Part shown: positions 1-64,000 of the stretch, in pieces
How positions within the stretch are numbered: position 1 is the stretch's first letter
Layout: every line of letters starts with the position of its first letter
Source of the DNA: Branchiostoma lanceolatum
Taxonomy: Eukaryota > Chordata > Leptocardii > Amphioxiformes > Branchiostomatidae
Direction of reading: 5' to 3'
Assembly: GCF_035083965.1 (NCBI RefSeq)
Contig: NC_089727.1
Span: 16,258,769 to 16,322,768 of the forward strand
Length of the DNA: 64,000 bases
Notes under the pieces: generated by a model
Database searches by the model: none
Told to the model about the DNA's origin: nothing
The model's input: only the letters and a program-made list of their open reading frames with translations
Program-made: the position numbers and the translations under genes

Positions 1-556
1 ATATCATGATACAAAAAAGTTGTAAATCTGTGAAATTAACCATTATATGATGTATATGATTACATTATACATATCAGCAGAGCAGTTACATTAATCTTAT
101 CATGACCAAGACATTCATAATCAAGATAAAGGGAGAATCATTTTAGGGAAGAGCTGAAATTATAGTTTTTTTTAATGTAGTTTTAAAATGTGAGGTTAAC
201 AAATACATATGATATAAAAATGCAGAATTGTGTGTGGGCAGCTATAATAAGGCATAAAGGTGGCACTGGACAACTGCAATGTTAAGGGGATTAAAATGTT
301 GGTGCCTGTTTGAAACTCAGATGTTGCTAACAAAAGAAATTATGAAGTTATGTCATCTGGAAGGTTAGATGGGTGTTGCTGCTTTGCAGAAACTTTCTCA
401 GAAACACATCTTTTGATTCATCTGAGTATGTGACGGTATCTGTACAATTGGCATCAGACCACATATCAATACAGAACTGTTGTGTTACAGAAGAATTTGT
501 CTTTGGTGTCAACACAGGCAGGACATATTTTTGACACAGAAGTTACAGGTCTGTTC

Positions 557-1077
557 TTAAAGGCACCCAGAGCATTTTATGAGGGTTGAGAACTGGAAAT
601 ATTCTAGTTGCTGTAATCTTTATGAAATCGACATTTAATGCCACTGTTTACCACATTTGCGTGCAGATTTCATATCAAAAGTGCTCAAAAGCGGCACAAA
701 AATAAGCTACATGCCATTGGTGATCTTTTAGTTTCACACGCCTAGTGTAAATAGACCGATACCATAGCCCCGCCCACCTCCGACAAAACGTAGAAATGCA
801 AAATTAAAACATAAAAATGCAAATATTTGACGGATATGCAGTCACTCTCTTATTGGTCGAACCGCTAGCGCTAATTGTGATGGACAGTCAGGATCAGTCT
901 ATTAGCGCTCGGATTTTCTATCAGTTCTCACCACACAACGACATTGTATCTTTGCTTATTTAATATCGATATGTAATGGTATAGTGTTATTGAAACTTAC
1001 AATGTGTAGGAATGACTAGAAATTAGAGTTATTTTATTCAAGTTTCAAGCCTCATAAAATGCTCTGGGTGCCTTTAA
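557..1077. mobile_element. TTAA-flanked MITE-like inverted-repeat element
   Basis: A terminal inverted repeat of about 25 bp beginning AGGCACCCAGAGCATTTTAT lies at 561 on plus and ends at 1073 in inverted orientation. Both ends abut the tetranucleotide TTAA (557-560 and 1074-1077), as expected for a TTAA target duplication of the piggyBac type. The interior of about 460 bp has no long open frame, so this is a non-autonomous copy. Superfamily assignment rests only on the TTAA flanks. Confidence 0.65.
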
Positions 1078-2706
1078 AAGTAAGAGAAAGTCTGAGGTGA
1101 AGTGGGACACATCACAGAACATAAACGAGAATCCAGAAACTAGTTTCTTTCGTCTGATATGTTTTTTTAATAATACCAGTACCACAGAAATTTATTATAC
1201 TGTAATTTTGCTATTTTTACACCCCAAATCATCTCACTGTAATTATCTACAACATCATCATCATAACACTATAATCATAATGACAGGATTATGTGGAAAT
1301 TAGCTTCACAAAATGGCTAAACATCCATAATAATTTTTACAACCAAATCACCATTTATGAGTAAGACAAGACTAAGAGACCCCATCAAGGTGCATAATAT
1401 ATCATTACCTTTTTTGGGAATTGAAGCCTTATGATTGTTACAATTAACTATGCAAATAACTACTCAAAGATATAGCAAGTATGGGCTTTAAAGCAGTAAA
1501 AGAAGGTTTAAACATCTAGATAACTCCAAAATGGACATAATCCTAATCAAATTTATTTCAGAATCTATGAATTTTGCTAGTTCTGAAACACAAAGTTCAA
1601 AACATATTGTCTTAACTTCTGTGATATCTAAATATATACTGAGATTACTAAATAAAGAATCAGTGTTTTAGGTAATGACAAAACAGACAGGACTTTGCAC
1701 AGGACTTAAGTGCTTACTTAAACCAATTATACCGGTATTGCAGACTGAGGAAGTTATATTGACTGTGATGTAACCCTGTCTCTAAGAAAGTTCAAAGCAA
1801 ATAAATCTTACACATCACAGGTTGACTTGAACTGAGTAATAATCCGACAATACCACCTCCAGATGATCATGATAATATTCCCATTCAAAGTCTTCAAAGA
1901 TATCTACATCATACGTCTCATAATTAGCCACTTTGTGGCAAATATGCTATCAATACTACACATCTTAATTTATATTTCCTTATAAACACAAATTTACAAA
2001 GTGTGGCACACATAGGGCAATGCTCCATACATACTAGTATTCTGTAACCAGTTTGGAACATTGAGTGACTTCAATGTTCAGTCATCAAAGTATACCTTAT
2101 CAAATGACACAACCCTAAAATGTCCAGCAGCCACGGGAACATCGTATTCTGAGAATTCCTGTTTCTGAATTGGATACCCAACAATGCTGTGGGCTTGATA
2201 TGCTTTACTACAGCAAATACCAATAAACTTAATATGAATATGTACCAAAGACAATATTTCCAAATTATATGGAATCCACCTTTAGAAAGTTATTCAGATT
2301 ATTCCATGCTGTACATACAAGCAGTCATTATGCCTCCATAGACAATTATTAGCAAATGCTTCTTATGAATTTATGACTATACGGAAAAGAAAAAAACAAC
2401 AACTTTTCATTAGTCTGCAGACTTCCCTAGACTACCACCAAAAAAACTAGGAACTACCATCAGAATTGATTGCACTTTGGTACATCAAATAGTTTCTTTG
2501 ACCAGAAATACCAAAACTGACAAAATGACTTTTTACATCAACTGAAAAGGCAGGTCATAGCAGCAAAGATATTGCTATTAAGGTAGAGGAAAAAAACTCT
2601 TATTGACCTACAGTGTAACCTATATAATTATGCGTATACTGTATCAGTGAAAACATTGCTAATTTGGTCTTTGTTTTATGTTTTTCCATATCATGGACCT
2701 CTACTC

Positions 2707-2944
2707 AGGGCCCTGTCACACTTGTGTATATATTCAAGTGCGCGTGAGTTGCGCATTAACATTTTTCTGGTTTAAGTAAGATTTGCCGGGAAAAAGATGT
2801 TTTCTACTTTGACCCACCGTTGTGCGGCCTAGTGATCGAGCCTAAGAAATCACTTATTCGGCTGCAAACTTAACCTAAACCAAATACATGTTAATACGCA
2901 ACTCATGCAGACTTGTCTATACGCACAAGTGTGACAGGGGCTTT
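2707..2944. mobile_element. MITE with GGGCCCTGTCACACTTGTG ends
   Basis: The left end reads GGGCCCTGTCACACTTGTG and the right end is its near-perfect inverse (CACAAGTGTGACAGGGGC). A second inner inverted match (GAGTTGCGCATTAA against TTAATACGCAACTC) lies inside. Total length is about 240 bp with no coding capacity. The target duplication is not clear to me. It resembles a Harbinger-type or other DNA-transposon MITE. Confidence 0.65.
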
Positions 2945-3377
2945 ACATGTTAAAAGATAATCATATATAGAACATGAAAGATACAAAATGAATTTCTTAC
3001 CATCACCATGCATATGTACACCTCCACGATTTAAGATAAAACTTATACTGTCTTCCACAAATTGTTTAGGTCGCAATGGCAAGATACAAAAATGACTCTT
3101 TATATTTCAACTTATGTGCAAGTAAGTGACATACATGTAGATATGACTACAGCAGTTAAAGTCTGGAACATGTGCATCACAGCAGAAACTGCAGTAGCTT
3201 TAATTTGCATTTGCAGCAGGATATTGCAATTCAAGTTCTGCAACAAGAAGAATTGCATTTTGACCTCTTAGAGGGTATGTACTTTTGTCGTACTTGTAAA
3301 TAAACTACTGTACAAGTGTCGTATTGCATCGAGTGTCCTTGGTCCCACACAAGCTGCTGAACTTTACGCACTAGTTT

Positions 3378-6300
3378 CTACACCCTGAGTAACCGTCCAA
3401 GTGTTCTGTTTCTTCTCCCCAAAACTGGCCAGAATCTTCTCTTCAGTGCTGTTATCTGCAACACATAGAGAGGTAGGGGATTCTTTATATTAGATAGTCT
3501 TAAACAGTGTTTAGGCTTAGATATGTGACACTCAGATCTCCTAAACTGTCTGATGATAATAGAATATAAAGCAATATGACAAGATCCCAATGTGACTAGT
3601 ACTGGTGCAAAGCTGGTGAATTAGGTCAATAGGCAGCATAGTCTTGTTACTTTACTAAACCAGATTAGATACACAGTGCAAAGGCCATTTATGAATACAG
3701 CATACATGTAGCTGCACACACTCAATACTTTGCATATCATTCTCACTACCTGGTATGTATGTTTTATATTATGTGCAGATCTAGAATCATGGAAATCCTT
3801 ATCATGAAGGAGAGCTCACATTCCAAAACAACAGAAAGACAGCTTTCACAAAAGTTGGTATGGGTCAAAGGGCATACAAATGAAGAACTTGAAATCAAAA
3901 TGAGGCAGGAATTTACACTTACAGTAACCGTAAAAGGGACAGAAGCATCCGATAGCCCTATGATGTGTGAACAAAAACAGGAGCTTACAGAAAATTAGGA
4001 CAAAATACAAGAAAAACTACTATTCTAAAAAGATGTTAGGTAATATACTATAAATTCTACATCTAAAATATGAGTTTTGCTATCAGAAAAGAAGCTGTAT
4101 TAAGAGGTAGGATATGTACAAAAGTCAGGTGTTTGTAATCATACTATTTGAAAAGATGAGTGTGCAGAAGAGCCCCCTACCTGATTGGCACAGAACGACC
4201 ACAAGGAGAACAGGATGAGTGCGCCCATGGTGACGTGCGTCAGGAAGCGTAACCAGTCTCTGTACGCGCGCCACTCCCGTAGCTCGTCCATGTGCAAGAA
4301 CCTGTTCCTGTATTCCCGCGGCAGCTCAAACTGCGACGGCAGCGGAAACATGGCTTCGTAGAAGTCCACGATCACCGCCTTCACCAACTGTGCGTCCTTC
4401 TTCTTGTGCTCGATGTTGTCGTTCAAGCAGACGAACTTCTTTGGGTTCTTGCGAATGTCGTCCAGTTGAGCTATGACCTGCGAAACGTTGGTGCGGATCA
4501 TCTTGAAGGCCACCTGGTCCTCGCTGACGACCTCGTACTTAAACTTGTTCTTCTCCTTGTAGCTGTTGTTGAGCAGCTTGACCAGCCCATGGCAGTGCAG
4601 GACGAGGGACTTGGTGACCAGTGGCATTCTGGGTTCATAGTAGTGTTCCTGGTGGCAAAGGGCAGGCTTTTTAAAAACATGTTTGACATACACACAATCT
4701 ACTGAGTACTAAGAATAAATATATGTAAATCAAGAAAAATATGTACAGTAAAAGTTTGACGATCAAGTTTTGCATTGCATATCTTGACTAATGTCACAAA
4801 TTTTGCAATTTAGAAATGTGGAAAATCAAGCCTTATTTTTGCCAGTGTTACATTCTAAAAGACTATGATTATGAATGTAAAGATATTTAAAAAAAAACAT
4901 TGTACAAATAGGCATAGTACAAATGTATAGCGTGGGTGCCATTCAGGGCAGTGAGTGTAGGAGCCCCGGTAGTAATTGGATGGCACCCAGGCTAGGCAGT
5001 GTATACTGTTATACGAAAGGTTGTCATAATTCATGTAGCACAGCATTAACTGGTATGATGAAACCAAAATTGTTCTTTGCAGTAAACACAAAACAAAAAC
5101 TAGCAAGAAAAACACCTCTCCTGTCCAAATGGTCACATCCAACATGATGGCCCCTAAAACACCCCTCCCAATAAAATGGTCACATCCAACATGGCGGCCC
5201 CCCATCATTGCAAGCAAAAACAGAACAGGTTTTGCTATCGCAAACCTGTAACTATTTCGATTCTCTCAATGTCATGTCCTGACGCAATTTCCTTGTACAT
5301 AGGCCAATACATATCTCTTTTCTAAAAAGAAATCGATTGATCTCTGATGCAAACAATTGATGTTTCCTGTGTATCATGTAACATAGTTCCACATATGTAT
5401 TCTGTATTACTCTTATTGTATACCGTAGTGTTTAGACTTAAGTTTTGTAGAATTCAATAGCATTGTTTATAAGCAAAGACATATATATGTATTGACATTT
5501 TGTACTGCCTACAAACTTGCCATACATTGTACCTGTTACATTTGTTGTGCAATGAACTTTACATTAAAAAAAATGAAAGCTGTACCACCCCACCCTACAC
5601 ACCTGTGTTGGAGGAATGGTGGCAGGTTCTGTCAGGTTTTTGGGCAGAGATGCAGAACAGTTGATGAGGATCTGCTCCAGCTGTGTCAGGTGCTGTAGCG
5701 CCAGGGGGAGGTCGTTCAACCTAGCTGCCATGGTTCTCAACTCTCGGTCCGAAAGAATGCCTAGAAACAATCAGTTGAAAAAACTCAATTGGACATCAAT
5801 GTGTGGACAATTTCAACAGTTAATCAATGTTACTGATAGAAAATGTCAATAGTTAAAGCAGTTAGTAGTTTCAGTTTTCTTACAATTTTCTTGACATCTA
5901 ACTAACAGCATTTAGCCCATGTGGAGCATGATCATGCAATATAGCATCTACCAGGCTCCACAGGTCAATGGAAAAATAGGTCAAAAACTCCCTTAGCGAA
6001 ATCCTCTGGCATGTTATCCGTCTATTTGGTCAATTTCTACAATTTTTACGTCGACCTGTGGAGCTTGATAGAGGCTACATGCAATATACTTCACTGTCAT
6101 TTAATCAAACTTCTTAAGGTTACATATGTTGCAAGTGCCATGTGAGAATCCAACTCACCTGATTTGTCAGTGTCGAGTGAATCAAATATCTCTGTCACGT
6201 TCCTTGGCTCTTTCTCGCTCATCAGATAGTAGAAATACGAGAAAGCAAACTGCATGTCCTTCGAGTGCCTGATTTTGTGAGAGGAGGTTTCATCAAACTC

Positions 6301-9300
6301 TTCGGCAAGTTTCTCTTGTAGTTCCTTCATGATGGTAACATCAATCATGTGGGGCATGTGTGCCGGCACCTTCCTTGATTGGAAACCGTACGCTTTGTTG
6401 AAAATGCGATTACTGTGACGCAACGAATCCGCGAATGTATCGGCTAGCTGACGTGACCTATGTGGTGGAGATTTGTATAGTTTTTCTGTCAGGAGTTTTT
6501 CTTTCTCCTTCATCAAGTTGCGGAAAACAGCTTGTTTCTCCCATGGAAGGAAGCTTCCTAATAATGAGTCGGCCTCTACTGCTTCGTTACCACTAAGGTC
6601 TTTGGCCAAAAGTCTTCTCATTGGAGGGTTGTCCTCTTCAAATTCATTCTTGTCCTCCTTACTTTTCTCTTTCTTCAAGCTGATTGAGATATTTTCTCCC
6701 TTACTTTTCTCTAAAGCTTCAAGATTTGGATGTGTTACCATGTCTACAATATCTCCACCTTCCATGTTTTGATCCATATTGATGACTCCTTCTTCATTCA
6801 ATGGCCTGTTCACTTTGTCCTGTCTTAAAAGGATTTTTTTCTCATGTGCATCCTGTTTTTCTCCTTCATCTTGCTTGACTTTTAAAATTTTGCCTTCGTT
6901 TTTCCTCAAAACCTTTGAATCCAGCTGCTGACTGACCAAATTTTTCAGTCGTTTTGTTCCAACTGTGACCTTGGAAGCCTCTCTACCATGATCCTTTGCA
7001 TCTATCCCAGGATCCTTTGCTGGATTCCCATCATCCCTCGGGGGTTGACTTCTCCTTGTGTTTGTCCTCCTTGCTGGGCTGTGTTTAGCAGCTGGTGAGG
7101 TTTTCTTCTTCTGAAGTTCTTTTATCGCTTCTGCTCTCAGCACTTCAGGTGGAAAGTTCTTCCACAGCGCTGCAGCCAGCCATTTGTACCCTTTTTCTGA
7201 GAAAACAGTAGAAATGGGAAAGAAATTGAAGCACTCTGAAAACGTCTGATTCTTTCATTTCCATTTGTACAGAAAATGCCTACATTAATTTTTCTTGATA
7301 AGAAATTACAAAAAAAAAGCTCAATGCTATCATATACATGTATCAGTGCTCATAATACTGAACCAAACTGGTTGGAGTTAGTTTACCTGTTAGTTCTCCT
7401 GCATCAAGTTGACCCTCTAACTCCTTCAGGCCTGCGCTCAGATCCTCCGGTATGAAGCTCATGTTGTTAACATCAGGCAAAGACTCTGGTATCGACACTG
7501 GTCGAGTGTCTCTCTTCACCTATTGGTGGAAGGCAAGCAACTAATAATTAGGGATGACCTTTTCAAATCATTACTGTCCATAAGACCAACCTCATTGACA
7601 AGACCTTTCTGTCTACAGAATGAAGCAAACAAGAATACATGAAGGAAAATCAAGTCAACCTGATTTTGATTTTGACCACATTGATTAAGCCTCTTTTATA
7701 CAGGGGGCTCTTTTAGCACATATATGTCATGTATATATACACATTATGTATTGTGATGTAAATATATGCACAACTTCGACCTTGTAACATGATGATGGAC
7801 ACTTGAAATACCACTTTGTGTCCATATTTCTATGCACTACGTTTGTTCTCTTTTTCTGGCTATTAGAGTAAGAACTAAGATGAATAGACTACCAAATGGT
7901 GACTATTTTGGACAAAAGTATGGCTTGAAAAAGAATGTTTTGTTCTCAAACGTATTCTTACCTTTGGGTGCATCTTTTCTTCAGGAACCTCCTCAAAGGA
8001 GATAAGAATGTCTTCCTCGTGTGTGTCTTCTGCCTCGCTGGCGGCGGTGGCGCTAACGTTCCCCTCCGCTCCCGTCTTGTTCAACAACGACGCTTCCTTG
8101 GGCCTCTCTTTGGTGTCCACGGTCAAGTTGAAGGCCATGTGGAATTTGTCGTTAGTCTCCTTGTTCTTGCCTGTTTAGAGGAAGTGAGGAAAATTGTTAT
8201 CATAGAACGCAAGCAACTTTCTTAATGAGCACAAATCATACAACTGTATCAAGGCCCCACCAATTTAATTTCTTGGTTAACAGAACTGATTTTTATTTTC
8301 AAAAAAAAAAAATTTTAGAATAAAAAAAAATCATGAAAACAGAAGGCTTAAATTTTTTTTTTGGAAAATAAAAATCTGTTAACCAAGAAATTAAATTGGT
8401 GTGGCCTAATCTTCATGAGGATTCACCATACATGTAAATGAAAAGCTATTCAAACTCAAAGATGAAAAGACTACATCAAATGCTATAATAACATTCAGAA
8501 CCTAATACATGTATACTGAAATTCACTTTTTATCTTCCCGCTGGCAAAATTTCACGGTGTAAGGAAAATTGACATTTTCACTGAACTTTAACTTCACGGT
8601 GGCGGCAAGTGATTTACAGAACGGATGTGTGAAGGAATCATAAATAATTACAAAAGGTTTTTCACGTTGATGATAAGTTCACGTTACAGAGGTGACCATG
8701 AAAACAGTGAATATAAAGCTACAGTGAAAGAAACAAGAATTACAGTATATTTACATAACTAAGACATGCACTTTGTGTTGACAAAAAAAAACACTGCCAA
8801 TTCCGATTGACAGTATGAACAGACTTTTTACGGACGTTTTAGGACAAGAGACAATCTTATGATGGATGTTAAGTAATGCTGTTGGTAAATTCAGACAGAG
8901 ATGTACATGTAACTTACCCGTGAGGTTGAAGTGTAGAACGGAGGCATTCTTGTTGGGAAAGAGAACGATGTTCAGAGTCTTGAACTTCTGTGCAACAGTC
9001 GCTGCCCTGATCACGCCGACGTCATCATACTTTCCCTCAGTCACAGATATACCTTAAGTTCAACAACACGCTTCATATATATGGGTTGCACATACAGGAT
9101 GACTGTATATTCATGGATTTGGGATTTCTCACTTTCTCGCTTTACAGCGCAGGGAAATGCAATGCAGAAGAGGTGAGGCATTAATGATCTGATTGGTAAA
9201 AACTTGCCAGCATGACAAGGGTTATAACACTATGTTCCCTTTTCTTTCTTTATTTACAACACTTTCAACATATGTTAGGGATACATGTATCACTTATAGC

Positions 9301-12300
9301 AGCAGTGAGAGATTATATTTTGCAACTAATCTTAGCTTTAGCAGCAATTTTGACCATCATGAATTGATTTTCTAGTGATAAATTGTTCAAAATAAAGAGC
9401 ACATTCACATGCAGACACTGACTTTTAAATGCTCCAAATTAATTTCTTCAGTTACTTAATTAATGTATATAGGAGGACTGTAGAAGGCTGAAGGTTGCAT
9501 TTCAAATCCCCCTTACCTTCATGGAACACAGCTGACAGGTTAAAGTACACCAGGTGTTCTCCTGCCTTCAGGTGATACAGGTGAACGTCTGGCTGCAGGT
9601 CGATCTTTGTCAGCTTGTCAAAGTTGGTCGTCCCACAGTCACCAGCATCAAAACCACATTGCAATGTATTGCAGGCCTGAAGGAGTGAAAAGTAGCAGCA
9701 AATTATCATTTTCTTGTTAGAGCGATTGCTAGCTCTTCTTTCTGTCGTTTTCCTTTTCCTTTTTAGCGAAGCTTCAGGAGCGAGCTTAATAGCATATTTT
9801 AGGCCCGTTTCACAAGAATTCCCAGAATTTTACAGGAATCCATCTGTGGACCCGCCTGTCACTCTATACCTTGTTAGTCAGGTCTGGCATTCCGGCACGC
9901 AGGTCTATGACAGATAACCTACTTACGTGGTGTCCGATTTCGTACTATTGGGAGCGTGTCAGGTTACACAGAATCTAGTGTTCTTGGTTCGAAAAGGGTT
10001 TTCAACCCACCTCAATTGATCTATTATCAAAAGAACTTGTTGAACACCATGCCCCCCTCCAAATATACCCCTGTGGACACCAAATCTTCAGACTGGCTTG
10101 GCAGACGCCTTACTGACTTAACAAATATTATCATGGCAGAACTAATGAGTGCTACGTTGGTACTTTCTTACAGTGAAGTAAGATCAACGAAGACACCTTC
10201 GCTATGGCAATAATTTTTAATTGCCACACTTATTATCCTTTCATCCTTCATTTCTGACATTCTTTTCCTTTGTCTTTCCATCCTTTTTTTCTTTTCTGCT
10301 GCCTTTGTCACAGTGATTGCTCAGGATCTATTACAGCAAAAATATTACTGTAACTTCCGAAAATAATATCATCAGGTTGGTAGAACATAAGATATTTGGA
10401 GTTTCTTTTAGCACAACCAGGTAATCTCACCTGCTGACGTTTCGGTGTCTGTCAGACACCTTCTTCAAAGCATTTATTTACTGTAACTCTATTTACTTGT
10501 GTAGTTGTTCTATTTTGTAGTAACGGGGAAAAGAAAGGTTTTGTGACGTCTTAACTTTGCAGTTGAAACAATTCTGTACATGTTGTACAGCAGTCAGGAA
10601 AGGATGAATTTGTGATAGAGAGGTCACTGCAGAAATAAAACCACTGCAAAAATTTTAAGATTTACATTATAATTGTAGACACGATCCCTCTCCCATCCCC
10701 AGTACTTACCTGGTCACAGTATCTGTCAGCCAGCCAGTTGTTGGCACAGCCAGGGTTACAGTACATCATGCCGGCACCAGAGTCCTGCCCACCCCCATGC
10801 ATTTGGTTTGGTCCAGCACCGGCTCCTCCAAGGCAGTCACCACCATCCCACTCACATTCTAAATCAAAACAGACACATTGTTAAACCCAAAGGTGGGAGT
10901 ACGCCGCTCCCGGGATTAGAACCCACCCCAAACCAATCCGCACGGCTTGGGAAATCAACGCGCTAACCACTAGGCTAAAAGGTCCGGACCAGTTAGACTG
11001 GTCAGTTAGTGGAGGGTGATCCCCACTGTTACACTACTCCCCCTTTTCTTTTCAGACTCGTCCTGAGTCTCCGAGTACGACATGCCCTGTGTGATCTGAT
11101 CGTTACTCACAGGGCCGGCATGGGAACCACTGTAAAAACCCAAAGGGGTGAGTACGCTGCTCCCCGGATTAGAATATGGTCTAGTGGTTAGGATTTGGCG
11201 CTCTCACCGCCAAGGCCCGGGTTCGATCCCCGGTGTGGGAACCACTGTAAAACCCAAAGAGGCGAGTACGCCACTCCCGGGATTAGAACCAGCACCAATC
11301 CCGATCCGCACGGCTTGGGAAATCAATGCGCTAACCACTAGGCTAAAAGGTCTGGACCAGTTAGACTGGTCAGTTAGTGGAGGTTGATCCCCACTGTTAC
11401 ACTATGAATAATTTTCTATCCAGTATGAACACTTTGGGGATCGACATAAAATTTAAAGTTATGCAACAAGCTCAGTCAAAACATGTGCAAGGAAAGAAAA
11501 TATTGATTTCAGGGCAAAAAATAAGCAAACAAACAAGCAAAAAACAACAAAAGGCCATACCTGAATTGTTACAGGCCTTGTCACAATAGTTGTCCCTAAT
11601 CCAAGAGGAGGGGCAGCCATCTGCACAGTTGGGGACTGGCCAGGCAAGGTAGACCTGGGGAGGGGGGCATGACCTCTAAATTAACAATGAATGTTCCCCA
11701 CATGTCAATGATGAAAACCTGATGTAGCACAGTGTACTTACAAAGCTAAAAATTGTCTTCTTTTTATTTGCATATCAATTCATAGTTTGTGGTTAAAACC
11801 TGCTGTTCAACAATCTTGCTCAGAGTCACTGACGAAAAGTAGTGGATGCTACTTGAAACCGTTTCCAAAATCAAATCCAGTTGCTTCAGTAACTGTTATT
11901 TGGTGTACTTACAACGAACACACAACATGAATGTCTGTAGCCTGGAATCCAAACCTATTATAGCTCCCGAAATTGAGAGAGACTTGGGAGCTATAATAGA
12001 TTTGGATTCCAGGCTAGAATGACTGATAGCACATGACATTCTTTTCTATGCATGAGAAGTCTTCCCAAAAAAATTACTGTTTTCAAGGGAGATTCAATCT
12101 GCAGTCAGGAACACAGAAAAGCACACCCATGCGTACAGATGTAGAGAATTCCAGCAAAAGAAAAATTGAGTTATACAGTATTGTCTATGCAACCGGTGCA
12201 ATGGCCTAGTTGGTAGAGTGTTCGCCTTGTACACGGTAGGTCGTGAGTTCGAACCCCGGCCGGGTCATACAAAAGACATTAAAAATGGCACATACTGCTT

Positions 12301-15300
12301 TCTCTGCTTAGCACTCAGCATTTGGGAAAGAGTATGGTAGTTTAACACACATCTCTACCAGTAGATCAGCCCCCTGCTGTAGTGACTTGCACAAATGTGC
12401 TATAGAAATGGAGATGGGCGCCACCCCTATGCGTCTTTTCAGGATGCCCGGGTCACTTTAACTTTAACTTTAGTATTGAGAACATTTTTTTCTACTTCCC
12501 TACCTTCTGCCCTTGTGAGTGTGTGTAGAAGTCATCAGGCCACACCTCTGCACCAAACATCACGTCATCATTCAGGTAGATAAACTTGTTGGACAGACCC
12601 GGGATTCTGTGCAGGTGGGCCTCGATGGAAGGGGAACTGTAGGAAGGGAGGTGACTGGCATTGGGAAAAAGGTCACTGTGGGTCACGATGGTCAGTCTGG
12701 GGTTGTCCAGGTTCAGCCAGGACGGGATTTGACCGTTGGTGACGATGTAAACATGGCGAACCCACGGCGCGTACCTCTCGATGGAGCGTAAGGAGTACCT
12801 CAACTCTTCATTGTCTTCAAACCTGTCAAATAAATTGGGATGCGAGATTAGTGATGTCAAAGATTCTAGATATACAATGTATGTTACAGTATTAGACGTT
12901 ACTACTGTAATTCGTGATTTGTTAACTGTAACTTAATTTTAGCTGATTTAACGGTCACTAGTCAACAGCTAAAATTTCATAATCACTAATATTTGATCAC
13001 AAATACTTGAGACAGTAATGTTTGTTCCCATCATTAAAATTAAGTGCTGTGACCTACTCCACTTTCCCCAAACCGTTATATTTTCCTGCCGCTATATTGA
13101 TTTACAGTAATTATTTCCTATTTTCAAAGCACTGTTTACATTCCATTAGACTTAAACTTTGTATCAAATGTACAGCAAGTACTGTACCCAAAGAAAATGC
13201 TGGTGGCAAGAAAAATATCTTCTTATTTTATCTCAGCACATAGAAGACAAAACTAATGAAATTGTTGAGTACCTGCTTGGTGCGATGTCTTCATGGAAGG
13301 ACAAATCATCTGTGAGATCCCAGGCCAGACTGGCAGCTGTCAATCTTACTGTGTCATTTCCGATCGTCACATTAGTGACATCGCCATCCTGGAGGAAATC
13401 ACAGAATATATTCAAAGTTATAATAACTAGCAGATCAAGAACTCCAAAGTAATGATAATGGAAACAACTATTGTAAATAAAAAAACACAGAACAATGTAT
13501 CATATTAGCAGATAAGATTTGTCAGCTTACTGTCTCATAGACGATAAGAATGGTATTGCATTTCTATGCTCTTATTAACATTTCCAGGTAACACAGGTAC
13601 TGAATCACAAAACTTGAATAGGACTAAAGTGTTACCCAGTTGGCAAAGTTAATCAAATTAGCTGTTAAACAGCTTAAGACTTCATTCCCACTGAATAATG
13701 TTACCTTAAGAATAAGGTCCATATCGTTAAAGTCTGGTACATCCATGACTGCCACCCTCTTTTCCGGGTACACTTCAACAGTAGAGACTTTCTCCCTGAA
13801 CTTGTCCTCTAGCATAGACTTGACCTCTAGGTCGCCCTGCCGTGGGAGGTTGGTGACCATGACTGTGTCCTTCAGTAGCACGCTGTGAGGCACCGTCCAA
13901 TCACTGGTCAGGTAGCCTTGTTGTAGCGAGATGTTCACCCCATTTATCTCTATTGTTTCCTTCAGGACTATGTCGACTATGTAAAGGGAAAACGGTAAAG
14001 TAATGGTGAAAAATATACATATTCATGAGAAAATTGTTTGATAATTCATATCAAATGTGGTAATAATCTGCTCCACTCCTAGGCTGTTACCAAAGTAGGT
14101 TTTGAAGTTTTGACAATAAGAATTGAACAGTATGAAATACATATATAATTGATTTGTAATTTGTTCAAGAATCATCAAATAGTCCAGCAATTTTGCAACT
14201 TCCATGTGACAATATTTTTCCCAAAAGCTAAGCTACAGTATTACTATGATACCTGTTTTGATAGAGACTTCATTCAATAAGAAAATTTTTTATCATCTTC
14301 TACAGAAAAAGAGGCTAATTTTCCTTTTCATAAACCTTTAGTTTAATCAAGTTTGAGTGAAACATATTACCTTCGACTTGAGATGAGAACTTAATGAGTG
14401 TGATGTTGATGGGCGGATCTCCCAGTGCCGTATGGTGCTCCACACTCCTGGCCAGCAGGAAGACTGGGAACTCCGCACGGACGTCCGGTAACTCCATCGT
14501 TGATGGAAGAGGTGGTACCAACACCACTGCCAGGACCGATACACAGTCTTTTAACTTACACCTGGTTCTACTGCTGTCATCTGTGGTCTGGTTAGTCTCG
14601 GGGCCTGTCTTAGTTCTGTAAAAGAAAAAGAAAGGATTCGTGAAAAGGTTCAAAGAAACAGCTGTTTCCAAAGAAACAAAAGACAATATAACACTTACCA
14701 AAAAGGTTACACAAAAAAAGTCATGTTGGATACCCTGTTACAAATAAAATATACTACAATCAATAATGGTGCATTATTTGGACAATAGAATAACAAGTAG
14801 GTTGGAACTTTGCCCCCAGGCTACATGTAAGTTCTATTCCTGTTTAGCCATATGGCCGCTTTTCAACAGAGTTCTATATAGTGGTGTATCAGTTTGAATA
14901 CACAATCATGTAAATCTGGTGGGAAAACATTCATTCTTTACTTTACAATAAAGGAAGACAGCAACTTTATTTGTCAGAGCTTTCTTCTCTTTTATATAAC
15001 AATTTACAAATGCAGGTACATTGTAAGGTGTAGTAATCATGTAGTAAGGAACATATAAGACAATGTGACCTACTTGTTTATTTCTAACTCCATGTCCATT
15101 TTGAGCCTTCGTAGACCCTCCAGTAATTTGGGGTCTGTCCCGTTCACCCATGTATACACAACGTCGATGGGTACGGGCAAGCATAGACGATCCTGGAACG
15201 ACTTGCTCGCAATGTTGTCATGATAGGCGCTAAACATGGCTGCATATTGGTCTTTACTCCACTCTAGCATTACCTGGGGAAAGTGGAATATGATATTGAA

Positions 15301-17492
15301 AATTGGTGTTATAATAACTGTTAGCAAGTATGACGGCTGTGAAATTGACATGAATACTGCGACTCACAGTAACAGCTGGGGGTATCTTAAACACTTTTGT
15401 AACTTAAGATCTCTTCCTTGCTGTTTATGTTAAAACAATATGGTAAAGCAGCAGTGTTTCCATTATGATGAATGAAGACCTTTATTGCACATTTCTGCCA
15501 CACTTGGCTAAGTACAGGTCACAACAAAACAAAAGAACAAGTACAGTTCACGGATACAAAAAGAATATGACTATCTTTAGATAAATTCTACTTCTCCTCA
15601 CTTTTCGGTTATAGTAGATATAAAAGAATAGACATGTTTTTCAATGGGAGGTAATATAAAGCAGACTACAATGATAAATAGTCTTCCTCATTTAATAAAA
15701 ACCAAGATGACCATCTTTTGGTCTTTTCACAATATTGTTGATGAGAATGCTACCAAGAGGACCATTTAAATACAATTGCAACAATGATGCAGAGAATATA
15801 AATACCGGTAATGCCAACTGCAATTTCTAAAAATTGCAAATAATGTATTTAGGCCACGCCAATTTAATTTGTTGCTTCTCAGAATAGCCTGTCCTGTTTT
15901 TCCCATTTTTAAAAAAAAAATTGGGTCGCTATTCCAATTCACAAATTTCAACTCCCAATTTTACTATTTATACAGTTGTGAAATTCAATAGCCACCAAAT
16001 TAGATTATAATATAAAGGCCTGCACATACCTAAAAAGTGTGGTCATATTGATCATAAGTTATAATTTTTCATTTATCAAAACAATCAATCCAAATATTAC
16101 ATGGCAAATTTTATAACTGAAATTATAGTACTACTAGATCAAAGAAAGGGGTGCATTGCATAAAATGAGCCATACAATGCTGAAATCTGAATAATCCTCT
16201 TATTATCTCCATGAAAAATGGAGATATAGTTTTGGGTGTGTCTGTGTGTGTGTGTGTTTGTGTTTCCGCACTACTGTAGACAGCATAACTCCAGAACCTC
16301 TGGATGAATTTAGCTGATATTTGGTATGTGGGCGGGTGTTGTGAAGCCGAAGTTCAAGGTCGATTTTGGGCCCCCTGGTATATGACCTTGGTACTGCAGC
16401 AGAAATTCTGTTTTTGTAACTTTTGACCTGGACGTGCTATGGTCTTGATTTTTTGGGTGGCAGATAGCTTGTGATGTAAGGAGGAAGTGGTGTAGGTTTG
16501 GGCCCCCTAGCAGCTTGCTCTGGAACTGCAGGGGCATCATCGTGAAAATCTTCTAAGGAGAATAACTGAACAAAGGAACGACGGATTTCCGTGATATTTA
16601 GTACACAGGTAGCTTAGATAGGGATTTACACAATGAAGTGCAAATTATGCTAATTGGGACTTAATTTGCAAAGCTAATGAGGAAAATCTATATTTGCCGT
16701 GTCTTCCATTATCAGACTCAAATACATGTAATGTATGTAGTTTATGGAAAGTGGATCATCAACAGATACCAATTATGCAAATAAATTCCTAATTTGCATA
16801 ATTAATGCAAAACACTATCTCATCTAATTGGAAAATTATAGGACTGTCAATATGATACTCAGTATGCAGGTAGCTTAGACAGAGATATACATAATGAAGT
16901 GCAAATTATGCTAATTGTGACGTAATTTGCATAGCTAATGAGGAAAATCTATATTTGCAGTGTTTTCCATTATCAGACTCAAATACATGTAACATATGTA
17001 GTTTATGGAAAGTGGATCATCAACAGATACCAATTATGCAAATGAATTCCTTATTTGCATAATTAATGCAAAAACACCACAATTCATCTAATTGGAAAAT
17101 TATAGGACTGTCAATATTGCAACATGTGTAAGTTAGATAAAGATGTTTATGACCAAGCATATATTATGCAAATGTGTAAGTCATTTGCATGAATAGAATT
17201 GTTCATGGAGATATGAGGTTGTGGAACTCTTGTTCTTATGTTATGTAAACCCTTATCTTCACCCCAGACTATTTGCAAAAAATTTTTTTTTTTTCCCCAT
17301 CGCTCCAATTTTTATCTGAAAAAATACGAGAAGCAACAAATTAAATTGGTGCGGCCTTACCTCTCCAAATTGAAATGCTGACACTGCGAGTAACAGTAGT
17401 CCACCGAAGCACAGCATGGTCCCATAGCGATGTGAGAGACAGGTGTAGGTCTGTCGCTGGACCAGCTTACACAGCGTACCTAGCACCATCAT
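3378..17492 (-). CDS. GNPTAB: N-acetylglucosamine-1-phosphotransferase subunits alpha/beta
   Basis: Golgi enzyme precursor that transfers GlcNAc-1-phosphate to mannoses on lysosomal hydrolases, first step of the mannose-6-phosphate tag. I assemble 16 coding exons: 17361-17492, 15074-15273, 14371-14615, 13705-13976, 13273-13388, 12504-12822, 11561-11654, 10710-10858, 9517-9676, 8918-9052, 7962-8170, 7387-7519, 6159-7196, 5603-5760, 4181-4648 and 3378-3455; phases close and give 1301 aa (human 1256). Visible in order: N-terminal membrane anchor (about 24-41), Stealth motif [10 protein letters not shown] (about 82-91), Stealth core [20 protein letters not shown] (about 324-343), two LNR/Notch-like repeats (about 435-540), a likely S1P site RRLLAKD with K920-D921, a lysine-rich spacer, an EF-hand DTDKSG (from about 1063), and a C-terminal TM (about 1255-1273) with basic tail KRRF...LLRV. 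The start has two adjacent ATGs; I use the first. It is head-to-head with KIF3A. Confidence 0.96.
4928..4995. repeat. Short fold-back repeat, TAGCSTGGGTGCCAT ends
   Basis: Inverted ends (TAGCGTGGGTGCCAT and ATGGCACCCAGGCTA) enclose GGAGCCCCGGTAGTAAT. It is a deleted copy of the element at 51486-51594, with which it shares both ends and the core. It lies in the GNPTAB intron between exons 14 and 15. Confidence 0.6.
8253..8406. mobile_element. Harbinger-like MITE copy 1 (GGCC...CACCAATTTAATTT ends)
   Basis: Near-perfect inverted ends GGCCCCACCAATTTAATTTC and its inverse surround an A/T-rich loop; about 154 bp in a GNPTAB intron. The same ends occur at 26858-27048 and 15852-17356. Flanks are CAA on the left and TAA on the right, compatible with a decayed 3-bp TWA target duplication as used by PIF/Harbinger elements. 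Confidence 0.7.
10431..10473 (-). ncRNA. Hammerhead-ribozyme-like motif (variant core)
   Basis: On minus the order is TGCT / TTGAAGA / hairpin GGTGTC-TGACA-GACACC / GAAAC / GTC / AGCA. This matches the type I hammerhead plan: stem I (TGCT with AGCA), CUGANGA-like box, stem II, GAAA, minimal AC/GT stem III and a GTC cleavage triplet. The first catalytic base, C3, is T here, so activity is doubtful. Short stem III forms are known from Penelope-like retroelements. It sits in a GNPTAB intron within decayed repeat DNA. Confidence 0.45.
10880..11403 (-). mobile_element. tRNA-derived SINE cluster (two tandem-like copies)
   Basis: Two copies of a repeat of about 155 bp (about 10880-11035 and 11235-11403) read on minus as an A-box-like TAGCCTAGTGGTTAGCGCG followed by a B-box-like GGTTCTAATCCCGG, the internal pol III promoter pattern of tRNA-derived SINEs. 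Between them are a partial third copy and a tRNA-Glu-like segment on plus. All lie in the GNPTAB intron between exons 7 and 8. Confidence 0.65.
11170..11244 (+). pseudogene. tRNA-Glu(CTC)-like pseudogene
   Basis: A tRNA-Glu-like body: A-box TGGTCTAGTGGTTAGGAT, an anticodon arm GGCG-CTCTCAC-CGCC whose loop centre reads CTC, T-arm GGCCCGGGTTCGATCCCCGG and 3' acceptor TGTGGGA followed by ACCA. The 5' acceptor strand (TAGAATA) cannot pair with TGTGGGA, so a functional tRNA is unlikely. It is embedded in the SINE cluster and is probably SINE-related. Confidence 0.55.
11829..11859 (+). ncRNA. Hammerhead-ribozyme-like core
   Basis: The segment reads CTGACGA, a six-pair stem (AAGTAG with CTACTT) closed by TGGATG, then GAAAC. 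This is the exact CUGANGA / stem II / GAAA core of a hammerhead ribozyme. The downstream text (AAATCCAGTTGCTTCAGTAAC) recurs in truncated form near 25215 and 34697, so it belongs to a dispersed repeat. I cannot define stem I or a clean cleavage triplet, so activity is uncertain. Confidence 0.4.
11938..12015. repeat. Fold-back MITE, TAGCCTGGAATCC ends
   Basis: An almost perfect hairpin of about 78 bp: TAGCCTGGAATCCAAA...TATTATAGCTCCC against GGGAGCTATAATA...TTTGGATTCCAGGCTA. No coding. It shares the TAGCCTG/CAGGCTA termini with elements at 51486-51594 and 63293-63413. Confidence 0.7.
12192..12475 (+). mobile_element. tRNA-derived SINE
   Basis: It begins with a tRNA-like head: A-box ATGGCCTAGTTGGTAGAG, a possible anticodon loop TTGTACA and B-box GAGTTCGAACCCCGG, followed by a body ending near AGGATGCCCGGGTCAC. 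The acceptor and T-stem do not pair well, so it is a SINE head, not a working tRNA. Related body sequence occurs near 33735-33830. Confidence 0.55.
15458..15560 (-). mobile_element. LINE 3'-end fragment
   Basis: The segment GATGAATGAAGACCTTTATT followed by a CACACTTGG...GTACAGGTCACAACA stretch closely matches 43668-43732, where it adjoins a recognisable LINE ORF remnant on minus. It is therefore probably a 5'-truncated copy of the same non-LTR family, in the GNPTAB intron between exons 1 and 2. Confidence 0.45.
15852..17356. mobile_element. Harbinger-like element copy 3, long, abutting GNPTAB exon 1
   Basis: The ends are inverted copies of GGCCRCRCCAATTTAATTTG extended by TTGCTTCTC, and the flanks are TTA on both sides (15849-15851 and 17357-17359), a Harbinger-type duplication. 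The interior (about 1.5 kb) has no transposase. It holds a microsatellite-linked repeat (about 16197-16560) and two tandem units of about 260 bp (about 16600-17120) rich in ATGCAAAT/ATTTGCAT octamers. The right end lies 4 nt inside the first GNPTAB intron. The ends might instead belong to a shorter MITE into which other repeats inserted. Confidence 0.6.
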
Positions 17493-20371
17493 GAAATATC
17501 TACAGTAGCTGCACAACTTCCAAATGTTGTCTGTTGCTAGGCGGAGGTCATAAAGCTGTTACGAAGTCATTGATTCCAGTCCACTTCTGCGTCTCTAGTA
17601 GTACACTGGTGTTGCATTGACGGTGCATTATACTATTGCTGATGGCGGTGTCTGAAAAACAGGGATCATTCCCTAGTCATTTGTAAAAGCAATAAAAAAA
17701 TTAGTCTTACATACAAATGTATATCAATTTGCCATACAACTCTAGTGGCAAAGTACATGACAACGTGTACATTGTAAGAAAGTAAATTGGGGGTTAGGGG
17801 GGGGTACAACTACCTCTTCATGAATGGAACTTTCAGGACAGGAGAATTCTAACAAAAACAACAAGAGTCTGAAGACCCAAAATCTCCATGAAATTTGTTT
17901 TTATACATGATGTGTTTTATTTGCCCTAGTTGTTTGTTTTTGCCGCTGGTTGTTTTATTTTATGTGCCAAAGGGTATCCACAGGTTTGGTAGTGTTCCCA
18001 TTTGTGGTTTGACCACCAGCTGTTGGGACCTTGGGAATAGTTGACCTAGATAAGAGACCAACAGATGGTGCGACCTCAAAGCCCACAATAGAGTAGATAT
18101 TTCTCATTATTTATGCAAATTCAGTCCGAATTTGCATAATTACCACTTCAGTTTGTACATCTCTGTCCAACCCACCTGCGTACCAAATATCATGAAAATC
18201 TGTCGCTCCTTTCTTCAGTTATTCTCCTTTGAATATTTTTACAAATACGCCATTGCAGTTCCAATGACACATACCAGGGGGCCCAAAATCGACCTTGACG
18301 TTTCTCCTCCCAGCACCTACCCACATACCAAATATCATTACAATCCATCTACACGTTCTATAGTTATGCTGATTTTACGCATCCGGTGACACATACATAC
18401 ACACACGGTGACACAAACATACACACACGCAAACACACTAACTTTGCATGATTTGCACTTCAGTGTGTACATCTTGGTCCAACCTACCTGCGTACCAAAT
18501 AACATGAAAATCTGTTGTTCCTTTCTTCAGTTATTCCCCTTTAGAACATTTTTACAAATAGGCCATTGTACTTCCAGGGACACAAACCAGGGGGCCCAAA
18601 ATCGACCTTGACCATTCTCCTCCCAGCGCATACCCACATACCAAATATCATTACTATCCATCTACACGTTCTACAGTTATGCTGACTTAAAGCATCCAAC
18701 GACACACATGCAAACGATTTACCTCCTTACTTATGCAAATTCGGTCTCATTTGCATAGTCTGCACCTAAGTGTGTACATCTTGGTCTAACCTACCTGGGT
18801 ACCAAATAACATGACGATCTGTCGATCCTCTCTTCAGTTCTTCTACATTGAAGATTTTTACAAATACGCCATTGCAGTTCCAGTCACACATGCCAGGGGG
18901 CCCAAAATCGACCTTGACCTTCCTTCTCCTAACACCCACCCACATACCAAAAATCATTACAATCCATGTACAGGTTCTACAGTTATGGTGACTTTAAGCG
19001 TCCGGTGACACATACATACACACAAACACCGAACGCAAGCAAAACAGTATCTCCATGAAAAAGCCTTTTTTCATGGAGATAAAAACAACACTTGTCTTGC
19101 AGTTGCACACTATCAAAATGTTATGCTCAAGCCTATATTTCAAATGAAAATTGCCACAATTGATAATGTGTGTACTTAATGTAACTGTTAGTGTTACAGT
19201 AACGTATTCATTTGTTTGCTGCATGAATGTTCTATGTACTCAAGGGCACTATATAGTAATGTCCTTGATCCACTGAGAAGGATATGGGACATGCATAAAT
19301 TATGCTTTCAAACCAAGAGGATAACCTATGTTTACAGTAAAGATAAATCATCTGCATAATGTATCATCGTTGTATCTGTATCCGGTCGTCTATAATGTTG
19401 TTATCATCTCACTGCTCTTTTTAAGTTCTGTTTATCATTTACAGTGCCAATTCACACAGGTAAATCACATAATTTTGCTGTCTGTAAGTTCTTTCGATGT
19501 TTAATATGCCTCACCTGAACAAGAAGGCTTAAAGCAGAAGAGCTGCAGCTAAAACAACAAGTTGTACAGTGAGGGAAAATAAAACAAAATCTGATCATTG
19601 TTTAGTGAACGGATCAAAAGCAGCCGACCGTACCCTGGGCCATGTGGTAGTCACATGATTCGGAGGCAACTAAAAACCTCTATTACAAATTAAATCTTTT
19701 CACGTGTGATAGGCTAATTTCAATACATCTGTACTCTTCTCGGCTAATATATACAGCTAAGCATTTAAAGAAATTTACAGGTATCAAAACATATATAAAG
19801 GATCAAAGTCTAAACACGATCATATATCACGTATCGACTATACGATCACCTGTGTGTGTGACCTGCCCACTTTATAATATTAACCGTAGCCCACTTAACC
19901 AGGTCGCATTTGAGTCATTGTGTGTCTTTTCTCCAACAATTTCTACAGCTATAATAGTCTTCATTTGGAGATAAATACTTACTTTATTGGCTTGTCTGGT
20001 ACAAAGTCCTTTGAGTTGAAAATTGAGACCATAAAGAGGGAAAAGATAGACTGAATCACTGCAACTTACCACAGGTCGGCCATGATACCTCGCTCTACGG
20101 GTTTGAACCTTGACCCTTCAGGGAGGGATGGTACAATAATAGTCGACATACATTGATGCAAATACATTTGTACCAACTATTTTCCCCTCATAAAATTCTG
20201 TTGCAACCAAGTGAAATAAGCAATATTTTATCCTTATCTTCTCTGAAAGAGTAAAGACATATTTTGTTAGGTTTAGACTTTTGCGATCTAACCTAAATGA
20301 ATAATGGATTATCCCTTGTTAGGTGACGTCACCCTACATATTTTGGAAACGATCCTAGCGTCGGGAGGGAG
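17493..20371. promoter_or_regulatory. Head-to-head spacer between GNPTAB and KIF3A
   Basis: The start codons of GNPTAB (minus) and KIF3A (plus) are about 2.9 kb apart, so both promoters and 5' UTRs must lie here or in unmapped upstream exons. I can place no TATA box or transcription start. About 1.2 kb of the spacer is the repeat block at 17876-19085, leaving less than 1 kb near each gene as unique DNA. The stretch just upstream of the KIF3A ATG is GC-richer than its surroundings. Confidence 0.5.
17876..19085. repeat. Tandem dispersed-repeat block with ATCTCCATGA ends
   Basis: About three tandem units of roughly 300 bp (starting near 18110, 18440 and 18728) share ATGCAAATTC-type text, CAACCTACCTGCGTACCAAA, GGGGGCCCAAAATCGACCTT and CACATACCAAATATCATTAC. 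The block begins near ATCTCCATGAAA and ends in a TTTTTTCATGGAGATAAAAA hairpin with CA-rich stretches. The same family is seen at 16197-16560, 37330-37630 and about 59880-59960. Confidence 0.65.
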
Positions 20372-32031
<11,660 letters not shown>

Positions 32032-33157
32032 GGTTTTTGCCTCACTTTACAGCATCGTCATGCCAGGATGAACAGCAACTTATATATACCAGCAAAGCAT
32101 GTTTTTTCAAATCAAATAGAATCCGTCCATGTTTGGAAAGCCACAGTTGCCTGCTTCTGATTTTGCATGACTTTTTTGATTGTATGATTATGGATAAAGA
32201 ACAGGACAGTCCTTTCTGACACCTTTTAAACAAGTCATGTAATGTTACATTAACATTACCAATTTGTGTAAGGTCTAAAGTTCTAAGCAAAAGAAACATC
32301 AATTATGATATCTAATAGCATACAAAAGTCATGCATTGTATGGCGTACATGTCACACTTAGCAGTTACATACTACAACGAATCCATCCAAGTACAAAGTT
32401 GTTATAAGGAAAAAAGTGTGCTTCTTGTAAGCAACTATCTTTAATACACCTTTTATATTAAAAAAAGGTGTAGCCAGAAAAGCAGCCTTATAGCAAGAAT
32501 CTGTTTTTGATAACTTTTTTATATTTTCAGTTGAAGTATGGGATTAAGCTTCTTACTGCTGATTTATCTCATTTCCAATGCAAATTTAGTGACTCAACTA
32601 TCCCTTAGCAACCAGAAGGTGCTACCTTGTATAAACAAATTGAATGTGATTTTGTGTTCTAATGTATGAGATTTGTGATTTTGTATTTATGTTGTAGGTA
32701 AAATCAGGTGCATAGAGAAGTTTATAGTGACATGTTCGTATGTTGCACATTGGTGCCGTGAGCTGGCTCGCAGCAAACAGAAAACCTGACTTGTAATTAA
32801 ACCCTGGGTGTACATGATTTACTCTACTATAGAATGGAATGGAATGGAATGGAATGAAGAATTAAAGACGCAACATATTCAGTAGCCAAAACATTGTGTA
32901 TGTGTGTGACAGTTCTTTTGGATTCAATATTATAAATTTGGTAATTAGCCTCTTATATTAATACCTCACACTAGAATCAATACATTCACAGATGTCATTA
33001 TTAGTCTCTGAGTCATCCATATCATCTTTGGTGCTTGCACATAAGAATTCCAGATGGTAGGTGTCCAACAGCAAGATTTTGAGTGCCTGAAACTCCTGGC
33101 TGCTTCTGTTGGATAGTAGCTGTCCAATAGTGGCAGATTCTCCAGTGCCTGAATTTC
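32032..33157. other. Tail-to-tail spacer of KIF3A and the DED-ankyrin gene
   Basis: The stop codons of the two convergent genes are about 1.1 kb apart, so both 3' UTRs must lie here and may overlap. A short (GGAAT)n run lies at about 32831-32856, followed by ATTAAA near 32861, a possible polyadenylation signal for KIF3A. No other gene is visible. Confidence 0.55.
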
Positions 33158-36100
33158 CTATCTCTGCCATGAGGGAAGTCTAGGTGAGCTGATAGGAGAC
33201 ACCTTCCCTAGCGGTGGTTCTTTCTTCTCTTTGAGGATCCCTTTCTTAATCTTACCTGAAAGTGAAGAGATTAAGCCTTAGGGTACTTGAGATTGGAACA
33301 TAACTTATGAATGGATGTTTTAAGTTGGTGGCTGGAACATTCCATATAGTATTCTCTCTAACTGGGATGGATTTTCCAATTGGAGTAATAAATGCTGCAG
33401 TAATTACTGTAAATGCTTTTGCAGTGGTTTCATTTCATGGTAGGAGGGAAAATGACTTTTTTGGGTGTTGGAAGTTCAGTTTTGTGGTCTGAAGTACAGT
33501 AGAATTGCAAAATGCATATTCACAGTGTTGTGTTTTTTTGGTAAGAGTCCATGGCAAAAATAAAACCACCACGAACATTTCACGATGTACAGTATTAGCT
33601 CCAAACAAAGTGGCCAATGATGCCCATATTTTCTTCAATAAGACAAATCAGTTCTTTTTGTAGACCAAGTCGCACTCATAACAAGAATATAACAATACAT
33701 GTACAGTGTACTTAGTTTAGTTAGTTAAAATCCTCCCACACCATAAGATGTATAGGGCGGTGCCCATCCCCGTTTCATAGCCCTGAGCCACACTGTGGTG
33801 CAATCACTACAGCAGGGGGCTAGTCCACTAGCAGTGGAGTGTGTTTAACTTCCATACTGTTTGAAAAGTATGTACCATTTTTATAAAGTCTTTGGTATGA
33901 CTCAATGCGCCTCTTGTCCAGAGGTGTCCTGCCCGGGAGTTGAACTCGAGCCTTCTGGTTCCAAGTAATCAGAACCAGATGTGGTAAGTAACAGAAGCGC
34001 AGACCACTACACCACAGGGACACCCACTCATAACAAGAATCATAACAATACATGCACACAGTACAGTATAGTGGTCGACATTTTATGATAAGATGTTCGT
34101 ACCTTTCTTGGTGAAGCAAGCGATGTTGACATCTGACCCAAATGTGGCCAGACTTCTGGCTATCCTTGGGTTGATAGAGTGTGCAGCGTACTGCATGGCA
34201 ATGGCGTAGTCCTACGGAAATAGATTTAAAAAAGACTACCAAAACAAATTCTGACAAGATTAATGCTGTGAAAAATTGAATATATGGGTACATATCAACT
34301 TAAAGATATTCAAATTACACAATCATTCCTCTTTGTTACACTTCTCTCTTTACATCTCTAGTAAACTATTATAACAAAATTATGCAATTATACTTCATAT
34401 AAACGCAGACAAAATATTTATTACAACATATTGTCAAATATCCATTTATGGCTGATATGGTCTATACAACACGTACTGTGTTTCGGCGGTGCACGTTGGA
34501 CCCGTAAGCTAGCAGGACCTGCACCATCGCCAGTCGATTCATTCTGGACGCCATGTGCAGAGCTGTCTCCTGGAACTGTGGAAAACAAATATCGTTTGAA
34601 TCGCACCATAAAAGCACATAGCTTCATACGACTTTGAATACAGTATTGGGAAGAGACCTGTATTTCGAAAAAAACAACACTGACGTCTGATTTCATCCGG
34701 TTGCTAATGAGTAACTATTTTTGGCGTATCTTACTACCTGGATGTTTAACCTTCATCAACGTACCACTGACGTTGGTTAGATTATTCCATTTCATAACGC
34801 TGCACTCGCCACCATACTTTAGGAGAGGTACATATTAAAGTTAGGCCGAGTACTTACTTTGTTCTGTATGTTGACGTCTATCCCGCCCTCAACCAGAGAC
34901 TCCATGGCCTCCTGGTGCCCGCTGGACACCGCCCAGTGAAGGGCGGAGTTTCCATCCTGAAAAATAGCAGTGTTAAATCACGCGTCAGCACCAAGGACAG
35001 GACTCACAACTCTACATGATGCGCTCTACAGAGTAGAAGTCGTGCTTGATATATACGACGTTTTACACGGAAACATGCAGTCTAATCACACATTACTCTT
35101 AACATAACCAAAAACAAACAACAAACCAAACAACAATATATCCGTTCGACATACATTTGTAACTGACATATGCCCCCCCTGCCGACACTATGAAAAGTCA
35201 TAATCACTTTGAAGCTTATAAATATTGTATTCTACATATACCTACGATATGCCATTGCATGCAAAGATAGATTACTTGTTGTGTATAATCTTTTGCCCGA
35301 GGACTTTGTAGCAATCTTATGTTACAAAAAAGAAAAAAAAATATCGCAAAATAACTGCGACCTCCAAATGTAGCTAGTTACCTGATCCACGGCATCCATG
35401 TCCACCCTGAGGTCTATGAGTGCGTCTACAACCGGGGCGTACCCCGCCCCTGCCGCGTGGTGCAGCGCCGTCGTGCCCTTCTGTGGGGCGGAAACAACGG
35501 GAAGGTCAGACTGGGTCGTGACTAGTGCTGTGTACCTAAACCTGTGTTCAGGTTCAGGTCCAGATTTAGATCCAGGGGTTTAGGTTCAGGTCTAGACTTA
35601 TAAGTCCGGACCTGAACCCGTGGCATATGTGTGCTAAAAACATTTTTTCCTTTTACATGTAAAATTGCACATTGACATATAGTTTCAAAACTTTAACTAT
35701 ATATGCGAAATTGCATACAGTCAGTAGTAAACAAGTTCAGTAAGAAACACAAAAACAGCAATGTTTTCATATTTTTCTAGTGCAAATTTCATGATCTAAA
35801 ATAAAAAGGACAGTATAAGTGAGAGATCTTTTTTTCAAGTCCGGACCAGTATCCAGACGTTTAGGTTTTTTTGGACTTGAACCTAAACGTTAGGTCCAGT
35901 CAGGATCAGGTCCGGGGTTTAGGTACGCAGCACTAGTCGTTTTGTATTTTTTTTGCGACGCCTTGGAGGAGGGGACGATAGTACATTATTTCTGAATTGT
36001 ATGGCAAAAGCTAACGAAGTATTCTAGACTCTCTACACATCTTTTAGATGAGAACCGCTGTCTCTTACATGTGTTTTGTGGTTCTGAATTGTATGGGCAG

Positions 36101-39100
36101 ATAATATAAGGCATGTGCACTTACCTTGCTTTGAATGAGGATGTCTGCGCCTTGTTGCACCAACAGAGCGGCCGTGTGGGAATGTCCGTAGAGTCCGGCA
36201 TGGTGGAGCGGGGTTTCCCCAGCCTGAAACCGTACGACAGTGGGGTTATACTCCTAGCACGTTCGGTAGTAAGAATGTTATCTTGTACTAAATCAGCTTT
36301 CACTGTTCTTTAAAGTGTTTGTTTGTTAGTATTGCATACCCGATAAAGCGCCTAAAGCCGTAACATACCAGGCTTGTACTGACGAGTACAATCTGCATAT
36401 CCAGACAGATTTATAGGTATAGCACCATTGTTTTAAAATCATTAATTGCGAAAGAAAGTAGTAATACCACATGTAACTTACCGCGTTTAAAGCATCGAGG
36501 TCGGCACCGTTTTGGATGAGGTAGTACGCCGTGACGGTGTGTCCTCTAGCGGCGGCATGGTGTAGAGGACTGTCCCCTACCTTGGGGAAAAACAGCACTT
36601 ATACCTTTAGAAATTGCACAAACTACGAAGAATATTATCTGTAGATTGTTGATTTGTTATGTAACTTCTGAAATGCAAAATGACCAATATGATTGAAAAT
36701 TGTCTGATTCTTGGAGTAGAAATGTACTATATTCTGTTAATGTAGGATGAGTCGTGATTTTAAAAACTGTTCCTACCTTAAATAAAAAGACACTTTTTAC
36801 ACAACCAAAAGATTTATTCCACCGTCGTTTCGGTGACCATCTGCCACCTTCTTCAAGGCAATTCTTGTTGTGTATGTGTTACACATCTGTACGTTTGGGA
36901 CCGCATAGTGATGTCATCCCCTGTGATTGTACATATGTAAATATTTTGCGTTTGGGAATGCATCTCATTATGTATAAGCAGCAACACCTGTGCTGGATTG
37001 CTATGTGAACCAGTCAGAATTGCCTTGAAGAAGGTGACAGATGGTCACCGAAACGTCGGTGGAATAAATCTCTTTGTTGTGTAAAAAGAATCTTTTTATT
37101 CAGTGACTTACCAAACTATTCACGGATGTTCCTACCTTGTTTCTGATGTTGACGTCTGCTTCATTTTCGACCAGGATCTTTGCACAAGGGGTGTGGCCTC
37201 CTAGCGATGCCGCGTGAAGTGCAGAGTCACCACTCTAGGAAAACAATAGCGAAAACATTCACTTTTACATGTTCCCTTATCAAGGCTGCGCTGTTCAAAC
37301 GGTTGATGATCTTATCAAAATGCTAGGGGGCCCAAACCGACACTACGTTTTTCTTTACATCACAATCTACCTGTCACAAAAAATCCATATCACGTCCAGG
37401 TCAAAAGATAGAAAATACGGAAGTTATGCTTCAGTACCAAGGTCATATACTAGGGCGCCCAAAATCAGCCTTAACGTTTGTCGTCCCAACACCTACCAAC
37501 ATACCAAATATCATGATCCATCCAGAGGGTCTTAAGTTATGCTGACTCCAAAATCCGGCAACACAAACACACACACACACACATACAGAAACACCCAAAA
37601 CAATATCTCCATTTTTCATGGAGACAACAACACCGCCTACCTTCTGAGTGCCCTGTGCGTTGATATCCGCCCTGTCCTTTAGCACCAGGTTCCTGACTAG
37701 TGTCTCCAGGCCGTAGAACGCCGCGAAGTGTAGAGTCGTCTCAACCTCAGGGGTGAACTGGGCACGGGAACAACCATAAACTCTCACGTTAGTGGTTAGT
37801 GACATCTATTTGTTTCAAAGGCCAAACAAACGCCATGAAGCAAGGTCATGGGATATCAATAACTAGATTGAAGTAAATAATTTATTTTTCAAACAAAGAG
37901 CTTAATATGTTAACCTTGATGATTTGATAAGCTAAGATAATTTCGATATGAAAATGTTACTGTTTGCGTACTCTTCATACACTGACCAGTATAATTGTTA
38001 TTAACGACTTTCGGTGTCTGTTAAGTAGTTACAAACCTGTTCAATGTCTTCCTCTGCCTTCTCCAAGAGAAATACGGTCTCGGCGTGAGCTGTGTTCTCG
38101 GGTTCGGACGCTTTCATGTTCCGCGCCAACGCTATCGGGATTTTACCAAACTGCAAGAAAAGTGCAAACATTATAACAGCAACAACACACACACACACAT
38201 ATATGTTATATTACGTTGTGACGATACATCTAATAGGACACAGAAGTCACTAGTATTTCATTTCGTTTATTCTTTATCAAATCAGGGTGAAACATATCGC
38301 CATCTTGGCGACTTTCAATGTACCTACGCCGAAGTATTTACGCCGATAGGATGGATTTGAATTCCTACTGGTAAATATAGAAATAAAGATAAATGAAACA
38401 ACCTGCCAACAAACAGAATCAAAGTAATACAGTATTGACATCAAATGTGTACAGTAAAGGTAATGCCATTACCCTCTCTAGCTCTTCTAGTTAATTCTTT
38501 AAGCATTCATTTACACATAACAAAGGACATCCCACTACCTTGTTTTTGGCCTGTATGTTTGCCCGGTAACAAAGCAGCCGTTCCACGTGTGCCACGTGAC
38601 CTAGACAGGCGGCCAGGTGAAGAGAAGTGTCCTGGTCCTATATGTAACAAAAGACGGGAAAAAGGAACAATAACATCAAATAATACATTCAGATATTGGT
38701 AATTAATTATAATGCAGGACACATGGAAATGGTCTTTGCAGCAGTACCTGACCTTGGTGCTGAAAAGTCCTTCTGTAAGGTTTATAACTTTTATCATTAC
38801 AGACATAGCAAAATAATGTATGACTTGGGTAAAATTGCCTTCTGACAGACATGAATAGACTACATGGACTATATGATGTTCTTTCTTCTTACGATAGAAG
38901 CATTGTACCTTGTTTATAGTGTTTGGATCCGCACCGTGTCTTAGGAGTTCTCTGAGCGCGAAGAACTGGTCCCACTCCGTAGCCAGATGTAGTGGATAAT
39001 CTCCGTTCTGGAGTAGAACGTCCAAAGAAAACATTTACAATTGAGATGCAATGAATATCTATGATATGCTTTACATTACATTTTCAGCACTACAATTTTA

Positions 39101-40771
39101 GAAAAACAAGGAGAATCTACAACACACAATGTAACTGGGTGTATTTGACGATATTATCATGAATGTGTTCTACCTTGTTGACAGGATCTCGCAGAGCACG
39201 GTGTTCACACAACACTGCTACTACAGACGCATGTCCGGTACGGGCCGCGCAGTGAAGAGGCGTGTCATTGTCCTGAAACATGATGACGTCATGATGATTG
39301 GCACTGAGGATGCTGAATATTACTACAGCTAGTTGTACAAACTGTTTTAACACATATGTACATGTAGGTGCGACGATCGGACTGTAAAAGACAGCACAGT
39401 GTACCATAATGTTCACTATCGTGCGTCAGCAGGACCTGATTTTATTAAGGCATTTTAGATAACCCAAAATAAAGGTCACAGATATGTTAGACCATACCTC
39501 GTTCCTGATGTTAACATAGGCGTCGTACTCGATCAAGATCCTTGCGACTTCTGGGTGACCTTTTGTACCGGTGTGGTGCAGAGGGGTGTCTCGGAACTGG
39601 AAACAGAATCAACGTTATTTGGTAACGCACTGCTTAGATTGCAGTGCTTTATTATCTACGAGTTCTGTGAATAGCAGATCAATTGTGATGGGTCAAGGAA
39701 ATGTCATATTGGTATTAATGTATCACTTACGTCATTGGTAATGTCGACGTCAGCCAGTAAGGACAAAAGTTTCGCGGCGACATCTACGTGACCTTTTGAG
39801 GCAGCCATGTGCAGCGCCGTGTTCCCGTCCTGTTGAAAACGTACTTAGATCGGTTTTTTGGAAAGTACGGTTTGCAGTCTCAGATCTTAGATAGTTATGT
39901 TCTAGTTGGAAAATGCGCTTACTTCAGGAATTATGTAATACTGATGTAATGGCATACGTCTGTGCTATGGTAAGAAATGACATCATATAGTCTTCAAGTT
40001 AAAGATCATATTGTAAGAGACAGAAGATATTTTTCTATGAAACGTAACAGGGATCATATCTTAGTGCATCTCGAAATATCTTTTCAGTGTAGGGTTCCAC
40101 AACATATACTACTTTTAGACGGTGTGTTAGTCGCCACAGCTGTTTTTTGTACTTACGTGTTCCTTGGCATTGACGTTGGCTAACAGCTCATGATACCGCT
40201 CCACTAGATCACAGTCTCCGTTCCTGGCGCCGTGGAAAAACGTCTTAGATATCACCTACAGAAGGAGAGGACGGTCAGTGATTAGTCGATTCAAAATACA
40301 TAACGGTCAGGCATACAATGACGTCAAACTTAAAACCATTGATCTTATCATCATTAATTCTTGCTATTTAGAATATGAAAGTTATGAAACAGCCAATCAG
40401 ATTCTTTTATGATAAACGTGTCATAAATTGTAGGAAAAGAAACTTTCAAAGACGCACTTACCAAGTAACGCCTGAAGGTGTCTCCTAAGACGTAACACAA
40501 GGCGTCCAACATGCCTTCGTCTGGTAGGTACTTCCTTCTGTACCTGTCGTACAGGTAGTACACGGACGGACGGGTCAGCTCCAGGTACCGGCGGAGCTTC
40601 TCAAACTTTGGGTGGGACAGGCGCTTCAAGCCTCGTCCTGGAAGGGAAAGAGACCAAAACGATAGTGTTGCAGGATAAATCACACTGTTTATGTGTGTGC
40701 GTCAGTGTGTCTGTGTGTCTGTGTGTGTGCGTGTGTGAGTGTGTGTATGTGTGTGTGTGTTTGAGTGAGTA

Positions 40772-40824
<53 letters not shown>

Positions 40825-41460
40825 GTGTGTGTTTGCGTGTCGTATGTGACGTGTGTAGAAAAAGTCAACAAAAAATAAGTAATGTCATAGCATATCATGT
40901 ATTTAGCTCATAACAAATATCATGGTTTTGGAGTATCGGAGGTCTAGCAACATCTGTGAAATACATTCTGTATGCTTTAATGCGATTTAATAAAAAATAT
41001 GCTTTCATTATCGTAGCTTTTTAAGAATTACATAATAGATTGCCTTAATTGTGCCAATTGGCTTATTGGGCATTTTGGTAATGTTTTCCATCTCAATGCG
41101 ATGACTTGTAATCTATCGACCCTCTTCACATCACTCACCTTCTTGCTTGACGGAACCTTTCAACCCTTCTGCTCTCTTTTCTGCATAAGGAAGCACCTCG
41201 TCCTCTAACGTCTGGTGTCTTTGACACGATACTAAGATCTCCACCAGCAGGCTCAAGTCTGTCTCTGTCACCAGTTGTCGTGAGACGAGAACGCCAATCA
41301 AAAATTCAGCCGTGGGCGGATCTATGTTCGGAACCAATCGGGTTTCTTCGGGAAAGTAGTCTTCGCACAACAGTCGGATGTGTTCGGCATGTCCGAGTTC
41401 CAGGTCCGACGCGACACGAGATAAGAGTTCGGGGAACGAAATAGTGCTCTCTGTTGCCAT
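33158..41460 (-). CDS. Death-effector-like domain plus ankyrin-repeat protein
   Basis: Eighteen coding exons, 707 aa, phases close. Exon 1 (41139-41460) encodes a DED-like fold at about residues 8-85: [25 protein letters not shown] and [15 protein letters not shown] resemble helices 1, 2 and 5 of caspase-8/FADD-type domains. Exon 2 (40462-40637) is a charged linker. Exons 3-8 (40157-40255, 39731-39829, 39498-39596, 39174-39272, 38909-39007, 38539-38637) and 11-16 (37136-37234, 36482-36580, 36125-36223, 35382-35480, 34858-34956, 34477-34575) are each 99 nt, phase 0-0, one ankyrin repeat ([14 protein letters not shown] type). Exons 9 (38037-38150) and 10 (37641-37757) are longer; 9 is degenerate. 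Exon 17 (34103-34211) is a divergent repeat; exon 18 (33158-33255) is a basic tail. Likely a cytosolic death/immune adaptor (inference). I know no vertebrate orthologue. A probable 5' UTR exon ends at the GTAAAC donor near 42124. Confidence 0.9.
33735..34025 (-). mobile_element. tRNA-derived SINE fragments
   Basis: At 33890-34025 the minus strand reads TGTGGTGTAGTGGTCTG (A-box-like) and later GAGTTCAACTCCCGGGCAGG (B-box-like), the pol III pattern of tRNA-derived SINEs. The part at 33735-33830 resembles the body of the SINE at 12192-12475. Both lie in the last intron of the ankyrin gene. Confidence 0.5.
35521..35937. mobile_element. Inverted-repeat element, ACTAGTGCTG ends
   Basis: The ends ACTAGTGCTGTGTACCTAAA and GGTTTAGGTACGCAGCACTAGT are inverse to each other. 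Internal text repeats ACCTAAAC and GGTCCGGAC motifs in both directions. About 417 bp with no coding, in the ankyrin-gene intron between exons 13 and 14. Superfamily unknown. Confidence 0.65.
36768..37139. mobile_element. Fold-back element with duplicated 11-bp flank at an ankyrin-exon donor
   Basis: Inverted arms of about 80 bp (36781-36870 and 37019-37101) carry CCACCGTCGTTTCGGTGACC and its inverse. The flanks on both sides read GTTCCTACCTT (36768-36778 and 37129-37139), so the sequence at the junction of exon 11 and its intron appears duplicated. The right end reads AACTATTCACGGATG, like the element at 28478-28681. Each arm holds a hammerhead-like motif. Confidence 0.6.
37021..37062 (+). 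ncRNA. Hammerhead-ribozyme-like motif (variant core)
   Basis: The order is GCC / TTGAAGA / stem II GGTGAC-AGAT-GGTCACC / GAAAC / GTC / GGT, with the same layout as 10431-10473. Stem I would pair GCC with GGT, and stem III is the minimal AC/GT pair before a GTC triplet. C3 of CUGANGA is T. The opposite arm of the fold-back (36830-36870, minus) has the same motif with GAC replacing GTC. Confidence 0.45.
37330..37630. repeat. Dispersed repeat with (CA)n, ATCTCCAT...ATGGAGA family
   Basis: It contains GGGGGCCCAAACCGAC, GGGCGCCCAAAATCAGCCTT, CCAACATACCAAATATCATG, a (CA)n run (about 37561-37583) and a terminal AATATCTCCATTTTTCATGGAGA hairpin. Same family as 16197-16560 and 17876-19085. The end lies within about 15 nt of the donor of ankyrin exon 10. 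Confidence 0.6.
40694..40845. repeat. (GT)n microsatellite
   Basis: About 150 bp of nearly pure GT/TG dinucleotides with scattered GC and GA interruptions, in the first coding intron of the ankyrin gene. Long open frames here on both strands are repeat artefacts. Confidence 0.95.
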
Positions 41461-42858
41461 AATGTCAAGATGTTCTCACTGAGCTAGCATTTTTCTTTCG
41501 TAGGACCTTGTTTAACGCCGCCTTGATACAGAATTCTGTTGAAAATGAACACGATACGACAAATTAGATAAAAAGCAAGTTTATTGCCTATTTTCACATT
41601 CAATGTGTAACATTAATAACTCTCCAAACAGGGCTTGCACCATTTGGTAGTATATAGTTGGATTTCTACAGCACAAAGTTGCAAAAAATGCTGAATCTGA
41701 TTGTATAGTGTCATCATGTAGAAGCATTATTGCGTTAGCATTAGAAGCAAAATGACAGTTAAAAACGGTGTTTACAAACGGCATCACTGCTGTTAACGGA
41801 TAACCGGACATTGAGTCAACAATAAACAATTTAAGTGGGCACAGTCTGCCCCTGAGAGGATTTTTACCTCACTTACGATCGTTCGATTGTCCCATGTGTA
41901 CCTTCTCGTTACCTCAGATAGGTGTACAATCGCAATGTTCTTATAAATGTTAAACGGTTCGTCCTGATTTTGTTACAGGTAGATGTTTTGAAAAAAAAGT
42001 AAGAGAGTTTTCTCTAAAACAACCGAAATAAGTGTATTTCGAGAAATAATTCACAAACGTCCGAAATTGTTAACACAGCTATGGCGAATGAATTAAGATA
42101 GCATATCTATAATATACAGTTTACCTGCCGCTGAATATATGATGTAGGTGGAGGCTTCGTGAGTACGAGTGTGATACTCAAGATTCTGCCCTCCCCACCT
42201 GTCGCCGCTCACCTGTTGCCCTACCTGTACGAGGTCGTAACCATGGAGGCGTGACATTACACCTGGGTGGAGCGAACCATTCGTGCAGAGGGGGTAGGGA
42301 CCGGTAACGGTTTTTTAGGTCAGCAATAAACACTTCCTGTACATAACGCTACATCTCACATTTAACTGTATCTATTTGTTCTACTTTCTCACAATAGCTC
42401 GTGTACATTATTAATTGAACAGTGCATGTTCGCATGAAAAAAACAGTAACAGACAAAAGTGTGGCGATTCCATCAATTTTAATTCCAGAAAAGCTGCATA
42501 ATATGTTCTTGTACAGTACGTGTACTGTATCAGTTAAAACAATCTTCAGGTATGCCGATATCCCTTGTTACACAGGGAATGTCATTGTCTATTCAGAAAG
42601 TAAACGTGTGACAAGACTAGTATTTCCGGCAAGGTCACATTAGTTCTGAATGATACATATATACTGTCAGCATACTTGAGTCACATCGGTCTCCAGTTGG
42701 CTATCTTTGATATATATTTTCACGGTGCCAATACTAATAATGCCGAGCATAGTTTGACAGAACAATATGTCGTGGCTTACTGTCGTTTTGTACTTGCGAC
42801 ATGAAAGATACAAGCGAAGTCACATTTTACATGTTCTTTTTCACCGAATCTGTCTCTG
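41461..42858. other. Spacer upstream of the DED-ankyrin gene
   Basis: It contains the 5' UTR of the DED-ankyrin gene: an acceptor-like TTTCAACAG just before AATTCTG near 41534 and a GTAAAC donor near 42124 on minus suggest one non-coding 5' exon of unknown upstream extent. The remainder runs to the 3' end of the first PIP-box gene. No other coding exon is seen. Confidence 0.45.
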
Positions 42859-43290
42859 TCACCTCTTCCTGAAGAAATCCGTAACTGTCGTCTGTTTTAC
42901 AGTCTTAGAACTTGACCGCACAAGTCTTTCCTCGCACCACTTCTCCTCCAAGACGTTCTCAGTCTCCAAGATGTTGTCCAAGACGTTCGTGTGCCCCTCT
43001 CTCACCACGAATTTCTTCAGTCTTCTCAGACACTGCAGCGCCTCTGGAAGGTTTGTTATGTCGTCTGACTTCTGTTCCTCCGGCGCTGCTTCTCTGTCGA
43101 ACTCGTCTTCTAGAGATCTCTTTCTCTTCCGCTGTCTGTTGTTTCTCTTGAGCACAGCATTGCGTGGGTGATTGCTGAAGATGGGTTCAGTGTTGCCGCC
43201 GAAACTGTCGTTAAGATCCAGCGCCTCTAGCCCCTGTTGTATCGTGATGAACCGAACTCTGCGCGGTTTGGAGTCGACGTTTGGCGGCAT
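42859..43290 (-). CDS. Small basic protein with C-terminal PIP box, copy A
   Basis: Intronless frame of 143 aa. I start at the MPP codon because homology to copy B begins there, although the frame is open 19 codons further upstream. Visible features: N-terminal RRVRFITIQQGLEALDL, a basic nuclear-localisation-like RKRKRSLE (about 55-62), a helical segment LPEALQCLRRLKKFVVREGH, and the last residues KQTTVTDFFRKR, a canonical PCNA-interacting (PIP) box (QxxVxxFF with the TD of Cdt2-type degrons). No CDK-inhibitor or transposase catalytic domain is present. The helix plus PIP tail resembles the C-terminus of pogo/Tigger transposases, suggesting a nuclear PCNA-binding protein of possible transposon origin (inference). 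Function unknown. Confidence 0.75.
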   Translation of the reverse strand: MPPNVDSKPRRVRFITIQQGLEALDLNDSFGGNTEPIFSNHPRNAVLKRNNRQRKRKRSLEDEFDREAAPEEQKSDDITNLPEALQCLRRLKKFVVREGHTNVLDNILETENVLEEKWCEERLVRSSSKTVKQTTVTDFFRKR

Positions 43291-43659
43291 CGTCACTGTC
43301 TGTCTGCTAGTCCCAGAGTCAGCGAGAGAAATGACTGTCAGAAACACGGGCGAAGATGGCTTTATACCCTGGTGTTAGTTGTCTGTGCTTTGCGTCAGTT
43401 GTCGCGTTACACAGCATTGTTTGTTGTCCAGAAAACGAACAATGCATATGAAGCCATTGTCTTGAATCTCTTGATTGTATATAGGAGGACTTGAAGCCCT
43501 ACATAGAGCCATTAGACAAGTTTCAAACCTGCCAAACTAGAAAATCTGGAACTGCTATTTAGACTGTGCAGAGCCTTCTAAAACAACAATGACCTGATAT
43601 CTTCCCATAATACAGACTGATGCTGACTGACGGGTCGACAAAGATTTTTCTTGTTTTCG

Positions 43660-44100
43660 TTTGATGAATGAAGACCTTCATTGTACACACATACCCACTT
43701 GGTTCAGTACAGTTCACAACAGAAAACGTCACAGTTTGCAAATACTAGCACTAGTCAAATAATTACATGAATTTGGCCTCTTCTCGCTTCTTAGTAATAG
43801 TGTAAATATAGGTACAGATGTGCTTAGTAATCAAGGCTTTGTCTACAGTCATCAGTCTGAACTTTTCCGTGTTGCTGAGGTGTATAGAATGGGGAAACAT
43901 AAATTACACTAGTTTATAAAGATCAGCTCTCTCTTCGTTGTATAAACTACATTCTACTACAAAGTGTTGCTCATCCTCTATCCTATCTAGATTACAGTGT
44001 CTACATATTCGTTGTTCCAGGGGAGTGCGGTTATGACGTCCGGTTTCAATGTGAAGTTTGTGACAGCTGATCCGGAGTTTTGTGATATGCCGTATAATTT
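43660..44100 (-). pseudogene. LINE (CR1/L2-like) 3' remnant
   Basis: On minus, 43915-44060 translates to a recognisable end of a non-LTR polyprotein: a GRHNRTPLEQRICRHC stretch followed by EDEQHFVVEC, the C-x2-C...H...C pattern at the end of many CR1/L2-type reverse transcriptase ORFs. It is followed at 43668-43732 by the 3' tail also seen at 15458-15560. No intact RT domain is present, so it is a dead 5'-truncated copy. It separates the two PIP-box genes. Confidence 0.6.
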
Positions 44101-45096
44101 CGAAACTTAGGTATACCTTTCTTCATTATACGCGGACTTGAGCAATCTGTAGGATCCCAGTTTGTTTCTAGCGTATCCACCTTTGTTACCATTGTGTATT
44201 TCTTTTTAAAAAGTTTGAAAGTGAATGTCTTTCAAACGTTGATAGATGGAATTAATGATTTGGGACGTATCTGTGTTTTGTGAGAAAGAACAATGCCAGA
44301 TATAGCCAAAACCGCACTACTCTAAGGACTTCCGGACTCCTGATGCCCAACATTTGGCTCCAGTTTTGTCTAGGTCTATCTGACAAGCAAGAGCATCTAA
44401 CTGAAAACTGTTTAATGCTTAGTCAATAGTCACCATTCCCCAGCTTATATTAGCAGCTGGGTTGTCCGTTTAACTTGACAGCAATGAGGTTGGTGTTTGT
44501 TAAAAGCGAATTTCGAATCGTATTATTTTTCGTATTGATTACTCGGGCTATCAGTCATCATCCGATATCTAGGTCCTTGAAATTAACAAGACAAAAAATA
44601 TACTTGATAAATTTTCAATATTTTTTTATTGACAAATAAGCCTATATGACCAGAAGATAATTACTTGCTATCATCTGCGATATATACTCCCTTGTATCAG
44701 GTAAAAACCTTATCACATGTACTATCATTAAAATTTAAAGCATACAGCCGTGATCTTTGAGAATTGCTACGCTAGCGTTTCTTTACCTAGTTTCTATGAA
44801 TATAGAAAGGCCTAGTGATAATAACATGGAAATAACGCTCTTCTTTGGTAGACCCAGAGTGCATAGCATATTTATTCTCAAACAGTACTTCAATACTTGG
44901 GATAATTTTGTTTGAAGACACAACTAGATGCGACTATTTTTGTTTAGCATCAATTGTTATTCAGCAAAGCAATTGTTATTTTCCCAGTCAGTTTATCTAG
45001 GTCTACGCTAAACATACGTTATTTACCCGTAATTAACATTGTATCATGTTACGGTCAGCATTCCGTTTGTTTGTAATGAACTGACAACTGTCAAAT
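44101..45096. other. Spacer between the two PIP-box genes
   Basis: AT-rich sequence, probably decayed repeat near the LINE remnant and then the 3' flank of copy B. I see no exon, RNA gene or clear repeat structure here. Confidence 0.5.
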
Positions 45097-45570
45097 TCAG
45101 TTCATCTTCACAATCTGGCATAACTGTCTCTTCCTGAAGAAGTCTGTAACTGTCGTCTGTTTTACAGTCTTAGAACTTGACCGCACAAGTCTTTCCTCGC
45201 ACCACTTCTCCTCCAAGACGTTCTCCAGCTCCAAGACGGTGCCCAAGACGTCCGTGTGTCCCTCCCTCGCCACGAATGTTTTCAGTCTTTTCAGACACTG
45301 TAGCGCATCTGGAATGGTCTTGATATCTTTTGGGCTGTTTTCTCTCGTGTTCAGTGATGCTTGCATGTCAAAATCGCCTTCCAGCGATCTTTTTCTTTTC
45401 CGCTGCATGCATATGTTGTTGTTCTCCACCTCCAATATTTTCCCAGAGTTCAAGCAAGGTCCAGTACCGGTGTCGTTGCAAAATCTATCGTCCAGTCCTA
45501 GCGCTTCTAACCCCCGCTGTAGCGTGCTAAATGGGGTCCTCCGTTGTTTTGGGTCGATTTTTGGTGGCAT
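45097..45570 (-). CDS. Small basic protein with C-terminal PIP box, copy B
   Basis: Intronless frame of 157 aa starting at the MPP codon shared with copy A; an open extension of 27 codons upstream is probably not used. It has the same layout: RRTPFSTLQRGLEALGL, RKRKRSLE, IPDALQCLKRLKTFVAREGH and ENVLEEKWCEERL...KQTTVTDFFRKR. Eight extra residues (QLCQIVKMN minus one shared position) follow the PIP box. The N-terminal and middle parts differ clearly from copy A while the last 32 shared residues are identical. Same strand as copy A, about 1.8 kb upstream, so this is a tandem duplicate. Function unknown; PCNA binding is inferred from the motif. Confidence 0.75.
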   Translation of the reverse strand: MPPKIDPKQRRTPFSTLQRGLEALGLDDRFCNDTGTGPCLNSGKILEVENNNICMQRKRKRSLEGDFDMQASLNTRENSPKDIKTIPDALQCLKRLKTFVAREGHTDVLGTVLELENVLEEKWCEERLVRSSSKTVKQTTVTDFFRKRQLCQIVKMN

Positions 45571-46614
45571 CGTTACAATATAGTCCCAGCTACAATAGAA
45601 GCGACTGACTATGGAGGTACACAACTGCGTTCTGATAGCTTTGCGGGTCACAACACTGTCTACACACCAAACCAGCTGTCGTTATGCCCCCGGGATTATT
45701 TACACAGTTGACTATATTTAAAAATGGGCCTTCTCAAAACAAGGAAAACCAGAAAGACAACAAAATGGCGGCTATACACAACGGAATAGTCACAAAGTGA
45801 TGCAAATGTTTCTGGTGCTTTAATCGTTCTGTTTACTTGTACATGTAATTACATTGTCTGGTAATTTGTTTCAAGATTAACAAAATGTATACATATGAAA
45901 GCAGGGAATCTGACATAGCTCTACAGAAAAAATGAGGTTTGAAAGAAAACCTTCCATATAACGTTTGTCAGATCTGACCTTAATCATACATAGTTAAGCA
46001 TTTACAAAGCTGGTTCATTGTTAGTTGCACCAAGGAGGTTATATAACCTCCTTGGTTGCACAGAGTCATAGAGAATATGTTTTTATCTCATTCTATCAAA
46101 TGACCACATGACAGGTTAAAGTTGAAAACAGAAATATATCATAGGCACTCACTTAAAATGTGTAGAAATGGGCTAAAGCTACAAGACATCATTTTCAAAT
46201 ATTGACATTTGTCCAGCATATTGGTACTTACCATTGGCACTAACAATACGGCCTAACATGTCGATCACAGCTGCCTATATATCTTTACAATAGCTTAACT
46301 AGTCTTGTACTCAAGTTGTAGTGTTATTGTGTTAAGAATGGTTTGTCCTTAAAACCTTTGATGTTCAAAGTAGCAACAGAAACATTTCCACTTTCTGTTC
46401 TTATATCATAGGTACAGTTTATATTCATATCCCACTGTTATAATAAGGTGGTCAACATCTGAAATATTTTGCTCATCTGTATACAAAATAGTCATACAAA
46501 GAGAAAAAAAGTGTCAAGTTACTTCAATACATTTTATGTAACCCTTTGTTGAAGACTCTACATTTGTGTACAACAAAATACAATGCATCTATTTCTCAAC
46601 TGTCCCAAATGGAA
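45571..46614. other. Spacer between PIP copy B and NUP62
   Basis: It holds the 5' flank of copy B and the 3' UTR of NUP62 (both minus). A 28-bp palindrome at 46029-46056 is listed separately. No other gene is visible. Confidence 0.5.
46029..46056. repeat. Perfect 28-bp palindrome
   Basis: ACCAAGGAGGTTAT followed directly by its exact inverse. The AACCTCCTTGG arm recurs at 53288-53335 in a looser hairpin. It could be a MITE remnant. Confidence 0.7.
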
Positions 46615-49600
46615 TCATTCGAATGCCAGTCTGAAGCTGTGTTCCTGCTCCTTCCTCTGCACCTCACACTGTTTGGCGACTTCATCTACTTTTCTCTGTA
46701 ACACCGCTAGAAAGTAGCACAGAAAACACATTTTAGATGATATTTCTGAGACATGCTACAAAATATTACTAACATTTCTACTGTGATGGTTTGGAGTGGA
46801 TTTACTCAAGTGAAACAGTACATGTATTTTAGTTACAAAGATTGTAGGGAGACAGAAATACATGAGATTGACGCAAACTTCGACATACATGTACAGTTGA
46901 CTTTTTAAGATTAAAACAACAATTTATGAATGGCAAACTGAAATCTCTAAGGTTCTAATACAGATTTCTTGTTTACATGTACAGATATGAGTAATTTTAT
47001 TCATCTGTGACACTTTCACGACCTAATGATGATGATTTATGACTGAATCATAACACCCATACCTGCATTCTGGTCCAACCACTGTAAGGAGTCCATGTGG
47101 GCATTCAGGATTCTGGCAATTTGGTGAAGCTAGTGGGAAGGAACATGGAAGTTACTGATTTATATCCTGGATTCCTGGGTACTACCTGGTAGTATTTCTG
47201 AAACAATCATCATTTTAAAGAGGTTATGGAAATCTCACTTCTTCTTAATGTAAAGTGATGAATAAATGAATGAAAAAATATGTTAAATACTACACAAAAC
47301 CAAAGGGAGAATTACTTCCCAGTTCCCCAGTATTTCCTGCTAGGAAGTGTAGAGATGAGACAACACTTACAGGGTCACTGCTGGTGTTGGGAGCTCCTGA
47401 TTGGTTGAGATGTTCTATGATGTCCTTGATGTCCTGCATCATCCTCTTGAGCTGTGCATCTGTGTTCTCAGCTAGCTGGTACCTGTGTATGTACAACAGT
47501 ACAGGATTTAATCTCATCATAGAACATAGCTGAATTTTAGACTATGCTCTGTTAGTCATCATCAGCACTGGTTGGTTTGTAAGAAGAATGACTGCAAAAG
47601 CTATGAATGAACCTTCATTCTGGCTTTTGCAGGTAAGTTTATAAGGAATAAGTCATAAATACAAGGGGAATTTGGATTCAGGAAGTATTACTGACCAACC
47701 TCCCTAGCTAGCAGAATGATTTCTAACTGCAGCAAACTGTCAAACTTGCAAGTATCTACATCCTATGGTGGACAAAATACTGTATTGTGGAGGTTTCTGT
47801 TCTCCAGCTGTTTGATGTCTGTGTCCATCTGAATCAGGAAACCAGTATAACTATCCTTCTGCAAAGCTAACAGACCATAAAGTAACCTAAGATGGGGAAA
47901 TACTGACAAGTTTACAGATGGAACCATTGTGGAGATTTTTGTTCTACAGCTGTTTGATGTGTGCTTCTGAATATGATTCGGTGAACAAACTATCCTTCTG
48001 TGCAGTTAAACAAACCAAGGTGGGGAAAAACTGACAAGACAAGTCCCAGATGAAACCGTGACACATAAGTTCGGTGTTAGAATATTGCAAAAGTTCTCAC
48101 GTGTGTTCCCTCTCCAGGTCTGCATGCTGCTGGTAGATGGAGGGAGCCTGGCTCTTCACGGCGTCCTCCAGTGGCACCAACATGTCCTCCAGCTCCCGCT
48201 GCTGCGCCAGGATGAAGTCCAGCTCATGGTCCAGCCGCCCCTGGTCCAGCTTCACACGCTGGACAGACTCATTCAGGGCTACGATCTGGAACACATAGAG
48301 ACATTACAAACACGCTGGACCGACTCATTTAGGGCTACGATCTGGAACACATAGTGACATTACAAACACGCTGGACCGACTCATTCAGGGCTACGATCTG
48401 GAACACATAGTGACATTACAAACACGCTGAACAGACTCATTCAGGGCTACGATCTGGAACACATAGAGACATTACAAACACGCTGGACCGACTCATTCAG
48501 GGCTACGATCTGGAACACATAGAGACATTACAAACACGCTGAACCGACTCATTCAGGGCGACAATCTGGAACACATAGTGACATTACAAACACGCTGAAC
48601 CGACTCATTCAGGGCTACGATCTGGAACACATAGTGACATTACAAACACGCTGAACCGACTCATTCAGGGCTACGATCTGGAACACATAGAGACATTACA
48701 AACACGCTGAACCGACTCATTCAGGGCTACGATCTGGAACACATAGTGACATTACAAACACGCTGAACCGACTCATTCAGGGCTACGATCTGGAACACAT
48801 AGAGACATTACAAACACGCTGAACCGACTCATTCAGGGCTACGATCTGGAACACATAGTGACATTACAAACACGCTGAACCGACTCATTCAGGGCGACAA
48901 TCTGGAACAGGTTGCGGTAGTATTACTAACATCAAAGATTCTACCGTTAGAGATTCTACCAGAGTCTCTGTTGACAAGAGGTCGCAATCAGTATCTGTGT
49001 CAACCAATACTCTGATTGTGTCTCTACCAATAGAATTGCCAATTCTGCCAAATTGCAATGTCTACTCTAACACATATATCCTCAATGGTGCTGTTTTAGC
49101 TACAGGAAAGAAGAAAAGGTGAATGGTTTCTAATTGTCCTTTACTGAGAAAAATCACATGGATATGCACTGAGCACAAACTTATCTAAAGTTATTTTGTT
49201 GCTGCAATGTCATACCTCAAATTCACCTTTTGGCTGTCAAGTAGTGTTTCTTAGAATTTAGATTTGAATGTAGAATAAGTTTTCAATCTCAATGCATTGA
49301 CAAAAAGAAAGGAAAAAAATATCTACTTCTACAGTTAAAAGTATATACATAAGTATCTATTATGAGGCCCTTGCCAAAATACCATGACACACGCAAGACC
49401 ATCCCAAAATAATATGCAGTTGTAAATTTATGGTATGATAGATCTACACAATGTTATGTGAGGGGCTTTCCTGACCTTCTCTCCGTTCTCGATGACCTGT
49501 CTGTCCCAGGCGTTGACCTGCGTGGCCTGGTGCAGGAAGGTTCGCTCCGTCTCCTCCAGCTGGACGCTCCACTTGTTGATCTTCTCTTCCAGCTGGGTGA

Positions 49601-51867
49601 AGGTCATGGTCGGGCCCTTTGCGGCACTGTGGAAAAGCAGCAGCGACAACAACATTACAACCACACCGTTATACCTGATGTGTTATAAAAACACTTTTCA
49701 GTTCAAATTTTAGAGACTTTCCTGTTCAAACTTGGAGACCCTCTAAGAATATTGAGAATTTTGAAACCTTACATGATAACACTCAGTACATGCACAGCTT
49801 TGAATTAATGAAGACTCTTCTGAACCACAATATAATGTAAGTATTAAAATTTTCATGGCAGTTTTAAGCTTGCAGGTTTCCGCAGTGACCTCTTCACCAT
49901 GAACTTTAAACCACCACAATAATAAACCTCTCCAATGCTCTTGGACAAGTTTTATTGCCAACACGATGGTAGTTAAGTACAATCCAGACAGCAGTATTGT
50001 TGCACTCTATATGGATCAATGATAGTTGATGACGCTATCACTGCAGAAAGTGACTATTCTGTCCATCTATAGCACCTTTGCCAAGTCGCTACAAGGCATG
50101 AGGTTGTGCACTGTCTTCCTTTCCAACTGGCCGGCTGTAAAGGTACTAGTCTTTCCATTATGTGAATAAAGCCCTAGACTATTGTTTCAAACATGAACAT
50201 AAAACCACTGAAAACACTCTATTTTCTCCCTACCATGAAATTACCCACAAACTTAAAGCCATTTACAGTATCATGGATATAGACATATGCTGTCTTTCAG
50301 CCCCCTGTTGACTAAGCTTACCTGGCAGCTGTAGTTGCTGCTGCAGCTGTACTTGCAGCAGGTGCAGACGTCTGGGCACCTGTTAGTGAGAAGGACGTGG
50401 TGTTTGCAGTCGGTTTCACTGCAGCAGCTGCTCCCTGCAGTAACCCAGCTGCAGTGGCCCCACCTGCAGTCGTAGCGGCGGGGGTACCAAAACTCAGGGC
50501 TGGTTTGGCTGCACTTGTTGTTGCAGCTGTTGTGGCTGCTGCGCCAAAGCTCAGGCCGGTGGGCAGCTGTGTAGCTGTTGCTGTTGTAGCTGCTGCTGCT
50601 GCTGCTAAAGTCTTGGCAGCTGAAGCTGCAGGGGTGGCAGTTGCTGAAACAAAAAAAGGGATGTAACAGTTACTAACTTGATTCTTTTGCACTTAATTTG
50701 TTTGTACATAAATGTACGAATGTATTGTTTCCACGAATGTATTGTTAAATGTGGCAATGATAAACATGCCAACGACTGCAACATTTAATTGAGGTGAGAA
50801 GGTATAGTGTAGAATACAAATTATTTGGAAATGCCTACATAAAAATCTGACAAAATTGCACAGGAAACATGGAGGATATAGACATAAAAGACATGTTTGA
50901 GTTATTGAGAATACACTAATAATATAGGAATAAGCATTCTTTCTTAATTCATGAACACAAACTTCTTACAAGCTTTACTCTCAAAGCAATAAAGCAATGT
51001 ACTGAAATCTTCAGGCTGACCTGTTGTGGTTCCCCCTCCGAACATGACACTCCCGGCGGGCGTGGCAACGGGTGTGGCCCCCAGTACCAGCCCTGTCGGT
51101 GCTGTGGTACCGGCGGCGGTGGCGGAGGTAGTGGCAGACGCTGCAGTGGTCTGGCCAAAGCTGAATCCGGGGGTACTTGTAGTCAGGGGCTGACCCAAGG
51201 TGAACCCTCCGGTGTTTGTTTGGGGGGTCGGTGTGGCAAAACCAGCTGTTGGCGTCAACGAAAAACACTCTTTTTAGTAACATTTTTTGCAGTATTGTTT
51301 CAACAAATGTCTAAACCTAGGTAGATAACCTTAAGTGTTCATGTAGCATAATATGGAAGTATACTCTTAAATGTGAAGTCCTTCTCCTGTTGTATCCTAA
51401 GGCAATCACAGGAAAAATAATGTCTTCTACATAAATTATAAGCTACTTCCTGCAAGACATTCGGGGGCACACAGCTTAGCATGGCTAGTCTGGGTGCCAT
51501 CCGATTACTACCGGGGCTCCTACACTTGCTACCCTGATTTTTTCAGGGTAGCCAGTGAAGGAGCCCCTGTAGTAATCGGATGGCACCCAGGCTATAGCAT
51601 AGCTGTCTTTTGCATATACAGTATACTAAGACACTAAGTACATATACCTGGTTTAGACTGTAGCGATGCCCCTGGCGTAAACCCTAAAGACCCTAAAGAC
51701 CCAGGCTGACCACCCGCAGAAGGAGTGGTCATCACCTGACCCCCCAGGGTGAAACCAGGTTTGGGATCTGCCGCGCCTGTCGATGCTGGCATGGCGAACA
51801 GACTCGCGGTCGGCGCGGCTGTCGTTGTCTGGCCAGGAGTGCCTTGTGGTTGTCCAAATGAAAACAT
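46615..51867 (-). CDS. NUP62: Nucleoporin p62
   Basis: Central-channel FG nucleoporin, partner of Nup54 and Nup58 in the Nup62 complex. Eight coding exons: 51648-51867, 51021-51245, 50322-50643, 49476-49626, 48101-48285, 47371-47482, 47063-47129 and 46615-46706; phases close to 457 aa (human 522). Residues 1 to about 255 are Gly/Ala/Thr-rich with FG motifs (MFSFGQ, FSFGQ, LSFGA, LSFGT, VMFGG) and an Ala/Thr-rich stretch. The Nsp1_C-type coiled coil follows: TMTFTQLEEKINKWSVQLEE, LDHELDFILAQQRELEDML, AENTDAQLKRMMQDIKDIIE, ILNAHMDSLQWLDQNAAVLQ and VQRKEQEHSFRLAFE, close to vertebrate p62. The ATG directly follows an acceptor (TTTCAACAG), so a non-coding 5' exon must lie upstream. Donors after exons 2 and 4 are GTCAGC and GTCAGG, less usual. 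Its fourth intron ends in the 56-bp array. Confidence 0.96.
48254..48910. repeat. 12-copy 56-bp tandem array made from the NUP62 exon 5 acceptor
   Basis: Copies start every 56 bp (48254, 48310, 48366 ... 48870); the last is partial and merges into unique intron. Each unit, read on minus, contains TGTGTTCCAG followed by the first 32 nt of NUP62 exon 5 (ATCGTAGCCCTGAATGAG...) and a short spacer. Copy 1 is the real start of exon 5. Units differ by only a few bases (GAG/GTG, GGAC/GAAC); copy 12 and one other read GGGCGACAAT. Low divergence implies recent expansion. Confidence 0.95.
51486..51594. repeat. Fold-back MITE, TAGYCTGGGTGCCATC ends
   Basis: A hairpin with arms CTGGGTGCCATCCGATTACT... 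and its inverse around CTACCCTGATTTTTTCAGGGTAG. About 109 bp, in the first NUP62 coding intron. A deleted copy sits at 4928-4995. Confidence 0.75.
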
Positions 51868-52165
51868 CTGTTGAAAGAGGTGATATAACTTATGAGTCAA
51901 ATTTGACATTAACGTTGTTGTTGTTGTCCTTGTTTAATGTCTATTTTTCGGCTAGAAAATTATTAGTGGACCTCACTACTGCATTACTATGTAGTCCTAG
52001 CAGAGCATGTCCCACATATAATTAAATCATGACTTTAGAGATATGTGCATAGTCTTCCTTCTGCATCACAATGAGGTTGAGAGTTTGAATTCCAGAATAG
52101 CCGTCTGTGCTCTGAATCATGAGTTGAGTGCTAGAGGAAGGGGTTACACTCCTTCTGGATGGTAA

Positions 52166-52775
52166 ACTATGCCCGGTATGCCTAAACACCTCATCCGACC
52201 TCATCCGAGTCTAAAATGCAGTGTATACGGGCCGGGGCAGGGACATGATTATTTGACGTTCTGGATATGTTAAATATGCAATTATGAATGCAAAACAAGC
52301 AGCAAACTCTAAGTATTCACCAGTTTTTATAAGTTATTCCGCTTGTTTCCAAGATAGACTGGCTGCCATGTTGGATAGTCATTGTTGGGGTCTGCATGGG
52401 GAAGTTCTTCATACCTTTTTTATTCATTTTTGTCCGTCACGACGTTAAGACGGTGGGTACCAATTACATTTTCATGGCAATCCGCTCATAATAACTGTAC
52501 ACAATAAATGTACACAATAACTGTGCACAATAACTGTACACAAAGTGTTTTTCAGCCTCGAATACACGCACGTGCACGTAGTGTGTATTCATTGCGCCGG
52601 CCGTCTGGACCTCCCTTTACTTATAAAAACTGGTAAATACGAGTTTGCTGCTTGTTTTGCATTCATAATTGCATATCTAACGTATCCAGAACGTCAAATA
52701 ATGTCCCTGTCCCGTATACACTGCATTTTAGACTCGGGTGAGGTCGGATGAGGTGTTTAGGCATACCCAGCTATG
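52166..52775. mobile_element. Large fold-back element, about 165-bp arms
   Basis: The left arm (52166-52335: GGTATGCCTAAACACCTCAT, then GAGTCTAAAATGCAGTGTAT, TTGACGTTCTGGATATGTTA, CAAAACAAGCAGCAAACTC) is repeated in inverse at 52615-52775 with about 95% identity. The spacer is about 280 bp with no gene. It lies upstream of NUP62. High arm identity suggests recent origin or arm homogenisation. Confidence 0.75.
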
Positions 52776-53530
52776 CCTTCAAAATGGTCCTGTTTTTAAG
52801 GAGAGCCAGACCCATGTTAAAGAACCAAGCACACTTGGACATGCAACTGTAACCTTCACAGATGCTCTCCGACTGATTTTACCTGTTCTTATGTTAGAAC
52901 GTGCTGTCTTGTCTTTAGAGTAACGTTGGAGAAGGAAAACACATCCAGTGCCCCCCTCCCCCAAAACTGGACATCGAAACTTTATAACGCGTGTTTACTT
53001 ACCTTTGCTTTGTATATCAGCGACTAGTCCTCATGAAAAACACGCCTATACACCTGATATTGGTGACTGAAACTCTTCTATCCACGGTGTATTTCGGTCA
53101 AATCCTCGTCCTCTTTGACAAACGCGTGGAGAAAAGCAGAAGTGAAACCGCGTACCGCGCAATGATCCACTGTGAACATAGTCCCTTATTTGTCAGCATC
53201 GGTGTCAATGGCAAAGTACTAGCAACAAATTGCACTCAGCCGATTCGAAGGCGCTTGCATTTATTGATGCTTTCATCCGTATGAGTCTAACATAACCTCC
53301 TTGGTCTAAGCGAGGAGGTTTGATAAAAACCTCCTCGGTCTAAGTGTGAACAGTTTTTGAATAGTGAACATGGATCATTTCCAAGCAGCTGAATATTTTG
53401 GAACAGGTCAGGATTCAGGGCAATGTTGGAAATGTAACGTTACGCGGCAGGCCTGACTTGGGAGCCGAAATATCGTAGAATTCGATAAAATGATACATGG
53501 GAAATGTGCCCTTGGCGAATTAAGATAAAT

Positions 53531-53565
53531 CAAGGACATTATATAATAATATATAATGTCCTTGG
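53531..53565. repeat. Short palindrome
   Basis: CAAGGACATTATATA followed by a short A/T loop and its inverse TATATAATGTCCTTG. No further context. Confidence 0.6.
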
Positions 53566-53619
53566 ATAAATCTAATGAGCGAAAAGAAATGCGAAAATAT
53601 ATAGGTGAAATATTGATGA

Positions 53620-54049
53620 CGTACAATAACATCCGACAGATTAGTACTGGCGTACCGCATGATTTGGGGAATTTGCATTACGCCGGCCTCGATTCTGGAA
53701 TTTATCAGGCCTGCAGGAAGGGTCGAAGACGTACCCCTAGTCGGTAAGTATATCGGTCAGAATTAAATTTGCCATAACAGCACCATTTTTCATGAATAAA
53801 GTTTTCTAAAAAACAAAAACTGCACAATACTTCTGTTACTGACCTGCGCTATTATCTTCCGCTGTTTTCTCTTTTGTTGAAACCTAGTCTTTGTTGTTTG
53901 CATTAGAAAAGATACAATGTGTTTTTCTTTCCACCAGGCGGTGGTGGTTACGCAGACAACAACATAGGCGCAGTGACCTGCACGGGTCATGGAGAATGCC
54001 TCATGAAATGCACCATCGCAACTCGAATATTGAACAAAATGGAACAAGG
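53620..54049 (+). pseudogene. ASRGL1-like asparaginase relic, two exons
   Basis: Exon 2 (53938-54049, after CCACCAG) encodes GGGYADNNIGAVTCTGHGE and IATRILNKMEQG, matching the conserved GxGxYADNxxGAVSxTGHGE region of Thr-nucleophile isoaspartyl peptidases/asparaginases. Exon 1 (about 53620-53740, donor GTAAGT) shows the preceding segment in pieces: DLGN in one frame and GRVEDVPLVG in another, so at least one frameshift has occurred. The DTVGAVA segment holding the catalytic Thr is degraded, and no upstream or downstream exons are seen. It is read as a broken gene fragment on the strand opposite to its neighbours. A diverged non-family exon pair is less likely because both pieces fit the family order. 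Confidence 0.6.
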
Positions 54050-55178
54050 TTAGCCGTACCTCAAGTGCATAAGAAGACGAAAGACAGCCCTTTTCATGCC
54101 CATCTGAGTATTACTTAATTCATATCATTCGAAGTCTGTTTTGAGCTCGTTGAAATGCATGCATGTGCTTGTATCATGTACCGGACGTTTGTTCCGTGAA
54201 TATAACCCGAATGTGTGTCGATGAAGGTGTTAGACATCCAGGAAATAAGATACACAATACGCCTGGGCGATATTCCAGGAAGACAAAGTCAAGTTCGGTA
54301 TGACCCAGGGAGAGACTTTCCAGGAAGATCTAAACCTTGCCGGTATTTCAAAATGATAGCAACGTAGATGCTTGCTTTCCATAACCTTGTTTTCTATAAC
54401 ATCTCATCTAGCAACGTAGATGAGATAACAATAATAAGAAAACATTATTGTTGTCCTCTTCAATATCGTATTGCTGGGACAAATTTGCAAAAAACAACAG
54501 ACTTTTATTTCCGTGCTATATGTAGTCATACGTCTCTTGATAACATGCTACAAGTAAATACTTGGTAATGTATATGAGTATATTATAGGTTTCAATAATA
54601 TACAATAAGCGTGGTATATAAAAAAGCCAATTTGATACAAAAAGACATAACACAACTCAAACATAAATGTAACATGACATCATAACATAATAGCATAACA
54701 ACATATCACTATTTTCTACATGGCTTTCATGATACTTAGCAGTAACGTCACATACAAATGAAACAAATGGCACATCTCTAAGAAAAAAATGAAGTTCCCT
54801 ATAGACACTACAGAAGTAAGATCTATATCATTGATTTATATCATTAGCCTTACATTATTAGTCGTCTACTCCATGGAATAATTGGACAAAAATGCATCAT
54901 TCCTTTTTTCAACACTCGACCACCACAACATCAAGATTTTCATGACCATGACTATTATGTGAAAAAAAGGTCTGTTAGGGAACACTTTCTGATTCGTGAC
55001 CGTATGTACAAGACATGGAATATTGTTAGCACCTTTTAAGGCATCGTACATTACAATATCTTATAACCTTACCAATATGTACAGTTACTTTTCGAAGTTA
55101 TCTCTTTCACAAAGCGTCCCTTACAAAAATTCTCCTGATAACTCACCCATTAAGAATTTTCGTTCGATCAGTCTTTAA
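54050..55178. other. Spacer and 3' UTR of the TNFR-ZU5-DD gene
   Basis: On minus this follows the receptor stop codon; AATAAA on minus near 54503 is a possible polyadenylation signal. No further exons of the asparaginase relic or other genes are seen. Confidence 0.45.
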
Positions 55179-58100
55179 TCATACCTCAGTCTGTACTTTA
55201 CTCCTACTATCCAGTTTTGAGGTTCTAATCGGTTTAACTACAATGTTCGGAAGATTCTGGTGACTGCCTTTAAGCAACCCGCTGGTTTCTAATTCTTCAT
55301 TAACAATATGTGGCTTGCCGGGTGTAGAGGCGATATCAATGGGTTCTTCAGACACGGAGGTAGCCACGGATAACTGACTAGCTGAGGGACTGGATGGCTC
55401 AAACCCACTGTCTGTTGTACTATTGGAAGCGAGGGACAGGGGTCGCTGTTGCAACTGACTCTCGATAAGTGTAGCTAAATCAGAACGTTCAATTCTGATA
55501 AAGATCTGAGCGAGCTCTTGCAAGATTTCGCTGCTAGTTTGTCGTCTTTTTTGTCCGCACAGCTCCATGTACATTAGGAGGTAATGTGTGGGGCTGTCGA
55601 CCCTCTGATCTAACAAATCCCTCTGGGAACTGTCAAATCCGAGTTCAGAGGCAAACGACCTAAAGTCATTACCGGTGGGGACTTTTACGTCAAGACGCGA
55701 CATTAGCTTTTCTCGTAGGTCCTGTGGAATAGCATTTGGTTGGTATGTGGAGTTACCCCCCGTTAGACAGTAGAGGAATGATGCAGGGGAGGGAGATTGC
55801 TCTGCTGAAAGGAACCTTTCTATTGCCGAAGTGGGATAGGAAGTGCCGTCCTGCTCATTAGACATGAGACTAAGTGGAAAATCAAACTCTGCGACGGAGG
55901 AACTAGATTTCTGCTTAGCGACCACATGGACAGAGGCACAGGTGTCCTGAGAGACAGCACGAAGGTGAAAGGACACGTACTGTCCTTGAGGATTGCTGTT
56001 CTGCTGAACAGACTTGTAATCAATCAGCTGTTTCGGCTGTGTTGGCATTTCCCACCCCTCTGTATTCAAGCTCATTTTGACCTTGACATCCTTGTCATTA
56101 CTCAGAAATGTTATTTCTTTGGGTGGACATGTTAGGTGGAAGCCATTATTGCGTTCCTGATCTTTTACAGCACTGAGTGATTCAGGAGTGTCGTTAACGC
56201 AAAACGCGTGGATCTCGAAAAACCTGTTTTTGGTATCAAACAACTTTGAAAAAATCATGATTTTGACTTTCTTGGATTTTGCTTTTAATCCAAAGAGAGT
56301 GAAATGGGAAGTGTACACAAGGCACTCATCGCCTTTGACCATGTAGTTAACCCCGCAGCTACCGTTCAAACTGGCTTCTTTCCACTTTGGAGCTTCATCA
56401 AGAGAAGTCTCACTTACTAAAAGTGTGACGTCAGCTGACGTCACGCCCCCACAGTGTGGAAAACTCAGCAAGGCAGGGTTCTGAAAGGACACCCCATGCG
56501 GACTGCACGATATTACAGGACTGACCAGCGATTCACCCTTTGCAAGCTCGGGCAGGTACTTGGGACTGTTAAGAACAGCTAGCTGTATGTCAGTGTCTCT
56601 TTCAACTCTATCGATGCAAAGGTAAGTACTTAACGCTGGAAGCCTAAGGCAACCACCATTCACACCAACAGTGGCCTTTGCAACGTCTACCCAAAGGTTG
56701 ATCTTGTTAAACATATCGACTTCTGCAGGGTTACCATATATGTCAACAGCCCTTTCCATTGTATAGAAATGGGGCGGCGACTTAACAATGTCTGTAGGAC
56801 TCACAGAATGTGCTAAGGGTGGGTTCCTACTATCCCAAGAGCTACTGTCCTGAGACCACGACAGATCGCAGCCTGAGTCTGTACTTAACTTCCCGTGATA
56901 TCCAAGAGTAGGGATGATATCCGTCGATACTTCATCTGTGATAGACGATCCGCCTTCACATCCATCTCCATAGATGCCACCGTCCTCACATGAACGTTCA
57001 CAATCCGATTCAGTAGTTCTGTTCGCGTTCCTACGGCAGAGATAGAAATACATGAACGTGAGCTTGAAACCATCTTTATCTACCAATAACACGTGGTTCT
57101 ACCACATGCGTCCATGCGTGCTAGTCAGACACGTTGTACTTGGGTTTTGATCGAAAGGTATTTGTCTCATTATGATCTAAGGAAGTAGCTCAATTCAATG
57201 CTAACACTAATCATGAGCTATAGGATGTGCATGGTGATGTTTCTGATCGTTAACCTAAAGAACAATATCGTGGCAACGTGAGCGTAGATCTAGAGCAGGC
57301 AAAGGAACGGAAAAGTGCTTACCTCGCTTTCCGTATGCGAAAAGTTGCAAGACCCATCACAGCAAAGAACAACGCGGCAGCGCTCGCTGAAACACCGATG
57401 AAGATCGGTAGGTGCGGTGACGTGATGCGCGCAAGGGCCACTTCTGGTGTGTTGGGATGGACGGCTGTTGTCGTCACTTTTGGGGTGCTGTGGGGGACGT
57501 TTGCTGGCCAAACACTTACATCATGGACGCAAGTCCCCAAGTATGCGAAGAAGCTGAAAGATAGTGGAGAGACAAAAATGTCATAATGAAATTCTTTAGA
57601 ATTACTTGGAACTTAAACACTAAGTTTCGCCTTGAATGAGAAATGAATCGAATGTTTTATTAAAGCTGTACTAAGTAGTACGAGGATTGTTGCCACATAT
57701 TTCAAAACAATGTTATTAGAAGTCTGCACGCAAGGTTTTATTCGGTACATTATCATTTGGGTGTTCTGACACTGTAAATTAAATCAAGTACTACTACAAC
57801 TACTACAGATTCTGAATCCCATCCGCCTATACGTTTTGAGCAAGGCTTACCCTGGTAGGCAGTCGCCGCATTCTGTCTGGGAGGTAGGTGTACACGGCTT
57901 CCACACCGTCCGGTACACGGTGGTGCAGTTTAGACATGGCAGGCACTCCGTCTGGAACCCATGTCCACACTGCCTACTCCTGAAGGATCCTTCCGGACAG
58001 TCCTGTACTCAGAATCCATGGTATATATTTGATACTTTCGCTGTTTAGAGCATTGCAATCTATGTTACACATACTCAAGTCCTTCAAACGAAGGTTAATT

Positions 58101-58499
58101 ATACTCTGTCATTATCCGTAATGTCCATTTTTTGTGAGTGTTATATTGAAAACATAAGACACTTACCTGTTCAGGAGGACACTTAACGCATTCGAGGTTA
58201 TGGTTCAGGTATCTCTTTGGCGACTTGCATGTTGAGCGCGAGGATACCTGTGAAACATACGAAGTTATGATTAGCTAAAACTAACGTTATAATCTTTAAT
58301 GTAGTCATCGCTGTATTTTAAGCACTACTTTATTGCCTTCTAAGGAAGACAACATATACTTTTAGTTCGTTACATTGCTATGGTGAATAAGCAGAGGAGC
58401 AGGATAAAATGGATAATATTTGATCAATGTACTCACGTGACATATTGAAACCAAGACAAGGACTAAAATGAGTCGCCGATGTCCTTGTAGCCACAGCAT
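55179..58499 (-). CDS. TNFR-type receptor with ZU5-UPA-death-domain tail
   Basis: Five coding exons: 58437-58499, 58167-58247, 57851-58002, 57323-57553 and 55179-57030; phases close to 792 aa. Residues 1-21 are a signal peptide (MLWLQGH...LVLVLVSICH). Residues 22-102 form a TNFR cysteine-rich region (LECVKCPPEQDCPEG, GHGFQTECLPCLNCTTVYRT, TQTECGDCLPG-like). A Thr/Pro stalk and TM (about 147-170, LPIFIGVSASAAALFFAVMG) follow. The cytosolic part has a Ser/Asp-rich linker, ZU5 (about 297-423, SPVISCSPHGVSFQNPALLS), UPA (about 428-555, HAFCVNDTPESL) and a death domain (about 610-703, GNDFRSFASELGFDSSQRDL), then an 85-residue tail. The last three domains are those of UNC5 netrin receptors, but the ectodomain is TNFR-type, without Ig or TSP repeats. 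Likely a single-pass death/NF-kB-type signalling receptor (inference). The TGA follows GAG-GTATGA, which could also act as a donor. A 5' UTR exon likely ends at 59554. Confidence 0.9.
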
Positions 58500-58793
58500 G
58501 TTCCTTGTTGTTGGATACTTTGTACCTAAAGAAAAATGTGTACATGGTGTTAGAAAATGTCAAAGGTTTGAAGCGTTGTGTACCCAACAATGTTATACAA
58601 TTACATTACATTGGTAGAGATGTCAATTTCTTCGTTTTATGTATGCTCAACTAGAACTTACAGATACAATATTTGCATGTAAGTCAAGTTCAATGCCATG
58701 TATCTTTGATAAGTGATAAGCGCTGACAGCATAGAAAAATAGGAAGAGAAAGAAACAATCCCTAGTGTTAACAAAACTGGTGAATAGACCATG

Positions 58794-58945
58794 CTTTCTG
58801 GCGAAAAGAGGGGATGGCAGAGGTTTAACCCCTCTTTTCACCATAAGGAGATTTTATAATGTCTTTCTGGCGAAAAGAGGGGATGCAATAGGTCTTATCC
58901 CCTCTTTTCACCATAAGGAGATTTCGTAGTGTCTTTCTGGCGAAA
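58794..58945. repeat. Tandem 69-bp units with palindromic core
   Basis: Units begin at 58794, 58863 and 58933 with CTTTCTGGCGAAAAGAGGGG; the third is truncated. Each complete unit contains GAAAAGAGGGGAT and its inverse CCCCTCTTTTC, so the RNA or single strand would form a hairpin. They lie in the intron between the 5' UTR exon and first coding exon of the TNFR-ZU5-DD gene. Confidence 0.75.
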
Positions 58946-59553
58946 ATATGGGATAAAACCATCACCATACCACTATCCCGACAATTTTGTTTATCCCGGC
59001 TATAATGCTAGTATACGATTCAGTACTAAATAATAGGGATAAAATAATCAAGTCTAATCTATACCACCAGCTGCATGAGCTTCAAATATACGGTGTTTGA
59101 TTGCTTTATAATCATTAAATGTGTTCTGGTGTATACTTGTAATCATTTCCGGCATTGTACTTCCGTGTCATGTTGGATCTGGGCCACACCTGAGGCTGAG
59201 CACGAGGACAGCTCGTGATCAAAAGTTTCGCAACCCTCCGTTTGTCCCGAAATAAGTGCACACTTCTAAGTTAATCATTGTTTTTTTCTCCATTTAGCAT
59301 ATCTGTAGGTCGGACATGAAGCGACATACGCGCTTTTCTGCCAAGGCAAAGTAACGTTATGCACTTAGTTCGCAAATTGGCAATATCTTTCAATCTGTAA
59401 TTTTTGCCCCCCCCCCCTTAAGAAAGATTGACAATCCTTTATTTGAAAGTGAAAGAATGATGAGAAAGTGTTGACTAGATTATATGTTTTCAGAATTTCC
59501 CTAGTATACGCTAAGAATCTTATTATTACTTGTATACACTACCATATACTCAC

Positions 59554-59640
59554 CCTTGAATAGTTGTGTCCACCGTAGGCAGGCTCAATGTGTAATGTAC
59601 GTGCTTCAGCTTCCGACGTTTGCTACTTGTGCCTGAGAGT
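59554..59640 (-). other. Probable 5' UTR exon of the TNFR-ZU5-DD gene
   Basis: On minus, CAACTATTCAAGG is followed by a strong GTGAGT donor (59548-59553). The next acceptor on minus, CTTTAG at about 58528, lies just upstream of the receptor ATG. This pair would form a non-coding first exon. The 5' limit at about 59640 is a guess. Confidence 0.4.
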
Positions 59641-62388
59641 GCTGAGAGTGAGGCAAAAGTCATGTAAAACATTGGCTAAAAGGGTATTATATGATCACAT
59701 GTCGAGCATCTGACCAATAGCAGGCTCATCTCGATGACGTTTCGTGACGTTTAAGGGTATGGCGTCACCTGAATTTCCAGGGTTGGTGCGGGGAAATCCC
59801 CTTTGAACTGTGTGAGTAGCCGCTTAATTAACTTCCCGCTACACCCTATGAAACTCCCCAGAGTGGCTGACTGTGGCTGTCTACTTGAAAAACAAGGTCA
59901 CACACACAGACACACAGACAGACACGCCAAAGTCAATATCTCAATTTTTCATGAAGAAAACAAGTGAGTCATGACGATAGCCAGGTCATTTGATTTAGTT
60001 ACGTTCGCTAAGGCCTCAGCTTACCACGGTTGTTCTTTAGTTGTACTGTAACGCGGAAATAAAATGGGAACGAAATTCTGCATCGTCATCGAGGCAGCGA
60101 AAAGGTCCAAAAGTTCTCTGAAATTACAGTGCAATTTAAAGACTGTTAGTCCATTCTACAAACAGAGCTGTACTCACAGGAGTCTCCTATTGCTGTAACA
60201 GTTGTACTGTGCGGTTGTCTAGCAGACTCGATCCCTCAACTCCTGACCCAGGCCACCAGAACCTCCGTCCTGCCTGCCTCGGTGTCGTCTGTGCCACAAT
60301 AGAACGATCTTTGGCCAAAATAGCACATGTAATCTAATCACACGATCTCCGACCAATCATGTACAGGAAGACAATGTTTGTGGGTGGCGTCTTGGACGAT
60401 ACGTCATCGGGAACTCCCGCGGTAGATTCCCACCGTTGACGTGTGGGCGGATTAATCAGGAAGTTCCCATTTGTATGTTGTCCTTTTTAATGATTTTCCT
60501 GTCATCCGGTCATCATAGCGAATCATATAACAGCACAAATAAACAAACCGCGCCCGTTACAATTTGATCAGTACAAGTGACACTGACTACATGAAAACAA
60601 TCTGCCGTGATTGGTACCAAATGAATCACTACCCTATACTCCCACTCCAAGTCACATATTTCCCAACCGGGCCAGAATCGCATGTAGGAAATATTTGGGT
60701 TCAACTGTAAGCAATAGCATATAGTCTTCTATGTAGTACTGAGTTGTTCTAAGACTTTCAAGAACATTGCTGACCCCTTTTTTTATCCCGCAAAGATAAC
60801 AGATTTTCAACCATTATAAGTTGCTTCCCTTCACAAAAAGCGGCTTTTCTGTGTATATCAAAAGACATGTTGAAATAGAACGGCTGTTTTTTTACTCTGA
60901 GCTCTTGCTACTATTGTGTTTGTCATTCCTATAAAAGGTTAACGTGTTTTGCGAACGGTGCCAGCGTTGCTGTCTAATTCGTGCGTATGTGTCCCCACCA
61001 CTCGCTACCACGTCAATAGTTGCTAGGTTACCCAAAGTGTCTATTGTGTCTACGAGCTTGATTTTCCCTTGCAGGTGCGCAGTTCACAGAATCGTGTCAT
61101 CCTGTTTGGTAATGTTAGGGCGTACCACACACAGGTTGCCAGCACTTCACAGAGCAAGGAACGTATCTTCGAGCGAGAGTGACGCGTCTTAGGTAGGTTG
61201 TCAACATATATATTTTTTATATATATTTCGTGATAGCAACGGTTTGTTAATCGTACATCGCTGCGTATGCTTGAGTGTTGGTTTACTTGCTAAGGTATAT
61301 CCTTGGTGCATTTGAAATAACATTGTAGCTATTTGCCTTGCACCCCATCGCACTTTATTCTGAGGGGTTTCAACAAGAATTATTTTCGCCCGTTAAAAGT
61401 GAAACACTCGAGGAAAGACTTCCGTTTTTATAATTCTCTTCTCTAAACTTCTCTAACCAATAGTCCTCTTGGGGTAAATTGATATAGATTGGTCTAGTGG
61501 CATGGTTGCGATTATACGAGGTGGATTCTATAAGATGGTTCGTTTAAGGGCTAGCCAGGGAATTGGCAAAGAAGCCATGGCAATGTTGTGGTCATAGTTT
61601 GGTTGCCAAAAATCGGAAGTATTTATGGCTTGGCGGCCACTATATCATGCACCTCAGCTGAGAGTAACGTAATTTAGAGCACTGCTGCCTACGTTTGAAG
61701 TGACAGAACCAGCCACGTTGCATCCGTCACAAAGTCAACTACCTATTGTATATAACGTTACATTGTATGATTATCTCTTTGGCTGTGGTGTTGTTGTTAT
61801 ATTATCGTACGCGTTTGGTGATCGGAATCTGATGTTCGCTGCCTAGTAACGTTAGATATGTATGGAGACAACACGTCATCTTACAAGATAAGGGTTTATT
61901 ATATTCAATCATCGCATGATATTTACAAGCATGGTCTTAATTTCTCAACAAGGCATTCAAAGGTATTACATTACAGAGTTAGTAAATTTTATTTCATTTC
62001 TTTGTTTGCTGTTCACGACAGACAGCTAGGGCTGATATAGAAAAGGAAACAGGTAACGTTAACTGTACAAATGTATTTCCATTGCCTAAGTACGGACCAA
62101 TTAATACACAAGAAGGCTCTCCGTTTAATATTAGCCCAAGCACCATTTAAACCAACAGGACAAAACAAGCAATCAAATAAACAAGCTAAATGTAGTTCAC
62201 ATCAACAAAATCTATCAACACGTATTTCAATATATTTTGTAAACCCAGATATGGCAACACCTGGGGTTATTGCTCTATTTGTTTTCATCTATTTATTCCT
62301 TTATTTGTCTCAGGTACAAATGTACAGCCCCAGCCTCGGTATCTGATTCCATAGCTCTCTTTACAAAAATTGATATAAGTCGGCACCA
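59641..62388. other. Intergenic region between the two death-domain genes
   Basis: It should contain the promoter of the TNFR-ZU5-DD gene and the 3' UTR of the partial gene. A CA-rich remnant of the ATCTCCAT repeat family lies near 59880-59960. A GC-richer stretch at about 60940-61200 ends in TTAGGTAGGTT on plus and could be a non-coding first exon, but I cannot support it. Otherwise nothing recognisable. Confidence 0.5.
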
Positions 62389-64000
62389 TTACTCATCCTG
62401 CGTTGTGATCTCCCTGCAAATGTTCTTAACAAGGTCATAGAACCCGTATTTGTTCAAGGTCGTGATGATGTCCGCCATCTTGATTTCCCGCGCAGAAGAT
62501 TCTGTCAGCAGCACACGGAACAGGGGTTCGGACGGGTCGGCTATTCCCGTGGAGTTGGCCGCTGCGACTTTGTCTTTGTCAACACCCAAGTCGATGAAGA
62601 CGTTCTTGTAGTCATGTTCTCCTGGAAGGGCTGGGCGTTGGTTGATTTTCGAAGCTATGACCTGTTGTATGTCGATTGTTAGATGGTCCTCTATGGGCAT
62701 ACCTGTTAAGGGAAAGGTGATAGTAAAATTCCAAAGAATCCACATTGCTCATGACATTGTATATGGGTTCATGGCATTGTTTATAATAATGATAATAATG
62801 TTTTTTATTGGTCAGAAATTACCCGCAACATTTGGCTGCCTATTAGCGCTGAATTGATGCAGGGTATTACAGGTTTCACACAATACACAACATATATGAT
62901 ATCTTATCCACACTTGCATTTTGTGGAACTGTCGCAAAGGGTCTGGGCGGCTGCCATTCGGCGCCACCAGGTGACCTCAATACGACCTTCCCCAACTGAA
63001 GGATTATGCAATATATTTCTGAGTGGTTTTCTGTTGGGTAGATACTGAGGAAGTTAGTACTTTCCATTTTTTTTAAATCTTCAATGCTAAGAGACAAGCT
63101 GGAGAGGACAAAGCTTTTTAAGGGATGCCTACCTTTCCCAGCTTCCTTCCCCATCGCGACAAGCCTCTCATATTCGGCACCTTGGGGAGTATGGACCACA
63201 CCGTGACCACAGCTGCCTTGTGGAAGACTCACATCGTTTGGGGACATATCTGTAGATGTACATTGTATAATCATGGCTGGAATGAACATCAATAGCCCTG
63301 AGTACCAGCCTTTTTAGCTTCCGTGCGCTACCCAAGCGGCCGGCAGCGGAGCTTGGGTAGCGCAGCGGACCTAGGGTAGCGGACGGAAGCTAAAAAGGCT
63401 GGCACTCAGGCTAGACATCAATGGTGCTGGGATATTTAGATATGTCTACGTACACACTCCATTCAATTTGAATCTATAATGCCTTTCTATGTTTTGGGGC
63501 TTCCTTACAATATAAGAAAAGAGATCTTCCAGAATCGCACTTTAGAAGGCGCATATAAAGAAATTACGTACAGATTTATTAAAAGACATTCAATACAGTT
63601 ATACGTTTGCTCACCCGCGCAGACAGGGTTGGACTGGACAAGTGAAGCAGCTTTGTCCACCACCATATCCTCCTCCGTCGTGTCTGAAACGGAAATGATT
63701 CTCTTTTAACTTTCAGTACAGGAAATGTAACGACAGGAAACGTAACGACAAGATAAGACTATAATAATTGTTTCACCTGCTTGCTTGAAGTAAGACGCGC
63801 TTGAGAAACTGTCCATGCATTTGACTCTAGGGTTTTCGTCGCAGGCAATTTAATACCAAACGTAAATGTTTCATTTAGCAGTTTAGATACTAGGGTAGCC
63901 TTTTCCTAACGAATAAAACTACTGGACCTGCACCGATCATAAAGAGGTGACCTACCCACAGCTTTCGGAAGAGTTGCCAGCTCTATGTCCGATGTTTTGT
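62389..64000 (-). CDS. Death-domain protein, 3' part (partial)
   Basis: Four exons are visible: 63956-64000 (runs off the window), 63615-63683, 63133-63249 and 62389-62702, stop TAA; all phases fit. The last exon carries a death domain: HDYKNVFIDLGVDKDKV, LFRVLLTESSAREIKMAD and TTLNKYGFYDLVKNICREI align with helices 1-6 of p75NTR/ankyrin-type death domains. The exons before it encode a low-complexity acidic segment (TTEEDMVVDKAASLVQ, CGHGVVHTPQGAEYERLV) without other recognisable domains. Where the protein acts cannot be told: it may be the cytosolic end of a receptor like its neighbour or a soluble adaptor. Same strand as the TNFR-ZU5-DD gene about 4 kb downstream. Confidence 0.8.
63293..63413. 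repeat. Fold-back MITE, TAGCCCTGAGTACCAGCC ends
   Basis: Inverted arms (CAGCCTTTTTAGCTTCCGT and ACGGAAGCTAAAAAGGCTG) around a GC-rich centre with GCTACCC/GGGTAGC repeats. It lies in the intron between exons 2 and 3 (from the 63,683 side) of the partial death-domain gene. It shares TAGCCTG-type ends with 11938-12015 and 51486-51594. Confidence 0.75.

What the first reader, a model, noticed from the sequence alone, without database searches (positions are those of the whole stretch)
55179..58499. A TNF-receptor ectodomain spliced to a UNC5-type ZU5-UPA-death-domain tail
One continuous five-exon model joins a signal peptide, TNFR cysteine-rich exons (CPxG, CxPCxxC, CGDCLPG patterns), a TM segment and a full ZU5-UPA-DD supramodule. 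In UNC5 and PIDD-type proteins this supramodule is held closed and opened by ligand or cleavage; TNFRs normally carry a bare death domain or TRAF motif. The combination would couple TNF-family sensing to the UNC5 autoinhibition switch. I know no described receptor with this layout, but cannot search.
Basis: partly seen in the sequence, partly recalled or inferred. Interest (0 to 1): 0.88.

Follow-up and report, generated by a model that had tools for sequence, protein, structure and literature searches.

The report
Lancelet EDAR/TROY-like receptor with UNC5-type tail
A lancelet gene filed as a netrin receptor appears to pair the outside of a TNF-family (EDAR/TROY-type) receptor with the inside of a UNC5 receptor, a conserved combination for which I found no description, and it carries a motif near a place where related proteins cut themselves.

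Summary
Three other lancelet entries share the architecture at 66-71% identity (one lacks its N-terminus). The inside is a ZU5-UPA-death-domain module closest to UNC5B among solved structures (E 1e-26). The outside shows no Ig or TSP1 domain; it looks like a 12-cysteine TNF-receptor ectodomain, nearer to EDAR/TROY/XEDAR than to p75NTR or TNFR1 (TROY and XEDAR letters recalled). Pfam's TNFR model matches only below its cut-off, but EDAR letters score the same. New here: the longest invariant run in the five-way tail alignment is ECLVYTSHFT (10 residues; next 4), whose HF-T lies at the ZU5/UPA border where PIDD (HF/S) and CARD8/NLRP1 (SF/S) cut themselves. A self-cleaving tail is plausible but untested, and the register against UNC5B is ambiguous. 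Open-access searches showed no paper describing this receptor (many seen only as listings). Verdict: real, misleadingly named, new variant of known kinds; spread beyond lancelets undetermined.

The parts
58437..58499 (-). Exon 1: start codon and signal-peptide-like stretch (aa 1-21)
   Evidence: GT donor, phase 0, hydrophobic segment; identical to P0001
58167..58247 (-). Exon 2: start of ectodomain (aa 22-48, Cys28, Cys41, Cys44)
57851..58002 (-). Exon 3: main cysteine-rich exon (aa 49-99) with the CGDCLPG motif
   Evidence: (TNFR_c6 best family when the ectodomain is scanned alone)
57323..57553 (-). Exon 4: last ectodomain cysteine (Cys107), stalk, transmembrane segment
57346..57411 (-). Transmembrane segment, about aa 147-168
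   Evidence: 19-residue Kyte-Doolittle means up to 2.21, followed by RIRKAR; a like peak in P0002, P0003 and P0004
55179..57030 (-). Exon 5: whole cytoplasmic tail (aa 176/177-792) and stop
56415..56678 (-). ZU5 domain, aa 294-381
   Evidence: PF00791 53.3 bits, cut-off 21
56298..56306 (-). His418-Phe419-Thr420, candidate self-cleavage site, end of the invariant run ECLVYTSHFT (aa 411-420)
   Evidence: invariant in 5 of 5; longest invariant run; position compared with PIDD/CARD8
55935..56276 (-). UPA domain, aa 428-541
   Evidence: PF17217 26.3 bits against cut-off 27; 37.7 bits in ortholog P0002
55458..55682 (-). Death domain, aa 626-700
   Evidence: 15.6 bits, below the cut-off; DD profile hits UNC5B (1wmg) at 4.4e-8
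55182..55193 (-). C-terminal QTEV (ETEV in 3 orthologs, ETAV in P0005), fits a class I PDZ ligand
   Evidence: the PDZ reading is recalled knowledge

Best explanation
It is a single-pass lancelet receptor made by domain shuffling: EDAR/TROY/XEDAR-type TNFR cysteine-rich domains outside, and a UNC5-type ZU5-UPA-death-domain module inside. Shown by sequence: one in-frame gene model, conserved architecture, homology of the tail to UNC5B; well supported but weaker: TNFR homology of the ectodomain. Inferred: an EDA-like TNF-family ligand clusters the receptor; the ZU5 domain holds the UPA and death domain closed until clustering opens the module; the exposed death domains then recruit death-domain adaptors (NF-kB, JNK or caspase output), and the C-terminal TEV tail binds a PDZ scaffold. 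The confidence given is for the receptor's make-up; for the inferred switch I would say about 0.5.
For: The spliced model is identical to the public B. lanceolatum protein; orthologs P0002, P0003 and P0004 are 71, 66 and 71% identical over aligned columns (69, 63 and 67% by BLAST). 12 of 12 ectodomain cysteines (Cys28 to Cys107) are invariant in the 3 of 4 proteins that have the full ectodomain. TNFR_c6 is the top Pfam family for the ectodomain alone in 3 of 3 (E 0.0039, 0.21, 0.072; next family BRINP at 0.8-5.8), and EDAR letters score 18.4 bits against 18.0 here. Smith-Waterman scores against shuffles that keep the cysteines in place: EDAR z 4.0-6.4, TROY 7.2-9.0, XEDAR 6.7-7.2; p75NTR 0.3-3.6, TNFR1 1.3-3.9. 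Tail profile against PDB: UNC5B 1.1e-26 over ZU5, UPA and DD, then ZO-1 9e-12 and ankyrins. UNC5B autoinhibition and FIIND closure come from passages of PMC3210808 and PMC8081665.
Against: TNFR_c6 and Death stay below Pfam cut-offs in this protein. The ectodomain profile finds no significant solved TNFR: EDAR is third of 6 at E 1.7, behind EL5 (0.05) and an NF-kB inhibitor (0.19). A piece of P0002's ectodomain matched PRDM9 zinc fingers at 6.6e-6 and 6.3e-5 through summed short stretches, none passing on its own, and ELR1 at 0.57. Both structure predictions failed (pLDDT 28 and 43), and Foldseek on the ectodomain gave nothing significant (best E 0.58, from a VLDLR complex; 12 of 26 matches were chains of TNFR-family complexes, all at E 2.4 or worse). 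A non-TNFR control (TROP2 fragment, itself picked by a search) reached z 5.9-9.3, and ELR1 pieces 1.2-5.2. The z-scores are not sharply subfamily-specific: TNFR1 against XEDAR gives 6.7. No transcript, ligand or signalling evidence was available.
Confidence: 0.8

Rival explanations
1. Same receptor, but the tail cuts itself at His418-Phe419/Thr420 as PIDD and NLRP1/CARD8 do. The receptor would then be a two-piece complex, a TNFR-TM-ZU5 anchor holding a non-covalently bound UPA-DD fragment that ligand or degradation of the anchor could release.
For: HFT is invariant in 5 of 5, including P0005, a paralog 34% identical over 54% of the query with no TM peak. It ends the longest invariant run (10, next 4; 10 of 10,000 permutations over the tail, 89 of 10,000 within the ZU5-UPA core). 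PIDD cuts HF/S right after each ZU5 and CARD8/NLRP1 cut SF/S; threonine is an accepted nucleophile in such acyl shifts (PMC3210808, passages). The adhesion-GPCR motif is H-X-S/T (start of the abstract of PMC13062082 in a listing). Anchoring on Cys412 = UNC5B Cys670 (numbering worked out here from the printed chain and the residues named in the paper) puts Phe419 on Leu677, the residue equated with CARD8 Phe296.
Against: Other alignments shift the register: phmmer puts Phe419 on Tyr680 and the profile puts it on Phe682 of UNC5B's own VFT, so FT may be a shared structural element. Thr instead of Ser. The His that NLRP1/CARD8 use 27 residues upstream has no counterpart at that distance (residue 393 is Lys). 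A Pfam scan of the border region gave no PIDD peptidase match in 4 of 4 proteins given. Permutation ignores natural clustering of conservation, and 4 of the 5 sequences are orthologs.
Confidence: 0.35
2. It is an ordinary UNC5 netrin receptor, as the database name says.
For: Tail is UNC5-like; database names of P0001 and P0004.
Against: No Ig or TSP1 domain at E up to 1; the ectodomain is a 12-cysteine TNFR type.
Confidence: 0.03
3. Two neighbouring genes, or two transcripts, joined by gene prediction: a small TNFR and a soluble ZU5-UPA-DD protein.
For: P0005, which lacks the TNFR part and any TM peak, shows that a soluble ZU5-UPA-DD protein exists. P0001-P0004 may come from similar prediction pipelines. 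Read past the exon 4 donor, the frame ends at once (AGG TAA, 57321-57319), so an intron-4-retaining mRNA would give a receptor without a tail; the exon 5 frame runs 68 bases into the intron with an ATG of its own.
Against: All phases and splice sites agree; introns are only 164-297 bp; in-frame conservation crosses the exon 4/5 joint in 3 of 3 orthologs.
Confidence: 0.06
4. It is a p75NTR-type neurotrophin receptor that gained ZU5-UPA.
For: DD profile hits p75NTR (0.0045-0.008) after UNC5B and level with ankyrin-3.
Against: Ectodomain z to p75NTR is only 0.3-3.6 against 4.0-9.0 for the EDAR group; p75NTR has four CRDs in vertebrates (PMC4812194 passages).
Confidence: 0.07

Closest known systems
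UNC5 netrin receptors (UNC5B, PDB 3g5b)
   Same: ZU5-UPA-DD tail behind a TM (the TM of UNC5 is recalled); best solved match (E 1.1e-26)
   Different: No Ig or TSP1 ectodomain here; His418 of the HFT motif has no His partner in UNC5B in any of the three alignments
EDAR / XEDAR / TROY subfamily of TNF receptors
   Same: Ectodomain cysteine layout and CGDCLPGF motif; scores above cysteine-fixed shuffles
   Different: About 19 residues shorter in the middle of the alignment; tail is ZU5-UPA-DD; TROY and XEDAR letters were recalled
PIDD1
   Same: ZU5-UPA-DD tail; HF/S at the ZU5 end versus HF-T here (PMC3210808 passages)
   Different: PIDD is LRR plus two ZU5 domains (PMC9573974 table passage); this is a membrane receptor with one ZU5 and Thr
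NLRP1 / CARD8 FIIND
   Same: ZU5-UPA pair with a cleavage site between the two (passages)
   Different: SF/S not HF-T; CARD not DD; cytosolic
UNC5CL (ZUD)
   Same: TM plus ZU5-UPA-DD and self-cleavage, all recalled; [quoted passage not shown]
   Different: Recalled to have no TNFR ectodomain
Amphioxus TNFR-caspase hybrids (PMC2575513)
   Same: Lancelet TNFR ectodomain shuffled onto an unusual death-pathway tail, cDNA-supported (passages)
   Different: Effector is a caspase; ZU5 and UNC5 occur 0 times in its main text

Membership tests
TNF receptor superfamily | Cysteine-rich repeats with conserved cysteine layout | tested here: met
   12 of 12 Cys invariant in the 3 full proteins; TNFR_c6 top family in 3 of 3 ectodomains, below cut-off; EDAR-group z 4.0-9.0
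TNF receptor superfamily | TNFR_c6 above Pfam's curated cut-off | tested here: not met
   18.0 bits at best against 29.4; EDAR letters from 7x9g also miss it (18.4)
TNF receptor superfamily | TNFR fold in a structure model | tested here: inconclusive
   pLDDT 43; Foldseek nothing at E <= 0.001
TNF receptor superfamily | Binds a TNF-family ligand | not testable with these tools
   needs binding assay
UNC5 netrin receptor | ZU5-UPA-DD tail | tested here: met
UNC5 netrin receptor | Ig plus TSP1 ectodomain (feature recalled) | tested here: not met
   no such family at E up to 1
PIDD | LRR and two ZU5 domains | tested here: not met
   one ZU5, no LRR
Self-cleaving ZU5-UPA proteins | [HS]F-S (or T) at the ZU5/UPA border | tested here: inconclusive
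   HFT invariant 5 of 5; Thr not Ser; register to UNC5B differs by alignment
Self-cleaving ZU5-UPA proteins | Actual cleavage | not testable with these tools
   needs expression and N-terminal sequencing

The most novel reading that the evidence does not exclude
A death receptor of the EDAR/TROY type whose tail cuts itself at HF/T, so that ligand binding or degradation of the membrane anchor frees a UPA-death-domain fragment: an NLRP1/PIDD-style releasable warhead built into a TNF receptor.
Probability: 0.3. Interest if true: 0.8.

Novelty: new variant of a known kind. Interest (0 to 1): 0.56.

Why it matters
It suggests that the UNC5-type switch and the EDAR-type ectodomain, separate in the vertebrate receptors named here, can be joined in one conserved chordate receptor. 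It gives a natural test of whether ZU5-UPA closure is a portable switch. If the HF-T site cuts, it would extend the release logic of NLRP1/CARD8/PIDD to a cell-surface TNF receptor. It also corrects a misleading database name.

Tried and rejected
Whole-genome search: no genome is held for this window. Homolog searches returned only lancelet proteins (5, 3 and 4 hits); they depend on shared 5-residue words and did not list UNC5 proteins of other animals either, so they say nothing about other phyla. Full-length AlphaFold2 on 4 sequences failed (pLDDT 28); the ectodomain on 3 sequences was poor (43) and its Foldseek list was not significant. A phage-collection search of exon 3 found nothing and was not informative. 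tblastn of the five proteins against the window: nothing outside the gene below E 1.6. The motif scan was run by mistake on all five proteins in one file; only positions up to 792 refer to this protein, and I base nothing on it. Papers: passages of PMC8195603, PMC2575513, PMC3210808, PMC4979521, PMC2772990, PMC4812194, PMC13255311, PMC11585957, PMC8081665, PMC12909245 and PMC9573974 described no such receptor; no paper was read whole.

Full report
What is there. On the minus strand, five exons (58499-58437, 58247-58167, 58002-57851, 57553-57323, 57030-55179) join through four GT-AG introns of 164-297 bp with matching phases to give 792 aa. The stop-to-stop frame of 639 codons that holds exon 5 is far longer than the 126-230 codons found as maxima in 30 first-order simulations of the window. 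The protein is identical over its whole length to P0001, which the source names netrin receptor UNC5A-like of Branchiostoma lanceolatum. The window is therefore most likely lancelet DNA.

Relatives. One search lists five proteins: P0001 itself; P0002 (B. floridae x B. japonicum), P0003 (B. floridae x B. belcheri) and P0004 (B. floridae C3Y3E3, lacking the N-terminal part of the ectodomain), 71, 66 and 71% identical over aligned columns; and P0005 (B. belcheri, 1030 aa), 34% identical over 54% of the query, with ZU5-UPA-Death but no TNFR part in the alignment and no hydropathy peak for a TM. Conservation runs in frame across the exon 4/5 joint in the three orthologs. These entries are gene predictions and may share a pipeline, so they are not independent proof of the transcript. 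Read past the exon 4 donor, the frame stops at once (AGG TAA), and the exon 5 frame has an ATG just inside the intron, so separate or tail-less transcripts remain possible until cDNA is seen.

Inside. ZU5 is certain (53.3 bits, cut-off 21). UPA is 26.3 (cut-off 27) here and 37.7 in P0002. Death is 15.6 (cut-off 22.6) here, 18.1-21.9 in the three orthologs and 45.4 in P0005. A profile of the tail finds UNC5B at 1.1e-26 across all three domains, then ZO-1 (9e-12) and ankyrins. The death domain alone finds UNC5B (4.4e-8), then ankyrin-3 and p75NTR (0.004-0.008).

Outside. No Ig or TSP1 domain is found at E up to 1. All 12 ectodomain cysteines are invariant in the three proteins with a full ectodomain. 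Scanned alone, the ectodomain has TNFR_c6 as top family in 3 of 3 (18.0, 12.4 and 13.9 bits; cut-off 29.4). EDAR letters from 7x9g reach only 18.4 bits, so missing the cut-off does not exclude a TNFR; recalled TROY and XEDAR reach 46.7 and 50.8. Against shuffles that hold cysteines in place, the three lancelet ectodomains score z 4.0-6.4 to EDAR, 7.2-9.0 to TROY and 6.7-7.2 to XEDAR, but 0.3-3.6 to p75NTR and 1.3-3.9 to TNFR1. Results against: the ectodomain profile finds EDAR, the only TNFR of 6 matches, at E 1.7, behind EL5 (0.05) and an NF-kB inhibitor (0.19); a piece of P0002 finds PRDM9 zinc fingers at 6.6e-6 through summed weak stretches; a TROP2 fragment that a search had picked scores z 5.9-9.3; TNFR1 against XEDAR scores z 6.7, so the scores do not sort subfamilies sharply; the structure models are poor and Foldseek is not significant. 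A paper says that Troy, EDAR and XEDAR form one subfamily and that Troy and p75NTR sequences occur in invertebrate deuterostomes (PMC2772990, passage), which fits.

The ZU5/UPA border. In the five-way tail alignment the longest invariant run is ECLVYTSHFT (aa 411-420), 10 residues, the next longest being 4; shuffling columns gives a run of 10 or more in 10 of 10,000 cases over the tail and 89 of 10,000 in the ZU5-UPA core. Conservation clusters naturally and four of the five sequences are orthologs, so these fractions are optimistic. PIDD cuts itself at HF/S right after each ZU5, and CARD8 and NLRP1 at SF/S; CARD8 Phe296 was equated with UNC5B Leu677 (PMC3210808, passages). Anchored on Cys412 = UNC5B Cys670 (numbering worked out here), Phe419 falls on Leu677 and Phe422 on Tyr680. 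But phmmer puts Phe419 on Tyr680 and the profile on Phe682, where UNC5B itself has VFT. The upstream His that NLRP1 and CARD8 need (PMC8081665, passages) has no counterpart at the same distance (Lys393). Pfam gave no PIDD peptidase match for the border region in 4 of 4 proteins given. I put self-cleavage at about one in three.

How it most likely works. Inferred, not shown: an EDA-like TNF ligand clusters the receptor, ZU5 restrains UPA and DD as in UNC5B and the FIIND, and clustering or loss of ZU5 frees the death domain for adaptor recruitment. The conserved C-terminal [EQ]T[EA]V in 5 of 5 fits a class I PDZ ligand (recalled).

Novelty. TNFR plus ZU5 plus death domain plus amphioxus gives 3 papers, and TNFR plus ZU5 plus domain architecture plus receptor the same 3; I saw passages of all three. 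p75NTR plus ZU5 plus death domain gives 2, seen as listings only. XEDAR plus EDAR plus amphioxus gives 1, passages seen. At least three of amphioxus, ZU5, death domain, UNC5 gives 45 papers, 25 listed, of which I saw passages of five (PMC8195603, PMC3210808, PMC11585957, PMC12909245, PMC13255311). Searches gave 8 and 7 papers; I saw passages of PMC2575513, PMC12909245 and PMC4979521 among them. None of the passages describes this receptor; the rest are unseen beyond listings, supplements were not open, and the library is open-access only. Known lancelet shuffling is close in spirit: TNFR-caspase with cDNA support (PMC2575513) and a RIPK-like kinase with ZU5 (PMC9573974). So this is a new variant of known kinds, with a testable and bolder switch hypothesis.

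Noticed in passing
window 58794-58954: About 2.3 copies of a 70-bp unit that is also inverted-repeat rich (CTTTCTGGCGAAAAGAGGGG... / CCCCTCTTTTCACC), about 300 bp upstream of the start codon; possibly a small mobile-element remnant.
   Followed up: partly
window 48254-48909: 11.7 copies of a 56-bp tandem repeat at 96% matches.
   Followed up: no
window 4139-14022, minus strand: Exons of a GlcNAc-1-phosphotransferase (GNPTAB-like) gene: Stealth CR2, CR3, CR4 and the regulatory domain.
   Followed up: partly
window 42859-43374 and 45097-45681, minus strand: Two similar ORFs that share KTVKQTTVTDFFRKR at or near their ends, no Pfam match at E 0.01; look like a duplicate pair; QTTVTDFF resembles a PIP-box (recalled).
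   Followed up: no
window 57319-57321, minus strand: In-frame TAA directly after the exon 4 donor (AGG TAA): intron retention would give a receptor without the ZU5-UPA-DD tail.
   Followed up: partly
B. belcheri protein P0005: Paralogous ZU5-UPA-DD protein without a TNFR part or TM peak, with the same YTSHFT motif and ending in ETAV.
   Followed up: partly
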